DNA from: Gellertiella hungarica
GTDB lineage: Bacteria; Pseudomonadota; Alphaproteobacteria; Rhizobiales; Rhizobiaceae
Direction: 5' to 3'
Length of the DNA stretch: 64,000 nt
Assembly (NCBI RefSeq): GCF_014197145.1
Contig: NZ_JACIEZ010000001.1
Location: forward strand, 558,001-622,000
The notes under the pieces are model-generated. The model worked only from the letters and a program-made list of their open reading frames with translations. It had not been told where the DNA came from and made no database searches. The translations under genes were made by a program, and so were the position numbers. This document shows positions 1-64,000 of the stretch, piece by piece. Position 1 is the first letter of the stretch, and each line of letters begins with the position of its first letter.

Positions 1-1146
1 ACGGAGCTCGAGGTGGCGCTGGAAATCTGCAATGCCGTGATTGCCGAGGTCCGGCCGACGGCGGACAACAAGCTGATCCTCAACCTGCCGTCCACGGTGG
101 AGATGTCGACGCCCAACATCTATGCCGACCAGATCGAATGGATGTGCCGCAACATCGACAATCGCGAGAACATCATCGTCTCCCTGCATCCGCACAATGA
201 CCGCGGCACCGGCATCGCCGCCACCGAGCTCGGCCTGATGGCGGGTGCGGACCGCGTGGAAGGCACGCTCTTCGGCAATGGCGAGCGCACCGGCAATGTC
301 GACGTGGTGACGCTGGCGCTGAACATGTACACGCAGGGCGTCGACCCGCAGCTCGACTGCTCCGACATCGAGCGCATCAAGGCCGTCTATGAATATTCCA
401 ACGAGATGGCCATTCCGGAGCGCCACCCCTATGTGGGCGAGCTGGTCTACACCGCCTTCTCCGGTTCGCACCAGGATGCGATCAACAAGGGCATGAAGGC
501 GATCAAGACTGCCAACAAGCCCACCTGGGAAGTGCCCTACCTGCCGATCGACCCGCGCGACGTGGGCCGGACCTACGAGGCGATCATCCGCATCAACTCC
601 CAGTCGGGCAAGGGCGGCATCGCCTATGTGCTGCAGGAGGATTACGGCCTGAACCTGCCGCGCAACCTGCAGGTCGAGTTCCGCGAAGACATTCAGCGCA
701 TCACCGACGAAGAGGGCAAGGAGCTTCCCTCGAAGGCGATCTACGAGCGCTTCCTCGAGCGCTACGTGAACCAGCCGGGAGCCCGCATCCAGTTCGTCGA
801 CCATCACACCTTCGCCGACCCCGACAACAAGGGCCAGCGGATCGTGGATGCCGAAATCATCGACAACGGGGTTTCGAAGCGCATCGAAGGCCGGGGCAAT
901 GGCCCGATCGACGGTTTCGTCAACGCGCTCTCGACCTATCTGGGCGTCGAGATGAGCGTTCTGGACTATTCCGAGCACTCGCTGCAGCATGGCTCCAACG
1001 CATCGGCCATCTGCTACATGGAAATGGCGCACAAGGGCGGCAGGCTCTTCGGTGTGGGCATCAATACCAACATCGTGGCAGCCTCGCTGGAAGCGGTCGT
1101 CTCGGCCGCGAACCGCGTGCTTTCGGAACAGTCGGCAAAGGGCTGA
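1..1146 (+). CDS. leuA: 2-isopropylmalate synthase, 3' part (truncated by window edge)
   Basis: This enzyme condenses acetyl-CoA with 2-oxoisovalerate, the first committed step of leucine biosynthesis, in the cytosol. The reading frame is open from base 1, so the start lies upstream and only about 381 C-terminal residues are visible. The metal-binding HPHNDRGTG motif and the following GTLFGNGERTGN motif of the HMGL-like barrel are at visible residues of about 60-100. The last 130 or so residues look like the LeuA regulatory dimer domain, ending in a VGINTNIVAASLEA segment. The long type with an extended C-terminus matches the roughly 560-residue alphaproteobacterial enzyme. The next gene starts 3 bases after the stop, so cotranscription is likely. 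Confidence 0.95.
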   Translation, partial: TELEVALEICNAVIAEVRPTADNKLILNLPSTVEMSTPNIYADQIEWMCRNIDNRENIIVSLHPHNDRGTGIAATELGLMAGADRVEGTLFGNGERTGNVDVVTLALNMYTQGVDPQLDCSDIERIKAVYEYSNEMAIPERHPYVGELVYTAFSGSHQDAINKGMKAIKTANKPTWEVPYLPIDPRDVGRTYEAIIRINSQSGKGGIAYVLQEDYGLNLPRNLQVEFREDIQRITDEEGKELPSKAIYERFLERYVNQPGARIQFVDHHTFADPDNKGQRIVDAEIIDNGVSKRIEGRGNGPIDGFVNALSTYLGVEMSVLDYSEHSLQHGSNASAICYMEMAHKGGRLFGVGINTNIVAASLEAVVSAANRVLSEQSAKG

Positions 1147-1149
1147 TCG

Positions 1150-1965
1150 ATGGGGCTGCACGCCGAAAGCTTCGGCCGGAAAGGGGGCGAAACGCCCCTG
1201 ATCCTGCTCCATGGCTTCGGTGGCGTTTCCGCCGTGTGGGGGGAGGTCGCGGACAGGCTTTCCGAACGGGTACCCGTTCTTGCCTACGATCTACCCGGCC
1301 ACGGCCGCTCCCTGTCCGAGGCTCCGGGCGGGGCAGGACGCATGGCGAAGGCCCTTCTCGCCGATCTGGCAGCACGCGGCGTCACGGAGTTCCATCTCGC
1401 CGGCCACTCTCTCGGGGGAGCGGTCGCCGCCCTCATGGCCTTGCGCGAGCCGGAGCGTGTCCGCTCTCTCACGCTGCTCGCCCCCGGCGGCTTCGGACCG
1501 GAGATCAACGGCACAGCCCTTTCTGCCTGGCGGGATGCGGCCGATCCCGACGCGCTCCGGGCCGCACTGACGCCCATGGCCGCGGACGGCTTCTCCTTTC
1601 CGGCCAGGATCATGGAAACCCTTGCGGTGGCTCGCGCCTTGCCCGGCGCCCGTGATGCCCTGTGCTCCATCTTCGACGCGATGTTCGTCGGGGAGGGGCA
1701 GCAGGGCGTTCTGCCGGTCGCGGAACTCGGCAAGCTGCCGATGCCGGTTTCGGTCTTGTGGGGAGGGGATGACGCCATTCTGCCCACGCGGCAGGCCGGC
1801 GCCTTGCCGTCAGAGGTGCGCGTGCGGGTGCTGCCCGGTCACGGGCACATGCTGATCGAGGAATGCCCCGACGCAGTTGCGGCAGCCCTGGCAGAGGCCG
1901 TGGCCAGCAAGGCCATCAAGGGGCGCTTCCCCCGAAGCGAGGAAGCGCCTTCCTCGTATCAATAG
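1150..1965 (+). CDS. alpha/beta hydrolase
   Basis: A 271-residue alpha/beta-hydrolase-fold protein. The oxyanion-hole motif LLHGFGG is near residue 18, the nucleophile elbow is GHSLGG (Ser near residue 87), the acid is probably in GGDDAILP, and the catalytic His is in PGHGHML. It resembles the hydrolase family annotated as the acetoin dehydrogenase E2-like or acyl-esterase type, but it has no lipoyl domain and its substrate cannot be told from sequence. It starts 3 bases after leuA and may be cotranscribed with it. Its 3' end overlaps the convergent TPR gene by 7 bases. Confidence 0.85.
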   Translation: MGLHAESFGRKGGETPLILLHGFGGVSAVWGEVADRLSERVPVLAYDLPGHGRSLSEAPGGAGRMAKALLADLAARGVTEFHLAGHSLGGAVAALMALREPERVRSLTLLAPGGFGPEINGTALSAWRDAADPDALRAALTPMAADGFSFPARIMETLAVARALPGARDALCSIFDAMFVGEGQQGVLPVAELGKLPMPVSVLWGGDDAILPTRQAGALPSEVRVRVLPGHGHMLIEECPDAVAAALAEAVASKAIKGRFPRSEEAPSSYQ

Positions 1966-2519
1966 GTCCGGTAGCCGTTCAGCGCCTGGAGAAGCGACCG
2001 GTAGGCCCAGGTATCTTCACCGCCGCGATCGCGGATTTCCACGAGCTGCACCTTGGCGGCATTCACGTCACCCTGCTCGATCAGCGCCTGCCCCATGTAG
2101 GAGCGCGCAAGAATGTAGTTCTCGTCCGCCTGGAGCGCCTTCTTGTAGTACTGCATCCCGAGCTCCATGTGGCCCGACTTGCGGTTGGAATAGCCGAGGT
2201 AGTTCAGGATGCGGGGATCGTTCTGGTTCGCGGCGAGCTGCAGGACGCGGATCGCATTCTCATACTGGCCGGCATAGGCGAATTCGCGGGCGGCGCGGTA
2301 GAGATCGTCGTCGTTGAAGCCGCTCTGCTCGGGCGTCACGCATTCCTTCTTCTTCTTGTCCCAGACCTTTCCATCCTTGCACTCGGTGGTGGTTTCGGTC
2401 TTGGGGGGCGGAGAGGTCTCGTCGGTTTCCTCGCCGGCTGCGAAGGCAGGGGCCGCGAAGCCTGCGGCAAGGCCGGTGATGAGCGCAAGGGCGGCAAGCC
2501 CGGGCAGGGTTCTGGTCAT
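1959..2519 (-). CDS. secreted tetratricopeptide-repeat protein
   Basis: A 186-residue protein with a clear Sec signal peptide (hydrophobic core at residues 6-25, AFA-A cleavage). A low-complexity Thr/Pro/Lys linker with two Cys (ECKDGK and KKECV) follows. A TPR array covers residues of about 75-170, with helical pairs such as YAGQYENAIRVL and MELGMQYYKKAL. It probably acts in the periplasm as a protein-interaction scaffold, and the partner is unknown. The ATG at 2519 is preceded by a very strong ribosome-binding sequence (GGAGGAGG). The gene ends inside the tail of the convergent hydrolase. Confidence 0.8.
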   Translation of the reverse strand: MTRTLPGLAALALITGLAAGFAAPAFAAGEETDETSPPPKTETTTECKDGKVWDKKKKECVTPEQSGFNDDDLYRAAREFAYAGQYENAIRVLQLAANQNDPRILNYLGYSNRKSGHMELGMQYYKKALQADENYILARSYMGQALIEQGDVNAAKVQLVEIRDRGGEDTWAYRSLLQALNGYRTY

Positions 2520-2620
2520 GGTGGTCCTCCTCCATCTGGCGATGCAGGAAGAATAGGCCGCTTCGGCCTGCCGTCAAATGCGTCCGATGCCGGCCGGGCG
2601 ATGAACTTCCCGTGATCGGC

Positions 2621-3535
2621 TCAGCGATGGGGCAGGAGCGGCAGGTTGGCGGTCAGTTCCATGCCGGTTCCAGCCTGGTTTAGCTGGTGGCGTTCGTGCT
2701 GGAGATGCCAGTGCCCGGGCGAGCCGGTAATGCGGAAGAGATTATAGCCGGCGCGCGGCTTGTGGCCGCCCGGCCCCTGGCTGGCCGAGGCAATGCCGGC
2801 GACCGGTATGCGACCGTCCGCTCCGTCCAGCCAGAACAGCGAGTTCACATGCGTATGCCCGTGGATGACGAGCTCCGCGCCCGCTTCCTGCATGACCTCT
2901 GCGAAGCGGCCGATGCCCACGAGACGCTTGTGTGTTTCGGCAGCCCCGCGCACCGGCGGGTGGTGGATCATCACGACGCGGAAGAGGCCCTCTTCCCGCG
3001 CTGCTTTCAGGAGCTTCGCCGTCTCGCGCGCCTGCCGCGGACTGAAGAAACCGGCGGCGGAGAAGGGTGGCGTCGCGATGGCGCTCGAGCAGCCGATGAG
3101 CGCCACGGGCCCGCGGCGGCGAATATAGGGAAAGAGCTTCCGTTCGGGATCGTACACCGCAGGCGTCGAATCGCCCCGGACATAATCATGCCAGAGACCC
3201 ATGGCGCGTTCGTAGGCGCCGCGGACATAGGCGTCGTGATTGCCGGGCACGACAGAGGTGTCGAGCGGCTTTCCGGTCATCTCCAGCCAGTCGCGCGCGC
3301 TCAGAAGCTCGCTCTTCGTGGCGAGGTTCACGAGGTCGCCGGTGATCGCCAGGTGATCCGGCTGCTTCAGGCGGATATCCTCCAGCACCTCGATGAGGGC
3401 GTTGGGAAAAAGGTGCTTGCGCCGGTTCCGGTGCCAGTTCACAAAGCCGGTGATCCGCTTCGAGGCCAGCTCCAGAAGGGTGAGCTTCGGCAGCGGGCCG
3501 AGGTGGATGTCGGAAATGTGCGCGAGCGTGAACAT
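2621..3535 (-). CDS. metallophosphoesterase (calcineurin-like)
   Basis: A 304-residue binuclear metallophosphoesterase. The family motifs appear in order: D-x-H in AHISDIHLG at the N-terminus, GD-x-x in AITGDLVN, GNHD in VPGNHDAY, HHPP in VMIHHPPV and GH-x-H in VIHGHTHVN. It probably hydrolyses a phosphodiester such as a cyclic nucleotide or a phospholipid head group, and the substrate cannot be read from sequence. I chose the ATG at 3535, next to the conserved FTLAHISD; a GTG three codons upstream (3544) is possible. It is divergent from the NUDIX gene, with about 40 bases between starts. Confidence 0.88.
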   Translation of the reverse strand: MFTLAHISDIHLGPLPKLTLLELASKRITGFVNWHRNRRKHLFPNALIEVLEDIRLKQPDHLAITGDLVNLATKSELLSARDWLEMTGKPLDTSVVPGNHDAYVRGAYERAMGLWHDYVRGDSTPAVYDPERKLFPYIRRRGPVALIGCSSAIATPPFSAAGFFSPRQARETAKLLKAAREEGLFRVVMIHHPPVRGAAETHKRLVGIGRFAEVMQEAGAELVIHGHTHVNSLFWLDGADGRIPVAGIASASQGPGGHKPRAGYNLFRITGSPGHWHLQHERHQLNQAGTGMELTANLPLLPHR

Positions 3536-3575
3536 GGCAGACACATAGACACCAGAGTCGATTGGGGCAAGAAGA

Positions 3576-4064
3576 ATGGGTCAGCGCGGCATTCCGGAAC
3601 TAGAGGGGCGGCTTCGGCGTATGGCCATCCGGATGCTGCACGTCTACTACCGCATGCGGCGCGGCATGACCCTTGGCGTGCGCGCCGCCTGCTTCGACGA
3701 GAGCGGCCGCATCTTCCTCGTACGCCACACCTACGTGCCCGGATGGTACATGCCGGGGGGTGGCGTGGAGCGCGGGGAAACAGCGCTTCAGGCGCTGGAG
3801 AAGGAATTGCGGGAGGAGGGAAATCTCGAGCTCCTCGAGCCGCCCGAGCTGTTCCATGCCTATTTCAACACCCGCATCAGCCGTCGCGACCACGTGCTGC
3901 TCTACCGCGCGCGCGTCCGGCAGACGGCTCCGCGAAAGCCGGACCGGGAGATTGCCGAAAGCGGCTTCTTCGCTCTCGATGCCCTGCCGGATGGCATCAC
4001 CCAGGCGACGCTCGACCGGCTGGCGGAACTGGCCGGGAAAATCCCGCCCAGCCACCACTGGTAG
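3576..4064 (+). CDS. NUDIX hydrolase
   Basis: A 162-residue NUDIX-fold protein. The box reads GGVERGETALQALEKELREEGNLE, shown here in two pieces: GGVERGETALQAL then EKELREEGNLE. Compared with G-x5-E-x7-R-E-U-x-E-E-x-G-U, the first Arg is Lys and the late Gly is Asn, while the metal-binding REE-type glutamates are kept. The substrate is unknown; proteins of this size often act on nucleoside diphosphate derivatives. The N-terminal 30 residues are basic and rich in Arg and Met. It stands alone, convergent with the homocysteine methyltransferase 10 bases downstream. Confidence 0.82.
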   Translation: MGQRGIPELEGRLRRMAIRMLHVYYRMRRGMTLGVRAACFDESGRIFLVRHTYVPGWYMPGGGVERGETALQALEKELREEGNLELLEPPELFHAYFNTRISRRDHVLLYRARVRQTAPRKPDREIAESGFFALDALPDGITQATLDRLAELAGKIPPSHHW

Positions 4065-4074
4065 GGCCCGCGCG

Positions 4075-4980
4075 TCAGTCTGCCTTCAGTGCCGAAGACA
4101 GCGCCTCGATATGCTCGGGCCCGATGCCGCAGCAGCCGCCGATCATGCTGGCGCCGGCCTTGACCCATTTCTCGGCAAAGCGGCGGTAGTTGTCGGGCGT
4201 GAGGTCGGGACGGATGTCATGCAGGTCGGCATTGGCATCCGTATCGTCCGCCTCGGTGGCGAAGGCATTGGCATAGATGCCGATCCGGATGGAGGCGGGC
4301 AACTCCCTGCGGGCGGCCCTGACGGCGGCTTCCATCACTTCCGGCTGGCTGCAATTGAAAAGCAGGGCCTCCGCTCCGCAGGCGCGCGCGGCCTCGGCGG
4401 CCGCGGCAATGCTCTCACCCGAGCGCAGCGAGGGAGCGATCGCACCGGCCTCGACCTCCTTCGCGCGGGCATCGTCGAGCGTGAAGGAAATCCACAGGGG
4501 CCGCCGGTCGTGGCCGAGAAGCGCGCGCACCAGCCGCGCCTCGGCCGTTGAACTCAGCGTTTCGGCAAGCCACAGATCGGCGGAAGGCGAAAGCGCCTCG
4601 ATCAGCACCTTGAGGATCGGCGTGGCCTCCGCCTCGGTGAAGAGATCCGGCCGGTAGGACCCGAGTACCGGGGGAAGGGAGCCCGCCACACGCACGCCCG
4701 AGGCGTCGGCCACCTCGCGCGCTATCTCTCCGGCAAGCCTCGCCAGACGGAACCCGTCCGTGCGGAACCGTTCCTCTCCGATGTGGAAGGGCACGACCGC
4801 ATAGGAATTGGTGGTGATGACGTCCGCCCCGGCGCTGGCAAAGGCCGCGTGGGCCTTGCCGACGTGTCCGGGCGATTCGATCAGCGCCAGTGCCGACCAT
4901 TCGGGCTGGCGAAAGGGCGCCCCGGAGCGGGCAAGCTCCCGTCCCATGCCCCCGTCCAGAAGGGTGATCTCGTGGCGCAT
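4075..4980 (-). CDS. homocysteine S-methyltransferase family protein
   Basis: A 301-residue protein of the Pfam S-methyl_trans family, the zinc-dependent barrel shared by MmuM and the N-terminal domain of MetH. It transfers a methyl group to homocysteine to give methionine. The motifs are LLDGGMGREL at the N-terminus, the first zinc Cys in LFNCSQP, and the paired Cys in GGCCGIGPEH near the C-terminus, so all three zinc ligands are present. The frame is open upstream to 5205, but those residues are antisense-like; I take the ATG at 4980 directly before the conserved motif. It follows the glutathionyl-hydroquinone reductase gene by 17 bases, so the two are probably cotranscribed. Confidence 0.9.
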   Translation of the reverse strand: MRHEITLLDGGMGRELARSGAPFRQPEWSALALIESPGHVGKAHAAFASAGADVITTNSYAVVPFHIGEERFRTDGFRLARLAGEIAREVADASGVRVAGSLPPVLGSYRPDLFTEAEATPILKVLIEALSPSADLWLAETLSSTAEARLVRALLGHDRRPLWISFTLDDARAKEVEAGAIAPSLRSGESIAAAAEAARACGAEALLFNCSQPEVMEAAVRAARRELPASIRIGIYANAFATEADDTDANADLHDIRPDLTPDNYRRFAEKWVKAGASMIGGCCGIGPEHIEALSSALKAD

Positions 4981-4997
4981 TCTCTTGTCCCCCGCGT

Positions 4998-5975
4998 TCA
5001 GAGAGCCTCCCGCCCATGGGGACCTTCGAGGTCCAGCACTGGCCCCACAGGCACGACGCCGGTCGGATTGATGGTGCGGTGGCTCCGGTAATAATGCTCC
5101 TTGATGTGCCGGAAATTCACCGTCCCGGCAATGCCGGGATGCTGATAAAGGTCCTTCAGATAGGCCTGCAGGTGGGGATAATCCGCGATGCGGCGGATGT
5201 TGCACTTGAAGTGCCCGACATAGACCGGATCGAAACGCACGAGCGTGGTGAAGAGGCGCCAGTCGGCTTCGGTCAGTTCCGCGCCCATCAGATAGCGCTG
5301 CGTCGAAAGCCGCTCCTCCAGCCGGTCCAGCATGGCAAACAAGGCCGCGACGCTTTCCGCATAGGCGTCCTGGGTCGTTGCAAACCCGGCCTTGTAGACG
5401 CCATTGTTCACGGCATCGTAGATCTCGGCATTCAGGGCATCGATATCCTGCCGCAGAGCCTGCGGGTAGAAGTCCAGCCGGTTGCCGGTCAGGTGGTCGA
5501 AGGCGGAATTGAACATGCGGATGATCTCCGCCGATTCATTGGAAACGATCGTGTTGCGATGCTTGTCCCACAGCACGGGAACCGTCACCCGACCCGAATA
5601 GGCCGGGTCCGCCCGGGTATAGATCTGCCAGAGGAAGGACGAGCCGAAGAGGGTATCGAGCGTGCCGCCATCGGTGCCCTTGAACTCCCAGCCGTTCTCC
5701 ACCATCAGCGGATCGACTACCGACACGTCGATAAGGTCTTCAAGGCCTTTGAGCTTGCGGAAGATCAGCGTGCGGTGTGCCCAGGGGCAGGCCAGCGAGA
5801 CATAGAGGTGGTAGCGCCCGGCCTCGGCCTTGAAACCCGCTTCGCCGGACGGACCGGCGCTGCCATCCGCCGTCACCCAGTTGCGAAACTGCGATTGCGC
5901 CCGCCTGAAATGGCCCTTGGTCTTTTCCGTATCGTACCAGACATCGTGCCAGACGCCTTCGATGAGCATGCCCAT
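4998..5975 (-). CDS. glutathionyl-hydroquinone reductase (Xi-class glutathione S-transferase, YqjG/ECM4 family)
   Basis: A 325-residue cytosolic enzyme that removes glutathione from glutathionyl-hydroquinones. The catalytic Cys63 lies in SLACPWAHRTL, the hallmark CPWA motif of this class, and the family motif RFDPVYVGHFKCN is in the C-terminal half. The N-terminal thioredoxin-like domain spans about 50-165 and the helical GST domain about 170-310. The ATG at 5975 has another in-frame ATG two codons later, so the start could shift by two residues. It is the first gene of a probable two-gene unit with the homocysteine methyltransferase. Confidence 0.92.
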   Translation of the reverse strand: MGMLIEGVWHDVWYDTEKTKGHFRRAQSQFRNWVTADGSAGPSGEAGFKAEAGRYHLYVSLACPWAHRTLIFRKLKGLEDLIDVSVVDPLMVENGWEFKGTDGGTLDTLFGSSFLWQIYTRADPAYSGRVTVPVLWDKHRNTIVSNESAEIIRMFNSAFDHLTGNRLDFYPQALRQDIDALNAEIYDAVNNGVYKAGFATTQDAYAESVAALFAMLDRLEERLSTQRYLMGAELTEADWRLFTTLVRFDPVYVGHFKCNIRRIADYPHLQAYLKDLYQHPGIAGTVNFRHIKEHYYRSHRTINPTGVVPVGPVLDLEGPHGREAL

Positions 5976-6232
5976 TTTGTGTTTCCCGATCTTTTCGTGT
6001 TGGCGGCAAGCATAGGGCGTGGAAAGGCGAAAGCGAGTTGCGATGCGGTGAACACTGCGTTTTTTGTTGGCGAAGCGTGAATTTCCTGCTATCGGCCTTT
6101 TCCACCAGAAACATCCCGGACGGCACCGCCCTCATGAACACCCGGTCCCTGCGACGACGCTGAAGGAACTCCGCACGCGGATTGCACCGCGTGACCGCAC
6201 CTTTACGTCTGCCCGCTCGACCGGACCCATTC

Positions 6233-6736
6233 ATGAAAAAGCATGATTTTGCCTACCTCACCGAGGATGCCTCCCACGACGCCATCATCGAATTCATCAA
6301 TGACGAGGCTTTCGGCCCCGGCCGTTTCGCGCGTGCGGCGGCGCGGATACGCGAGCAGGGACCGCATGACCGCAGCCTGTCCTTCGTCTGCACCGATCAT
6401 GGCGAGGTGATCGGCTCCGTCCGCATGACCCCGGTCGCTGCGGGCGCGGTGAGGGGCCATCTGCTCGGTCCGCTGGCGGTGCGGCCGTCCCACAAGAACC
6501 TTGGAATCGGACAGAAGCTTTGCCGGCTTGCCATCGAGGCGGCCCGCGCGGCTGGGTCAGAAGGGGTCATCCTCGTCGGCGACCCGCCCTACTACCAGCG
6601 GATCGGATTTGAACGGGTGCAGCCGAAATCGCTCGAATTTCCGGGCCCGGTGGACCAGCACCGGGTGCTCGTGGTTCCGCTGGCAGACCAGGTCCATGAA
6701 AGGCTGAAAGGCATCATTGCCTGGCGTGCGGACTGA
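6233..6736 (+). CDS. GNAT family N-acetyltransferase
   Basis: A 167-residue acetyltransferase of the YhbS type. Acetyl-CoA binding motif A is visible as GPLAVRPSHKNLGIGQKL followed by a long helix, and YYQRIGF is the typical motif B ending. The acceptor is unknown. The frame is open from 6182, but I chose the ATG at 6233 because the GNAT fold begins at FAYLTEDAS. The ribosome-binding site is weak. It is convergent with the membrane-protein gene at 6744, 7 bases away. Confidence 0.85.
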   Translation: MKKHDFAYLTEDASHDAIIEFINDEAFGPGRFARAAARIREQGPHDRSLSFVCTDHGEVIGSVRMTPVAAGAVRGHLLGPLAVRPSHKNLGIGQKLCRLAIEAARAAGSEGVILVGDPPYYQRIGFERVQPKSLEFPGPVDQHRVLVVPLADQVHERLKGIIAWRAD

Positions 6737-6743
6737 GAGGCGG

Positions 6744-8810
6744 CTAGCGCCCCTCGCGCCACCAGTTAAAACCGAGGCCCAGAAGCAGCACCAGCACGCC
6801 CGCATAGCCGCCGAGAAGCGGCAGGGTCGAGACGCCCTTCAGAACGGTTTCCGTGCTCATGCGCACCAGCACCCGCCCATCCGCTTCCACGCGCGCATTG
6901 CCGCGCACGGGCAGGATGTCGGGGATGACGGGCTTTTGCGGGTCGCCGAGCCGCGCCACGATGCCGCCGGTCTCTTCGGCGACGGGGCGAAGCCGCTCCT
7001 CCGTCGAGATCATTGCCTTGAACTCCGGCGCATCCGGTGTTCCCACATGGACGAGGGCCGTCAAGTCGCCGTTCACAACCTCGAAGAGGCCGGTCTCGTC
7101 CACCTTGGCCTCTGCGCGGAACAGGCCCGGCTCCGATTCCGTCAGGGTAAGCGGCACGTCCTTGCCGGAGGGGGTACGCAAGGTGGCGGCACCCGGATTG
7201 CCTTCCATGGTCTGCCGGGTCACGAAGATACTGCGGCCGGAGGCACTCGCCCTCAGGGCTTCCTCTTCCAGATCGGGATCCTTCATCAGCCAGTGGGCGA
7301 TTCGGCGGTAGAGGGCTGCGTGCGGGCCGCCTCCTTCGAAATTCCGCGCCCAGAGCCAGCCCTGATCCGACAGGAGCATGGCCACGCGGCCTTCCCCGGC
7401 ACGGTTCAGAACGAGAAGGGGTCGCTCGTCCGGCCCTTCCATGACGACGCGCCCTGCGGGTTGCTCCACACCGATGGTCCGGAACCAGCGGCCCCAGCGC
7501 GGCGGTTCGCTTGCGCCGCCCTCGAGGCCCCGCGTGACGGGATGCTTCCGGCCTTCCGCAGAGATGCGGGGATAGAAGCCGCGCTCGATCACCATTCCGT
7601 CCGGCGCTGCCGGCAGAACGCCTTCCAGCGGTGTCAGCGCAATCGAGTCCTCGCCCGCATGCTCCGGTCCGGCCGCAATCAGCAGTGCGCCGCCCCGGTC
7701 CACATATTGCGCGATGTAATCGTAATAGAGCAGGGGCAGCACGCCCCTGTGCTGGTAGCGATCGAAGATGATCAGGTCGAACTCGTTGATCTTGTCGACG
7801 AACAGCTCCTGGGTGGGAAAGGCGATCAGCGACAGCTCGTTGATCGGCGTTCCGTCCTGCTTCTGCGGCGGGCGCAGAATGGTGAAGTGAACGAGATCCA
7901 CCGATGCATCCGATTTCAGGAGGTTGCGCCAGGTGCGCTCGCCCGCATGCGGCTCCCCGGAGACCAGCAGCACCCGCATGTTCTCGCGGATGCCTTCCAC
8001 CACCTGGATTGCCCGGTTGTTGGTATCGGTGATTTCGCCCTGAAGCGCTTCCGCCGAGAGCTCCACCACATTGGCGCCAGCCCTGCCGATCTCGAAGCGG
8101 AAGGGTGTCGGTGCACCCGTCACGGCCTCCAGCGTCGCTGCCTCGCTGCCATTGACGCGCACGGTGACCCTGGCTGGCCTGCCCGGATCCGCGCCATCGT
8201 CGGTGACGCGGAAGAGAACCTCCACTTCCTTGCCCTTCAGGCCGAAGCGGGGTGCCTTCAGCACCTCTATCCGCCGGTCGGTTTCGCCCGCGCGGCCGGT
8301 GATGAGGCTCGACACCGGAACCGAGAGCCCCGGCGGACGGCCATTGGCCGGGATGTCGTGTACCTGGCCGTCGGTCAGGAAAAGGGCGGCACCGACACGG
8401 CCCGCCGGAACATCCGCCGTCGCGTCGGCGAGGGAACCGAACAGCCGGGTGGAGGGCGTGTCCGATGCCGGATCGGCTTTCGCTTCCACGATGCGCGGTT
8501 CGACGCCGGGAATCCGGGAGAGCCGTTCCTTCAGGGCTTCGGCGGCGATCTTCGTCGCCTGCTGGCGCTCGGGCAGCTGCTGGCTCTGGCTCTGGTCGAC
8601 GATGACGGGCACGATGGTGGAAAGCGGCTCGCGCTCCTCCTGCCGGAGCACCGGATTGGCAAGCGCCAGCACGAGCGCCAGCCCGATCAGCACGCGAAGG
8701 GCGGAACCCTTCAGCGAACGGTAAAGACCGAGCGCCCCCAGCACCACCACCGCCAGCGCGGCGAGCGAGACGATCGGCCAGGGCACCAGCGGCTGGAAGA
8801 CGAGATCCAT
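6744..8810 (-). CDS. membrane protein of the MoxR/DUF4159 operon (688 residues)
   Basis: The last gene of a four-gene operon. Two N-terminal transmembrane helices (about residues 10-30 and 38-53) are followed by a long soluble region. That region begins with a von Willebrand A-like stretch (VPVIVDQSQS, then LFLTDGQVHD). It continues with a glutamine-amidotransferase-like fold around LLVSGEPHAG, LIIFDRYQHRG and LIAAGPEH, and one C-terminal transmembrane helix (about 665-682). The fold predicts a membrane-anchored protein with a cytoplasmic or periplasmic interaction module; no catalytic Cys of true amidotransferases is obvious. Its ATG overlaps the upstream DUF4159 stop by one base (TGATG), which implies coupled translation. 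The cellular role is not known. Confidence 0.8.
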   Translation of the reverse strand: MDLVFQPLVPWPIVSLAALAVVVLGALGLYRSLKGSALRVLIGLALVLALANPVLRQEEREPLSTIVPVIVDQSQSQQLPERQQATKIAAEALKERLSRIPGVEPRIVEAKADPASDTPSTRLFGSLADATADVPAGRVGAALFLTDGQVHDIPANGRPPGLSVPVSSLITGRAGETDRRIEVLKAPRFGLKGKEVEVLFRVTDDGADPGRPARVTVRVNGSEAATLEAVTGAPTPFRFEIGRAGANVVELSAEALQGEITDTNNRAIQVVEGIRENMRVLLVSGEPHAGERTWRNLLKSDASVDLVHFTILRPPQKQDGTPINELSLIAFPTQELFVDKINEFDLIIFDRYQHRGVLPLLYYDYIAQYVDRGGALLIAAGPEHAGEDSIALTPLEGVLPAAPDGMVIERGFYPRISAEGRKHPVTRGLEGGASEPPRWGRWFRTIGVEQPAGRVVMEGPDERPLLVLNRAGEGRVAMLLSDQGWLWARNFEGGGPHAALYRRIAHWLMKDPDLEEEALRASASGRSIFVTRQTMEGNPGAATLRTPSGKDVPLTLTESEPGLFRAEAKVDETGLFEVVNGDLTALVHVGTPDAPEFKAMISTEERLRPVAEETGGIVARLGDPQKPVIPDILPVRGNARVEADGRVLVRMSTETVLKGVSTLPLLGGYAGVLVLLLGLGFNWWREGR

Positions 8811-11617
8811 CAGTTGCCCAGCCTTTCGAGCAGTGCAGGCACGTGAACCTGATCGCCCTTGTAGTTGCCTGTCAGCATGTACATCATGATGTTGACCCCG
8901 GCCCGGTAGGCAAATTCGCGCTGGTTCTCATCCGGCGGTACGGTGGGAAGCTGGGGATTGCCCATCTCGTCGATGGCCCAGGCGCCGGCGAGATCGTTCG
9001 CGGTGATCATGATCGGCGTCACGCCATCGGCAGAAACAGGCGCCGCCTCGCTGGTCTTGTCCGTGCCCTGTCCGGCTTCGACCCACAGCGGCGAATCCGC
9101 ATAGCGTCCCGGGAACTGGCTGAGCAGATAGAAAGACCGCGTGAGCACATGTCCGCGCGGGACGGGTTCGAGCGGCGGGATGTCGAGATCGGCGAGGATT
9201 TCCCGCAGCCGTTCGCCGTTGGCGGTTGCCACGCCATTGCCGCCGAAAGCCTGTTCCGACTGGTCCCGCGTATCGAACAGCACCGTGCCGCCGGAGCGCA
9301 TGTAGGCACCGATGCGGCTGATGGCATCTGCACTCGGCATCGGCGCGGAGGCGCTCACGGGCCAGTAGATCAGCGGAAAGACCGAGAGTTCGTCCCGGGC
9401 AATGTCGACTCCCTCCGGTTCGCCCGGCTCAAGGGCAGTGCGGAAGGTGAGAAACTGGGTAAGCCCGTAAAGCCCCATGCGGGAGACGTCGTCCACCTCC
9501 TTTTCCCCTGTCAGCACATAGGCGAGGTGGGTCGTGTCGAGCCGCTTCAGCAGCACATCGTCGCCCGGTTTCGCATCGTCGGCCCGGGTGTGGGCGGGGG
9601 TCAGGCCGAGAGCAAGTCCGAGCGCGAGCGGCAGCAGAAGGCTGGCGGCAGCCTTCCGCGGCAGGCGAAGACCGCCGTTGATCCACAGCATGGCAAGCCC
9701 GTCGAGCAGAAGCAGCACGATGGCTGCCCCGATGAAGGCGGGCACCATATTGGCCGGCTGCGGGCCCGTGACGGGCAGGCGCTTAAGCCACGGAGCGGCC
9801 CCGGGACCTGGGTCGAGCGGGGACAGCTTCGCCCCCTCGGGCAGGAGATTGTGGGCCACAAACCCGTCCTCGGTTCCGTAGAGACCGGGTGGGTGATTGA
9901 GATCGGCCATGCGGGAAAGGTCTTTCGCAGGGTTCAGCGGTCGGGCGGATGCGGTTTCTGCCGAAAGGGCGCCATCGGCAGCCAGCAGGCGCCAGGGCGG
10001 CAGCAGCGCCACCTTGCCGTCGGCCTCCGGGCGCCCGACAGGCGCGCGCGCCATCTGGACAAGGGCGCGGAGCATCTCCACGAAGTGACCCGAAAGCGGA
10101 AGATCCGACCAGCTCGTCTCGGCGCTCACATGGAAGAGCACGATCTGCCCGCGGCCCTTCTGGCGCATCGTCACGAAGGGGGTGCCGTCGGCAAGGCTCG
10201 CGATAGTCTGGCCTGCGAGCTCCGGTGACGGTTCCGCGAGAACCTGGCGGCGCACCTTCACGTCTTCCGCCCGCGCAAGGCCTGCAAAGGGGCCGGTCTC
10301 CGGGAAGGCCGCAACCGCTTGCGGCTCGCTCCAGGACAGCACGCCCCCGAAGCGGCGCTCGCCTTCCCGCAGCGGAACCGTCGCAAACGGATCGTCCTTG
10401 CCCGCGGCGGCGAGCTGCGGCCCGGCAAAGCGGATAAGCGTGCCCCCGCTTTCGATATAGTCGGAAAGCGGCTTCACCGCGGCTGCCGGCACCTTGCCCA
10501 CATCCGCCATCACGATGGCCGACGGACGGAGCGAAAGGAGTTCCTTCAGGGCAGGCTCGATCCCGACGGAACGGGACTCGCTGATATCGGCAAAGGGCGA
10601 AAGCGCCCGGCGGATGTAGTAGATCGACGAGAGCAGCGGGCGCTCCGCGTCCGCCGCATCGCCGCCGATCAGGGCGACGCGCCGCCTTTTCGCGCCTTCG
10701 TCGAGAAGGTGTACCGTTCCGGCATTCAGCCGGTCGCCGAGCGCGATGCGGGCAAAATCGTTGCGGATTTCCAGCGGCGCCTTCAGCACGGCCCGCGCTT
10801 GGCTGGCGCCGGGCACAAACTGCAGGCGATCCCCGGCAATGGCGCGGCCCTGGCGGTCATAGGCCACGAGCGGCAGATCGGCGATGCGCCCGGTATCGAG
10901 CCGGGCAGCCTGCACCTCGACGCCGTCCGCGACATTGCGGACCGAGGTGATCGCGAGCGCGGCCGTGCTGTCGCCGGAAAGCAGGCGGAACTCCGCCGGC
11001 TTGAGCGTCGTCAGCGTCTCCAGCGTCCGGTCCCCCGCCTCCGTGCCGATGCCGTCGGTGATGAAGGCAAGCGTACCGGGCGCCGTGCCATCGAGGCCGG
11101 CCCGGATACGCTGCGGCAGATCGGTGCGCTGTGCCATGACGGGCCGTGGCCTTGCCGCGAGAAGACGGGTGCGGGCCGTGGACGCGTCAACCGGCGTGGC
11201 ATCCGGCTTGTCCTCTGCCGTCAGAACGAGCGCGACGGGGCGGTTTTCCGATTCCGCCTCCTCCAGCAGGTCGCGGGCGGCGGAGACACGCTCTTCCCAG
11301 TCATTGGCGGCGGCCCAGCTGTTGTCGACGACCAGCACGAGCGGCCCATCGGGCGAAAGGCTCGCCTGCCTCGGGTTCAAGACGGGTCCGGCCATGGCAA
11401 GGATGACGGCTGCGGCGAGCAGAATGCGCAGCGCCGTGAGCCACCAGGGACTTTGCGCCGGCGTTTCCTCGCGCTTCATCAGCTGTGCGAGAATCCGGAA
11501 GGGCGGGAAAACCTCCCGCTCCGGCTTCGGCGGAGTGATCCGGAGCAGCCACCAGATGGCAGGCAGCGCAAGGAGTGCGGCCAGAACCGCCGGTGTTGCA
11601 AAACCGATCGCGCTCAT
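8810..11617 (-). CDS. DUF4159 domain protein with BatA-like N-terminus (935 residues)
   Basis: The N-terminus has the BatA/aerotolerance-type pair of transmembrane helices (about 8-25 and 62-80) separated by KPEREVFPPFRIL. A von Willebrand A-like domain begins at LVLVVDNSW, and the middle part again looks like a class I glutamine amidotransferase fold (VALIGGDAAD and later IVMADVG). A further transmembrane helix lies near 630-650, a second segment that could be an internal signal or helix near 665-685, and the C-terminal 220 or so residues are DUF4159 (FPLIYWPV, GTVLFDTRDQ). The start codon overlaps the DUF58 stop as ATGA. It probably forms an envelope complex with its neighbours and the MoxR ATPase. 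Confidence 0.85.
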   Translation of the reverse strand: MSAIGFATPAVLAALLALPAIWWLLRITPPKPEREVFPPFRILAQLMKREETPAQSPWWLTALRILLAAAVILAMAGPVLNPRQASLSPDGPLVLVVDNSWAAANDWEERVSAARDLLEEAESENRPVALVLTAEDKPDATPVDASTARTRLLAARPRPVMAQRTDLPQRIRAGLDGTAPGTLAFITDGIGTEAGDRTLETLTTLKPAEFRLLSGDSTAALAITSVRNVADGVEVQAARLDTGRIADLPLVAYDRQGRAIAGDRLQFVPGASQARAVLKAPLEIRNDFARIALGDRLNAGTVHLLDEGAKRRRVALIGGDAADAERPLLSSIYYIRRALSPFADISESRSVGIEPALKELLSLRPSAIVMADVGKVPAAAVKPLSDYIESGGTLIRFAGPQLAAAGKDDPFATVPLREGERRFGGVLSWSEPQAVAAFPETGPFAGLARAEDVKVRRQVLAEPSPELAGQTIASLADGTPFVTMRQKGRGQIVLFHVSAETSWSDLPLSGHFVEMLRALVQMARAPVGRPEADGKVALLPPWRLLAADGALSAETASARPLNPAKDLSRMADLNHPPGLYGTEDGFVAHNLLPEGAKLSPLDPGPGAAPWLKRLPVTGPQPANMVPAFIGAAIVLLLLDGLAMLWINGGLRLPRKAAASLLLPLALGLALGLTPAHTRADDAKPGDDVLLKRLDTTHLAYVLTGEKEVDDVSRMGLYGLTQFLTFRTALEPGEPEGVDIARDELSVFPLIYWPVSASAPMPSADAISRIGAYMRSGGTVLFDTRDQSEQAFGGNGVATANGERLREILADLDIPPLEPVPRGHVLTRSFYLLSQFPGRYADSPLWVEAGQGTDKTSEAAPVSADGVTPIMITANDLAGAWAIDEMGNPQLPTVPPDENQREFAYRAGVNIMMYMLTGNYKGDQVHVPALLERLGN

Positions 11618-12531
11618 GACCGGACCTCATGTGTGGCAAGGCCGCCGCCCGAGAGCAGAAGATGCAGTTGGGTCAGCGGTTCCGAGGCCGGGCGGTCCGT
11701 GCGGTGGGTGATGAAATTCCAGCCGAGGCGGCGCATTTCGGTGCCGAGTGTTTCGCGTCGCGCCTCATAGGCTCGGCGATAATCTTCCGCGATGCTGTCG
11801 GCGCGGCCGGCCGTCAGGCTCTTGCCGGTTTCCGGATCCACGAATTCTGTCCGGCCCGTATAGGGAAAGCTCTCCTCGGCGGGATCGGCAATCTCCACCA
11901 GATGGCCGCGCACGCCGCGATGGGCGAGCGGCTTCAGCCGCGCAACGGTGTCTGCGGGATTGTCCAGGAAGTCGCCGAGAAGGATGAGGTCCGCCGTGCT
12001 TCTGACACCCGCCACCTGCGGCAGGGCGGGAAGGGCGCCGGCATGGGAAAGCGCCGCGGCGATCCGCTCCGCCGCCTGCCGGCTGGCCTGCGGTTCCAGA
12101 AGCCCGGGAACGCCGATCCGCTCGCCCGACCGGGACAGCGTTTCGGCCAGCGCCAGCATCAGCACCAGCGCGCGGGCTTCCTTGGAGGTGTTGCTCATGC
12201 GGGAGCGATAGCGCATCGACGGCGTGAGGTCCGCATGCAACAGGATGGTGTGCGCGGCCTCCCATTCCCGGTCCCGGACATAGGTGTGATCGTCGCGGGC
12301 GGAACGGCGCCAGTCGATGCGGCTGAGGCTTTCCCCCTCGGCATAGGGGCGGAACTGCCAGAAGTTCTCGCCGATGCCGCGCTTGCGGCGGCCGTGCCAG
12401 CCGGAGATCACCGAGTTTGCCACCCGCCGGGCCTCGACGAGGCAATCCGGCATCAGGGCGGCCCGCTCATGGGCCAGCCGAAGCGCCTCGCGGGAGGCCA
12501 GTGCCGGTGTCGTCTCGCCGATGGGGCTCAC
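11614..12531 (-). CDS. DUF58 domain-containing protein
   Basis: A 305-residue DUF58 protein, a family that almost always travels with MoxR AAA+ ATPases and resembles von Willebrand A proteins. The signature is the GIGENFWQFRPYAEGE region followed by RIDWRRSARDD and YVRDREWE. There are no transmembrane segments, so it is probably cytosolic and meets the membrane partners at the inner face. The start is a GTG at 12531, 3 bases after the moxR stop, and the end overlaps the DUF4159 gene by 4 bases. Confidence 0.9.
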   Translation of the reverse strand: MSPIGETTPALASREALRLAHERAALMPDCLVEARRVANSVISGWHGRRKRGIGENFWQFRPYAEGESLSRIDWRRSARDDHTYVRDREWEAAHTILLHADLTPSMRYRSRMSNTSKEARALVLMLALAETLSRSGERIGVPGLLEPQASRQAAERIAAALSHAGALPALPQVAGVRSTADLILLGDFLDNPADTVARLKPLAHRGVRGHLVEIADPAEESFPYTGRTEFVDPETGKSLTAGRADSIAEDYRRAYEARRETLGTEMRRLGWNFITHRTDRPASEPLTQLHLLLSGGGLATHEVRS

Positions 12532-12534
12532 GGC

Positions 12535-13548
<1,014 letters not shown>

Positions 13549-13694
13549 GCTGGTCTCCGCTTCACAATCGGCGGCGCGAATCGCCGCCTTTCCGCCATCT
13601 GATTAACCCATGACCGCTTATAGCAAGTTGACGGCTGACAAGCTTGGATCAAATGACTATCTCATGGGTCCTAGACATAAAGCGAGACGCAATC

Positions 13695-14318
13695 ATGGCA
13701 ACCGAAGGAATTCAGGCGACGGGCGATGCGGCAGGGCTTGCCGCACTGATTTCGCGGGCGGCGGCCGATACCAATGCGGGTGCCGGCGGCCTGCCACCCG
13801 TCGAGCGCTGGAACCCGCCCTTCTGCGGCGATCTCGACATGGAAATCCGTGCCGACGGAACCTGGTTCTATCTCGGCACGCCGATTGGCCGTGCACCCCT
13901 CGTTCGGCTCTTCTCCACGGTTCTGCGCCGCGACGAGGACGGCAGGACCTATCTGGTGACGCCTGTGGAAAAGGTGGGCATCCGCGTGGTGGATGCCCCG
14001 TTCGTCGCGGTGGAGATGCAGCGCACGGAGGAGGAGGGCGAGCCGGTCCTCACCTTCCGCACCAATGTCGGGGACGTGGTGCGGGCCGATGCCGCGCACC
14101 CCTTGCGCTTCGTCATCCACGGGGAGAACCGGGAGCTGAAACCCTACCTTCTCGTGCGCGGGCGGCTCGAGGCGCTGGTGTCCCGCGCTGTGATGTATGA
14201 CCTCGTGGAGCTCGGGGAGACGGTGGAGATCGATGGCACGGCCATGTTTGCCGTGCGTTCGGCGGGTGCGGTCTTCCCGATCATGCCGGAGGCCGAACTC
14301 GACGGTCTGGCAGGCTGA
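13695..14318 (+). CDS. DUF1285 domain-containing protein
   Basis: A 207-residue cytosolic protein of family DUF1285, with the conserved features ERWNPPFCGDLDM and IGRAPLVRLFSTVLRRDEDG. The function is not established. The frame is open from 13644, but the ATG at 13695 (MATEGIQ) is closest to the family start and has a weak GCGAG sequence upstream. The stop overlaps the next ATG by one base. Its conserved position before the CoA pyrophosphatase and cca genes, opposite the MoxR operon, points to joint transcription with those two. Confidence 0.88.
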   Translation: MATEGIQATGDAAGLAALISRAAADTNAGAGGLPPVERWNPPFCGDLDMEIRADGTWFYLGTPIGRAPLVRLFSTVLRRDEDGRTYLVTPVEKVGIRVVDAPFVAVEMQRTEEEGEPVLTFRTNVGDVVRADAAHPLRFVIHGENRELKPYLLVRGRLEALVSRAVMYDLVELGETVEIDGTAMFAVRSAGAVFPIMPEAELDGLAG

Positions 14319-14962
14319 TGGACAAGGCTGAAACCATCCTTCCCTTCAGCGCCGAGGATTTTCGCGCCCGCGCCTTTACCCAGTCCGGCGGGCCGGTGGA
14401 ACTCGCCTGGCGGGACCATGGCGACCACATCCTCAATCCCGATTCCATCCGTCACATCGAAGGGCTGAACCTGCGGGATGCTGCGGTTCTGGTGCCCGTG
14501 ATCGATGATCCCGATGGTGCCAAGGTGCTCCTCACCCAGCGGACGGCCTCGCTTCGCAAGCATTCCGGGCAGATCGCCTTTCCGGGCGGAGCGATCGACC
14601 GGGAGGACGGCTCGCCGGAGGTCGCGGCGCTTCGCGAGGCGGAGGAGGAAATCGGCCTGCCGCGCCACTTCGTGGAAACCGTCGGCCGGCTGCCCGATTA
14701 CTATGCGATGACCGGCTTTCGCATCACGCCCGTGCTGTCGGTCGTCCGCCGGGGCTTCGAGATACGCCCGAACCCGCACGAGGTGGAGCATGTCTTCGAG
14801 GTGCCGCTTTCCTTCCTGATGGACCCGGACAACCACCAGCGCGACAGCGCGGTCTGGCAGGGCAGCGAGCGGCATTTCTACCGCATGCCCTATGGAAGCT
14901 GGATGATCTGGGGTATCACCGCCGGCATTCTCAGAACACTGTATGAAAGGCTTTATGCATGA
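14318..14962 (+). CDS. CoA pyrophosphatase (NUDIX, UPF0035 type)
   Basis: A 214-residue NUDIX hydrolase. The UPF0035 CoA motif LTQRTASLRKHSGQIAFPGG directly precedes a canonical NUDIX box (GGAIDREDGSPEVAAL then REAEEEIGL), the combination that marks CoA/acyl-CoA diphosphatases giving 4'-phosphopantetheine and 3',5'-ADP. All metal-binding glutamates are present. It overlaps the DUF1285 stop by one base and the cca start by four (ATGA), so translation is probably coupled across the three genes. Confidence 0.9.
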   Translation: MDKAETILPFSAEDFRARAFTQSGGPVELAWRDHGDHILNPDSIRHIEGLNLRDAAVLVPVIDDPDGAKVLLTQRTASLRKHSGQIAFPGGAIDREDGSPEVAALREAEEEIGLPRHFVETVGRLPDYYAMTGFRITPVLSVVRRGFEIRPNPHEVEHVFEVPLSFLMDPDNHQRDSAVWQGSERHFYRMPYGSWMIWGITAGILRTLYERLYA

Positions 14963-16239
14963 GCGAGGGCACCCATTCCACCGTCTCCGTGGCGGATGAA
15001 GCGTGGTTCAACGGGCCGTCCCTCCGAAGGGTGATGGCGCTTCTGAACGGGGAGGGTGCCGAAACGCGGATTGCCGGTGGAGCCGTCAGGAACAGCCTGA
15101 TGGGCCGGCCGGTGGCCGATGTGGATCTCGCCACCACCCTTCTGCCGGAGCAGGTGATCGCGCTTGCCGGGCAGGCAGGGATCAAGGCGGTTCCGACCGG
15201 TATCGAGCACGGCACGGTGACGCTCGTCGTCGAGGGAACGCCATTCGAGGTCACGACCCTCCGCCGGGATGTGGCGACCAACGGACGGCATGCGGAGGTC
15301 GCCTTCGGCAGCGACTGGCAGGAGGATGCCAACCGCCGCGACCTCACCATCAACGGCCTCTATGCGGACCGGGAGGGCCGGGTGATCGACCTCGTGGGCG
15401 GTCTGCCCGACATAGAACGCGGGCTCGTGCGCTTCATCGGGGATGCGGCGGAACGCGTCGCGGAGGATTATCTGCGCATTTTGCGCTTCTTTCGCTTCTT
15501 TGCCCATTACGGTCAGTTTCGGCCCGACGCGGACGGGCTCCGGGCCTGCGCCCGTGCGCGCGACAAGCTGAAGACGCTTTCGGCGGAACGGATCTGGTCC
15601 GAGCTGAAGAAGCTGCTCGCGGCGGAGGATCCGGGCCGGGCGCTGCTGTGGATGCGGCAGGCCGGTGTCCTCACGGAGATCCTGCCGGAAAGCGAGAAAT
15701 GGGGCATCGATGCCATCCCGGGGCTCGTTGCGACCGAAGCCATGCTTGGCTGGCCGCGCGAGCCGATGCTCCGGCTGGCCGCCATCGTGCCGCCGGATGC
15801 AGAGCGGCTGGACGAAATGGCTCGCCGGTTGCGCATGTCGAGGGCCGAAGCCGCCTGGTTGCAGGCCTTCGCCTCGGCTCCCGCGGTCAAGCCGGATCTC
15901 GCCGGGACGGCGCTGGACCGCATGCTCTACCGGAGCGGGGAAACGGGAGTGATCGCCCGTCTGAAGCTGGCCGTTGCCGCCGCGCGGGCGGACATCGACA
16001 GCCCGCCTGCCGACCTCGAGAAAAGCCTGCTCCTGAAAGGGCTTCTCAAGCGCGCGGAAGCTTTCCGCAAGCCGTTGCTCCCCGTGAGCGGAGCGGATCT
16101 TATCGCGGCGGGCGTTGCCCCCGGTCCGAAGCTCGGCGAGGTTCTGTCGCTGATGGAAAGCGACTGGGTGGAGAAGAACTTTGCTCCTTCAAAGGATGAT
16201 CTCCTTTCCCGGCTGGCGGACTTCCAGTCGCGGATATAG
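14959..16239 (+). CDS. cca: CCA tRNA nucleotidyltransferase
   Basis: A 426-residue class II tRNA nucleotidyltransferase or poly(A)-polymerase-family enzyme that adds or repairs the 3' CCA end of tRNAs. The nucleotidyltransferase motif RIAGGAVRNSLMG followed by DVDLATT gives the D-x-D metal site. The RRD base-recognition motif occurs in TTLRRDV and ANRRDLTINGLY. The helical neck and body follow to the C-terminus. The usual GG-x-VRD ends in Asn here. The start overlaps the CoA pyrophosphatase stop as ATGA. The next gene is on the other strand, so this is the end of the operon. Confidence 0.93.
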   Translation: MSEGTHSTVSVADEAWFNGPSLRRVMALLNGEGAETRIAGGAVRNSLMGRPVADVDLATTLLPEQVIALAGQAGIKAVPTGIEHGTVTLVVEGTPFEVTTLRRDVATNGRHAEVAFGSDWQEDANRRDLTINGLYADREGRVIDLVGGLPDIERGLVRFIGDAAERVAEDYLRILRFFRFFAHYGQFRPDADGLRACARARDKLKTLSAERIWSELKKLLAAEDPGRALLWMRQAGVLTEILPESEKWGIDAIPGLVATEAMLGWPREPMLRLAAIVPPDAERLDEMARRLRMSRAEAAWLQAFASAPAVKPDLAGTALDRMLYRSGETGVIARLKLAVAAARADIDSPPADLEKSLLLKGLLKRAEAFRKPLLPVSGADLIAAGVAPGPKLGEVLSLMESDWVEKNFAPSKDDLLSRLADFQSRI

Positions 16240-16288
16240 CGGACGCATCCCGCTCGATGCGCCCTATACTTTTCACGCGGCGTTCGGC

Positions 16289-16480
16289 TCAGGCCGCTGC
16301 CGTATTCGAGGGCGTGGTGATGCGTTCCTTGATGCGATCCACCATGCTCTCGCGGATCATCTCCTCGCCATGGGCGCTGCGCATGTGCTCGACGGCGCGG
16401 CGCACGATTTCCGCATCCTCGTCAGCCCGCGTATGCCAGGCACATCCGGGAACGAGGGATCCGCATTCGAACAGTCTCAT
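16289..16480 (-). CDS. DUF1059 domain-containing small protein
   Basis: A 63-residue protein matching the DUF1059 pattern: MRLFECGSLVPGC at the N-terminus, then a short His-rich helix (VEHMRSAHG). The two Cys and the two late His could bind a metal, but this is inference. The frame is open upstream to 16540; I chose the ATG at 16480 because it has an excellent AGGAGG six to seven bases upstream and begins the family motif. The function is unknown. Confidence 0.7.
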   Translation of the reverse strand: MRLFECGSLVPGCAWHTRADEDAEIVRRAVEHMRSAHGEEMIRESMVDRIKERITTPSNTAAA

Positions 16481-16573
16481 CTCAATCCTCCTGTTTATGC
16501 ATGACATCAACAGAATAGGGTCGAAGACATCGGCGGCCATGGCCAGATCTTGCCCCGGCCGCCGGGCTTGCGG

Positions 16574-16885
16574 TCAATCCCGGATGGCCCAGGCTTCGAA
16601 ACACGCCGCGCTCTGATAAGTGGCGGCGCGCCGGGCTGCCCGCGTTTCGGGCTCGGAAAGGGATTTGTCGAAGGCCGGGCTTCCGGCCAGCTGTAGTTTG
16701 ACCTGCTCCACGAAATAGGCATGCGGCAGGTCGAGGCCGCTTCTCAGCCGCATGGCATGTGCCAGGCGGTCGATCATCTCGGCACGGCCCAGAAGACGCG
16801 ATCCATCGGCGGATCCATGCGTGTCAGGGGCATTCGGCTTGACGGAAACCGGAGCAGAATCCGTCTCATGCACGGTCGTATCCAT
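16574..16885 (-). CDS. hypothetical protein, 103 residues
   Basis: I do not recognise this family. The first 25 residues are polar and probably unstructured, and the rest is predicted helical (GRAEMIDRLAHAMRLRSGLD, then a FVEQVKLQLAG segment). There is no signal peptide or membrane helix. The ATG at 16885 has a GGGAGGG ribosome-binding sequence, and the composition matches neighbouring genes, which supports a real gene. It lies between the DUF1059 gene and hemF, all on the minus strand but with gaps of 93 and 114 bases. Confidence 0.6.
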   Translation of the reverse strand: MDTTVHETDSAPVSVKPNAPDTHGSADGSRLLGRAEMIDRLAHAMRLRSGLDLPHAYFVEQVKLQLAGSPAFDKSLSEPETRAARRAATYQSAACFEAWAIRD

Positions 16886-16999
16886 GAGGCCCTCCCAAAA
16901 ATGGATTCATGCAACAAGGATATTGGCAACCGCAGCTTACGACCGAATCAGCAGATCACACAGTAAAAAATCCGTGGTTGCGTTTTTCGGGCCTGCCCG

Positions 17000-17911
17000 T
17001 CAGGGCCAGCGCGCCAGCGGAGGCAGGGAGGACAGGATGGAATCCACGTTGCCGCCGGTCTTCAGTCCGAAGATCGTGCCGCGATCGTAGAGAAGGTTGA
17101 ACTCCACGTAGCGGCCGCGCCGGACGAGCTGCTCCTCCCGGTCTTCCTCCGTGAAGGGATTGTTGAAGTTGCCGCGGACGATCTTCGGATACACCATCGC
17201 AAAGGCGCGTCCGACGTCGCGGGTGAAGGCGAAATCGGCCGCCCAGCCGCCCAGATCCGCGCCGGAATGCAGCCAGTCGTAGAAGATGCCGCCGATGCCG
17301 CGCGGTTCGTTGCGGTGCTTCAGGAAGAAGTAGTCGTCGCACCAGGCCTTGAAGCGCGGATAGTCTGCAACGCCGTGGCGGGCGCACACGATTTCCATGG
17401 CCTTGTGGAACAGCTCGGTGTCGGGATCGTCCTGGGTGCGGCGGCGATCCAGAACGGGCGTCAGGTCGGCGCCGCCGCCGAACCACTGGCTGGTGGTCAC
17501 GACCATGCGCGTGTTCATGTGGACCGTCGGTACGTTCGGATTGCGCGGATGGGCGATCAGCGAGATGCCCGACGCCCAGAAACGCGGGTCCTCCGACGCG
17601 CCGGGGATCTGGTTGCGGAAATCGGGCGAGAACTCTCCGAAGACGGTCGAGGTATGGACGCCCACCTTTTCAAAGACCCGCCCCTCCATCATCGACATCA
17701 GGCCGCCGCCGCCCTCGCCGCCGTCGCGCAGCCATTCCTTCTGCACGAAGCGCCCGGGCGCGAGATCGCTGAAGGGGCCGGCAAGCTCGTCTTCCAGGGT
17801 CTCGAAGGTGAGACAGATATGGGTCCTCAGATGTTCGAACCACTGGCGGGCGGCGAGCTTCTTCTCCTCGATGTCATCGGGCAGGCCGCGCGGCAATTCC
17901 GGTCTTTCCAT
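17000..17911 (-). CDS. hemF: coproporphyrinogen III oxidase, oxygen-dependent
   Basis: A 303-residue enzyme that converts coproporphyrinogen III to protoporphyrinogen IX with molecular oxygen in haem synthesis. The family signatures [12 protein letters not shown] and [14 protein letters not shown] are present, with the [10 protein letters not shown] block following. The frame reaches a TTG at 17923, but the ATG at 17911 has GGAG eight bases upstream and is preferred. The gene stands alone; the small gene at 18076 diverges from it across 164 bases. No clear TTGAT-N4-ATCAA (FNR/FixK) site is visible upstream, so oxygen control at this gene is not supported by sequence. Confidence 0.95.
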
Positions 17912-18018
17912 ACCGATCTCCAAATTCCTTTTTTGGTCGATTGCTAAAATATCTCAGGGCAGGTCTACCAGCGCAAGCGGGACCCTGTCAGCAACCGCGT
18001 GCGCGATATTAACTGTTT

Positions 18019-18049
18019 TTGACTCGCCTGCCGACCCTTCCCACATTAT
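18019..18049 (+). promoter_or_regulatory. candidate sigma-70 promoter of the 85-residue gene
   Basis: TTGACT at 18019-18024 and CATTAT at 18044-18049 are separated by 19 bases, slightly longer than the ideal 17. They lie 26 bases before the start at 18076, in the divergent region shared with hemF. The assignment rests only on these matches. Confidence 0.35.
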
Positions 18050-18075
18050 CCTTGTACCGGAAAGGAAGGGACGCG

Positions 18076-18333
18076 ATGGCAAGAGTACCCGGACCGCCAC
18101 CCTTGAGCGGCCTGAAGCGCCGCATCGCCGATCACCGCGCCGGACAGAAGGCGCCGAAGAGCACCTTTGTCCGCGAGACCTTTTGTCTCAGCCGCGAGGA
18201 AGCGCGCCGCAAGGCGCGCGAATGGTTCGAGGCCTTTCCGAAAGCCGCCTACTGGACCGAAGTGGAAAGCTGGCGCCAGCTCGAGGGCGACCGCATCGAA
18301 TTCACCATGCGACGCCTGCCGACAGCCGACTGA
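18076..18333 (+). CDS. conserved hypothetical protein, 85 residues
   Basis: A small basic protein with N-terminal GPPPLSGLKRRIADHRAGQK and a C-terminal aromatic region (WFEAFPKAAYWTEVESW). I do not know a function for it. There is no signal peptide or transmembrane segment. The ATG at 18076 has GGAAGGGA upstream, which fixes the start over the longer open frame beginning at 18019. It diverges from hemF and converges with the EAL gene, whose stop is 11 bases away. Confidence 0.7.
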   Translation: MARVPGPPPLSGLKRRIADHRAGQKAPKSTFVRETFCLSREEARRKAREWFEAFPKAAYWTEVESWRQLEGDRIEFTMRRLPTAD

Positions 18334-18344
18334 AGAAGCGCTGA

Positions 18345-19439
18345 TCAGGCCGGTCGGCCGGCCCGCTTCTTGGGCATGTCCATGGCGCCGAGGGGCTCCC
18401 ATGCGAGCGCGAAGTGTTCGAATTCCCGGGGCGGCAAGGGCTTCGACCAGAGATAGCCCTGGGCCCGCGAGCATCCGATCATGGCAAGCCTTGCCGCTGC
18501 GGCGGGCGTTTCCACACCTTCGGCGACGGCCTCCAAACCGAGCCGGCGCGTGAGGCCGACGATGGCTTCGAGCAGCGCCAGCCCCTTGTCGTCCTCCTCT
18601 ATGTTGTGCAGGAAGAAGCGGTCGATCTTCAGTGTCTGGATGTCCAGTTCGCCAAGTCTGGCGAGGTTCGAGTAGCCCTTGCCGAAATCGTCGATCGCCA
18701 CCCGTACGCCGGTGGCGGCGATCCGCGCAATCTGTCCGCCCGTGTCGCTGTCCTCGAGGGCGCGGCTTTCCGTCAGCTCGATCTCCAGCAATGCCGGATC
18801 GAGACCGGACCCCAGCAGGGCGCCTTCGACCACCGATTCCAGGTCGCCCCAGCGGAACTGGACTGCCGACACATTCACGGAAACAGGCAGTCCGGCAAGC
18901 CCGATCTGCTGCCATCGGCGACAGTCACGGCAGGCTGCCTCGAGAACCCAGGCGCCGATGGACCGGATGAGGCCCGTCTCTTCCGCTTCCGGAATGAAGT
19001 CATCCGGGGCCACCAGGCTGCCATCTGGCTGCTGCCAGCGAAGAAGTGCCTCCGCCGATACGATCCGACCGGTGTCTATGTCGATCCTGGGCTGGTAATG
19101 CAGACGGAACTCGCCCCTGGCGCCGGCGCGGGAGAGACGTCCGCGGAGCGTGTCTTCATGATCGTCCGGCAAGGAAGCCGTTCCGCTGGCGCTTCGAAGC
19201 GGAAAAGCCGTGCGGAAGGGCATGCAGGCCGCGGCCACCATCATGGCCATCAGCCAGGTCTCCACCAGCCGCTCCGTCGTCGGCAGGCTGAGCACCCAGG
19301 CGCCTGCCATCACGAGCACCCCCCTGGCCACCTGCTCCGCGGCTTTCTGCAGGAACCGGCGCACACGCGCCGCCCGGGTGGCTGGTGCGGGCGGATTTGC
19401 TGCAGCGTCGCTGCGGGCGTGGCGGGATCGGGTCGGCAT
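18345..19439 (-). CDS. membrane-anchored EAL-domain c-di-GMP phosphodiesterase
   Basis: A 364-residue protein. A basic N-terminus and one or two membrane segments (about 38-75) anchor an EAL domain from about 100 to 350. The catalytic set looks intact: AEALLRW (EAL at 130-132), SVNVSAVQF, LEIELTES, IDDFGKGYSNL, TLKIDRFF and AVAEGVET. It should therefore cleave c-di-GMP to pGpG at the cytoplasmic face. No sensory domain is present beyond the membrane anchor. The ATG at 19439 is preceded by a palindrome (19453-19472) that may be an operator. Confidence 0.9.
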   Translation of the reverse strand: MPTRSRHARSDAAANPPAPATRAARVRRFLQKAAEQVARGVLVMAGAWVLSLPTTERLVETWLMAMMVAAACMPFRTAFPLRSASGTASLPDDHEDTLRGRLSRAGARGEFRLHYQPRIDIDTGRIVSAEALLRWQQPDGSLVAPDDFIPEAEETGLIRSIGAWVLEAACRDCRRWQQIGLAGLPVSVNVSAVQFRWGDLESVVEGALLGSGLDPALLEIELTESRALEDSDTGGQIARIAATGVRVAIDDFGKGYSNLARLGELDIQTLKIDRFFLHNIEEDDKGLALLEAIVGLTRRLGLEAVAEGVETPAAAARLAMIGCSRAQGYLWSKPLPPREFEHFALAWEPLGAMDMPKKRAGRPA

Positions 19440-19452
19440 CCGGCAAAGGGTC

Positions 19453-19472
19453 CATGTTCAAATCGGAACATG
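19453..19472. promoter_or_regulatory. palindrome CATGTTC-N6-GAACATG upstream of the EAL gene
   Basis: A perfect inverted repeat with 7-base arms, 14 bases upstream of the EAL start at 19439. An AT-rich stretch suitable for a promoter (19475-19500) lies just upstream on the minus strand. The position suggests an operator. It does not match the rhizobial LexA direct repeat GTTC-N7-GTTC. Confidence 0.4.
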
Positions 19473-19519
19473 AACTATCAGTGATATCTAAATAAATAAA
19501 GAACCGCTTCTGCCCAATT

Positions 19520-19990
19520 TTAGCCGCTGGCGAAACCGCCGGTCTGGCGCAATGCCTCACCCACGATCATTCCGACCGATACGGCGAGATTGATCGAACG
19601 CTGGCCCTGCATCATCGGTATCAGGACGCGGGCATCGGCCCTCTGATGCACAGCCTCGGGCACGCCGGCACTTTCTCTGCCGAAGAGGATGACGTCCTGC
19701 GCCTCGAAGCGGAAGTCGGCGTAAGGCACGGATGCCTTGGTGGATGCCAGTATCAGCCGTCGCCCGGAGGCTCTCACGCTTTCGTCGAAGCGGTCGAAGG
19801 TCACGTGCCGGGTGAGGGAGGCCATGGCCAGGTAGTCCATGCCCGACCGCTTGAGGTTGCGGTCGGAAAGGTCGAAGCCGGCCGGCTCGATGATGTCGAC
19901 CTTGAAGCCAAGGCAGGCGGCCAGCCTGAGGATCGTGCCGGTATTGCCGGGTATATCGGGTTGGTAAAGGGCTATGCGGAGGTCGCTCAT
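19520..19990 (-). CDS. trmL: tRNA (cytidine(34)-2'-O)-methyltransferase
   Basis: A 156-residue SPOUT-class methyltransferase that modifies the wobble nucleotide of tRNA-Leu species. PDIPGNTGTILRLAACLG at the N-terminus and the trefoil-knot SAM-binding motifs ILFGRESAGVPE and SINLAVSVGMI are all present. The open frame extends to 20104, but the family begins at MSDLRIALYQP, so the start is the ATG at 19990. The ribosome-binding sequence is weak. It is transcribed away from the ABC transporter at 20322. Confidence 0.93.
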   Translation of the reverse strand: MSDLRIALYQPDIPGNTGTILRLAACLGFKVDIIEPAGFDLSDRNLKRSGMDYLAMASLTRHVTFDRFDESVRASGRRLILASTKASVPYADFRFEAQDVILFGRESAGVPEAVHQRADARVLIPMMQGQRSINLAVSVGMIVGEALRQTGGFASG

Positions 19991-20131
19991 GGCGGGCGTC
20001 TCTAGAGAATCTGTGGTCCGGAAGCAACATCGAGCCGACGAAACGCAGGCCTCCCAAATCTCGCAGTTTCCAAAAGCGGCAACCCGCGATAGGTTTTGCG
20101 TCATCTTTCGGCACGAAACAGGGAGGCTGCA

Positions 20132-20185
20132 ATGAAATTTTCGTCTGCGTTCAGCCTCCTGGCATGGCGACCAGCCACACCCTGA
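20132..20185 (+). CDS. possible 17-codon leader peptide before the ABC transporter
   Basis: ATG at 20132, stop at 20183-20185, encoding MKFSSAFSLLAWRPATP. A textbook GGGAGG lies at 20121-20126 with a five-base spacer. The stop codon sits inside a small hairpin (CCTGA 20181-20185, TCAGG 20192-20196). No run of one amino acid suggests classic attenuation. It could be a regulatory leader, an isolated small protein, or the 5' remnant of a lost gene. The remainder of the 331-base gap 19991-20321 shows no other gene. Confidence 0.3.
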   Translation: MKFSSAFSLLAWRPATP

Positions 20186-20321
20186 CCCCGTTCAGGTTCA
20201 CTGCCGACTTTCCAACCCTTTCGTTTTTTCGGGCGCCCTGCGTCCACCGGTGTGTTCCCCTTCTGCCGCGGATGCCCATCCGCTCTTTCAGGCGCCGGTT
20301 CGTTGCTTGAGGATTAATGAC

Positions 20322-22226
20322 ATGTTCGCGTGGTTTGAAAACCGCCTCAATCCCTTTCCCGCCGAGGCACCCACAGCGCCTCCGCGCGGTCTCGTCGCCT
20401 TCTGCTGGCATTACTCCCGGCCCGCGGCACCCTGGCTTCTTCTGCTGGGCACGCTCACGGCGCTGATCGGGATCGGCGAAGTGCTGATGTTCAAGTTTCT
20501 CGGCGCGATCGTCGACTGGCTTTCGACCTCGAGCCGGGAGACCTTCCTGGCCGACAACCGGAACATGCTGATCGGGATGGCCTCCGTCCTCGTCATCATG
20601 CCGCTGCTCAGCCTCTTTCACAGCTACATCATGCATCAGGTGCTGCTCGGCAATTACCCCATGATTGCCCGCTGGCAGATGCACCGGTTCCTGCTGCGCC
20701 ATTCGATGAGCTTCTTCGCCAATGATTTTGCCGGCCGTGTTGCCACCAAGGTCATGCAGACGTCGCTCGCGATCCGCGAAACCGTGATGAAGCTTCTCGA
20801 TGTCTTCATCTATGTGGTGTCCTATTTCGCATCGATGATCTTCGTGGTGGCGAGCGCCGACTGGCGCCTCGTCCTGCCGATCCTGGTCTGGCTGGTGATC
20901 TATGTGACGCTCATCGGGTTCTTCATCCCGAAGCTGCGCAAGAGCTCCTCCGATCAGGCGGATGCCCGCTCGACCATGACCGGCCGCGTTGTCGACAGCT
21001 ACACCAACATCGCAACCGTCAAGCTTTTCTCCCATGCGGGGCGCGAGGAAAGCTATGCCCGGGAGAGCATGAACCTGTTCCTGCAGACCGTATACCGGCA
21101 GTTCCGGCTGGTGACCTGGTTGCAGACCCTGGTGGAGATCAACAATTATGTGACCCTCTTCACGGTGTCTGCGCTGTCGATCTGGTTCTGGCTGACCGGC
21201 GATGCGACGACCGGTGCCATCGCCATCGCGATCGGCCTGGTGATGCGGATCAACGGCATGTCCCACTGGATCATGTGGGAGGTTTCGGCCCTCTTCGAGA
21301 ACATCGGCATGGTCTATGACGGAATGGACATGCTGGCCAAGCCGCATGACATCGTCGACGAGAAGGGCGCGACCCAGCTCAAGGGGCAGAAGGGCGAAAT
21401 CCGCTTCGAAAACGTCCGCTTCCACTACGGGAAGAACAAGGGCGTGATCGAGAACCTCTCGCTGACCATCAGGCCGGGCGAGAAGATCGGTCTCGTCGGT
21501 CGCTCCGGCGCCGGCAAGACGACGCTGATGAACATGCTGCTGCGCTTCTACGATCTCGAGGGCGGGCATATTCTCATCGACGGGCAGGATATCTCCAGGG
21601 TGACCCAGGACAGCCTGCGCTCGATGATCGGCGTGGTGACGCAGGATACATCCCTGCTGCACAGGTCGATCCGCGAAAACATCGCCTATGGCCGCCCCGA
21701 GGCGACCGACGAGGACATCATCACGGCTGCAAAGCGCGCCAATGCCTGGGAGTTCATCCAGCAGCTGGAGGATCTCCAGGGCCGCAAGGGCCTTGATGCC
21801 CACGTCGGTGAGCGTGGCGTGAAGCTTTCGGGCGGGCAGCGCCAGCGCATCGCGATCGCGCGTGTCTTCCTCAAGGACGCGCCGATCCTCATTCTCGACG
21901 AGGCGACATCCGCGCTCGACTCGGAAGTGGAAGCCGCCATCCAGGAGAACCTCTTCTCGCTGATGGAGGGCAAAACCGTGATCGCGATTGCCCACCGGCT
22001 CTCGACCCTCACGGAGATGGACCGCCTGGTGGTGCTGGACAAGGGGGCGATCATCGAGACCGGCACCCACACGGAACTGGCCAACGGAACCGGCATCTAT
22101 GCCGATCTCTGGGCCCGCCAGTCCGGCGGCTTCCTCGCCGATCAGGTGGATCACGAGGAAGAGGCCCGCAAGAAGGCGCGCGCCGAAGCCGAAGCGGAGT
22201 TCGAGACCGAAGAGGAGTGGGACTGA
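20322..22226 (+). CDS. ABC exporter, fused permease and ATPase (first of a paralogous pair)
   Basis: A 634-residue half-transporter of the MsbA/MdlB type. A six-helix exporter membrane domain spans about 35-330 and a nucleotide-binding domain about 355-600. Walker A is GRSGAGKT (393-400), the signature is LSGGQRQR, and Walker B is ILILDEATSALD, with the H-loop in AIAHRLST. All ATPase residues are present. I took the ATG at 20322 because of GAGG upstream and the match of its N-terminus (WFENRLNPF) with the paralogue at 23553 (IFESWIDPF). The two probably form a heterodimer or are tandem duplicates. The substrate is unknown. Confidence 0.9.
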   Translation: MFAWFENRLNPFPAEAPTAPPRGLVAFCWHYSRPAAPWLLLLGTLTALIGIGEVLMFKFLGAIVDWLSTSSRETFLADNRNMLIGMASVLVIMPLLSLFHSYIMHQVLLGNYPMIARWQMHRFLLRHSMSFFANDFAGRVATKVMQTSLAIRETVMKLLDVFIYVVSYFASMIFVVASADWRLVLPILVWLVIYVTLIGFFIPKLRKSSSDQADARSTMTGRVVDSYTNIATVKLFSHAGREESYARESMNLFLQTVYRQFRLVTWLQTLVEINNYVTLFTVSALSIWFWLTGDATTGAIAIAIGLVMRINGMSHWIMWEVSALFENIGMVYDGMDMLAKPHDIVDEKGATQLKGQKGEIRFENVRFHYGKNKGVIENLSLTIRPGEKIGLVGRSGAGKTTLMNMLLRFYDLEGGHILIDGQDISRVTQDSLRSMIGVVTQDTSLLHRSIRENIAYGRPEATDEDIITAAKRANAWEFIQQLEDLQGRKGLDAHVGERGVKLSGGQRQRIAIARVFLKDAPILILDEATSALDSEVEAAIQENLFSLMEGKTVIAIAHRLSTLTEMDRLVVLDKGAIIETGTHTELANGTGIYADLWARQSGGFLADQVDHEEEARKKARAEAEAEFETEEEWD

Positions 22227-22257
22227 GCGCCTGCCTCCCCCCGCAAGGCTACCAAGC

Positions 22258-22285
22258 GACGCCGGCTCCCGATGGGGCCGGCGTC
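22258..22285. terminator. hairpin between the convergent ABC and antitoxin genes
   Basis: GACGCCGGC (22258-22266) pairs perfectly with GCCGGCGTC (22277-22285) around a 10-base loop. It lies just after the ABC stop and touches the antitoxin stop, so it could serve both strands. There is no T-tract on either side, so efficiency is uncertain. Confidence 0.5.
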
Positions 22286-22622
22286 ACGCCTTCTGGCGGC
22301 GCTTGCGAACGGGTGCTCCGATCGAAACGTGCTCTTCTTCCTTCGGCACGACCGAAAGACGCAGCCCCATGGCATCGAGGACCGCAAGAACGGACTTCAG
22401 CGTCGGATTGCCGTTTTCTGTCAGCGAACGGTAGAGAGCCTCCCGCGACAGCCCCGCCTTGCGCGCAATGTCCGTCATCCCTTCGGAGCGCGCGGCAATG
22501 CCCAGCGCGTGAGCGATTTCACCGGCATCGGTGGTATCGAAGGCGAGGGCGAGGAAGACGGCGAGATCTTCGTGATCACGAATTCCTTCAGCGAGATCGT
22601 AGGGGGTTATGTCACTCCGCAT
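22284..22622 (-). CDS. antitoxin, HTH type (putative addiction-module antidote family)
   Basis: A 112-residue protein of the family called putative addiction module antidote (TIGR02684-like), paired with HigB/RelE-type toxins. The N-terminus binds the toxin (LAEGIRDHEDLAVFLALAF). A helix-turn-helix occupies about 50-85 (MTDIARKAGLSREALYRSL, then NPTLKSVLAVLDAMGL). It should neutralise the toxin and repress the shared promoter. It overlaps the toxin frame by about 11 bases and is second in the operon, the usual toxin-first order of this family. The gene looks intact. Confidence 0.85.
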   Translation of the reverse strand: MRSDITPYDLAEGIRDHEDLAVFLALAFDTTDAGEIAHALGIAARSEGMTDIARKAGLSREALYRSLTENGNPTLKSVLAVLDAMGLRLSVVPKEEEHVSIGAPVRKRRQKA

Positions 22623-22914
22623 TACCCAGTTCCCTCTTCAGCCTCTTTGCGAGGGTGATGTCGCGGCTTTGGCTGTCCTTGTCTCCCGCGCACAGCAGGA
22701 GGACGATCTCGCTGGCGCGAAGGGTGAAATATATCCGATAGCCCGGACCATGCTGAATGCGAAGCTCCAGAACAGTCTCGCCCACGCTGCGACAATCGCC
22801 GAAATTCCCTTGCTCAAGGCGAGCCAGACGCCTCAGAACGGTCATGCGGCCCATACGATCGCGCAACAAGGCTTCCCACCGCTCCTAGTGACTCGTCCTG
22901 AATATCCTGTACAC
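22612..22914 (-). pseudogene. RelE/ParE-family toxin (Gp49-like) with in-frame stop near the N-terminus
   Basis: Reading from the GTG at 22914 gives VYRIFRTSH, then TAG (22885-22887), then ERWEALLRDRMGRM and the rest of the toxin. Before and after the stop the residues follow the family pattern of a basic first strand, then a Phe-x-x-Trp helix, then LARLEQGNFGD, GPGYRIYF and LLLCAGDKDSQSRDI. The stop therefore removes the conserved first strand unless translation starts later, at TTG 22869 or ATG 22854. An N-truncated product would lack part of the toxin core. The antitoxin and the promoter look sound. A sequencing error at one base is the main alternative. Confidence 0.65.
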
Positions 22915-22937
22915 CGAAAACTCGTGATTTAAAAGCT

Positions 22938-22959
22938 ACATTTCTGAAATTAAGAATGT
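22938..22959. promoter_or_regulatory. imperfect palindrome in the toxin-antitoxin leader
   Basis: ACATT at 22938-22942 and AATGT at 22955-22959 flank an AT-rich centre, just downstream of the predicted transcription start. This is the usual place for the antitoxin to bind and repress its own operon. Arms are only five bases, so the call is tentative. Confidence 0.3.
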
Positions 22960-22962
22960 TCT

Positions 22963-22991
22963 TTTATATCCCGCGGTGGCAGGCGTGGCAA
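22963..22991 (-). promoter_or_regulatory. promoter of the toxin-antitoxin operon
   Basis: On the minus strand TTGCCA (22986-22991) and TATAAA (22963-22968) are separated by exactly 17 bases, a near-consensus housekeeping promoter. The predicted transcript starts near 22956, about 40 bases before the toxin GTG. Confidence 0.6.
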
Positions 22992-22998
22992 GAAAGGC

Positions 22999-23460
22999 TC
23001 AGCTGCAGGGTAGGCTTTTCAGGCTCTTGCCGATCCGCTTGATCAGTCCGTCATAGCTGATCTTGCGCAGTGCCGGATATTCGAAGCGAAAGGTGATGAC
23101 GGCGCCGTCGCATCCGCGGATGGTTCTTGCATAGAAGATGGTCCTGTCCCGGATGCCGGATGTGACGAACCAGGATTTCCCGGAGGCAAAGTAGCGGCCT
23201 GCAGGGTCCGCTTTGGCGGCTGCCTTTTCCGCGTTAAAGGTCGTGCCGAGACTGCCAAAGGCGATCAGCTCCGCATAGCCGTCGGGTGTCGTCCATTTCT
23301 GCCCGTCGCCATTGTCGGGAGCGGGCTTCGCGACAAAGCCTTCCGGAACGTCGATCACAAAGCGGAAGCGGGCATTTTCGTAGTGTTCCCAGCCCTCTGC
23401 AAGGGCAGGCGCTGCGATGCCCGTGGCCAAAGCAAGGGTGAGCATGGCGTGTTTTCTCAT
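22999..23460 (-). CDS. secreted hypothetical protein, 153 residues
   Basis: A signal peptide (hydrophobic residues 6-19, ALA-E cleavage) is followed by a small domain starting WEHYENARFRFVIDVPEGF, a pattern seen in several periplasmic proteins of unknown role, with Cys residues near the end (RGCDGAV and LKSLPCS) that could form a disulfide. The ATG at 23460 is preferred over the TTG at 23478 because the signal peptide starts there. It is divergent from the second ABC gene and lies between the two exporter paralogues together with the toxin-antitoxin locus. Confidence 0.65.
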   Translation of the reverse strand: MRKHAMLTLALATGIAAPALAEGWEHYENARFRFVIDVPEGFVAKPAPDNGDGQKWTTPDGYAELIAFGSLGTTFNAEKAAAKADPAGRYFASGKSWFVTSGIRDRTIFYARTIRGCDGAVITFRFEYPALRKISYDGLIKRIGKSLKSLPCS

Positions 23461-23552
23461 CGGGAGACCCCTGTTCAAGCGTGAACGATGCGTGCGTCAT
23501 CATTACACGAAATTCAGTTGGACGGCGAAGCGATCAGTCCTATATGGCGGGC

Positions 23553-25421
<1,869 letters not shown>

Positions 25422-25631
25422 GGACTTTGCAGGCCATGCGGAGAGCCGCATGTCGGTTATGAAACAGGCCGTCGCCGGGAACCGCCGCTTGCTGCCGGCT
25501 GCGCCCGTTTGTCACCAAGAAAATCCCGCGACAAACCGTCCTTATCTCCTTGCCAAGGCTGGACATAAACGCTGATCAGGCATAGAACGCGCCGGATTGC
25601 CGGGGAATCTGTGGCTAAACTATGGCCACGG

Positions 25632-25663
25632 GATTGATTCGGCGGGGGCACTACGGATCAATC
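25632..25663. repeat. inverted repeat in the petA leader
   Basis: GATTGAT (25632-25638) and ATCAATC (25657-25663) are perfect 7-base arms around an 18-base loop, just before the AGGAT ribosome-binding site of petA. It could be a leader hairpin that influences petABC expression, or chance. The arm spacing does not fit an FNR/FixK box. Confidence 0.3.
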
Positions 25664-25695
25664 GCAGACTTATTGCGTGAGAGGATGGTTAAGCC

Positions 25696-26274
25696 GTGAG
25701 CGAACACGACATCAAAAGCGAAACCTTGGGCGAGCCAACTCGCCGCGATTTCCTTTATCTGACCACAGGAATGGCCGGCGTTGTCGGCGCCGCGGCCGTT
25801 GCATGGCCGTTTATCGACCAGATGCGGCCGGACGCTTCGACGCTCGCCCTCGCTTCTATCGAAGTGGACGTTTCCGCACTGCAGCCGGGCATGTCGCTGA
25901 CGGCGAAGTGGCGCGGCAAGCCGATCTTCATCCGCAACCGCACGGAGAAGGAAATCGAGGAAGCCAAGGCCGTCCAGCTCGCCGAGCTGAAGGACCCGGT
26001 TGCCCGCAATGCCAACATTGCCGCCGATGCCGAAGCCACGGACATTGCCCGCTCCGCTGGCGAAGGCAAGGAAAACTGGATCGTGATGATCGGCTCCTGC
26101 ACCCATCTCGGCTGCGTGCCGCTCGGCCAGGCGGGGGATTTCGGCGGCTGGTTCTGTCCCTGCCACGGTTCGCACTACGATACGGCCGGCCGTATCCGCA
26201 AGGGCCCGGCACCGATGAACCTCGCCGTACCGAACTTTTCGTTCATTTCCGATACAGTGATCAAGATCGGTTAA
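25696..26274 (+). CDS. petA: ubiquinol-cytochrome c reductase, Rieske iron-sulfur subunit
   Basis: A 192-residue membrane-anchored subunit of the cytochrome bc1 complex, passing electrons from ubiquinol to cytochrome c1. The N-terminus carries a twin-arginine motif (TRRDFLY) and one transmembrane anchor (about 22-42). The [2Fe-2S] ligands are in CTHLGC and CPCHGSHYD, both complete. The start is a GTG at 25696 with GAGGATGG upstream. It is followed by petB after 13 bases, the start of a classic three-gene operon. Confidence 0.97.
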
Positions 26275-26287
26275 GGGGATACTGATT

Positions 26288-27553
26288 ATGAGTGGTCATT
26301 CGTCTTACGAACCATCGACCGGGCTTGAAAAATGGATCGACGCGCGCCTTCCGCTGCCGCGTCTGATGTATGACAGCTTCGTCGCCTATCCGGTGCCGCG
26401 CAACCTGAACTATGCCTACACCTTCGGCGCCATGCTGTCGGTCATGCTCATCGTTCAGATCCTGACCGGCGTCGTGCTCGCGATGCATTACTCGGCTGAA
26501 ACCACCGTAGCCTTCAACTCGGTGGAAAAGATCATGCGCGACGTCAATCACGGCTGGCTGCTGCGCTACATGCACGCCAACGGCGCATCCTTCTTCTTCA
26601 TCGCGGTCTACCTGCATATCGGCCGTGGCCTCTACTACGGCTCCTACAAGGCTCCCCGCGAAATCCTCTGGATCCTCGGCGTGGTCATCTACCTGCTGAT
26701 GATGGCGACGGGTTTCATGGGCTACGTTCTGCCCTGGGGTCAGATGTCCTTCTGGGGCGCTACGGTTATCACCGGCTTCTTCTCGGCCTTCCCGTGGGTC
26801 GGCGAGTGGATCCAGCAGTTCCTGCTGGGTGGCTTTGCGGTGGACAACCCGACCCTGAACCGCTTCTTCTCGCTGCATTACCTGCTGCCCTTCATGATCG
26901 CCGGCGTCGTCGTCCTGCACATCTGGGCCCTGCATGTGACCGGCCAGACCAACCCGACCGGCGTCGAAGTCAAGACCAAGACCGACACCGTGCCCTTCAC
27001 GCCCTATGCGACGCTGAAGGATGCGCTCGGCGTATCCGTCTTCCTGATGGTCTATGCCTGGTTCATCTTCTACATGCCGAACTACCTCGGCCATCCGGAC
27101 AACTACATTCCGGCAAACGCCCTGAAGACACCCGCTCACATCGTTCCGGAATGGTACTACCTGCCGTTCTACGCGATGCTGCGCGCCATCACCTTCAACA
27201 TCGGCCCGATCGACTCCAAGCTCGGCGGCGTTCTGGTGATGTTCGGCTCGATCATCATCCTGTTCTTCCTGCCCTGGCTCGACACCTCCAAGGTCCGATC
27301 GGCTGTCTACCGTCCGTGGTACAAGCTGTTCTTCTGGATCTTCGTGGCCAATGCCATCATGCTCGGCTGGCTGGGTTCGCGTCCGGCAGAAGGGCTCTAT
27401 GTCGTGCTCTCGCAGCTCGGCACGCTCTACTACTTCGGCTTCTTCATCGTGATCATGCCGCTTCTCGGTCTGTTCGAGACCCCGCGTCGCATCCCGAACT
27501 CGATCACCGAAGCCGTGCTCGAGAAGAGCGGCAAGGCCGCGGCAAGCGCCTGA
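26288..27553 (+). CDS. petB: ubiquinol-cytochrome c reductase, cytochrome b subunit
   Basis: A 421-residue integral membrane subunit holding the two b haems and both quinone sites. The haem-ligating His residues lie in helices II and IV (for example [11 protein letters not shown] and [10 protein letters not shown] with ALHVTG), and the Qo-site PEWY motif is in [12 protein letters not shown]. About eight transmembrane helices are visible, so it is the full-length form with both halves in one chain. The cytochrome c1 gene is separate, not fused as in Bradyrhizobium fbcH. It is the second gene of petABC. Confidence 0.97.
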
Positions 27554-27582
27554 CACGAAGCGACAGAGAGGGACTGAAAACA

Positions 27583-28458
27583 ATGAAAAAGCTTGTTGCA
27601 AGCATTCTGTCGCTGGGGATCCTCGCAGGCGCCGCGTCCATCGCGGTTGCCGAAGAGGGGCACGACCTCAAGGCCGCGGTAGAGCATGCCGAAAAGGCGC
27701 TGCACTACCCCGTCCTGAAGCCGAAGCACATCAACTGGTCCTTCGCCGGCCCGTTCGGCAAGTACGACAAGGCCCAGCTGCAGCGCGGCCTGAAGGTGTA
27801 CAAGGAAGTCTGCTCGGCCTGCCATTCGATGAACCTGGTGGCCTTCCGCACGCTGGAAGATCTCGGCTACTCGGAAGAGCAGGTAAAGGCCCTCGCTTCG
27901 GAATACGAAGTGCAGGACGGACCGAACGGCGACGGTGAAATGTTCACCCGCAAGGCCATTCCGTCCGACCACTTCCCGTCGCCCTACCCGAACACGGAAG
28001 CCGCTGCTGCCGCCAACAATGGCGCCGCACCGCCGGACTTCTCGCTGATCGCCAAGGCACGCGGTGTCGAGCGTGGCTTCCCGACCTTCATCTTCGACAT
28101 CTTCACCCAGTACCAGGAAAGCGGCCCGGATTACATCTACTCGCTGCTGACCGGCTACCAGGAGCCGCCGGCGGGTGTCGAAGTTCCGGAAGGCACGCAT
28201 TTCAACCCGTACTTCATCGCTGCCAAGTCGCTGGCGATGCCGAAGCCGATCGAAGACGGTCAGGTGACCTACGACGACGGCTCGCCGCAGACCCTCGACC
28301 AGTATGCGCAGGACGTTTCGGCCTTCCTCATGTGGGCAGCCGAGCCGCACCTGCCGGAGCGCAAGCGCACCGGCTTCATGGTGATGGTCTTCCTCGCGAT
28401 CTTCACCGCGCTGATCTACGTCACGAAGAAGTCGGTCTACGCGAACAAGGAACACTGA
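27583..28458 (+). CDS. petC: ubiquinol-cytochrome c reductase, cytochrome c1 subunit
   Basis: A 291-residue c-type cytochrome of the bc1 complex. The signal peptide (about 1-23, AVA-E) directs it to the periplasm, the haem-binding CSACH motif is near residue 83, the distal Met ligand is expected in the [10 protein letters not shown] region, and a C-terminal membrane anchor follows ([15 protein letters not shown]). The ATG at 27583 has GAGAGGGAC upstream; the longer open frame from 26794 runs through petB and is not coding. An intrinsic terminator follows at 28481. Confidence 0.96.
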
Positions 28459-28480
28459 TCCGTTCCCCGATCCATCACCG

Positions 28481-28507
28481 AAGGGCGGCCTCGAGCCGCC
28501 CTTTTTT
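28481..28507 (+). terminator. intrinsic terminator after petABC
   Basis: AAGGGCGGC (28481-28489) pairs with GCCGCCCTT (28495-28503) around a five-base loop and is followed by a T-run to 28507. It closes the petABC transcript before apt. Confidence 0.85.
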
Positions 28508-28571
28508 ATGGCGGGTCATCGGCCGAGTTGCTACGATCCGCTCCTGTATTTCCCCAGCCTACGGATACCCC

Positions 28572-29114
28572 ATGTCTTTCAGCCGCCAGGAACTCGCCGA
28601 TACCATCCGCTCGATCCCCGATTATCCGAAGCCGGGCATCATCTTCCGGGACATCACCACGCTGCTCGGCAATCCGCGCGCCTTCCGCAGGGCTGTCGAC
28701 GAACTGGTCAATCCGTACGTAGGCATGAATGTCCGCAAGATCGCGGGCATGGAGGCTCGGGGCTTCATCCTGGGCGGGGCCGTTGCACACCAGCTTTCGG
28801 CCGGCTTCGTGCCCATCCGCAAGAAGGGCAAGCTTCCGCACGAGACCGTGTCGATTGCCTACAGCCTGGAATACGGGGTGGACGAGATGGAAATCCACCG
28901 CGACGCTGTCCTGCCCGGCGAGAAGGTCATCCTGGTGGATGACCTGATTGCGACCGGCGGCACCGCCGTCGGTGCCGTGCAGCTTCTGAGGCAGATCGGC
29001 GCCGAGGTGGTGTCCGCCTGCTTCGTCATCGACCTGCCCGATCTTGGCGGCCGGGCCAAGCTGGAGGCGCTTGGCGTCGAGGTCCGCACGCTGGTGGAGT
29101 TCTCCGGTCACTAG
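28572..29114 (+). CDS. apt: adenine phosphoribosyltransferase
   Basis: A 180-residue purine-salvage enzyme making AMP from adenine and PRPP. The PRPP-binding loop [14 protein letters not shown] and the N-terminal [14 protein letters not shown] block are characteristic. The ATG at 28572 starts the family sequence ([16 protein letters not shown]); the frame is open earlier but overlaps petC. It has its own terminator at 29144, so it is a single transcription unit after petABC. Confidence 0.95.
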
Positions 29115-29143
29115 TGGGCGATACAACCTGTGAATTCATTCGG

Positions 29144-29168
29144 GCCGGGGCTTCAATCCCGGCCTTTG
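29144..29168 (+). terminator. intrinsic terminator after apt
   Basis: GGCCGGG (29144-29150) pairs with CCCGGCC (29159-29165) around an eight-base loop, followed by TTT. The T-run is short, so read-through is possible. Confidence 0.6.
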
Positions 29169-29234
29169 CATGTGTTAAGTGTCTAAAGAAAGGAATATCT
29201 AAATAAAAGAACGTCGTTCGGAGGAGGAATTTTC

Positions 29235-29693
29235 ATGAAGTCGATTGCAAGACATTTTCTCTTGGTGGCCGTCGTTGCAGCTGGCGCGTGTCAGGCGCAT
29301 GCCGGCCCCGCGGATGACGTGGCTGCGACGGCAACTGCGTTCTTCAATGCGCAGAATGCCCATGATCTGGAAACAGTCAGCAGCATCATGGCGAATTCCG
29401 AGGATTTCCTGCTGGTCCGGGGGCCTGCCCTGGTGTGGGGGCACGACGCGGTCGTGAAGCAGTATGCGGAGCTCTACAAGGGTGTCTGGGCCGTCAAGAC
29501 CGATGGGAAGCCGCCGAAAGTGGTGATGTTCAACGACACTGCAGCGGAGACATTTGTGCCTGTCACCTTCACGGTCGGCCCCAGGGAAGGGGAGACGAAG
29601 GAGTTCGCGCTGAACGTCACCCAGATTTGGGTCAGGAACGGCGGCAACTGGCAGATTCAGAGCATCCTCGCCACACCCGTCAAGCCGCTTTGA
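29235..29693 (+). CDS. secreted SnoaL/NTF2-like protein (DUF4440 type)
   Basis: A 152-residue protein: a signal peptide (about 1-23), then a single NTF2-like cone domain beginning VAATATAFFNAQNAHDLETVSSIM and ending with the typical IWVRNGGNWQIQSI strand. Such domains bind small ligands or act as isomerase-like enzymes; no role can be assigned. The ATG at 29235 has a very strong GGAGGAGG. A short palindrome GAACGTCGTTC (29210-29220) lies just before the ribosome-binding site. Confidence 0.75.
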   Translation: MKSIARHFLLVAVVAAGACQAHAGPADDVAATATAFFNAQNAHDLETVSSIMANSEDFLLVRGPALVWGHDAVVKQYAELYKGVWAVKTDGKPPKVVMFNDTAAETFVPVTFTVGPREGETKEFALNVTQIWVRNGGNWQIQSILATPVKPL

Positions 29694-29771
29694 CGATTCC
29701 GCCGTATCTTGGGCTTAGAACGGAGCGCAGGTTTAAGAGGCGAAGCGAAGCGGGCCTCGGGCCCGCGTGGC

Positions 29772-30239
29772 TCACGCAAATTCAACGATCGCGCTCTCGA
29801 AGCTGACGACGGGCTCGCCCCGCTGGTTCACGCCTTCGCATAACACCTGGTTCATGATCCAGCCGGGCCTTGAGGCAAGCGTCCTGTGGCCGAGCGGCGT
29901 TACCGAATAGGTGATGGTGTCCCCGGCAAAGACGGGCCGCAGCCAGGAGAGTTTCTTGAAACCGGGGGAGGGACCCATCTTCGGTGGCTCCTTGCCTTCC
30001 GCTCTCAGCCGTTTTTCCTCGGCGTCGAAGAAGGAAACATAGCTGCGCATCCACCCGGCGCAGGTGTGCCACCCGGAGGCGCACAGCCCGCCGAACAGGG
30101 ACTGTTTGGCCGCTTCCGCATCCACGTGGAAAACCTGCGGATCGAAGCGCTGGGCGAAGCGGACGATGTCCTCGGCAGCGAAATGCACCGTTCCGATATC
30201 GACCTTCTGGCCGACCGGATAAACCTCCGTCAGTCTCAT
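29772..30239 (-). CDS. MaoC-family (R)-enoyl-CoA hydratase-like protein
   Basis: A 155-residue single hot-dog domain protein. The hydratase-2 motif with catalytic Asp and His is visible in FAQRFDPQVFHVD, followed by FGGLCASGWHT. It overlaps the upstream MaoC gene as ATGA and shares its motifs, so the two probably form a heterodimer or tandem pair of hydratases acting on a CoA thioester. The substrate is unknown. Confidence 0.85.
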   Translation of the reverse strand: MRLTEVYPVGQKVDIGTVHFAAEDIVRFAQRFDPQVFHVDAEAAKQSLFGGLCASGWHTCAGWMRSYVSFFDAEEKRLRAEGKEPPKMGPSPGFKKLSWLRPVFAGDTITYSVTPLGHRTLASRPGWIMNQVLCEGVNQRGEPVVSFESAIVEFA

Positions 30240-30706
30240 GCAGCGTTCTCCCGGGCGGTGCGCATGCCCATCATGATGGCGTTTTCGCCGGTGCAGACGG
30301 GTTCGCCCTTCTGGTTTACGATCTCGTGGCGGAAGCGCACCAGGCCGATGCCCGGACGCGACTTCAGCGGGCGGGCTTCCACAACGGTGGTCTTGCCGGA
30401 TAGCGTGTCGCCGGCAAGGACGGGATTGCGCCATTCCAGAAAATCGATGCCGGGCGAGCCCTGCGACGAGGAGTCCAGCAGGAAGCTGTCGGTGAGCATG
30501 CGCATCATCATGCCGCTCGTATGCCAGCCGGAGGCCGAGAGGCCGCCCAGAATGCTCGCCCGCCCATCCTCTTCCGACAGATGCATGGGCTGTGGGTCAA
30601 ATTCCCGGGCAAATTCGATGATCTCTTCAGCCGTCACGTGGCGCGGTCCCAGCGCGAACGAACGGCCCACGGTGAAATCTTCATAACAATATCGCTTTTC
30701 GGCCAT
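30236..30706 (-). CDS. MaoC-family (R)-enoyl-CoA hydratase-like protein
   Basis: A 156-residue hot-dog protein with the same catalytic pattern as its neighbour (FAREFDPQPMHLS and LGGLSASGWHT). The ATG at 30706, with GGGGAAGAG upstream, is preferred over a start at 30739. It is first of the two-gene unit and diverges from the Crp/Fnr regulator across 67 bases, so the regulator may control it. Confidence 0.85.
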   Translation of the reverse strand: MAEKRYCYEDFTVGRSFALGPRHVTAEEIIEFAREFDPQPMHLSEEDGRASILGGLSASGWHTSGMMMRMLTDSFLLDSSSQGSPGIDFLEWRNPVLAGDTLSGKTTVVEARPLKSRPGIGLVRFRHEIVNQKGEPVCTGENAIMMGMRTARENAA

Positions 30707-30723
30707 AACTCTTCCCCCGGCGA

Positions 30724-30752
30724 AATTTGCGCTGCACAATGGCGAGCAAATT
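30724..30752. promoter_or_regulatory. inverted repeat in the divergent MaoC / Crp-Fnr promoter region
   Basis: AATTTGC (30724-30730) and GCAAATT (30746-30752) are perfect 7-base arms separated by 15 bases, centred between the two divergent starts. It is a candidate operator for the adjacent Crp/Fnr-family protein. It differs from the FNR consensus. Confidence 0.4.
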
Positions 30753-30773
30753 CAGGCTTTTCAAGGTGAAATC

Positions 30774-31436
30774 ATGCCCGATTGGTTCTCCGCGCTCGGA
30801 ATTTCGGAGGATGCCGGCACGGCTGTCCGGGACGAATTGCGCCGGCTTGCCCTGCATCAGGTTCCGGCCGGAACGGTGCTGTTCCGGCCCGGTGATGAAC
30901 CGCGCGGCTTCATCGTTCTCCTCACGGGCAGGATTCACGTATACCTCACGGGAAGGAATGGTCGCGAGCTTCTGCTCTACCGGGTGGAGCCGGGGGAAAG
31001 CTGCCTGCAGACCACGCTCGGACTTCTGGGAGAAAGCGTCTATCAGGGCGAGGGCGTCGCCGAGACAGCGCTTGCGGGCTACGTCATACCGCCCGGGCTT
31101 TTCCTGCGTCTCATGTCCTCGTCCGAAGGGTTTCGCGGTTTCGTCTTCCGTGCCTTCGCAAACCGGCTGTCCGATGCGCTTTTCGTGCTGGAGCAGGTCG
31201 CCTTCGTGCGGGTGGAGGAGCGCCTGGCCCGGGCCCTGCTGGAGGCGGCCGGGGAAAACGGCCTTGCACGCGTCACGCATCAGCAGCTTGCCGTTGCCAT
31301 CGGCTCTGCCCGCGAGGTGGTCTCCCGGCGTCTCGAGGCTCTTGCCTCCAGCGGCCTCATTGCACTCGAGCGCGGCGAGATCAGGATCATGGACGGCGAG
31401 GGGCTGAGACGGCTTTCTGCGCCGGTTCGTGACTAA
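30774..31436 (+). CDS. Crp/Fnr-family transcriptional regulator
   Basis: A 220-residue regulator: a cyclic-nucleotide-binding-type beta-barrel (about 15-120, with LFRPGDEPRGFIVLLTGRIHVYL), a dimerisation helix, and a C-terminal winged helix with recognition segment IGSAREVVSRRLEAL. It lacks an N-terminal Cys cluster, so it is not an FNR-type iron-sulfur sensor; its only central Cys is in GESCLQTT. The pairing with a DUF2892 protein suggests a stress or sulfur-related regulon, but this is inference. Confidence 0.88.
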   Translation: MPDWFSALGISEDAGTAVRDELRRLALHQVPAGTVLFRPGDEPRGFIVLLTGRIHVYLTGRNGRELLLYRVEPGESCLQTTLGLLGESVYQGEGVAETALAGYVIPPGLFLRLMSSSEGFRGFVFRAFANRLSDALFVLEQVAFVRVEERLARALLEAAGENGLARVTHQQLAVAIGSAREVVSRRLEALASSGLIALERGEIRIMDGEGLRRLSAPVRD

Positions 31437-31515
31437 ATCACCGACAGCCAGACGAGCCGCGGCCTATGCTCTTTCCACGCCCGCCATTCGGGCCTGATCG
31501 GAAAGGACCAGCATC

Positions 31516-31722
31516 ATGTTCAAAACCAATGTCGGCGGCCTGGACCGCTTTCTGCGCATCGCCGCGGGGATCGTGCTTCTTGCCCTCTTCTTCCTCTATC
31601 CGGAGGCATCGTGGCGTTACCTGGCGCTGATCGGCATCGTGCCGCTGCTCACCGGGATTTTCGGCACATGCCCGCTCTACAGCATGATCGGACTTTCGAC
31701 CTGTCCGGTGAAGCAGCCCTGA
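31516..31722 (+). CDS. DUF2892 inner-membrane protein
   Basis: A 68-residue protein of family DUF2892 with the N-terminal MFKTNVGGLDRFLRI signature, two transmembrane helices (about 14-30 and 34-50) and a CPLYSMIGLSTC ending with two Cys. Members are often fused to or encoded beside rhodanese domains, so a link to sulfur or thiol chemistry is plausible. GGAAAGGA precedes the ATG. It lies 79 bases after the Crp/Fnr gene on the same strand. Confidence 0.85.
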   Translation: MFKTNVGGLDRFLRIAAGIVLLALFFLYPEASWRYLALIGIVPLLTGIFGTCPLYSMIGLSTCPVKQP

Positions 31723-31832
31723 GCCTCCCCAATTCCGCCGCAACGCTCCGCTGAACTGGGGATGCATGCCGGGCGGACCATTTCCGTTCGCTCCGGCTTG
31801 CTCTAGAATTCGGACATGGACCGAGGGACGGG

Positions 31833-32930
31833 ATGGGGATGGACATCATCATGAGGCAGGACCTCGCCGCAGCTGCCGGCGAGGGCATCATAACCCCGGA
31901 GCAGGCGGACAGGCTGGGTGCTTTCCTTGCCGCGCGCCGCAGCGCCACGGGCGAACCCGGCAGTGGCGCAGACCCGGCATCCAATCCGCTCGAGGATTCG
32001 GAAATGCCCCGCTTCGTGCGGGGATTTCACGACATCCTGATCACGATCGGCATCCTCATCCTGCTTGCCGGCATCTCCGGGCTCAGCCATCCCGCGCTGG
32101 CCCTCGTCGCCATCATTCCCCTCGCAGAACTGCTGGTGCGCCGGCAGCGACTGGCCTTGCCGGCCTTCACGCTCACCCTGGCCTATGGCGGAAGCGTGAC
32201 TGCGCTGCTGATGCTCCTGATGCCCTCCTTTTTCGAGACGCAAGGAGAGGAGGGGCCGAGCGTGTTCTTCTTCTTCCTGGCGGGCTATGTGCTCACCTTC
32301 GTGCCGTTCTACTGGCGCTATCGGGTGCCTGTTGCCCTTGCTGTCATGATCGTCCTCGCGGGAGGGACCTTCGTTCTCATGCTGGCGGCCATCGCCGAGC
32401 TTGCGCTTTACGACAAGGTGGGCAGCCACCCGCTGCTCACCATGGCCTTCGGCCTGGCAGGCGCTCTTGCGATCCTGGCTGTTGCGCTGCGTTTCGATCT
32501 CTCCGATCCCGGGAGGGTCACGCGGCGTTCCGACGTGGCCTTCTGGCTGCATCTCGTGGCCGCCCCGGCGCTGCTCTATTCCCTGCTGGCGGTATTGTTC
32601 TTCCTGCGGGCGCCGGAAAACGACTCGGACATCAGTGCGGTAGCCACGTCCCAGCCGGTAACGGTGGTGCTGCTTGTCGTGGCCTTCATTCTGTTCGGTC
32701 TCGTCTTCGACAGGCGCGCCTTCGTCACATCCTCCCTGCTGTCGCTCGGCCTTTCGCTCGGCACGCTCTTCCGGCAGGGCCTCTCCGGCCTCGACAGCGT
32801 GTTCTTCGTCGTGCTCCTTGCCCTCGGGCTGATCGTTCTGGTGATCGGGGTATCCTGGCCGCACCTGCGCCGGCTCGTCATCGGCGCCCTTCCGCCGGAC
32901 CTGAAAACCAGACTGCCGCCTCTTCGATGA
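31833..32930 (+). CDS. polytopic membrane protein of unknown function
   Basis: A 365-residue protein. The first 60 or so residues are soluble (GIITPEQADRLGAFLAAR, resembling the start of DUF2157 proteins), followed by about ten hydrophobic segments between residues 70 and 345. No catalytic motif is seen. ATGs at 31839 and 31851 are alternative starts; the GAGGGACGGG sequence could serve either of the first two. A perfect 8-base hairpin (CTGCCGCC/GGCGGCAG) spans its stop codon but lacks a T-run. Confidence 0.65.
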   Translation: MGMDIIMRQDLAAAAGEGIITPEQADRLGAFLAARRSATGEPGSGADPASNPLEDSEMPRFVRGFHDILITIGILILLAGISGLSHPALALVAIIPLAELLVRRQRLALPAFTLTLAYGGSVTALLMLLMPSFFETQGEEGPSVFFFFLAGYVLTFVPFYWRYRVPVALAVMIVLAGGTFVLMLAAIAELALYDKVGSHPLLTMAFGLAGALAILAVALRFDLSDPGRVTRRSDVAFWLHLVAAPALLYSLLAVLFFLRAPENDSDISAVATSQPVTVVLLVVAFILFGLVFDRRAFVTSSLLSLGLSLGTLFRQGLSGLDSVFFVVLLALGLIVLVIGVSWPHLRRLVIGALPPDLKTRLPPLR

Positions 32931-33008
32931 AGGGCGGCAGCTGTTACTTCTTGCCATTGTGCTTTCCTGGGTGCGATAGGAGGGCAAGGCTTAAGGGGGA
33001 AATGCTGA

Positions 33009-34844
33009 GTGAGTGAACACCGCTTCAGGCTCGATATACAGGGCATGCGGGCTATTGCGGTCGCGCTGGTTGTTACGTTCCACATCGACAAGGATTTTCT
33101 GGGGGGAGGCTTTGTCGGCGTTGACTTCTTTTTCGTCATTTCGGGCTTCATTATCGGATCCCTGCTGCAGGAGCAGTTTGGCGCTCATACATTCTCTTGG
33201 CACCAATTCTTGCTAGCGCGCGTCAGGAGAATCGTGCCGGCTTATGGCTTTCTGCTGGCCGCGACATCTGTCATAGCGCTGGTCCTGTTTCTTCCGCGCG
33301 ACTTCGAAACATTTATCGGCAGTCTCCAATCCGCGGCTTACTTTACCAGCAATAGATTTTTCGCGGCACAAGCCGACTATTTTGCTCCCTCATCCCACGA
33401 GCTTCCGCTATTACACACTTGGTCGCTTGCCATAGAGGCGCAGTTTTATCTTCTATTTCCGCTGCTATATCTGATCCCCTCTAAACGTTGGCGGGCCACC
33501 TTAATGGTATTGGTTGCCATGGCACTGTTAGGCCGGTCTGCCCTAAAGCTGAATGAGGGAAACCATCAAGCAGAATATTTTGCTCTTTATGGACGCATCC
33601 CGGAGTTCCTTGCGGGCGCCTTAGCGGCGATGGTGCCGAACACTAATCTGGGTGCTAGAGGTGTCCAATCCTGGAGGGGCGGTCTGGGTTTGATGCTGAT
33701 CTTGGGAAGCGCGTTCTTGCTGAACGAGGAAACTGCTTTTCCGGGCGTTAATGCTCTCCCGTTGGTACTGGGCGCAGTAATGATGATCTGCTCGCCTCAG
33801 GGACGGGTCAACGCAATGCTCAAGCACCCTGTCTTCCTATCGGTGGGCAACATTTCTTACTCGCTGTACCTGTGGCATTGGCCGGTCTTGAGTTTTTGGC
33901 GGTATTGGAACGGCGTTTACCATATCCAGCTGCTCCCCCTAGTTTGCCTGTTGATCATCATCCTTCTGCTGTCTTTTGCCTCGTACGCATGGATCGAGAA
34001 ACCGTTCCGATCAAGAAGCGGTATTGGACTCAGTGGGTGGTCGCTTGCCAGCGCGATACTCGCTGCCGTGACCGTTGGAGCAGTTGTAAGTAAGAGCCAT
34101 ATTGCACCACCGCTGCCGATCGAATGGAGCCGCTATGCAGATCCAACGACTATATGCCATGGGCAGATTGTCGGCGACTGTGTCCGCGGCCTGCAAAACG
34201 CGCCAAGGGAGATATTGCTGCTGGGAGACAGTCACGCAGCGCAGCTAAATCTGGCTGCTTCCGCCATGGGAAATGCGGCCAAGGCCCGCATCCGTGTTAT
34301 CTCCGCAAGCAGTTGTGTGCCTGTGGAGGGCTTCGATGTGGATAGACTTCCTTATTGGGCTCAAAAGCCATGCCGCCAGGCGATAGAGCAAGCAAACACC
34401 TATCTTTCCAAAGCTGATGCGGTGATCGTAGCGGGTATGTGGACCTATCAAGTCGAGAGCCCAAGGTTCCTCAGCGCCTTCGCTGCGTTTCTGGACCAGG
34501 TTCATTCCCGCGGGCTGCCAGTTATGGTCCTCGGTCAAATTCCCAAGTTCGAGCAGAACCCGCTTCGCGTCCATAGATTCGCTCAAGTGGGGCTGCCGAC
34601 TCCTGAAATGATCCGAGACCCCGCGCTAGAGAAAAGCAACTCGGTCATTCGCGGCCTTGCTCATGCTCATGGTGAGGCATTCTTCGTGGAAGTCGGCACC
34701 CTTCGCATGTTCCGGAATGCGCCCTACCTCAACGGAGCGCTCATCTATCATGACAGCCATCATCTGAATGAAGTTGGCGCTCGCGAGTTTGGAAATGAGG
34801 TAGGTCCTCTTGTAGCCTCGTGGACCTACCGTGTTTTTCGCTGA
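33009..34844 (+). CDS. acyltransferase 3 / SGNH O-acetyltransferase (OatA/WbpC/LPS-modifying type)
   Basis: A 611-residue two-domain protein. The acyltransferase-3 membrane domain (about 5-345, starting RLDIQGMRAIAVALVVTFHI with VGVDFFFVISGFI) has around ten helices. The periplasmic SGNH hydrolase domain (about 400-611) has the Ser in LLLGDSHA and the Asp-His pair in HDSHHLNEVGA. The protein should move acetyl groups onto an envelope polysaccharide such as O-antigen or exopolysaccharide. The start is a GTG at 33009. Base composition is clearly lower (29 G/C of 60 at 33421-33480), with many A/T-ending codons, which suggests recent transfer. No other polysaccharide gene is adjacent. Confidence 0.88.
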   Translation: MSEHRFRLDIQGMRAIAVALVVTFHIDKDFLGGGFVGVDFFFVISGFIIGSLLQEQFGAHTFSWHQFLLARVRRIVPAYGFLLAATSVIALVLFLPRDFETFIGSLQSAAYFTSNRFFAAQADYFAPSSHELPLLHTWSLAIEAQFYLLFPLLYLIPSKRWRATLMVLVAMALLGRSALKLNEGNHQAEYFALYGRIPEFLAGALAAMVPNTNLGARGVQSWRGGLGLMLILGSAFLLNEETAFPGVNALPLVLGAVMMICSPQGRVNAMLKHPVFLSVGNISYSLYLWHWPVLSFWRYWNGVYHIQLLPLVCLLIIILLLSFASYAWIEKPFRSRSGIGLSGWSLASAILAAVTVGAVVSKSHIAPPLPIEWSRYADPTTICHGQIVGDCVRGLQNAPREILLLGDSHAAQLNLAASAMGNAAKARIRVISASSCVPVEGFDVDRLPYWAQKPCRQAIEQANTYLSKADAVIVAGMWTYQVESPRFLSAFAAFLDQVHSRGLPVMVLGQIPKFEQNPLRVHRFAQVGLPTPEMIRDPALEKSNSVIRGLAHAHGEAFFVEVGTLRMFRNAPYLNGALIYHDSHHLNEVGAREFGNEVGPLVASWTYRVFR

Positions 34845-34849
34845 ACGTA

Positions 34850-35953
34850 TCAGGTGTTGAACTTGAAGTGGATGACGTCGCCGTCCTGCACGACGTATTC
34901 CTTGCCTTCGTCGCGCGCCTTGCCGGCTTCCTTGGCGCCGGTTTCGCCGCCATACTTGACGAAATCGTCATAGGCGATGGTGTTGGCGCGGATGAAGCCG
35001 CGCTCGAAGTCGGAATGAATGACGCCGGCGGCCTGCGGGGCCTTGGTGCCGCGGACGATGGTCCAGGCGCGCGTTTCCTTCGGTCCTACCGTGAAGTAGG
35101 TGATCAGGTCGAGCAGGTGATAACCCGCGCGGATCAGGCGGTCGAGGCCAGCCTCGTGCAGGCCGAGCGCCTCCAGGAACTCCCTCGCTTCCTCGTCGGG
35201 AAGCTGGGCCACTTCCGCCTCGATGTTGGCGGAGATGACCACGCATTCCGCGCCCTGTTCCTTTGCCATGGCTTCGACGGCGCGCGTATGGGCGTTGCCC
35301 GTTGCGGCATCGGCCTCGGCCACGTTGCAGACGTACAGGACCGGATGCGAGGTCAGGAGGTTCAGGCCGCGCAGGATCTTCACCTCGTCCGCTCCGAGTG
35401 TCGGCACCAGAACGCGGGCGGGCTTGCCTTCGGAAAGCAGCTTCTGGACCGCTTCCATGATCGGTAGCTGCGCCATGCTGTCCTTGTCCTTGCCGGTGGC
35501 GCGCTTGCGCGTCTGCTCCACGCGGCGTTCCAGGCTGTCGAGGTCGGCAAGCATCAGCTCCGTCTCGATGGTTTCGGCGTCGGCAACGGGGTTGATGCGG
35601 CCTTCCACATGGGTGATGTCATCGTCCTCGAAGCAGCGCAGCACGTGCACCACCGCGTCGACTTCACGGATGTTTGCGAGGAACTGGTTGCCCAGCCCTT
35701 CGCCCTTCGAAGCGCCGCGAACCAGGCCCGCGATGTCGACGAAGGAGATGCGGGTCGGGATGATTTCCTTCGATTTGGCGCTGTCGGCCAGCACCTTCAT
35801 GCGGGGATCCGGAACGGCCACTTCGCCTGTATTGGGCTCGATGGTGCAGAAGGGGTAATTGGCGGCCTGAGCGGCAGCCGTGCGCGTCAGCGCGTTGAAG
35901 AGGGTGGACTTGCCGACATTCGGCAGCCCGACGATACCGCATTTGAAACCCAT
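34850..35953 (-). CDS. ychF: redox-regulated ATPase / Obg-like GTPase family
   Basis: A 367-residue Obg-family P-loop protein that prefers ATP and binds the ribosome. G1 is GLPNVGKST (about 8-16), G3 is DIAGLV, the coiled-coil insertion (about 125-200) follows, and the C-terminal TGS-type YchF domain ends with DVIHFKFNT. It is convergent with the acyltransferase, 5 bases away. It usually follows pth in this group; here a small plus-strand gene lies between them. Confidence 0.96.
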   Translation of the reverse strand: MGFKCGIVGLPNVGKSTLFNALTRTAAAQAANYPFCTIEPNTGEVAVPDPRMKVLADSAKSKEIIPTRISFVDIAGLVRGASKGEGLGNQFLANIREVDAVVHVLRCFEDDDITHVEGRINPVADAETIETELMLADLDSLERRVEQTRKRATGKDKDSMAQLPIMEAVQKLLSEGKPARVLVPTLGADEVKILRGLNLLTSHPVLYVCNVAEADAATGNAHTRAVEAMAKEQGAECVVISANIEAEVAQLPDEEAREFLEALGLHEAGLDRLIRAGYHLLDLITYFTVGPKETRAWTIVRGTKAPQAAGVIHSDFERGFIRANTIAYDDFVKYGGETGAKEAGKARDEGKEYVVQDGDVIHFKFNT

Positions 35954-36158
35954 GGCAGGTCCTGTCTTCGTCTGATGTATGGCGTTGGAAGCCTTTTGCG
36001 GAAAGGGGCAGGGAAGGTCAAGGGTGGAAGGACAAAACCCGCCGCATTCGCGGGGAATGCAGCTCTTTGCGCCTCCTTGCCCGCACGGTTCATCCTTTTT
36101 TAATTCCGAACTTGCTTTCGTACCATGAGGAGAGATGCCGTGACGCCGGAGGGAATTG

Positions 36159-36548
36159 ATGCCGCTCTATTACTACATCTTAGCCGTGCCGGTTTTCTGC
36201 CTGTTCGGCGTCCTGCATCATGTCGTGCGTGCCGTCTTCAATCTTTTCCCGGACCGGGGCTATACCAATACCTCGCGCGAAGACTACAGCTTCACGGATG
36301 ACATGCTGAGCGGCAATTACGACATCACCGACCACCTCGTGGGGACGGAATATGACGAGAACGGCTACTACGACCTGCACAGCCTGAAGAACGTCAGGAT
36401 CGCCTGTCAGTTTGCGGTCGGCGGGGGCGTCGTTGCCCTGCTTGTCGTGCCGGGCCTGGACCAGATCTTCCGGCAGGCGGTGGATGCCCTGGCGCTCGCG
36501 GCGTGGAACCTGTTTCTGTTCCGGCTTGCGAACCTCGAACTCTTGTGA
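36159..36548 (+). CDS. small membrane protein, 129 residues, unknown
   Basis: An N-terminal transmembrane helix (about 3-24, YYYILAVPVFCLFGVLHHVV) is followed by an acidic, Tyr/Asp-rich soluble part (about 40-80) and a C-terminal hydrophobic pair (about 83-105 and 108-120). I do not recognise the family. ATG at 36159 has GGAGGG upstream; a TTG one codon earlier is less likely. It ends 3 bases before the convergent pth stop. Confidence 0.65.
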   Translation: MPLYYYILAVPVFCLFGVLHHVVRAVFNLFPDRGYTNTSREDYSFTDDMLSGNYDITDHLVGTEYDENGYYDLHSLKNVRIACQFAVGGGVVALLVVPGLDQIFRQAVDALALAAWNLFLFRLANLELL

Positions 36549-36551
36549 AAC

Positions 36552-37274
36552 TCAGCCGTCCTTCTTGCCCAGCAGCTTCTTCAGCATTTCTGCCATGGGG
36601 CCGGTGGCGGGCAGCGCCTTGGGTTGTGCGTGGTTGCGCGCCTGGTGGATATGGGACTTGCCGACGGGCTTTGCTTCCCTCGCGTTCCCGGTTGCATCGG
36701 AGGGCTTGCCGCCGGTGGCCAGCGCAATCTTGTTCTGGAACTGGCTGTCTTCTCCCCTCACCAGCATGTCCGCATTGTCGGCGATGGTGTCGAGCAGCGG
36801 CTCCAGCCAGGTCCGGTCGGCCTTGGCGAAATCCCCCAGCACGTGATTGTGCACCTGCTCCTTAGATCCCGGATGGCCGATGCCAAGGCGCACGCGGCGA
36901 TAATCCTTGCCGCAATGGGCATCCATGGACTTGATGCCATTGTGTCCGCCGTGTCCGCCGCCCACCTTCACCCGGACCTTGCCGGGTGGCAGGTCGAGTT
37001 CGTCGTACAGCACGACGATGTCGGCCGGCGTCAGCTTGTAGAAGCGCATGGCTTCGCCGATGGACTCGCCCGACAGGTTCATGAAGGTCTGCGGCTTGAT
37101 CAGGAGCACCTTCTCCCCGCCGATCTCGCCTTCGGCGATCTCGCCCTTGAACTTCTTCGACCAGCCGGAGAAGGAATGGCGGCGGTGGATGGCATCGACG
37201 GCCATGAAGCCGATATTGTGCCTGTTTCCGGCGTATTTGCTGCCCGGATTTCCAAGACCCGCGATCACCCGCAT
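36552..37274 (-). CDS. pth: peptidyl-tRNA hydrolase
   Basis: A 240-residue enzyme that releases peptides from prematurely dropped peptidyl-tRNA. The N-terminal [18 protein letters not shown] carries the catalytic His, and [12 protein letters not shown] and [13 protein letters not shown] are the conserved family blocks. The C-terminal 45 or so residues (rich in Lys, Pro and Ala, ending [10 protein letters not shown]) extend beyond the E. coli enzyme, as is common in rhizobia. In this group pth usually follows rplY directly; here about 3.6 kb separates them. Confidence 0.96.
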
Positions 37275-37345
37275 CGTTTCACCTTGCCTGAAGAGCCGCT
37301 CCCTGCGGCGGCGCGAGCCTTACTTGGCGTCGGCGGCACCGTGCG

Positions 37346-38098
37346 TCAATCCGTTTTTTTGATCAGGCTCTGGAAGCGCTGCTCCGGCATGCCGTGCTGG
37401 ACATAGATCCGGTCCTGCTCGCCGCTCAGCACGATCTGGTCCAGCTCCTTCTGCAGAGCCCTGATGGTGGCATCCGGCACATCCAGGCTGCAGGCGAGCG
37501 CATAGATCGCGGTCGGCATGGAAAGCACCTCTTCAAGCGGCTGGCCCTTGGCAAGCTCCGCGCGATAGGCTGCTTCCGAGGTCATGGCCAGATCGATGCG
37601 GCCGCTGATGAGTTTCTTGAGAGTCAGCCCGAAGTCGGAGGCGAGATCGAGCTTGGTGAAGCCCTGCTTGGTGAGATAATCGGCCGCGTAGTCGCCGCGC
37701 TGCACGCCGACGATGTAGTTCTTCGCCTCGTCGACGGTGCGGGGCGACACGCCGCTTCCGGCCCGGCGGATCAGAAGCACCTTGCCGCCTCCCAGCGGTT
37801 CCACCCATTTGAACAGCTTGTCCCTTTCGGGTGTATGGGCGGCGGCGAAAATGCAGGTCATCGGGTCTCGCGTCGCCATCTGGTAGGCGCGCGCCCATGG
37901 CAGCATGTGCATCTTGTAGGCGATGCCGGCGCGCTTCATCATGGCATGAACCTGATCTGCCCCGGCGCCGACGATCTCGTCGCCACGCATGTATGTGTAG
38001 GCCGGATAGGGCTCCGTCAGCACGGTCAGCGGTTCAGCGGCCGCGGGGCTGCCAAACCATGCGGCGAAGACGGCCGCAATTGCGAGCTTTCGCTTCAT
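37346..38098 (-). CDS. orphan periplasmic solute-binding protein (family 3 type)
   Basis: A 250-residue protein with a signal peptide (about 1-22, SPAAA-EPL) and a bacterial extracellular solute-binding family 3 fold (LTVLTEPYPAYTYMRGDEIVGAGADQV at the start, then RIDLAMTSEAAY). Family members bind amino acids or small organic acids. No permease or ATPase gene is near, and the adjacent upstream gene encodes a GGDEF/EAL sensor, so it may be a ligand sensor for signalling rather than transport; this is inference. GGGAGGG precedes the ATG. Confidence 0.82.
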   Translation of the reverse strand: MKRKLAIAAVFAAWFGSPAAAEPLTVLTEPYPAYTYMRGDEIVGAGADQVHAMMKRAGIAYKMHMLPWARAYQMATRDPMTCIFAAAHTPERDKLFKWVEPLGGGKVLLIRRAGSGVSPRTVDEAKNYIVGVQRGDYAADYLTKQGFTKLDLASDFGLTLKKLISGRIDLAMTSEAAYRAELAKGQPLEEVLSMPTAIYALACSLDVPDATIRALQKELDQIVLSGEQDRIYVQHGMPEQRFQSLIKKTD

Positions 38099-38240
38099 GC
38101 CACCCTCCCAAGGTGTGCTCATGAAACTCCGCGGGCGCTCAACCCGGTCACGAAGGCCGGTCTCATGCCGGCTCTTGTCTCCGTTTCCTGCAAGCCACCG
38201 GTTGCCTGTCCCCTGTCTTTTCTCGTGTGTAAGGCACCGG

Positions 38241-40616
38241 TCAGATCACGCCGGAGTTTCTGGTGTGAACGATATCACTCTGCATCAAGGCTTCCAGTTC
38301 ATGGGCGGGGAGCGGCCGGCTGAAGAGATAGCCCTGGCCGCAGTCGACACCCATCTCAAGAAGTATGCGCCACTGTTCCTGAGTTTCAATACCCTCCGCG
38401 ATCACCGTGCATGCCATCTTGTGAGAAATCGTTGCGATGCCTTCCACCAGCATCCGGCTCTTGTCGTAGACCTCGCCGCCTGCCGTGAGCGCCCGTATGA
38501 AGGACTGGTCGACCTTGATGATGTCGACGGGGAAGCGATTGAGATAGCTGAGTGACGAGTAGCCCGTGCCGAAATCGTCGAGAGCCAGCCGGCAGCCGTA
38601 TTTGCGGATCTGGCCGAGGATCTGGGATACTTCCGGATTGTCCTGCATCAGAACGGCCTCGGTGATCTCCACCACCAGCGCATCCGGCCGGATGCCGTGG
38701 CGTTCGATCACGGTGGCGAGCCGTGCGGGCAGTCCGGGTTCGATCTGGAGCGACGAGAAATTGATGGCGACATAGGCATCGGGAAGGTCCTGATCCTTCA
38801 CCATGCGGGCAAAGTGCGCCACGGCCTTGTCCAGCATGCGATTGCCGATGCGGATGATGCTGCCGGTGTCTTCGGCAACGGAAATGATCTCCGCCGGCGG
38901 CAGCACGCCGCGCGTGGGGTGGATGAGGCGCAGCAATGCCTCGAAACCGACGATCTGGCCGGTGGTGAGGTTGATCAGCGGCTGGAAGTAGGCATCCAGC
39001 CAGTCATTGGCGAGACCCGCCTCGATGAAGTCCTCGATCTCGGCCCTGCGGCGGGTCTTGTCGGTCATCGAGGGATCGTAGACCTGTGCGCCGTTCTTGC
39101 CGTCGCGCTTGCGGGAATACATGGCCATGTCCGACATCTGCAGCAGCTCCGCGCCGGAGCGGGCATGCAGCGGATAGAAGGCAATGCCGATGCTGGCGGA
39201 AAGCCGGGCCTCCATGGAGCCCGCATCGAAGGGGTGGTCGAACATGTCGGTCAGCCCCTTCGCCAGCTGGAAGGCCGAGTGCTGGGCCTGCGGCGCCATG
39301 CGCAGGATGGCGAATTCGTCACCGCCGAGGCGCGACACGCAGTCGTCGGGCCGCAGGAGCGGCTGCATCTTCGACACCACATCGCACAGAACCGTATCGC
39401 CGGCCGCATGGCCCAGATTGTCGTTGATCCACTTGAACCGGTCGAGATCGATGAAAAGGCAGGCAAGTTCCTGCCCGGTCTCGTCGGCCTGCCGGATCTT
39501 CTCGTCGAGCGCGGCCTCGAAGCCCTTCCGGTTGGTGAGGCCGGTCAGATGATCCGTCACGGCCTGACGGCGAATATGGGCCTCCGATTCCTTCAGGGCG
39601 GATACGTCGGTCATGACGCTCAGGGAGAAGGAGCTGCGCAGGTCGCCCGCCCCGGGCGGTGTCTCCACGATCAGCACGTCCATCCGCTCGCCGTTCGCCT
39701 TGATGAAGCGGACCGTCACACCCTTCGTCGCCACGTCCTCGCTGCCCTGGTCCGAGCGGCGATGATAGGCCTCCAGATCCGCCGGATCGACCATGCTGGC
39801 AAAATAGCGGTCGATGACTTCCGCCCGGCTGTAGCCGGTCGCGACCAGCCAGTAATCGCTGACGGCGGTAATGCGGTCGTCCGCGTCGATGGAATAGAGC
39901 ATCGCGGGCGTGCGGTTGTAGATGTCCGTGGCGCGGCGGTGCGCGAGACGGAGCTCCCGCTCCTCCTGCTCGAGCTTGCTCTGCATCTCGTTGAAGCGGG
40001 CGGCCAGATCGCCCATTTCATCCCGCGAATCCCAGTTCACCCGCTGGCGGGAGCCGAACTTGCGCGTCGCATCGACGGCGGCCGTGAGGCGCATCAATGG
40101 CGTGATGATCATGATGCGATTGCCGATGATGGCCGCAGCAGAGACCGCCATCACCGCAAAGGCGAAGATCGAGATGAAGCCGAGCTCGATCGGCTTCAGC
40201 GAAGAGAAGAGACCGACTTCGGGGTAGTAAACGGTGAGTTGCCCGATCCGCTGAAGGCCGTTGGGGCTGTCGTGATAGATCGCTTCGCTGACCGAATCGA
40301 GCCGCTGCTCGCCCTGGAACCCCTTGGCGGTGCGGGTCAGCTGAAACTGGTTGGCATCGCGGATCACCACCCGCGCGATGGCCGGATCGGAGACGATGGT
40401 TTCCGCGATCTGTCCGACGCTGACGCCGTCGAAATCCCAGAGCGGCTGCGAAAGCGCCTTGGCATTGCTGGTTGCGACGATGCTGGCGTGATTGACGATG
40501 TCGGTGCGGGCGCGCGCCGAAGACAGAAACAGAAAAAGGACGAAAAGGGGGGCAACGAAAATCAGCAGAGCGCCGCTCAAAATGGCGAGGAAGCGACTTT
40601 CGACCGAATGGGTCAT
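38241..40616 (-). CDS. HAMP-PAS-GGDEF-EAL c-di-GMP signalling protein
   Basis: A 791-residue inner-membrane protein. Helix 1 (about 10-32), a periplasmic sensor (about 33-143), helix 2 (about 145-165), HAMP (about 166-222), PAS (about 228-345), GGDEF (about 350-520) and EAL (about 530-780) follow in order. The GGDEF sequence (431-435) is intact, the inhibitory I-site R-x-x-D (422-425) is exactly five residues before it, and the EAL triad (559-561) with DDFGTGYSSL is complete. It may both make and degrade c-di-GMP. I chose the ATG at 40616 over a TTG at 40676. Its product may work with the binding protein encoded downstream. Confidence 0.92.
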   Translation of the reverse strand: MTHSVESRFLAILSGALLIFVAPLFVLFLFLSSARARTDIVNHASIVATSNAKALSQPLWDFDGVSVGQIAETIVSDPAIARVVIRDANQFQLTRTAKGFQGEQRLDSVSEAIYHDSPNGLQRIGQLTVYYPEVGLFSSLKPIELGFISIFAFAVMAVSAAAIIGNRIMIITPLMRLTAAVDATRKFGSRQRVNWDSRDEMGDLAARFNEMQSKLEQEERELRLAHRRATDIYNRTPAMLYSIDADDRITAVSDYWLVATGYSRAEVIDRYFASMVDPADLEAYHRRSDQGSEDVATKGVTVRFIKANGERMDVLIVETPPGAGDLRSSFSLSVMTDVSALKESEAHIRRQAVTDHLTGLTNRKGFEAALDEKIRQADETGQELACLFIDLDRFKWINDNLGHAAGDTVLCDVVSKMQPLLRPDDCVSRLGGDEFAILRMAPQAQHSAFQLAKGLTDMFDHPFDAGSMEARLSASIGIAFYPLHARSGAELLQMSDMAMYSRKRDGKNGAQVYDPSMTDKTRRRAEIEDFIEAGLANDWLDAYFQPLINLTTGQIVGFEALLRLIHPTRGVLPPAEIISVAEDTGSIIRIGNRMLDKAVAHFARMVKDQDLPDAYVAINFSSLQIEPGLPARLATVIERHGIRPDALVVEITEAVLMQDNPEVSQILGQIRKYGCRLALDDFGTGYSSLSYLNRFPVDIIKVDQSFIRALTAGGEVYDKSRMLVEGIATISHKMACTVIAEGIETQEQWRILLEMGVDCGQGYLFSRPLPAHELEALMQSDIVHTRNSGVI

Positions 40617-40796
40617 GCAGAAGAACCGGCAGAGGCAGGTAGACCGGCCTTGGGGCAGGGGGCTGTCGTCGTGCAATGATGTGTCGTGCTCATCGCCATG
40701 TCCAATCCCGGCTTCAGCATGAATAAAGGCCTGGTTCCCTATCTGCGTAAGTCTCGTCTCCGGCAGGAATCAACAAATCACCGGGGACAGCCTTCA

Positions 40797-40824
40797 GTTT
40801 TAGGAAAAACCTAATTCAGGTCAA
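40797..40824 (-). promoter_or_regulatory. candidate promoter for the GGDEF/EAL gene
   Basis: On the minus strand TTGACC (40819-40824) and TAAAAC (40797-40802) are 16 bases apart, giving a leader of about 170 bases. Between them is the small inverted repeat TTAGG/CCTAA. The rest of the 323-base gap 40617-40939 holds the rplY terminator and no gene. Confidence 0.3.
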
Positions 40825-40858
40825 AACTAAATTTCGGGCTAAGGGGCTTAACAATCAC

Positions 40859-40893
40859 AAAAAAATTCCCGCAAGCTTTCGCCGCGGGAATTT
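40859..40893 (-). terminator. intrinsic terminator of rplY
   Basis: A perfect 10-base stem, AAATTCCCGC (40863-40872) with GCGGGAATTT (40884-40893), and an A-run at 40859-40865 that is a U-tract in the minus-strand transcript. It separates rplY from the genes beyond. Confidence 0.85.
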
Positions 40894-40939
40894 CTTGCAG
40901 TTCACCTTAGGGAAGTCTTTCTCCCCGGGATACTGTCGA

Positions 40940-41533
40940 TCAGGCTTCTTCGCCAGAGGTGCCGCCAGCCGGAGCAACCAGGGTGGCGATCGTGAAGTCG
41001 CGATCGGTGATGACGGGCGTGGAGCCAGCCGGCAGCTTCACATGCGAGATGTGGATGCTGTCACCGATCTTGTGGCCTTCGAGGTCGACAGTCAGGAATT
41101 CCGGAATGTCGTTGGCCGGGCAGTGCAGCTCGACTTCGTGACGAACGATGTTCAGCACGCCGCCGACCTTGATGGCCGGGCACTTTTCCTGGTTGATGAA
41201 GTGAACCGGCACTTCCACGGTGACCTTGCTGTCCGCGGAAACGCGGATGAAGTCGACGTGCATGGTGAAGTCACGGACCGGATCGAGCTGGTAGTCCTTC
41301 GGCAGAACGGAGATCTTCTGGCCGTTGAGGTCGATCGTGGCGACGGTGGTCATGAAACCGCCGGCGTGAATGCGCTTGGTCACCTCATTGGTGCTGAGCG
41401 CGATGGAAATCGGGGCCTGCTTGTCACCATAGATGACAGCGGGGATCTGGCCATTGCGGCGAAGTTCACGGGAGGACCCCTTACCAACCCGTTCGCGCGC
41501 CTCGGCCTTGAGCTCGTAAGATGCGTGGCTCAT
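40940..41533 (-). CDS. rplY: 50S ribosomal protein L25 / general stress protein Ctc
   Basis: A 197-residue L25 of the long CTC type. An N-terminal 5S-rRNA-binding domain ([21 protein letters not shown], residues 1-95) is followed by the TL5/CTC beta domain, with an Ala/Gly-rich tail. It binds 5S rRNA in the central protuberance. The ATG at 41533 has AGGAAA upstream. The gene ends in its own strong terminator, so it is not cotranscribed with pth here. Confidence 0.95.
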
Positions 41534-41789
41534 GGCATTTTCCTTTCGAGGTTATATGGAGAGTTCAGGGCGGCGGGCCGCCAGGAACGGAAGTCCCCCG
41601 GGGGAGCCTTCATCCGCGGTGCCTCCAAGGGTGTCTGCGCGGACCGGGGCGCTATAGACCATCAGCGCCCGCTTGGCAAGCGAGGCACCCGGCATATCCG
41701 CCCTGCGGGCCAGGCGCATGCAGGCGGAGGTTGACAGGACGGGGCGGGCAAACCACCATCGGCCCGAATTCTTGATCCGGAGACCCCCC

Positions 41790-43250
41790 ATGAAATACCG
41801 TTCGTTCCTGCTCGGCACCGTTGCCGCCCTGAGCCTGTCCACCGCTGCCGTGGCAGCAGGGCCGACCCCGGAGGGCGCCGCGGCCATCGTGAAATCCCTC
41901 ACGGGTTTCCTGCCGGACAACGTGATCAAGACCGGTTTCATTGCGGCGATCCCCGAGGGCGATCACTATCGCCTGAGCGTGGATCTCGGCAAGCTCGCCG
42001 GACTGCTGAAGCCGGAAAAGGGCCAGTTCGACCTGTCCGCGCTCTACGAGATGCAGATCTTCCCGCCGGCGGGCGATGAGGGGTTGATGGCGGTGAAGCG
42101 GGAATCCGGGCCGCTCAGCATCAATGCGAAGTGGAGCGTGGGTGACCAGAAGGGCGATGTCTCCTACCTGATCAAGGATCTGGTCTTCAATGGCGATTTC
42201 GATCCGGCGATTTCCTACTTCCGGTCCGGCATGGGACATGCCAGCGGCGGCTCGATCACATCCTATGACGGCAAGCAGAACCTGACGGCGAGCTTCGGTC
42301 CGTCCGATTATACGATGTCGGGCGCACGCAACGGCCAGGGATCGGTCGATCTCGTCAGCAGTGCCCGGATCTCCGAACTCGCCGAGACGATCAGTGGCCC
42401 CGAAATGCCCCTGACGACCCTCACGATGGGCAATATCGGCATCGACGGCAAGGTGACGGGCATCAAGATCCAGGAGATCTCGGCCCTGTTGAACTTCGTG
42501 CTTGCCCATGCGGACGAGAAGACGCTGACGCCCGAACAGCGCCGCTCGCTGGCGGACCTCGTGCGCAAGGCAATGCCGCTGATGACCGCCTTCACGGAAG
42601 AGGTGCGCGTGGACAACCTGGCCGTGACCACGAGCGGCATTACCGGCAGGGTGGACAATCTGACCTATCACCTCGGCATGGCCGGACTGACCGACGATTC
42701 GGAACTGCATTTCGGCATGTCGCTGAAAAACCCGCAACTCATCGGTCTGCCCCAGGTGGTCGCCTACGGCGATCTGATCCCGAAGGACATTTCGATGACC
42801 ATGTCGCTGGGCGGGCTGAACTTCGAAACCGTCATCAACAGCATCCTCGACCAGGCGGACTATGATGCAAAGGAGCCGCTCACCGAGGCGCAGTGGGACG
42901 CGATCGGGAAGGCCTTCCTCAAGGACGGCCGCCTGAAGGTCGAGCTGCCCGAGTTCCAGGCGACGTCGCCGCTCTATTCCATCTCGGTCAAGGGCCACGT
43001 GTCCGCCGAAACACAGGCCGAGCCCGCAAAGGCCAATGCCGAGTTCGACGTGACCGCCAGGGATCTCGACAAGACGATTGCCGGCATCCAGAGCCTTGCC
43101 CAGTCGGTGCCCGATCTCAACACGGCATCCTTCGGCCTGATGATGGCCAAGGGCATGGCGAAGAACGACCCGGACGGCACCAGCCGCTGGAAGATCGAGG
43201 TGGCGGAAGACGGCCAGGTGAAGATCAACGGCCAGGTGATGCCGCACTGA
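41790..43250 (+). CDS. secreted conserved protein of unknown function, 486 residues
   Basis: A signal peptide (about 1-23, AVAA-GPTPE) precedes a long beta-rich protein whose repeated pattern of alternating hydrophobic residues resembles large periplasmic lipid- or envelope-associated proteins of the DUF945/DUF2125 type. I cannot assign it firmly. There are no Cys, catalytic motifs or membrane helices beyond the signal. ATG at 41790 with CCGGAGA upstream. It faces rplY divergently and converges with prs through a shared terminator. Confidence 0.65.
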   Translation: MKYRSFLLGTVAALSLSTAAVAAGPTPEGAAAIVKSLTGFLPDNVIKTGFIAAIPEGDHYRLSVDLGKLAGLLKPEKGQFDLSALYEMQIFPPAGDEGLMAVKRESGPLSINAKWSVGDQKGDVSYLIKDLVFNGDFDPAISYFRSGMGHASGGSITSYDGKQNLTASFGPSDYTMSGARNGQGSVDLVSSARISELAETISGPEMPLTTLTMGNIGIDGKVTGIKIQEISALLNFVLAHADEKTLTPEQRRSLADLVRKAMPLMTAFTEEVRVDNLAVTTSGITGRVDNLTYHLGMAGLTDDSELHFGMSLKNPQLIGLPQVVAYGDLIPKDISMTMSLGGLNFETVINSILDQADYDAKEPLTEAQWDAIGKAFLKDGRLKVELPEFQATSPLYSISVKGHVSAETQAEPAKANAEFDVTARDLDKTIAGIQSLAQSVPDLNTASFGLMMAKGMAKNDPDGTSRWKIEVAEDGQVKINGQVMPH

Positions 43251-43278
43251 GTGCGGCATCAGGCAAGCGCAACAAAGG

Positions 43279-43310
43279 AAAACCCCGGTGCCGCAGGCGC
43301 CGGGGTTTTT
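43279..43310. terminator. bidirectional terminator between the 486-residue gene and prs
   Basis: AAAACCCCGGTGCC pairs with GGCGCCGGGGTTTT (one G-T pair) around a three-base loop, with A-run and T-run flanks, so it can terminate transcripts from both convergent genes. Confidence 0.85.
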
Positions 43311-43335
43311 CAATAGGGGTCTCGCCTCGAGGGTA

Positions 43336-44268
43336 TCAGTCGAAGAGGCTCGATACCGACTCTTCGAGGGCCGTGCGGTTGATGGCTTCGCCGAGAAGGT
43401 TGGCTGTCGAGATCACGCGGATGTTCGGCGCGGTCTGAACGGCGGTGGTCGGCTGGATGGAATCGGTGATGACCAGTTCCTTCAGCTTCGACGAAGACAC
43501 GCGAGCCACCGCGCCGCCGGACAGCACGCCATGGGTGATATAGGCGGTGACGCTGGTTGCGCCGTTCTTCAGCAGGGCTTCGGCCGCATTGCAGAGCGTG
43601 CCCCCGGAATCGACGATGTCGTCGATGAGGATGCAGTCCTTGCCGGACACGTCGCCGATGACGTTCATCACTTCGGATTCGCCCGGACGGTCGCGGCGCT
43701 TGTCGACGATGGCGAGCAGGCAGTCGAGGCGCTTGGCCAGCGAGCGGGCGCGCACCACGCCGCCGACGTCCGGCGACACGACCATGACGTTCTGCAGGTC
43801 GTAGTGTTCCTTCACGTCGCGGGCGAGGATCGGAACGGCATAGAGGTTGTCGGTCGGAATGTCGAAGAAGCCCTGGATCTGACCCGCGTGGAGATCGAGC
43901 GTCAGGACGCGGTCCGCTCCGGCTTCCGTGATCAGGTTTGCCACCAGCTTGGCCGAGATCGGGGTGCGGGGACCGGGCTTGCGGTCCTGCCGGGCGTAGC
44001 CGAAGTAGGGAATGACGGCCGTGATGCGGCGTGCCGAGGAGCGACGGAATGCGTCGATCATGATCAGCAGTTCCATCAGGTGGTCATTCGTGGGGAAGGA
44101 GGTGGACTGCACGACGAAGACGTCCTCGCCGCGCACATTCTCCTGAATTTCCACGAAGATTTCCTGGTCTGCGAACCGCCTGACCGAGGCCTTGCCCAAA
44201 GGTACGTTGAGATATTTGCAGATCGCTTCGGCCAGCTGCCGGTTCGAATTGCCTGCGAAAACCTTCAT
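43336..44268 (-). CDS. prs: ribose-phosphate pyrophosphokinase
   Basis: A 310-residue enzyme that makes PRPP from ribose 5-phosphate and ATP for nucleotide, histidine and tryptophan synthesis. The N-terminal [13 protein letters not shown], the [20 protein letters not shown] block, the flexible loop with AKRLDC, and the PRPP loop [17 protein letters not shown] are present. The open frame reaches 44328, but the family start is the ATG at 44268 with GGCGGGGC upstream. Confidence 0.96.
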
Positions 44269-44479
44269 CTTGCCCCGCCTGTTCAGGTCAGCGCGACGCG
44301 TCTGGACGACGCCCCGTAGACGCTGCAAACTTTAGAGTAGCACATGGCCCTGATGCTGAACCCTAGAGCCGGTGTCGGCTGCCATGTGCGAGCTTTTGGC
44401 GCTTTTTAGCGCCCCGTCGCCCGATTGCAAGAACAATAAGGCACGTTTCCCGAATTTATTCTCCAAAAGAACGAGGACC

Positions 44480-45295
44480 TCACGGACCTGCAGCCCATTG
44501 GGTGTAGCTGTCCATCGTCTTGGTGGCGATGGTCTGCATCACCGAGGGCGGAACCGCCGCCCACGGATCGGCCGCATTGCCGGGGAAGCTCTCCTGTCCC
44601 TGGATGCGGTTGAGCCTTGCGCCATTGCCGTCCAGCACGTCCCACACATAGGTGATCGTGATGCTGCCGCCGCCCGAAACGGCCGAGAAATAGCCCTTCA
44701 GCACGTGTCTGGCGCTCTTGTCGGCGGAGCTTCGGATGGTGATGCCGCGCGCGCGGGCCTCTGCGCCAAGCTGGCGGGAGAGGGGCGTGACAGCGGGGAG
44801 CGGCGCGCCGATGATCGGCAGGAACCGGAGGGTCTGCGCGCTGGACGCTTCGGCGCTTGCGGGTTGTTCGGGGGCGGGTGCCGTCTCCGCGGGGGCGGCG
44901 AGCTGCGGCGTGCCACCCCGATTGCTGCCGTTCGGCGTTGCCGGTTGTTCGTCTGCGCCGCGACCGAGGGAGGCGGCCTGTTCGTCGAGCGTTGTCGGCG
45001 GAGCCCCGGTGCCTGCGGGCGCCTGCTCCTGCGGATAGGCAGGGGACGGAGGTGGCCTCAGCGTGTTGCTGGCGACGGGTGCCGGGGAGGCCACGGGGGC
45101 TGCCTGGGGCTGGGAAGGATAGACCGGCTGTTGCGTCCGGGCCATCTGGTCGAGATCCTGGTCGGTCACCGGACTGGAGTTGGGGAAACGGCCGCCGCCC
45201 ACATCCACCTGCGGGGTCAGCGCATCGGTGGTGTTGCAACCGGAAAGAACGAGAGCGACACATAGAACGCCGATGGCTGTTCTCGCGTGCTGCAT
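44480..45295 (-). CDS. proline-rich lipoprotein, 271 residues
   Basis: A lipoprotein with lipobox LSGC (about residue 20) after a signal peptide starting MQHARTAIGV. A long Pro/Ala/Gln-rich linker (about 30-150) precedes a compact C-terminal domain (about 160-271) with TLRFLPIIGAPLPAVTPLSRQLG. The linker would span the periplasm from the outer or inner membrane. The function is unknown. The start at 45295 is chosen for the signal peptide; the frame is open to 45337. Confidence 0.75.
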   Translation of the reverse strand: MQHARTAIGVLCVALVLSGCNTTDALTPQVDVGGGRFPNSSPVTDQDLDQMARTQQPVYPSQPQAAPVASPAPVASNTLRPPPSPAYPQEQAPAGTGAPPTTLDEQAASLGRGADEQPATPNGSNRGGTPQLAAPAETAPAPEQPASAEASSAQTLRFLPIIGAPLPAVTPLSRQLGAEARARGITIRSSADKSARHVLKGYFSAVSGGGSITITYVWDVLDGNGARLNRIQGQESFPGNAADPWAAVPPSVMQTIATKTMDSYTQWAAGP

Positions 45296-45395
45296 CGTCG
45301 GGCCATCCCTTCCTTTGGTGCGCTTCCCCGGGCGCAATCGCGAGTGTAAGGACCCCGGCGCGCGCCTGTCAATTGCCGAGCATGCGGGAGCTGTC

Positions 45396-46547
45396 CTAAC
45401 GGACGGGCAGCTCCAGCGAATGACGCGAGAGGCTTCGCGGCGCGTCGGCCGTGGTCAGATAGGTCTGGCCCAGCGTCATCGCGGTTCCCGTATCCGAATC
45501 CATGATGATCATGTGCACGAAGAGCGACATGTCGGCCTCGATCGGCTGCGGGTTGCCCGCATGGAACATCTGATGCTCCATCCAGGAGGGCGAGAAGCGG
45601 GCGCCCAGCGAATAGCCGCAGGCATTCAGCCGGTGACGGGCGAGATCCCTCTCGTCCATGATGCGGGCATGGACATCGAAGACGTCGCCGAAGGTATGCC
45701 CGGGCCTGAGCACGGCCTCGATGGCCTGGATGGTTTCCCGGCAGGCCTCGTAAAGCTCCACATGGCGCGGTGTCGGTGCGCCGATCACCACCGTGCGCAT
45801 CATGGCGGCGTGATAGTGCGCGCTCGCCCCGGCCCATTCGAGGGTCAGCTGGTCCTGGACATCCAGCGTGCGCCGGCCGGCCTTGTAGCGGCAGAGCAGG
45901 GCATCTGCACCCGAACCGATGATGAATTCGTTTGCGGGATAGTCGCCGCCACCCAGAAAGACCGCGCCCTGCATGGCCGCGAGAATGTCCGCTTCGCTCG
46001 CCCCGGCACGGATCTGCTCCAGGCCTGCATCATAGGCGTCATCGGCCAGTTCCGCTGCCCGTTCCACATGGGCGATTTCGGCCGGCGACTTCACGAGCCG
46101 CAGCTGGCTGACGAGATAGGACGCGTCGATCAGCTGGCAGAAGGTCATGAGCTGGTTGTCGATCAGCCGCGCCGCCCGTCCGGTCATGCCGTGCGTGTCG
46201 TATTCGATGCCGATGCGGCAGCCGAGGAGATCCATGTCGGAGAGCAGGTTGCGAAGGTCTACCGCCGGGTCGGCGTTGACGCGGTCCACCCAGATCGAGA
46301 TGTTCTCGATCACCGACGTATGGCGCGCCTGCCTGAGGTCAGCCGAGCGGGTCAGCAGCGTCATCGTGCCATCGGCCTTCACGACCAGCGTCTGGAAGAA
46401 GCAGTATCCGAAGGTGTCGTAGCCCGTCAGCCAGTACATGCTCTCCTGCGCGAAGAGCAGCAGCGCATCCAGCTTGTCCTCCTTCATCCTGGCGGTCAGC
46501 CGGGAAAGGCGGTCGGCATATTCTGCGGTCGTGAAGTGCAGTCCCAT
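45396..46547 (-). CDS. M24 peptidase-fold protein (creatinase/DoeA-like)
   Basis: A 383-residue pita-bread-fold protein of the COG0006 group with a creatinase N-terminal domain (about 1-150). The five classical metal ligands of methionine aminopeptidase are not obvious: the first Asp region reads QLTLEWAGASAHYHA, GHG is replaced by GYSLGAR, and the late Glu region reads ADMSLFVHMII. This resembles the ectoine-hydrolase-like branch, so activity may not be metal dependent. Its ATG overlaps the pgeF stop by one base (TGATG), and it is the last gene of the lgt operon. Confidence 0.8.
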   Translation of the reverse strand: MGLHFTTAEYADRLSRLTARMKEDKLDALLLFAQESMYWLTGYDTFGYCFFQTLVVKADGTMTLLTRSADLRQARHTSVIENISIWVDRVNADPAVDLRNLLSDMDLLGCRIGIEYDTHGMTGRAARLIDNQLMTFCQLIDASYLVSQLRLVKSPAEIAHVERAAELADDAYDAGLEQIRAGASEADILAAMQGAVFLGGGDYPANEFIIGSGADALLCRYKAGRRTLDVQDQLTLEWAGASAHYHAAMMRTVVIGAPTPRHVELYEACRETIQAIEAVLRPGHTFGDVFDVHARIMDERDLARHRLNACGYSLGARFSPSWMEHQMFHAGNPQPIEADMSLFVHMIIMDSDTGTAMTLGQTYLTTADAPRSLSRHSLELPVR

Positions 46548-47341
46548 CAGCCGTTCTCCTCAAGTGCTATCGCGGAAATCTGCCGGCCGTAGTCCGGCTC
46601 GTTCCGATGGGTCGTGCGCCGGTAGGAGAAGAAGCGCTCCGCATCGGGATAGGTGGAAAGACCGACCGACGATGCCTGCACGCCGGCAGCCGAAAGCCGG
46701 TCGACGGTCAGTCCGGGAAGATCGAACATGGAGTGATCGGGCTTTTCAGAGGGAATGAAATAACGGGCATCTGCGGGATTGCGCGCAAGGAAGCGCTCCA
46801 CGAATTCCGGGCCGACCTCGTAATGGGGCTGGGCTATGGATGGACCGAGCGCCGCAACGATGCGCTCGCGTTTCGCGCCGAGTGCCTCCATCGCCGTGAT
46901 CGTATTCTCCAGCACGCCGTCGAGCGCGCCCTTCCAGCCGGCATGGGCGGCGCCAATCACGCGCGCCTCGGGATCCGCAAACAGGATGGGGCCGCAATCG
47001 GCGGTCAGAACGCCAAGGACGATGCCCGGCCGGTCGGTCACCATCGCATCCGCATGATTGCGGGGAAGGCTGGCGGGGTCGGTGATGACAGTAACGTCAG
47101 GCGAATGCACCTGGTGCTGGGTGGCCAGGCGTTCCACGCCAAGCCCGAACCAGCGCGCAACGCGCCTGCGGTTTTCCTCCACCCTTTCCCGTTCGTCCGA
47201 CGAGCCGAGCCCGACATTGAGGCCGGCGAAAATGCCGGTGGAGACACCGCCTTCGCGGGTGAAAAAGCCGTGTCTGATGACCGGAGAGAGAGCCGAAAGC
47301 GCTGGCGATTCAACGGGCTTGGGCTGGGGAATCTCGTTCAA
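46547..47341 (-). CDS. pgeF: peptidoglycan editing factor / purine nucleosidase-like YfiH (laccase-domain) protein
   Basis: A 264-residue protein of the YfiH/PgeF family, whose members edit muropeptides or cleave purine nucleosides. The zinc-binding His and Cys are in TQHQVHS, TADCGPILF and HAGWKGA. No ATG lies near the family start. I chose the TTG at 47341 because CCAGGAG precedes it at good spacing; the frame stays open to 47425. It lies between the methyltransferase and the M24 gene. Confidence 0.88.
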   Translation of the reverse strand: MNEIPQPKPVESPALSALSPVIRHGFFTREGGVSTGIFAGLNVGLGSSDERERVEENRRRVARWFGLGVERLATQHQVHSPDVTVITDPASLPRNHADAMVTDRPGIVLGVLTADCGPILFADPEARVIGAAHAGWKGALDGVLENTITAMEALGAKRERIVAALGPSIAQPHYEVGPEFVERFLARNPADARYFIPSEKPDHSMFDLPGLTVDRLSAAGVQASSVGLSTYPDAERFFSYRRTTHRNEPDYGRQISAIALEENG

Positions 47342-47465
47342 GGGGCACTCCTGGTGTCGTTCGGACCGCGCTGCGCCGGAGCGCCGCAGACCGGATGCGC
47401 GCAACACCGCGCAAGCGAGAGACATATGCGCAAGCGCGCGGTCTTCAAGCCCGCGCGCTGCCTTC

Positions 47466-48572
47466 TCAATGGGGAATGGGCCGGAAGGGCAGGAGGTCTA
47501 CCGCCGGGCTGGAGACCACGAGCACCTTGAAAAGCTCGCCCATCTTGCCTTCGCCTTCGTCGGCGAGGCGGCTCGCCGCGGCGCGGATCATCGAGGCCAC
47601 GGCCGGGTCGCGTCCCTCCGACAGCGCGTTCACCCGCTGCTGGATGCCGAGACCGTATAGGAAATCCCCCTGGCGAAGGCAGCCATTGATCGCCACGCCG
47701 TTCGCCTTGGCCACTTCCGCCAGGTGCTGGAAATCCACATGGCTGGTCAGATCCGCCTCGCCGGGATGGGCAAGCGGCGGATCGTAATCGTGGCGAAGCA
47801 CCGCCTGAAGGGTATCGCCGAACCCGGTCACCATGGTGCCGTAGTCGATGATGATGGCGGTGCCGCCGGAATTCTTCAGTCTTTCGCAAAGCGTCGTCAT
47901 GACCGCCTGACGAGCGGGCGCGATCTCGAAGACCGTTCCCTCGGGAACCGCACCCGGATCGACGGGCAGCAGGGCCGGATCGATGCCGGCGACGCCGACG
48001 CCGAAGGCGAGTTCGTCGCGGTCGTCCAGGATCACCATGCGCTCGCGAAAGCCGATCGGCGTCTTCACGAACTGGCGGATCGGTATGGCATCGAAGAGCT
48101 CGTTGGCCGCGAGCAGCGTGAAGCCAGGCGGCACGGTGTCGAAGCTCTCGTGCCAGTGGATGCGGCCGTCATGGGCGGCCAGCGTTTCCTGCTGCACGTC
48201 CTGAAGGCGCGCGCTCGTCTCGACCAGGTGGATGCCCGCCGACTGGTAGAGCGGCGGGGCAAGCTTTGCCACCACGCGCAGGATGTCGGACATCATCGTG
48301 CCGCGACCCGGTCCGATCTCGACGATCCGCGCATTGGCGGGCATGCCGTGCCGCTGCCAGGCGTGGACCAGGAAGATGCCGATCATCTCGCCGAAAAGCT
48401 GGCTGATCTCGGGCGCGGTGATGAAGTCTCCGTCACGGCCGAAGGGCTCGCGGGTCTGGTAGTAGCCATGCTCGGGATCGGCAAGGCACAGGGAAAAGAA
48501 GTCGGTCACCGAAATCGGACCATTGACCCGGATCAGCGCCTTGATCTTCTCCGCAAGTGGCGTGCTCGTCAT
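47466..48572 (-). CDS. SAM-dependent methyltransferase of the NDUFAF7 (MidA) family
   Basis: A 368-residue class I methyltransferase. The family motifs are ITAPEISQLFGEMIG, the SAM-binding VEIGPGRGTMMSDIL, and LLAANELFDAIPIRQF. The mitochondrial relative methylates an Arg of complex I subunit NDUFS2; a role in complex I assembly is plausible here but not shown. The ATG at 48572 overlaps the lgt stop as ATGA. Confidence 0.9.
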   Translation of the reverse strand: MTSTPLAEKIKALIRVNGPISVTDFFSLCLADPEHGYYQTREPFGRDGDFITAPEISQLFGEMIGIFLVHAWQRHGMPANARIVEIGPGRGTMMSDILRVVAKLAPPLYQSAGIHLVETSARLQDVQQETLAAHDGRIHWHESFDTVPPGFTLLAANELFDAIPIRQFVKTPIGFRERMVILDDRDELAFGVGVAGIDPALLPVDPGAVPEGTVFEIAPARQAVMTTLCERLKNSGGTAIIIDYGTMVTGFGDTLQAVLRHDYDPPLAHPGEADLTSHVDFQHLAEVAKANGVAINGCLRQGDFLYGLGIQQRVNALSEGRDPAVASMIRAAASRLADEGEGKMGELFKVLVVSSPAVDLLPFRPIPH

Positions 48573-49444
48573 TCCTGTCCCCCATTCCCTCGGGCGGCTT
48601 CGCCTTTCGGCGGTGCCTGCCTTCCTGCCTGCACCATGGCCCAGATGCCCGCCAGAATCAGGGGCAGGGACAGGATCATGCCCATTGTCAGCCATCCCCC
48701 GCCGAGATAGCCCAGGTTTGCATCCGGCTCCCGGAAGAATTCCGAGACGATGCGCGCCAGGCCATAACCGCAGGCGAAGATGCCGGCGAGGCGACCCGGA
48801 TGCTTGAGCACATCGGTGCGCCAGGCAAGAACCTGCAGCACCAGAAGAAGCAATACCCCTTCCATACCCGCTTCGTAAAGCTGGCTGGGATGCCTGGGAA
48901 CAGGCCCGCCTGTGGGAAACACCATGGCCCAGGGCACATCGGCCGCGCGGCCCCACAATTCGCCGTTGATGAAATTGGCGATGCGGCCGAAGAAGATGCC
49001 GACGGGGGCGACCGAGCAGACGGTATCGATCAGGCTCCAGGTGCGGATGCCGTTTCTGCGCGCGAAGAGGAGCATGGCGATGAGCGTGCCCGCGAGGCCC
49101 CCGTGGAAGGACATTCCGCCATGCCAGATCTGCAGGGCGCTGAGCGGGTCGGAAAGGGTCCGGTCGAGATCATAGATCAGCACATAGCCGAGACGGCCAC
49201 CCAGCACGATGCCGAGGGTCGCCCAGACGATGAAATCGCCGAGGGCGCCCTTTTCCATGGGCAGCCGGTTGTCGGGCCAGAGGCGTTCGCTTGCGACCAT
49301 GCGCTCGGCGATCTGCCAGGCAAGCAGGATGCCTGCAACATAGGCCAGGCCGTACCAGCGGACCGAAACCGGCCCTATCGAAAAGGCAACCGGATCGAAC
49401 ACGGGGTAGGGCAGGAGGGCGAAAAGTTCGGCAGCTGTCTGCAA
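48569..49444 (-). CDS. lgt: prolipoprotein diacylglyceryl transferase
   Basis: An integral membrane enzyme that transfers diacylglycerol to the lipobox Cys of prolipoproteins. The Lgt signature GRIANFINGELWGR and the catalytic HGGMSFHGGLAG are present, with about seven transmembrane helices. No ATG is available at the family start; TTG codons at 49444 and 49453 both fit, and the frame runs to 49501, so the N-terminus is uncertain. It is the first gene of the lgt-methyltransferase-pgeF-M24 operon. Confidence 0.93.
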   Translation of the reverse strand: MQTAAELFALLPYPVFDPVAFSIGPVSVRWYGLAYVAGILLAWQIAERMVASERLWPDNRLPMEKGALGDFIVWATLGIVLGGRLGYVLIYDLDRTLSDPLSALQIWHGGMSFHGGLAGTLIAMLLFARRNGIRTWSLIDTVCSVAPVGIFFGRIANFINGELWGRAADVPWAMVFPTGGPVPRHPSQLYEAGMEGVLLLLVLQVLAWRTDVLKHPGRLAGIFACGYGLARIVSEFFREPDANLGYLGGGWLTMGMILSLPLILAGIWAMVQAGRQAPPKGEAARGNGGQE

Positions 49445-49662
49445 TTGATCCAAATCCCATCTATCCGCGCGGAAGATGACTTCCGCGACCCCTCCGGTCA
49501 AGCTGCTTGTTCCGGCAGCCCGCCTCCTCCGCCGGCACCGCGGCCTGCGGCTTCAAATCACTTGCATCTGCCCGCCTCTCACCCTACCTCAGAACGCAAG
49601 CGAGGTTTCGGGCGGCACCGCGTGGCGCGAGAGGCCAGCAGCACCCGACGAAGGAGAGAGCC

Positions 49663-49923
49663 ATGACCACAGGACCGAACCGCATACTGGACGATTTCGC
49701 CAAACTCATGACCGACGCCGCCGGTGCCGCGCAGGGCCTGCGCAAGGAGGTCGAAACCGCCTTCCAGGCACAGGCGGAACGCTGGCTGAACGCCATGGAC
49801 ATCGTGAAGCGCGAAGAGTTCGAGGTGGTCCGCGAGATGGCGATCAAGGCGCGCGACGAGAACGAGGCGCTCAAGGCCCGCATCGTCGCCCTCGAGGCGA
49901 AGCTGGCCGAAAAAAGCGCCTGA
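49663..49923 (+). CDS. UbiK/BMFP-family accessory protein
   Basis: An 86-residue protein of the BMFP (formerly DUF526) family: an N-terminal amphipathic helix with LDDFAKLMTDAAGAAQGLRKEVE and a C-terminal coiled coil (EEFEVVREMAIKARDENEALKARI) that trimerises. UbiK relatives help ubiquinone synthesis by binding UbiJ and membrane lipids. The ATG at 49663 with AAGGAGAGAG fixes the start within a longer frame. A strong terminator follows at once. Confidence 0.88.
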   Translation: MTTGPNRILDDFAKLMTDAAGAAQGLRKEVETAFQAQAERWLNAMDIVKREEFEVVREMAIKARDENEALKARIVALEAKLAEKSA

Positions 49924-49947
49924 TCGCGCCCGAGCCGCATCAATCCG

Positions 49948-49978
49948 GCCGCCCTGTCCTGACGCAGGGCGGCTTTTT
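49948..49978 (+). terminator. intrinsic terminator after the UbiK-like gene
   Basis: GCCGCCCTG (49948-49956) pairs with CAGGGCGGC (49965-49973) around an eight-base loop and is followed by TTTTT. Confidence 0.9.
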
Positions 49979-50005
49979 CATTTCCGGGCTCTGCCGGGGT
50001 GTTTC

Positions 50006-50020
50006 TTAACCTTTTGTTAA
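50006..50020. promoter_or_regulatory. CtrA-type binding site TTAA-N7-TTAA
   Basis: TTAA (50006-50009) and TTAA (50017-50020) are separated by exactly seven bases (CCTTTTG), the full-site consensus of the cell-cycle regulator CtrA in alphaproteobacteria; both halves read TTAACCTTT. It lies about 390 bases before the YbjN start. Confidence 0.55.
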
Positions 50021-50037
50021 CCTTTGGCTGCCGCGAC

Positions 50038-50251
50038 CGATTCATGAATCGCCTGGCCCCCTGTCCATAGTTAAAAAAATCATAATTTTTTGCGCCTGTG
50101 GACATCTCCGAAAAAGCCAATCGCATGAGTCATTTATGACTCAACGCTGAATCGGATTCCGAACTGCTTTCCACAAGGCTTGCCCGCAAAACGCCCGGGG
50201 AGGGCTGGCGCTCGGATTCAGGCGTTATACACTGATTTTAAATGATGATTC
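50038..50251. promoter_or_regulatory. cluster of GANTC (CcrM-type) sites with palindromes, AT-rich repeat and DnaA-like boxes
   Basis: The 478-base gap 49924-50401 holds no gene. GANTC sites start at 50039, 50046, 50127, 50138, 50149, 50155, 50215 and 50247. Six of them form three inverted pairs: CGATTCATGAATCG (50038-50051), TGAGTCA-ttta-TGACTCA (50126-50143) and GAATC-G-GATTC (50149-50159). An AT-rich inverted repeat AAAAAAT-N4-ATTTTTT spans 50074-50091. CTTTCCACA (50167-50175) and TTATACACT (50225-50233) resemble DnaA boxes with two and one mismatches. The function is inferred only from motifs. Confidence 0.5.
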
Positions 50252-50401
50252 GAAACGGCCCCGGTCAGCCTCGTGCAGGGTCCGAACAGCAAAATCGAGA
50301 TCCGTTTCGACCGTCATCCTGAAATGAGTATCCGGTATTCCTGCGTCTGTGGCGTGCCTTGGGCACGAGGGGGATGCTTTTGCCGGTTGAAAAGGTGCCG
50401 C

Positions 50402-50902
50402 ATGAGCTTGATGGAAATGGAAGTTCAACGCCAGTCAAACCCGGTCGACATGATCGAGTTCGTGGCCGCCAGCAATGACTGGTCGTTCGAAAGGTCCGGC
50501 GAGGACGAAATCGCCATGACCGTGGAAGGGCGCTGGACCGATTACCACGTGTCCTTTTCCTGGATGGAGCAGTTCGAGGCCCTGCACATCGCCTCCGCCT
50601 TCGACATCAAGGTTCCGGAGAACCGGGTGAACGAGGTCATCCGGCTTCTGTCGATGATCAACGGTCAGGTTCTCATGGGTCATTTCGATCTGTGGCGGGC
50701 CGAGGACGTGGTGATCTTCCGCCAGTCGCTGCTGCTGGCGGGCGGTGCCGAGCCGAACAACCAGCAGGTCGAGGTTCTGCTCTCCAACGCGCTCGAATCC
50801 TGCGAGGCCTACTACCAGGCATTCCAGTTCGTGGTGTGGTCGGGCATGGAGGCCAAGGCCGCGCTCGATGCCGTTCTTTTCGAAACTGCCGGGGAAGCCT
50901 GA
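50402..50902 (+). CDS. YbjN domain-containing protein
   Basis: A 166-residue cytosolic protein of the YbjN family, which has a type III secretion chaperone-like fold. The core blocks are WRAEDVVIFRQSLLL and the helical C-terminus with QVEVLLSNALESCEAYYQAFQ. YbjN proteins affect stress responses and motility in enterobacteria, but the role here is unknown. The ATG at 50402 follows AAAAGGTG and is chosen over the frame start at 50273. It is followed by proC after two bases. It sits directly downstream of the GANTC/CtrA region. Confidence 0.85.
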   Translation: MSLMEMEVQRQSNPVDMIEFVAASNDWSFERSGEDEIAMTVEGRWTDYHVSFSWMEQFEALHIASAFDIKVPENRVNEVIRLLSMINGQVLMGHFDLWRAEDVVIFRQSLLLAGGAEPNNQQVEVLLSNALESCEAYYQAFQFVVWSGMEAKAALDAVLFETAGEA

Positions 50903-50904
50903 CA

Positions 50905-51723
50905 ATGACCGCCTTCCCCTCTGGTCCCATCGTTCTTGTCGGAGCCGGAAACATGGGGGGCGCCATGCTCACCGGCTGGCTGAAGAGCGGCATCCCCGGT
51001 TCTTCCGTGATCGTGGTCGATCCCCGCCCTTCCGATTCGCTTCTGCAGATGGTCAATGATGCCGGTGCCCGCCATGTGGTGGAGGCACCCGCCGGCGTGA
51101 CCGCAGGCATCTTCTTCATCGCGGTAAAGCCCCAGGTCATGGACAGCGTTCTGCCGCCGCTGCGCTCGCTGGTCGGGCCGCAGACGGTCGTGGTTTCCGT
51201 CGCCGCGGGCAAGACGCTCTCGTTCATCGAGGACAAGCTCGGCGCAAAGGCCATGGTGCGCGCCATGCCGAACACGCCCGCCATGATCGGGCGCGGCGTG
51301 ACGGGTGCCTATGCCAACGCGGCCGTGAGTGCCGAGCAGCGCAATGCGGTTCAGGCCCTGCTGAAGGTCAGCGGGCCGGTCGAGTGGGTTGAGTCCGAAG
51401 CGGATATCGATGCAGTCACGGCCGTCTCCGGCAGCGGACCGGCCTATGTCTTCTATCTCGTGGAGTGCATGGCAGAGGCAGGGCGGAAAGCGGGCCTGCC
51501 GGCGGACCTCGCCATGCGTCTTGCGCGAGAAACCGTCTCGGGGGCCGGTGAACTTCTTCACCGGTCCCCCGACGATGCGTCGCGTCTTCGGCAGAACGTG
51601 ACCTCACCCGGCGGCACTACGGCGGCCGCGCTCTCGGTGCTGATGGCGGAGGACGGCATGCAGCCGCTTTTCGACAAGGCGATCGAGGCAGCGAGGCTGC
51701 GTGCCGGCGAGCTGGCAGGCTGA
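50905..51723 (+). CDS. proC: pyrroline-5-carboxylate reductase
   Basis: A 272-residue NADPH-dependent enzyme making proline from pyrroline-5-carboxylate. The Rossmann motif is VLVGAGNMGGAML at the N-terminus, FIAVKPQVM marks the dinucleotide fold, and the C-terminal signature VTSPGGTTAAALSVL is complete. ATG at 50905 is two bases after the YbjN stop, so they form one operon with the CsaA-type gene 8 bases downstream. Confidence 0.96.
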   Translation: MTAFPSGPIVLVGAGNMGGAMLTGWLKSGIPGSSVIVVDPRPSDSLLQMVNDAGARHVVEAPAGVTAGIFFIAVKPQVMDSVLPPLRSLVGPQTVVVSVAAGKTLSFIEDKLGAKAMVRAMPNTPAMIGRGVTGAYANAAVSAEQRNAVQALLKVSGPVEWVESEADIDAVTAVSGSGPAYVFYLVECMAEAGRKAGLPADLAMRLARETVSGAGELLHRSPDDASRLRQNVTSPGGTTAAALSVLMAEDGMQPLFDKAIEAARLRAGELAG

Positions 51724-51731
51724 GGCATTCC

Positions 51732-52073
51732 ATGGCAGACGAGATTACCTTTGCCGACTTTGAGAAGGTCGAAATCCGGATCGGTACCATCATCGAGGTG
51801 ACACCCTTTCCGGAGGCGAGAAAGCCTGCCTGGAAGCTGAAGATCGATTTCGGCCCCGAGATCGGGGTGAAGAAGTCGTCCGCCCAGATCACCGTGCATT
51901 ATGACGAGGCGGCCCTGCTCGGCCGCCAGATCATGGCCGTGGTGAATTTCCCGCCGCGGCAGATTGGCCCCTTCCGCTCGGAAGTGCTCACACTCGGCTT
52001 TGCCGATGCTAACGGTGACATCGTTCTGGCCATGCCGGAGCGGGCCGTTCCCAATGGCCGCAAGCTGATCTGA
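51732..52073 (+). CDS. tRNA-binding (CsaA-type) protein
   Basis: A 113-residue tRNA-binding OB-fold protein of the CsaA family, related to the C-terminal domain of bacterial methionyl-tRNA synthetase. Conserved blocks are FEKVEIRIGTIIEV, PAWKLKIDFG and VVNFPPRQIG. CsaA has chaperone-like activity in Bacillus; the role in rhizobia is not established. It is third in the YbjN-proC operon. Confidence 0.9.
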   Translation: MADEITFADFEKVEIRIGTIIEVTPFPEARKPAWKLKIDFGPEIGVKKSSAQITVHYDEAALLGRQIMAVVNFPPRQIGPFRSEVLTLGFADANGDIVLAMPERAVPNGRKLI

Positions 52074-52086
52074 CGACAGCCTATCC

Positions 52087-53481
52087 TCAAACGGGCACCC
52101 GCACGATGGCGCGAAGGCCGCCGAGCGGGCTGTCTTCCAGCGTCACGTTGCCCCCGTGGCTGCGGGCGATGTCCCGGGCAATGGCAAGCCCGAGCCCTGT
52201 CCCGGAGTCATCGAGGTTGCGGGCCTCGTCCAGACGATAGAAGGGCTTGAACACGTCCTCGCGCGATGCGGCGGGAATACCGGGCCCATCATCGTCAAGC
52301 GTGATCGTCAGCCAGCGGCCGCCCTGCGTCGCGGCCAGCTGCATGCGGCTGGCGTATCGCAGGCTGTTGGAAACCAGGTTCGCCACCAGCCGCGAGAAGG
52401 CATTCGGCCGTACATTGGCGATCCGCTCCCCGCTGAGCGACCAGGAGAGCGTCTTGCCGTGCATCTCCGCCTCCGATGCGAGCTTGGCGAAGAGATCTCC
52501 GAGATCGAGCTTGCCGAGATCCTCCTCCGCTTCGCCGCGGGCAAAGGCCATGTAGCCCTCCAGCATCGACTGCATGTCTTCCACATCCTCGTTGAGACCC
52601 GCCAGATCCGGATTGTCGCCGGCAAGGGCAAGCTGCAGCTTGAAGCGGGTGAGGATGGTGCGCAGATCGTGGCTCACGCCGGTGAGCATCGCCGTGCGCT
52701 GCTCCATCTGCCGTTCGATGCGCTCGCGCATGAGGATGAAGGCGAGACCGGCGCGGCGGATTTCGTCCGCGCCCCGGGGGGAAAAGCTCTCCGGCATCTT
52801 CTGGCCCTTGCCGAAGGCTTCGGCCGCCTTGGCCAGCGCCACGATGGGGCGGATCTGCCCGCGCAGGAAGAGCACCGACAGGGTGATCAGCACCGCAGCC
52901 GTGCCCACCATCCAGAGGATGAAGATATGGGTGTTGGAGGCATAGGTCTCGTTGCGCTTGACCAGCACCCGAAGGATCTTGTTCTCGTGCAGCAGGATGC
53001 GGATGTCGACCAGGCTCGGCGTGTTCGGCTCGTCCAGGATATCGATCCAGTAGGGCAGGCCGATCTGGGTCTCGATCTCGTCGCCCAGCGTCTGCTCGAG
53101 CAGCCCGAAGATCGGGATCTGTCCGCCGGGCGGCAGCTCCGTGCCGGGTGAAATCGACACGAGAAGGCCGAGCCGGTCGCGGGCGAGGCGGATCGTTTCG
53201 TCCACCTCGTCCGGCGCCGGATGCCGGGTTATGAGGTAGATGATGGCAGCGATGTCGCGGGTCGTCGCATTCGTCAGGCGCTGGGTCACCATGTGCCAGT
53301 GCCGTTCCATGAAGACGATGGAAACGGCGACCTGCAACAGCACCATCGGCAAAACGATGATCAGCAGGGAGCGCGCATAGAGCCCCGTCGGCAGCCGCCG
53401 GCGAATCCAGCGCGCCATGGAGGCGTAGAGCGAGGGCGAATGCCTCTCGGGTTCCGGGCGTATGGTATCGAAGCTCGCCAT
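52087..53481 (-). CDS. sensor histidine kinase (EnvZ/OmpB-like)
   Basis: A 464-residue kinase: helix 1 (about 38-58), a periplasmic domain (about 60-185), helix 2 (about 186-206), HAMP (about 207-260), the dimerisation helix with His271 in VSHDLRTILTRF, and the ATPase domain with NLVSNSLRYA, DDGPGIP and GTGLGLAIA. The usual Pro after the His motif (HDLRTP) is Ile. The ATG at 53481 is preferred over a TTG two codons earlier. It is the last gene of the marR-response regulator-kinase operon. Confidence 0.93.
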   Translation of the reverse strand: MASFDTIRPEPERHSPSLYASMARWIRRRLPTGLYARSLLIIVLPMVLLQVAVSIVFMERHWHMVTQRLTNATTRDIAAIIYLITRHPAPDEVDETIRLARDRLGLLVSISPGTELPPGGQIPIFGLLEQTLGDEIETQIGLPYWIDILDEPNTPSLVDIRILLHENKILRVLVKRNETYASNTHIFILWMVGTAAVLITLSVLFLRGQIRPIVALAKAAEAFGKGQKMPESFSPRGADEIRRAGLAFILMRERIERQMEQRTAMLTGVSHDLRTILTRFKLQLALAGDNPDLAGLNEDVEDMQSMLEGYMAFARGEAEEDLGKLDLGDLFAKLASEAEMHGKTLSWSLSGERIANVRPNAFSRLVANLVSNSLRYASRMQLAATQGGRWLTITLDDDGPGIPAASREDVFKPFYRLDEARNLDDSGTGLGLAIARDIARSHGGNVTLEDSPLGGLRAIVRVPV

Positions 53482-53546
53482 GGCCAATCCTGGTTGTCTG
53501 GGCAGCGCTTGCCGCCCGATGCCGGACTATAGAGGCCCCGCAGGCC

Positions 53547-54251
53547 TCAGTCGATGCAGAGCCGGTAGCCGATGCCGCGCACCGTCTGGAGATAGACGGG
53601 GTTCGCGGGGTCGTCCTCGATCTTGCGGCGAAGGCGGTTGATCTGCACGTCGATGGTGCGCTCGCCGATCTCGCCGTCTGCGCCGGCGAGTTCATGGCGG
53701 GCAACCGTTTCGCCGGCGCGGGCGGCGAAGAAGCTCATGATTTCCGTCTCGCGGTCCGTCAGGCGCACGAGGACCGATGCCTTCTTCAGCTCCTTGCGGG
53801 GGAGAGAGAAGGTGTAGGGGCCGAACATCACCTGATCGGCGCCGGTCTGGTCTGCCCCGGGGCTGCGCTTCAGGATGTTGCTGATGCGCAGAACCAGCTC
53901 GCGCGGATCGAACGGCTTGGACACGTAATCGTCGGCACCCGCTTCCAGCCCCTCGATTCGCGACGGCGTTTCGGCAAGCGCCGTCAGCAGGATGATCGGG
54001 ACCTTGCGGATTTCCTTGAGGCTCCGGGTGAGCGACAGGCCGCTTTCGCCCGGCATCATCACGTCGAGGATGATGAGATCGAATTCCATCCCCTCGAGCT
54101 TGCGGCGCGCCTCTGCCGCATCGGCGGCGACCGTGACACGAAAGCCGTTCTCCGCCAGGTAGCGGTTGAGAAGGGCCCGGATGCGGGTGTCGTCGTCGAC
54201 GACGAGGAGATGCGCCGCATTGTCGGCCAGTGTCGCGGGTTGCACGCTCAT
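53547..54251 (-). CDS. OmpR-family response regulator
   Basis: A 234-residue regulator: receiver domain (about 13-125) with phosphoacceptor Asp63 in LIILDVMMPG, acidic pocket DDD at 19-21, and Lys in YVSKPFDP. A winged-helix DNA-binding domain follows (about 140-230), with recognition part ERTIDVQINRLRRKI and the wing GIGYRLCID. Its ATG overlaps the marR stop as ATGA, and the partner kinase follows 65 bases downstream. Confidence 0.95.
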   Translation of the reverse strand: MSVQPATLADNAAHLLVVDDDTRIRALLNRYLAENGFRVTVAADAAEARRKLEGMEFDLIILDVMMPGESGLSLTRSLKEIRKVPIILLTALAETPSRIEGLEAGADDYVSKPFDPRELVLRISNILKRSPGADQTGADQVMFGPYTFSLPRKELKKASVLVRLTDRETEIMSFFAARAGETVARHELAGADGEIGERTIDVQINRLRRKIEDDPANPVYLQTVRGIGYRLCID

Positions 54252-54745
54252 GCCTTCTCCGCCTCCCTGTTCTGCATGCCCGCCAGAAACTTCACCACGC
54301 CGGCGCGCTGGTCAGCGCTCAGGCCCTGGAAGGCCCGGGCAATGCGGCGGGACTGGGGTTCGGCAAGCGCCAGCGCAAGTTCCCGGCCGGCGAGCGTCGG
54401 GTAGAGCTTGCGCTGCCTGCGGTCCGAATGGCCGGCCATCTGGCGGATGTATCCGCTGTCGATCAGCTGTTTCAGCACCCGGGAGAGGCTCTGCTTCGTG
54501 ATCTGCAGCGTGTCGAGCAGATCCGCCACCGTCATGCCCGGATACCGGTTGACGAAATGCACCACGCGATGATGGGCGCGCCCGAATCCGCTGGATGCAA
54601 GGATCTGATCCGGGTCCGAGACGAAATCGCGATAGGCGAAAAAGAACTGTTCGATCGTGTCGAAATCGATGTGGTTGGCATCCGCCATCGGCGCATCCAG
54701 CACCTCGGGTTCCGCACTCTTTCGTTTGCCTGCTTGCCGTGCCAC
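54248..54745 (-). CDS. MarR-family transcriptional regulator
   Basis: A 165-residue winged-helix regulator with the MarR core YPGMTVADLLDTLQITKQSLSR and the wing HSDRRQRKLYPTLAG. The first 25 residues are basic and low complexity. The start is taken as the GTG at 54745, with GGGAAA upstream; the ATG at 54688 is an alternative. As first gene of the operon it probably represses itself and so the two-component pair. Confidence 0.88.
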   Translation of the reverse strand: MARQAGKRKSAEPEVLDAPMADANHIDFDTIEQFFFAYRDFVSDPDQILASSGFGRAHHRVVHFVNRYPGMTVADLLDTLQITKQSLSRVLKQLIDSGYIRQMAGHSDRRQRKLYPTLAGRELALALAEPQSRRIARAFQGLSADQRAGVVKFLAGMQNREAEKA

Positions 54746-54992
54746 GTGCAGCTTTCCCTTGATCGACCGCAGCTTTTGCCGCCGCGTTGGGCCCTTTTTG
54801 CCGGTATTCGCCGGCAGAAACGCCAGATTCCCGGCAAAAGGGATAGACCGTATCGCCGCCGCAAATCAACTCTTGGTGCAGGGAATTCGCCCTTGCAAAC
54901 GGCTTTCCCCCGTGACGCGGCCTGCCGTCTCGGTCTAAGAGGGAGGGGGCGGCAGTCGTCCGCCGGATCGTCATTACCAAGCGAGGCAACCG

Positions 54993-55640
54993 ATGGGCAT
55001 GTTGCAGGCGGGTATCATCCCCGTCACCCCCTTCCAGCAGAACTGCACCGTCCTGTTCGATCAGGATACCAAGGAAGGCGTCATCGTCGATCCGGGCGGC
55101 GACGTGGAAACGATCCTCCAGATCATTCACGAGAACGGTCTGACGCTTCGCGAAATCTGGCTCACGCACGGACATATCGATCACGCAGGCGGCGCCGACG
55201 AACTGCGCGAAAAGCTTTCCATCCCCGTCGTCGGGCCGCACAAGGATGATCTTCCGCTTCTGGAACGGATCGAGAAACAGGCGGCGACCTACGGCATTCC
55301 GGGCGAAGTGCGCAACGTCGTGCCCGACCGCTGGCTGGAAGACGGCGACAGCGTGTCCTTCGGCGATCACGTTTTCGAGGTGCGTCACTGCCCCGGGCAT
55401 GCCCCGGGCCATGTGATCTACTACAACCGGGCGCAGGGTTTTGCCCATCTGGGCGACGTGCTGTTCAACGGCTCCATCGGCCGCACCGATCTGCCGGGCG
55501 GCGACCACGCGACGCTGCTGCGGTCCATCAAGGAAAAGGTGCTGCCTCTCGGGGACGAGGTCGGCTTCATCTGCGGGCACGGTCCGGGAAGCCGGATCGG
55601 CGACGAACGGCGGACGAACCCTTTCCTGCGGGGTCTTTGA
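54993..55640 (+). CDS. MBL-fold metallohydrolase (glyoxalase II / YcbL type)
   Basis: A 215-residue metallo-beta-lactamase-fold hydrolase. The H-x-H-x-D-H metal motif is in THGHIDHAGG, other ligands are in HCPGHAPGH, LGDVLF and GHGPGSRIGDER. The lack of a C-terminal glutathione-binding domain fits the short YcbL-type glyoxalase II, cleaving S-lactoylglutathione or another thioester. It diverges from marR across 247 bases and ends in a bidirectional terminator. Confidence 0.9.
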   Translation: MGMLQAGIIPVTPFQQNCTVLFDQDTKEGVIVDPGGDVETILQIIHENGLTLREIWLTHGHIDHAGGADELREKLSIPVVGPHKDDLPLLERIEKQAATYGIPGEVRNVVPDRWLEDGDSVSFGDHVFEVRHCPGHAPGHVIYYNRAQGFAHLGDVLFNGSIGRTDLPGGDHATLLRSIKEKVLPLGDEVGFICGHGPGSRIGDERRTNPFLRGL

Positions 55641-55650
55641 CGGACATGAA

Positions 55651-55677
55651 AAAAGGCGGGACCCGGTCCCGCCTTTT
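55651..55677. terminator. bidirectional terminator between the MBL and BA14K genes
   Basis: AAAAGGCGGGA (55651-55661) pairs with TCCCGCCTTTT (55667-55677) around a five-base loop. It lies between two convergent genes and has A/T runs on both sides. Confidence 0.9.
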
Positions 55678-55696
55678 CCGTTCTGGCTGCCGCTGA

Positions 55697-56140
55697 TCAG
55701 CCGCGGCAGAAATGTTCCTGGCCATCATAGCCGACGAAGGTGCCGGTCGACGGGTCGAAGGTGCGATACCGCTGGCTGCAATAACGCAGCCAGGACTGGG
55801 TCCAGGGGCGAAGGCCCGGCTGCTCGACGACCACCCGGCGGCGCTCCACATAGGTCGGCTGCTCCACGATCACGCGGTTGGTGCGGTAGACATAGGTGGG
55901 CTCGTCGTAGACCGGTTCGTCATAGACCGGATAATCCTCGACATAGGTGCGGCGGGGCGGAGAGCTCAGTGCGGAGCCCAGGATGGCGCCCACGGCGAGG
56001 CCGGCAACACCGGCGGCAACGGCATCGCCGTCGCTGTGGTGATGGCGGCGCCAGCCATCCGCCGAAGCGGTGCCTGCGGAAACCAGGGCGGTGGCTGCGA
56101 TGGTCGCCGAAATCACGAGAGTCTTGAAAAGCTTGGTCAT
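55697..56140 (-). CDS. BA14K-family secreted protein
   Basis: A 147-residue protein with a signal peptide (about 1-27, ASA-D), a glycine-zipper-like helix (AAGVAGLAVGAILGSAL), a Tyr/Pro/Val/Glu-rich repeat region (YPVYDEPVYDEPTYVYR) and the C-terminal BA14K domain WLRYCSQRYRTFDPSTGTFVGYDG. The Brucella relative is an immunoreactive protein with lectin-like activity needed for normal LPS. It is probably an envelope protein. An 11-base-spaced direct repeat lies upstream. Confidence 0.9.
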   Translation of the reverse strand: MTKLFKTLVISATIAATALVSAGTASADGWRRHHHSDGDAVAAGVAGLAVGAILGSALSSPPRRTYVEDYPVYDEPVYDEPTYVYRTNRVIVEQPTYVERRRVVVEQPGLRPWTQSWLRYCSQRYRTFDPSTGTFVGYDGQEHFCRG

Positions 56141-56224
56141 CGCGTAATCCTCTTTGCTCCGTCGGCGGCAGCACGCTTGCTGTTCATCGCCGCCGGTTAT
56201 GGTGAGACGATACGGCCCGCAAGG

Positions 56225-56243
56225 TGAATGCAGCCTGAATGCA
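56225..56243. promoter_or_regulatory. tandem direct repeat upstream of the BA14K gene
   Basis: TGAATGCA occurs at 56225-56232 and 56236-56243, exactly 11 bases apart, 85-103 bases before the BA14K start. One-turn spacing of direct repeats is typical of OmpR-family regulator sites. The rest of the 358-base gap 56141-56498 is GC-rich with several short palindromes (for example 56384-56395) but no gene. Confidence 0.4.
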
Positions 56244-56498
56244 ACTGAGGGGAAAACGGTTCAACCGGAGGAGGGGTTCCGCGCGCACCGCGCATGCCCG
56301 GCTCGCCGTGCGGCCGGGCCTGCCCCCTCTGGAACTGGCGGGGGCGAGCCACGTGTTCGGGTCATGAAGGACAAGGCCCGGACGGGTCCGGACCCTGCAG
56401 ATCACTCAAGCTCTGGCAAGGCGGTGGCGGCCTGAGGCCATTTGCTCCGTGCGGGCGAGGCGCGGAGCGTCCGCGATGCGGCTCGTGCGGCTAGTCGA

Positions 56499-56714
56499 TC
56501 AGCCGGCAATGTGAAGGTTTACGGCCTTCGGGCCCTTGCCGCGGCGATCCGGCTCGGTGTCGAAGGTCACCTTCTGGTTCTCGGAAAGACCAGAAAGGCC
56601 GGAAGCCTGGACTGCGGAAATGTGAACGAAGATGTCAGCCCCGCCATTGTCCGGCTTGATGAAGCCGAAACCCTTGTCGGTATTGAAGAATTTTACAGTG
56701 CCACTCTCGGCCAT
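56499..56714 (-). CDS. cspA: cold-shock domain protein (CspA family)
   Basis: A 71-residue cold-shock protein that binds single-stranded RNA and DNA. RNP1 is KGFGFIKPD and RNP2 is DIFVHISAV, with start MAESGTVKFFN. The ATG at 56714 has AAAAGGAC upstream. A long AT-containing leader (to about 56905) and a leader hairpin fit the post-transcriptional control usual for csp genes. The role is probably RNA chaperoning. Confidence 0.93.
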   Translation of the reverse strand: MAESGTVKFFNTDKGFGFIKPDNGGADIFVHISAVQASGLSGLSENQKVTFDTEPDRRGKGPKAVNLHIAG

Positions 56715-56820
56715 GCGTCAAGTCCTTTTCTCTCTGCCCGTGTCAGACCAGGCAGCATCGCTAAATTGCCCTTGCGGGGCGTGGGGCAGGCAATTCTCGA
56801 ATATGGAGGAAAGGGTCCCG

Positions 56821-56847
56821 TGTTACCGCGGCCAAGGAAGGGTAACA
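56821..56847. promoter_or_regulatory. hairpin-forming inverted repeat in the cspA leader
   Basis: TGTTACC (56821-56827) and GGTAACA (56841-56847) are perfect 7-base arms, about 110-130 bases upstream of the cspA start. A TTATAAAT element on the minus strand near 56903-56910 could be the promoter -10. The rest of the 366-base gap 56715-57080 shows no gene. Confidence 0.4.
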
Positions 56848-57080
56848 TTGGAGTTCAGCCCTGCCGTTGTCCGCCCGAGGTATTACGACTTCGGCGCGCT
56901 TTATTTATAAGGTCTTCCCGTGTTCGCTAAATGCCCGAACGCCGGGTAGATTGCTGTGTTTGCGCGAAATTGGCAAGCGAAAGTTTTATGCCCGGGAGAG
57001 CCAGAAAATCCCCCTTAAAAATTGACAGGAATGAGTATTTCCAGGTTTTATTTTATGTGTTTCCGGCTCCGTTTGCTCCT

Positions 57081-57974
57081 TCAGCGTGCAGAAATCGACT
57101 TTCGCTTCAGCAGCTCCGGAACAGTCTCGACCATAATCATTGCGACAAAAATTATTCCGCAACCGACGTATCCGGCCGTCGTCAGCGTCTCGTTGAGGAG
57201 CAGCGCGCCGAACAATCCGCCGAACAGGGCTTCGGCGGAGAGGAAGATCGCAGCCTGGGGCGCGGTGGTATAGCGCTGGCCGATGACCTGCAGCACGAAG
57301 GCGAAGCCGGACGAGAAGATACCGACATAGAGGATTTCGGTCAGGGCGCCGCTGATCGCGTCCAGGGTCAGGTGCTCGGTCGCCGCACCGACCAGCATGC
57401 CCCCGATGGCGCAGACGGCAAACTGCACGGTGGAGAGCAGCAGGGGGCGCCCGCTGTCTCCGACAAAGAGGCCGACGAGCGTCAGCTGGATAGCCCAGAA
57501 GAATGCGCAGATGATGGTGAGGCCGTCGCCGATCGTCAGCCGGTCGAGCGCGCCGCCGGAAAGCAGGAAGATACCGGCCAGAGACATCAGCGCTGCGGGC
57601 CAGATGATCCAGTGCGGCGCCTTGCGGAGGAAAATCACCGAGATTGCCGGCACGAAGACGACATAGAGCCCGGTGAGGAAGCTCGAATTGGTCACCGTCG
57701 TATAGCGCAGCCCCACCTGCTGGGTGGCAGCCCCGAGGAAAAGGGCAAGGCCGATCATCAGGAAGCCTTTCACGTGGCGCTCGCTGAGCGGCTGCGAGGC
57801 GCGCCGGCCTTCGTTGATCGCAAAGGGCAGGACGCAAAGGGTTGCAATGGCGAAACGCAGGCCGATGAACCAGAAGGGACCCAGCGTCTCCATCGCCGTT
57901 GCCTGGGCAACGAAGCCACCGCCCCAGATGGCGGCGGCAAGCAACAGAACGAGATTGGCCTGCATGCGGTTCAT
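57081..57974 (-). CDS. EamA/DMT-family transporter
   Basis: A 297-residue drug/metabolite transporter with two EamA repeats and ten transmembrane helices (first NLVLLLAAAIWGGGFVAQ, end YVGCGIIFVAMIMV). Substrates of this family are amino acids, nucleotides or small organics; nothing here is specific. The ATG at 57974 is preferred (another ATG at 57965); the frame is open to 58064. It diverges from the FAD oxidoreductase across 147 bases. Confidence 0.9.
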   Translation of the reverse strand: MNRMQANLVLLLAAAIWGGGFVAQATAMETLGPFWFIGLRFAIATLCVLPFAINEGRRASQPLSERHVKGFLMIGLALFLGAATQQVGLRYTTVTNSSFLTGLYVVFVPAISVIFLRKAPHWIIWPAALMSLAGIFLLSGGALDRLTIGDGLTIICAFFWAIQLTLVGLFVGDSGRPLLLSTVQFAVCAIGGMLVGAATEHLTLDAISGALTEILYVGIFSSGFAFVLQVIGQRYTTAPQAAIFLSAEALFGGLFGALLLNETLTTAGYVGCGIIFVAMIMVETVPELLKRKSISAR

Positions 57975-58121
57975 GAATGCACCCGGATGATGGAAGGGGG
58001 AGCGGAAAACATCGCTCGAGAGTGGTGGAGAGAGCCTCTTAGGCGAATTCCGGCAGTTTTTCAAATCTCAGGAATGGGCTATCCCGTTCCTTTCCCGAAC
58101 CGCTTCCGACGGAGAACACGC

Positions 58122-59486
58122 ATGCCCGGACCCGCCCTAGTTCCCTTTTCCGGCGATATGGATCTGCCGTCGCGCGTGGATATCGCGGTGGTCGGCGGTG
58201 GCGTGGCCGGTGCGTTCACGGCGCTCGAACTCGCCGAGCGCGGGCATCGGGTGCTGCTCATCGAGAAGGGCATGATCGGCGGCGAGCAGTCCAGTCGCAA
58301 CTGGGGCTGGGTGCGCATCGGCATGCGCGATCTGCGCGAGGCGCCGATGATGCTCGACGCGATCCGGCTGTGGCAGGGGCTCGACGAGCGCATCGAGGCG
58401 CGGAGCGGCTATGTGCGTTCGGGAATCGTGTTTGCCTGCGAGACCGAGAAGGCGGTCGAAAGCCATGAGGCCTGGCTGCGGGATTTTCGCGCGGCCGGTT
58501 ACCTCGCCGCGCTCGGAAACGGGCCGGGCATGGAGATGATCGGCAAGTTGCAGATGGAAGCCTTGTTTCCCGGTCTCGCCGTCCATGCCCGTGCCGCGCT
58601 GCATGCGCCGGTGGACGGGCGGGCGGAGCCGCAGAAGGTCGCCCCCGCGGTCGCCGAGGCCGCCAGGCGCAAGGGCGCAGCGGTGGTTACCGGATGCGCC
58701 GTTCTCGGCATCGACTGGCAGAACGGACGGGTGTCGGGGATAGAGACGGAGCGCGGACACGTGCGCTGCGATGCCGTGGTTCTTGCGGCAGGGGTTTGGA
58801 CCAGCGGCATGGCCCGGCTGGAGGGTATCGATCTGCCCCAGCTGAAGGTCCTGAATACGGTGGTCCGCACCACGGCGCCGCCGGCCGGCGAGGCGGCTCC
58901 CGATCAGGCCTTGTGGACGGACCGCTATGCCTTCCGCCGGCGGGAGGATGGCGGCTACTCCATCGCCTCCGCAGCGGAGAACATCTTCGAGATCGTGCCG
59001 GATTCCTTCCGCTACGCCAAACCCTTTTCCGCCATCCTGAAGCAGGACTGGAAGTCGCTGCGGCCACGCCTTTCGCGCTTCTGGCGGGACGAGTGGCTTG
59101 CCTGGGCGGGCGGTGCAGATGGCTTTCTCTCGCTCCTGCGCAAGCATCGCGTGCTCGATCCGGTTCCGGCCACCGGCACGGTCATGCGAGCGCTCGCCGC
59201 GCTCCGGCAGGACTACCCCGTCTTCCGTTCGCTTCGCATCGAGCAGGAATGGGCCGGCATGATCGAGGTGGTCCCGGACGCGGTGCCGGTCATTTCACAT
59301 GTGGAGGGACGGGACGGGCTGGTGATCGCAACCGGCTTCAGTGGCCATGGCTTCGGCATTTCGCCCGGTGCGGGCCGACTTGCGGCGGATCTTGCCTGCG
59401 GCGATGACCCTTGTGTCGATCCGCGGGACTTCCGTCTGGCGCGGTTCTCGGACGGCTCACCCATTACTGTGATGGGTGGAGTATAG
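58122..59486 (+). CDS. FAD-dependent amino-acid/amine oxidoreductase (DAO family)
   Basis: A 454-residue flavoenzyme. The FAD-binding motif VVGGGVAGAFTALELAERGH starts near residue 22, followed by LIEKGMIGGEQSSRNWGW, and the C-terminal FAD contact is ATGFSGHGFGISPGAG. It resembles gamma-glutamylputrescine oxidase and related DadA-type enzymes, so it oxidises an amine or amino acid. The substrate is unknown. ATG at 58122 with CGGAGA upstream; the open frame back to 56931 runs antisense through eamA and is not coding. Confidence 0.88.
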   Translation: MPGPALVPFSGDMDLPSRVDIAVVGGGVAGAFTALELAERGHRVLLIEKGMIGGEQSSRNWGWVRIGMRDLREAPMMLDAIRLWQGLDERIEARSGYVRSGIVFACETEKAVESHEAWLRDFRAAGYLAALGNGPGMEMIGKLQMEALFPGLAVHARAALHAPVDGRAEPQKVAPAVAEAARRKGAAVVTGCAVLGIDWQNGRVSGIETERGHVRCDAVVLAAGVWTSGMARLEGIDLPQLKVLNTVVRTTAPPAGEAAPDQALWTDRYAFRRREDGGYSIASAAENIFEIVPDSFRYAKPFSAILKQDWKSLRPRLSRFWRDEWLAWAGGADGFLSLLRKHRVLDPVPATGTVMRALAALRQDYPVFRSLRIEQEWAGMIEVVPDAVPVISHVEGRDGLVIATGFSGHGFGISPGAGRLAADLACGDDPCVDPRDFRLARFSDGSPITVMGGV

Positions 59487-59517
59487 GCAAGTATATTGGC
59501 CGGGTTCCTGCCTGCGG

Positions 59518-59649
59518 TCAGGCGACGGAGGAAAGAGCCCCGGCCACCGTCGCAAGGCAGGCGACCAGCGTGGTGACAACGATCAGCACCACCGGGAAAG
59601 GGCTTTCGCGGCGGTGGCGTTCTGCGAGAATTTCGTCATCTATGAACAT
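59518..59649 (-). CDS. 43-residue single-pass membrane peptide
   Basis: ATG at 59649, stop at 59518-59520. The sequence is MFIDDEILAERHRRESPFP, then a hydrophobic helix (about 18-40, VVLIVVTTLVACLATVAGAL). A charged N-terminus followed by one helix is typical of small inner-membrane proteins in rhizobia. The ribosome-binding site is weak, and codon use fits the genome. The function is unknown. Confidence 0.5.
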   Translation of the reverse strand: MFIDDEILAERHRRESPFPVVLIVVTTLVACLATVAGALSSVA

Positions 59650-59842
59650 GGCGGGTATTCCACGAGCGTTTCGAAAAATTGCCTTGACAAGCAATCATGG
59701 CAATAAAACGCAAAAGTTCTGAAAAAGACGCATTTGCCTCAAAAAAAATCCGGAAGCGGTCTGTTTTGCGGGGTCGTGGGCAGCGAATCGGGAGATTGCC
59801 CGGGGCTTGCGAGGGGGCCGTGAGGCAAAGAGGGTGGGGCTT

Positions 59843-59880
59843 CGGCAGTCTAGTTCGCCTCGGCCAAGACTAGACTGCCG
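59843..59880. repeat. perfect 12-base inverted repeat
   Basis: CGGCAGTCTAGT (59843-59854) and ACTAGACTGCCG (59869-59880) flank a 14-base loop, 19 bases after the stop of the degenerate EAL gene. No T-run follows on the minus strand. It may act as a terminator or transcript-end stabiliser; both arms carry the rare CTAG word. Confidence 0.55.
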
Positions 59881-59898
59881 TTGTTCTGTCGCTCTCGA

Positions 59899-60834
59899 TC
59901 AGCCGACGAGACCCCGCTTGCCGAATGCGGGCGCCGGCCGGCGCGGGTTTGCCATGCGCACCGGCGGATGGGCGACAGCGGGTGCCGAGGCGACCAGTGA
60001 CGGTGCCGGTATCCGGGACCGTTCCTGGATGGGCGGTGCCTGTGTCGGCAGGAGCCGGGCGGGGAGATTGGCGGGAAAATCGGGATGGGCGAGTGCGTGG
60101 CCCTGGATACGGGGCATCTGGATGCGCTCCAGCTGGCGGGCCTCCTCTTCCTGATCGATGCCGCCGGCAATCGGGATGATGTTGCGTTCGGCGAGCTGGC
60201 GAATGATGACGCGCAGCAGCGCCACGCCGGCGGTGTTCATCAGGAAGCCGCGAAGCCAGTTCGTGTCGAAACGCACGTAGCTTGGACGGATTTCGTCGAG
60301 CCGCTTCATGTCGCGCTCTTCCCCCGCATAGCCGTCGATGGCGACAAGCATGCCTGCGCGGCGAAGATGGGCCGCGAAATGGACCGTCCTGTCGAGGTCA
60401 TCGAAGTCACGCATCTGCAATTCGCACACGATGTTGCGCGGGTTTATCCGGGCCGTGTCGACCGAGCGCCTGAGGCGTTCCGCATCGGCGCGCATGTCAT
60501 GCGAGGTGTAGAAATGTCGGGGATCGCGGGGAATGTGGATCCGCGCCTCGGTGCCGGCGAAGAACTGGCCGTTGAGGGCGTGGAGGCTTGCCAGGCGGCC
60601 ATCGATTTCCGAGAGATCGCGCGGATCGACCGCATTCAGGAATTCGCCGGGCGAATAGCTGTCTCCCAGGCGGTCTATCCGCACGAGGCCGTGGAAGCCG
60701 GCAACGGTTGTTGCGCCGAGGCCTGTCTGGAAGATCGGCTGAAAGGCCGAGCGAAGGGTATAGGGCCCGTAGGCACAGGTGAAGGATCCGTCCGCGTCAC
60801 GGACAAAGGCGTCGAAGGTCTTGCGAGCCGTCAT
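59899..60834 (-). CDS. degenerate EAL-domain protein
   Basis: A 311-residue protein with the length and order of an EAL domain but without the catalytic residues: FQPIFQ is kept, EAL becomes FHG (47-49), ELTE becomes ELQM, DDFG becomes IDGYAGEE, and the EGIE block becomes GGID. It should not cleave c-di-GMP and may be a binding or protein-interaction module. The C-terminal 50 residues are Pro/Ala-rich. The ATG at 60834 is chosen; the frame is open to 60945. Its promoter region has two palindromes. Confidence 0.75.
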   Translation of the reverse strand: MTARKTFDAFVRDADGSFTCAYGPYTLRSAFQPIFQTGLGATTVAGFHGLVRIDRLGDSYSPGEFLNAVDPRDLSEIDGRLASLHALNGQFFAGTEARIHIPRDPRHFYTSHDMRADAERLRRSVDTARINPRNIVCELQMRDFDDLDRTVHFAAHLRRAGMLVAIDGYAGEERDMKRLDEIRPSYVRFDTNWLRGFLMNTAGVALLRVIIRQLAERNIIPIAGGIDQEEEARQLERIQMPRIQGHALAHPDFPANLPARLLPTQAPPIQERSRIPAPSLVASAPAVAHPPVRMANPRRPAPAFGKRGLVG

Positions 60835-60856
60835 GGCGAGAGTTCCATCCGGTGAG

Positions 60857-60906
60857 TCATTCACTGAATGATTTCTAATTATATGCAATACCTTACTCAC
60901 CGGTGA
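60857..60906 (-). promoter_or_regulatory. promoter and palindromes of the degenerate EAL gene
   Basis: A perfect TATAAT lies at 60878-60883 on the minus strand. Downstream of it is the palindrome TCATTCA-C-TGAATGA (60857-60871), and at the -35 position is TCACCGGTGA (60897-60906). The arrangement, a -10 flanked by two palindromes 23 bases before the start, looks like a repressible promoter. Confidence 0.5.
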
Positions 60907-61068
60907 ACGGCTGCCACAATGTCCGCTTCGCTCCGGTTCCGGCAAAAGCTCCGCAATCCTGTCCCGGTGACGCCTTTTTCCTTGAAAATGCGGGGCGTTT
61001 TCGACATAGAGCAGGACGCCGGAACCGTGGGCTTCTGCCGGTTCCCCCGTTCAACCGTTTCAGGATAA

Positions 61069-62277
<1,209 letters not shown>

Positions 62278-62302
62278 GGCAATCGCTGTCTCAAGCTTCT
62301 GG

Positions 62303-62327
62303 GCCCGCCGGCAACGGCGGGCCTTTC
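62303..62327 (+). terminator. intrinsic terminator after the aminotransferase
   Basis: GCCCGCCG (62303-62310) and CGGCGGGC (62315-62322) form an 8-base stem with a GCAA tetraloop, followed by a short T-rich stretch. Confidence 0.75.
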
Positions 62328-62554
62328 TGCTTCCGGAGGGGCCTTGCAGGGCTCGCGAGCCAAACGCGCGGACGCGTGAACCGAATTGCCCGTCGCGGCG
62401 TTTGGTGGAATACTGGGACCGGACCGGAAGGTCCAATGCCTTCCGGCCCGGCAGCTTCAGGTGGCTGCCGCAAGGACGACTGCCGCATGAAGTCCGGCGG
62501 ATGCAGGCCACAGCCTGCCGTCGTCCCGGTTCAATGGGTTACGCGGAGGCAATG

Positions 62555-62842
62555 ATGACCAAGATCATCTATGAAGTGGTACCGCATGACGGAGGATGGG
62601 CCTACCGTCTGGGCGACGTATACTCGGAAACCTTTCCCAGCCATGACGAAGCCCTGGAGGCTGCGCGCATCGTCGCGACGGAGCAGCAGCTGGGCGGCGA
62701 CAGCGAGGAAATCAGCTATCAGGACGAAAAGGGCGTCTGGCACGAGGAATATTCCGACGGCGGCGATCGTCCGGAGATCGAGGTTCTCGATACGCGCGAC
62801 CGGACCGTCTGGGCGGTTTCCGGCTCCCGCGACGCATCCTGA
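62555..62842 (+). CDS. DUF2188 domain-containing protein
   Basis: A 95-residue small acidic protein with the DUF2188 pattern YEVVPHDGGWAYRLG and FPSHDEALEAAR. The function is unknown. The second of two adjacent ATGs (62555) lies five bases from GGAGG and is preferred over 62552. It converges with the LysR gene 5 bases away. Confidence 0.8.
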   Translation: MTKIIYEVVPHDGGWAYRLGDVYSETFPSHDEALEAARIVATEQQLGGDSEEISYQDEKGVWHEEYSDGGDRPEIEVLDTRDRTVWAVSGSRDAS

Positions 62843-62847
62843 CCCCG

Positions 62848-63747
62848 TCAGCCCCCGGCGCGCCTGTTGTCCACCAGCCGCTTCAGGCCCTTTGCCAGGG
62901 CCTGGAAGACGATGTAGCAGCGCGGACTGTTCCTGAGGTCCTCGTGCATGGCGATCCACGTGGGAAGGGGCAGGGCGAAATCCGGAAGGAGGCGGGTGAG
63001 GGCAGGCGGCCGCTCCGCCAGCCCGGTCTGGCAGAGGCCGATGCCGCAGCCGGCACGAATGGCGGATAACTGGGCGAGATTGCTGTCGGCCCGGAAATGG
63101 AAGTGCACGCTGGCCATGTCGGGCAGGCGGTGCGCCATGGCCCGGATATAGGCCGTCTGGCGATCGAAGCCCACGAGCCGGTGATCCTTGAGATCCCCCA
63201 GCGTTTCCGGAGCGCCATGGCGGGAGATGTAGTCCTCGCTCGCATGAAAACCCAGGGTGATGTTGCCGATGAAGCGCACCAGAAGCGCCTCCTGTTGCGG
63301 CTCGGCCATGCGCACGGCGATATCCGCCTCGCGCTGCAGCAGGTCTTCCACCGCATCGGAGGCGGAAAGCTCGATCTCGAGCCCCGGATGTTCCTCCTGA
63401 AGGCCGGCGATGATGGAGGGCAGGATTTCCACGCCCACCACTTCGCTTGCGGAGATGCGCACCGTTCCCTCGACCTTTCCCGCCAGCCCCGACAGCGTGC
63501 GTGCGGCCGCCGATGCGGCAAAGGCCATGCTGCGGGCATGGGGCAGCAGTGCTTCCGCCTGTTCCGTCGGCAGCAGGCCGCCGGAGGAGCGGAGGAAAAG
63601 CGCCTGCCCGGTTGACTCTTCCAGCAGGGCAACATGCCGCCCTGCCGTCGGCTGGGTTATGCCGAGCGCCCGCGCGGCGGCGGACAGCGACCCATGCTCC
63701 ATGACGGCAAGAAAGGTACGAAGGTAATCCCAGCTTAAATGGTCCAT
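62848..63747 (-). CDS. LysR-family transcriptional regulator
   Basis: A 299-residue regulator: an N-terminal winged helix (about 1-60, TFLAVMEHGSLSAAARALGITQPTAGRHVALLEE) and a periplasmic-binding-type effector domain (about 90-290). It lies divergent to the SDR gene at 63841, which it probably controls. The ATG has no Shine-Dalgarno sequence and is predicted to lie at the transcription start, so it may be leaderless. Confidence 0.92.
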   Translation of the reverse strand: MDHLSWDYLRTFLAVMEHGSLSAAARALGITQPTAGRHVALLEESTGQALFLRSSGGLLPTEQAEALLPHARSMAFAASAAARTLSGLAGKVEGTVRISASEVVGVEILPSIIAGLQEEHPGLEIELSASDAVEDLLQREADIAVRMAEPQQEALLVRFIGNITLGFHASEDYISRHGAPETLGDLKDHRLVGFDRQTAYIRAMAHRLPDMASVHFHFRADSNLAQLSAIRAGCGIGLCQTGLAERPPALTRLLPDFALPLPTWIAMHEDLRNSPRCYIVFQALAKGLKRLVDNRRAGG

Positions 63748-63754
63748 GCATTTA

Positions 63755-63782
63755 TTTATAGTGCCGGTAGAAAATCAGTCAA
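63755..63782 (-). promoter_or_regulatory. lysR promoter
   Basis: TTGACT (63777-63782) and TATAAA (63755-63760) on the minus strand are 16 bases apart. Only seven bases separate the -10 from the lysR ATG, so transcription should start at or next to the start codon. Confidence 0.6.
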
Positions 63783-63787
63783 TTTTC
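63770..63787. promoter_or_regulatory. inverted repeat over the lysR -35 element
   Basis: GAAAAT-cagtca-ATTTTC, perfect 6-base arms, overlaps the -35 of lysR and lies 54 bases before the SDR gene. It may be the LysR autoregulatory site. It is not a strict T-N11-A box. Confidence 0.35.
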
Positions 63788-63840
63788 TTTAGCGGGTCGC
63801 CGCGTCATTCTCCTCTCATCGCTTTTGAAGGAGACAGACG

Positions 63841-64000
63841 ATGACGACTTCCTTGGACAGACCTCTTGCGCTGGTGCTCGGTGCGACCGGCGGCATCGGC
63901 GGCGCCATGGCCGACAGGCTGCTGGCCTCCGGCTACCGTGTTCGCGCCATGAACAGGAACCCCGCCAGAGGTGCAGCCGACCGGCCCGCGCTCGAATGGG
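63841..64000 (+). CDS. SDR/NmrA-type NAD(P)-binding protein, 5' part (truncated by window edge)
   Basis: The first 53 codons only. The Rossmann motif LVLGATGGIGGAMADRLLASG and the following YRVRAMNRNPARG are typical of NAD(P)-dependent epimerase/NmrA-type atypical SDR proteins. AAGGAG precedes the ATG. It is the probable target of the divergent LysR regulator. The rest lies beyond the window. Confidence 0.85.
   Translation, partial: MTTSLDRPLALVLGATGGIGGAMADRLLASGYRVRAMNRNPARGAADRPALEW

Follow-up and report, generated by a model that had tools for sequence, protein, structure and literature searches.

The window, by which we mean the whole 64,000-nucleotide stretch of Gellertiella hungarica DNA that was analysed, contains ybjN and proC, which are probably co-transcribed, preceded by a region that the first-pass annotation had described as 478 bases free of genes. 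The coordinates agree with this description: the stop codon of the BMFP/YqiC-like gene ends at 49923, the ATG of ybjN lies at 50402, and 478 nt separate the two (Table 1). The BMFP/YqiC-like gene is followed by a terminator-like hairpin of 11 pairs (window 49947-49974).

Table 1. Genes and sequence features at the ybjN-proC locus, in window coordinates.
Feature	Position	Strand	Remark
Gene-free stretch, BMFP/YqiC-like gene to ybjN	49924-50401	+	478 nt
Full CtrA-type site TTAA-N7-TTAA	50006-50020	none	4/81 loci: window and L015-L017
GATTCATGAATC palindrome, two GANTC	50039-50050	none	1/81 loci (window itself)
DnaA-box core 1, TGTGGACAT	50097-50105	-	core 131 bp upstream of -10
Conserved A5 tract	50111-50115	+	between DnaA box 1 and GANTCnnTTA
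GANTCnnTTA	50127-50136	+	101 bp upstream of -10
GANTC at 50138, 50149, 50155	50138-50159	none	weaker conservation; with 50127 make two inverted pairs
DnaA-box core 2, CTTTCCACA	50167-50175	+	core at -58
Conserved GGGCTGGCG	50202-50210	+	candidate -35 CTGGCG at 50205-50210, spacer 17
Spacer GANTC, between -35 and -10	50215-50219	none	starts 13 bp before -10; N in relatives C, G, T, A
Candidate -10 TACACT	50228-50233	+	elsewhere TAGACT, TATGCT, TACATT
Predicted ybjN mRNA 5' leader	50240-50401	+	possible 5' hairpin GAUGAUU/AAUCAUC, suggestive only
TGATTCG, GANTC with extended GcrA motif YGAKTCK	50246-50252	+	13 nt from -10 hexamer to GATTC
ybjN (PF10722)	50402-50902	+	
proC	50905-51723	+	start 2 nt past ybjN stop

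The gene-free stretch had attracted attention for a perfect TTAA-N7-TTAA, a dense group of GANTC sites with three inverted pairs, and DnaA-box-like words, and all of these are present. The TTAA-N7-TTAA reads TTAACCTTTTGTTAA, and TGTGGACAT and CTTTCCACA are the two DnaA-box-like words. GANTC starts at 50039, 50046, 50127, 50138, 50149, 50155, 50215, and 50247; the inverted pairs are GATTCATGAATC, GAGTCAT-TT-ATGACTC (50127-50142), and GAATC-G-GATTC (50149-50159). Within the span first noted, the eight sites compare with 1.0 (sd 0.95) in dinucleotide shuffles, and within the whole gene-free stretch with 2.15 expected in shuffles; eight was reached in 0 of 2000 shuffles in either case. The enrichment is also seen against the own genome. 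In a 464-kb sample composed of the window and 20 stretches of 20 kb, all on contig C1, GANTC occurs 467 times (1.0 per kb) and TTAA-N7-TTAA five times, and the ybjN upstream region forms the top 250-bp GANTC cluster, with eight sites.

Conservation was assessed in four sets of loci. The near set contains the best 80 of 348 loci of YbjN relatives, which together with the window give 81. The further set draws 30 loci from other genera in the GTDB family of the window (31 genera with the window) and is the stronger test, because the near loci are related and non-independent. The third set holds 23 loci from other families of the order, one weak extra hit (L149) being excluded, and the fourth holds 29 loci from further families (1 of the order, 28 from the rest of the class), taken from 87 other class genomes with ybjN.

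Much of the pattern first noticed is recent, because the full CtrA-type site is found at 4 of the 81 loci and the first and third GANTC palindromes at one locus each. The three relatives that share the CtrA-type site are the window's nearest by YbjN identity among the best 80 of 348. Retention of the full site in relatives, as in a CtrA regulon, was not found at the 81 loci beyond these four, and CtrA control was rejected as the main theme of the region for this lack of conservation; it would be limited at most to the window's closest relatives. Recent additions, as judged from this comparison, thus include the CtrA site and two palindromes out of three. Pairing of GANTC sites as such persists in one form, GAGTC-N6-GANTC, at 42 of 81 loci. 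A pattern of A5+/T5+ resembling the AT-rich inverted repeat occurs at 5 of 81 loci.

The best-conserved element lies at the putative core promoter. The arrangement TA...T-N13-GATTC is found upstream of ybjN at 80 of the 81 near loci, the sole miss being L055, where GATTC is broken, and at 30 of 30 loci from the other genera of the family. All 110 of these loci fit the extended motif YGAKTCK, as TGATTCG, TGATTCT, or CGATTCG, and a conserved GANTC at the core promoter, as sought for a GcrA/CcrM-dependent sigma70 promoter, is present almost throughout (80/81 and 30/30). A family genome outside the locus set (G009) has TACACT...TGATTCG 344 bp before its YbjN match. The hexamer in front varies among relatives in the manner of a -10 element (TACACT, TAGACT, TATGCT, TACATT). 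A strict consensus scan for sigma70 found no promoter here, the -35 being weak; conservation suggests a weak sigma70-like promoter, CTGGCG-N17-TACACT. Beyond the family the layout fades, as far as the sampled loci indicate: 5 of 23 loci from the order's other families and 0 of 29 loci from further families carry TA...T-N13-GATTC.

Two more GANTC sites are held at fixed distances. The spacer GANTC stands at exactly -13 at 34 of 80 near loci and 21 of 30 further loci, with N being C in 45, G in 4, T in 4, and A in 2; it is absent from the remaining 46 near and 9 further loci. GANTCnnTTA lies 100-102 bp from the -10 at 78 of 81 near loci, where N is G, and 98-102 bp from it at 24 of 30 further loci, with one more at 90 bp and N divided between A (13) and G (12); the background for this word is 0.003 per scan. 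At both sites the variation falls on N only, as would be expected had selection preserved a CcrM site. The 80 near loci also supply a control: a 160-bp stretch between lgt and ubiK holds 51 GANTC, against 216 in the ybjN stretch, and its mean information is 0.48 bits, against 1.06 bits.

DnaA-box cores accompany these sites. TCCACA occurs 42 times within 180 bp upstream of the -10 in the 31 genera, with 1.74 expected, and 124 times in the ybjN stretch of the 80 near loci, with 2 in the lgt-ubiK control. At least one core is present in 27 of 31 genera and at least two in 14, and none in 4. As would be expected of a DnaA-regulated promoter, the upstream boxes occupy conserved places. In 17 of 31 genera the near box is a plus-strand core at -56 to -59, and in one more it stands at -47; the far box, found in 16 of 31 genera, is TGTGGA at -129 to -132 in eight of them and plus-strand TCCACA at -134 to -137 in the other eight. 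Leaving aside the two of L110, seven cores fall outside these places, in six genera. In L110 (genome G019), both cores (-125 and -47) and GANTCnnTTA (-90) are displaced jointly by about 10-11 bp towards the -10, a shift of one helical turn that looks as if it had been deleted as a unit.

The association of ybjN with DnaA boxes exceeds the promoter layout of the family, because strict boxes are enriched in other families as well. In the 400 bp upstream of ybjN, 52 other families carry 11 strict boxes (TT[A/T]TCCACA), spread over 10 of the 52. Second-order shuffles give an expectation of 0.4 and never exceed 2 in 200 sets; the flanking sequence of these loci also gives 0.4, and the reversed word is absent. 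Cores number 29 in these families, where shuffles give 7.5 and at most 16 and the reversed word occurs 5 times; they are present in 26 of the 52. The link is thus not confined to the family, yet it is not universal.

The sequence, spacing, and conservation of these sites are direct observations, and the explanation that accounts for them best, with a probability of about 0.68, is that the region is a cell-cycle promoter of ybjN-proC under DnaA and CcrM/GcrA control and tied to replication. The evidence throughout is comparative sequence, from which we infer the start site, the binding of DnaA and GcrA, methylation, and the sign and timing of the effect. The promoter would respond to two replication signals. 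DnaA would bind the near box, at about -57, and the far box, 130-137 bp before the -10. CcrM would methylate the GANTC sites, and selection appears to act on three of them: the spacer site, the TGATTCG past the presumed start, and GANTCnnTTA at -100. GcrA together with sigma70 RNA polymerase may read the methylated TGATTCG and aid the opening of the weak promoter, which bound DnaA would help to fire. Passage of the replication fork would leave the sites hemimethylated until CcrM acts again, and the output of ybjN would thereby be reset, changing once per cycle. In the window genome and its nearest kin, the extra CtrA site and GANTC sites probably tune the same promoter. A methylation-timed ybjN-proC promoter had been proposed at the outset; the proposal stands through the conserved TGATTCG/-10 pair, the spacer GANTC, GANTCnnTTA, and the DnaA boxes, and loses the CtrA site and the palindromes as its marks. 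Points against it include the weak -35, the position of the best-conserved GANTC downstream of the -10, and the loci that lack the spacer GANTC or DnaA cores.

Promoters of this kind are known. For Caulobacter, it has been hypothesized that activation by GcrA requires a methylated site reading TGATTCG or, in the broader form, YGAKTCK; in the same paper, the GcrA targets of Brevundimonas yielded no extended motif, and GcrA/CcrM target sets are said to be rewired among close relatives (PMC7987155). The ybjN promoter presents the opposite picture: its methylation sites and -10 keep a fixed spacing over about 30 genera, roughly half of which also have DnaA boxes in register. A Caulobacter gcrA mutant could grow with GcrA from S. 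meliloti or B. abortus, and these proteins bound a GANTC probe more strongly if it was methylated (PMC3667746). Further Caulobacter studies report that the set of genes misregulated in the absence of CcrM is enriched for those with a conserved GANTC in the promoter (PMC3973325), and that promoters often combine DnaA, CcrM, and GcrA sites (PMC4287350). In the latter study, only GANTC between -35 and -10 tracks activation at 40-60 min, and GANTC outside this interval marks start sites at their minimum at 40-60 min (PMC4287350).

Caulobacter mipZ belongs to the DnaA and GcrA regulons and ftsZ to the DnaA regulon, and both are down without CcrM (PMC3973325). Their promoters resemble that of ybjN in that a conserved GANTC sits close to the core promoter and DnaA exerts control, as is predicted for ybjN. 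They differ in serving other genes, and the ybjN layout is rigid family-wide, with TGATTCG 13 nt past the -10. The A. tumefaciens gcrA promoter, described as having 6 GANTC in 250 bp and lower activity upon methylation (PMC11514494), likewise has a dense GANTC cluster upstream of a gene, gcrA, that belongs to the cell cycle. The window's own genome encodes GcrA (PF07750 above cut-off twice). Upstream of its gcrA (L151; G000:C2, 182129-182650, minus strand), 181 bp contain five GANTC, with four packed into about 37 bp, as in the A. tumefaciens gcrA type; unlike ybjN, this gene lacks both a DnaA core and a full CtrA site in the 500 bp upstream. The second GcrA-family gene (L152; G000:C11:106085-106543) has no GANTC in the 500 bp before its match.

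A general promoter class with this spacing was considered and rejected, since outside ybjN the spacing is no commoner than shifted spacings. Matches to TA...T-N12-TGATTCG numbered 54 in 37 genomes, and 35 of these fell within the 23 family genomes. Twenty-one of the 35 are at ybjN, and the other 14 resemble shifted-spacing controls in the same 23 genomes (21 and 16). The ybjN site is the only match in the own genome. One family genome lacking a YbjN match (G010) has three matches, none of which shows the form TA[C/G]ACTGA usual in ybjN promoters.

It is unlikely that the region is an ordinary sigma70 promoter with one unknown repressor or activator, whose operators resemble GANTC and DnaA boxes by accident. 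Such a regulator would suit the strongest block, TACACTGATTTTAAATGATGATTCGAAACG, which in near relatives is kept well past GATTC with N always T, and YGAKTCK is short. It would leave unaccounted for the two further GANTC sites, which hold GA and TC with N varying, and the DnaA cores, which vary outside TCCACA, lie on one strand or the other at box 1, and reappear in other families that lack most of the module.

A DnaA-handling element that overlaps the ybjN promoter by chance is quite improbable. Such an element, akin to datA in titration or to DARS in reactivation, would have the level or nucleotide state of DnaA as its main job, with GANTC marking replicated copies. Cores, A tract, and GANTC are indeed gathered within about 130 bp and hemE is distant; against this, the sites, where present, are mostly in register with the -10, most genera have one or two cores, and the spacing of E. 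coli datA and DARS differs from that of the ybjN region.

The presumed transcript offers another reading, in which a conserved RNA leader or small RNA accounts for the downstream block and GATGATT forms the 5' strand of a hairpin instead of a GcrA site. A conserved leader sequence, GtaAGcTcCggaCAgGgT..., is seen in window 50240-50330, where a possible hairpin closes on GATGATT of the predicted GcrA site. Over 30 leaders, 201 of 206 cells are paired in the 7-bp helix GAUGAUU/AAUCAUC, with at most 124 of 178 when slid, and single-sequence folds reach a shuffle p <= 0.05 in 24 of the 80 near leaders and 7 of the 30 further ones (L055 was excluded from the leader analyses). We nevertheless regard this reading as very improbable: no pair is changed on both sides, the helix comes from the very alignment in which its pairing was counted, the fold of the window leader does not surpass those of its shuffles (z -0.28), Rfam has no window match at gathering score, with four sub-threshold hits (E up to 5) in the gene-free stretch, and the upstream sites are left unexplained.

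An origin of replication or origin-like element, suggested earlier as the lesser possibility and favoured by the joint occurrence of DnaA boxes, an AT-rich stretch, a CtrA site, and GANTC, is scarcely credible and was rejected: hemE adjacency fails, the AT-rich repeat pattern is unconserved (5/81 loci), the distance to hemE varies, the conserved sites stay at set distances from the -10, and GC skew is positive throughout this part of the window. The alphaproteobacterial oriC adjoins hemE and, like the ybjN region, contains DnaA boxes and GANTC, at another locus. In the own genome hemE is on a different contig (C12), beside two TGTGGAAAA boxes and three GANTC of its own, and the earlier remark that it is not near ybjN is correct. 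Among eight genomes searched, the two genes share one contig in seven and lie 0.66 to about 2.2 Mb apart (L024 about 1.19, L055 1.72 by the shorter arc, L052 1.69, L080 0.66, G001 1.22, G019 1.01, and G055 2.2 Mb), if contig C1 of four named genomes is equated with their named chromosome or scaffold; G028 has the two genes on separate contigs.

The conservation of the promoter layout across the family suggests an overlooked role of ybjN in the bacterial cell cycle. We found no report on the control of YbjN in Alphaproteobacteria among the titles and abstract beginnings of the open-licence literature, and within this limited search ybjN as a case of the known promoter kind is apparently unreported there. 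The gene is unnamed in the main texts of a CtrA study in S. meliloti (PMC4433202) and a CcrM-depletion study in A. tumefaciens (PMC11514494), whose supplements may carry its locus tag. It is conceivable, though less likely than not, that YbjN is an unrecognized core part of the cell cycle in Alphaproteobacteria. DnaA would then govern its expression in many lineages of the class, and in the rhizobial family a GcrA promoter of fixed geometry, timed by methylation, would add one pulse per replication. Found in 88 of 114 sampled genomes of the class, ybjN is a candidate worth testing for such a role, and its promoter offers a fixed, testable geometry for methylated GANTC and DnaA at one promoter.

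YbjN of the window has 166 residues (PF10722), and its predicted structure has a mean pLDDT of 90. No solved relative was found by sequence at E 0.01. Foldseek with the predicted structure matched E. coli YbjN (6vu7, E 4.5e-5) and Erwinia AmyR (5fr7, E 8.5e-5), which share the fold of the window's YbjN at 12-13% identity. The fold also matches secretion-chaperone structures, and if YbjN is indeed a cell-cycle component, such a chaperone-like, protein-binding fold might let it target a protein of replication or division.

The second-densest GANTC cluster of the 464-kb sample has six sites in 250 bp (L165:12449-12700, corresponding to G000:C1 about 652450-652700), and also holds one TTAA-N7-TTAA and one TGATTCG. 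The gene downstream (684 aa, starting at L165:12737) is presumably rpoD, which it resembles by eye.
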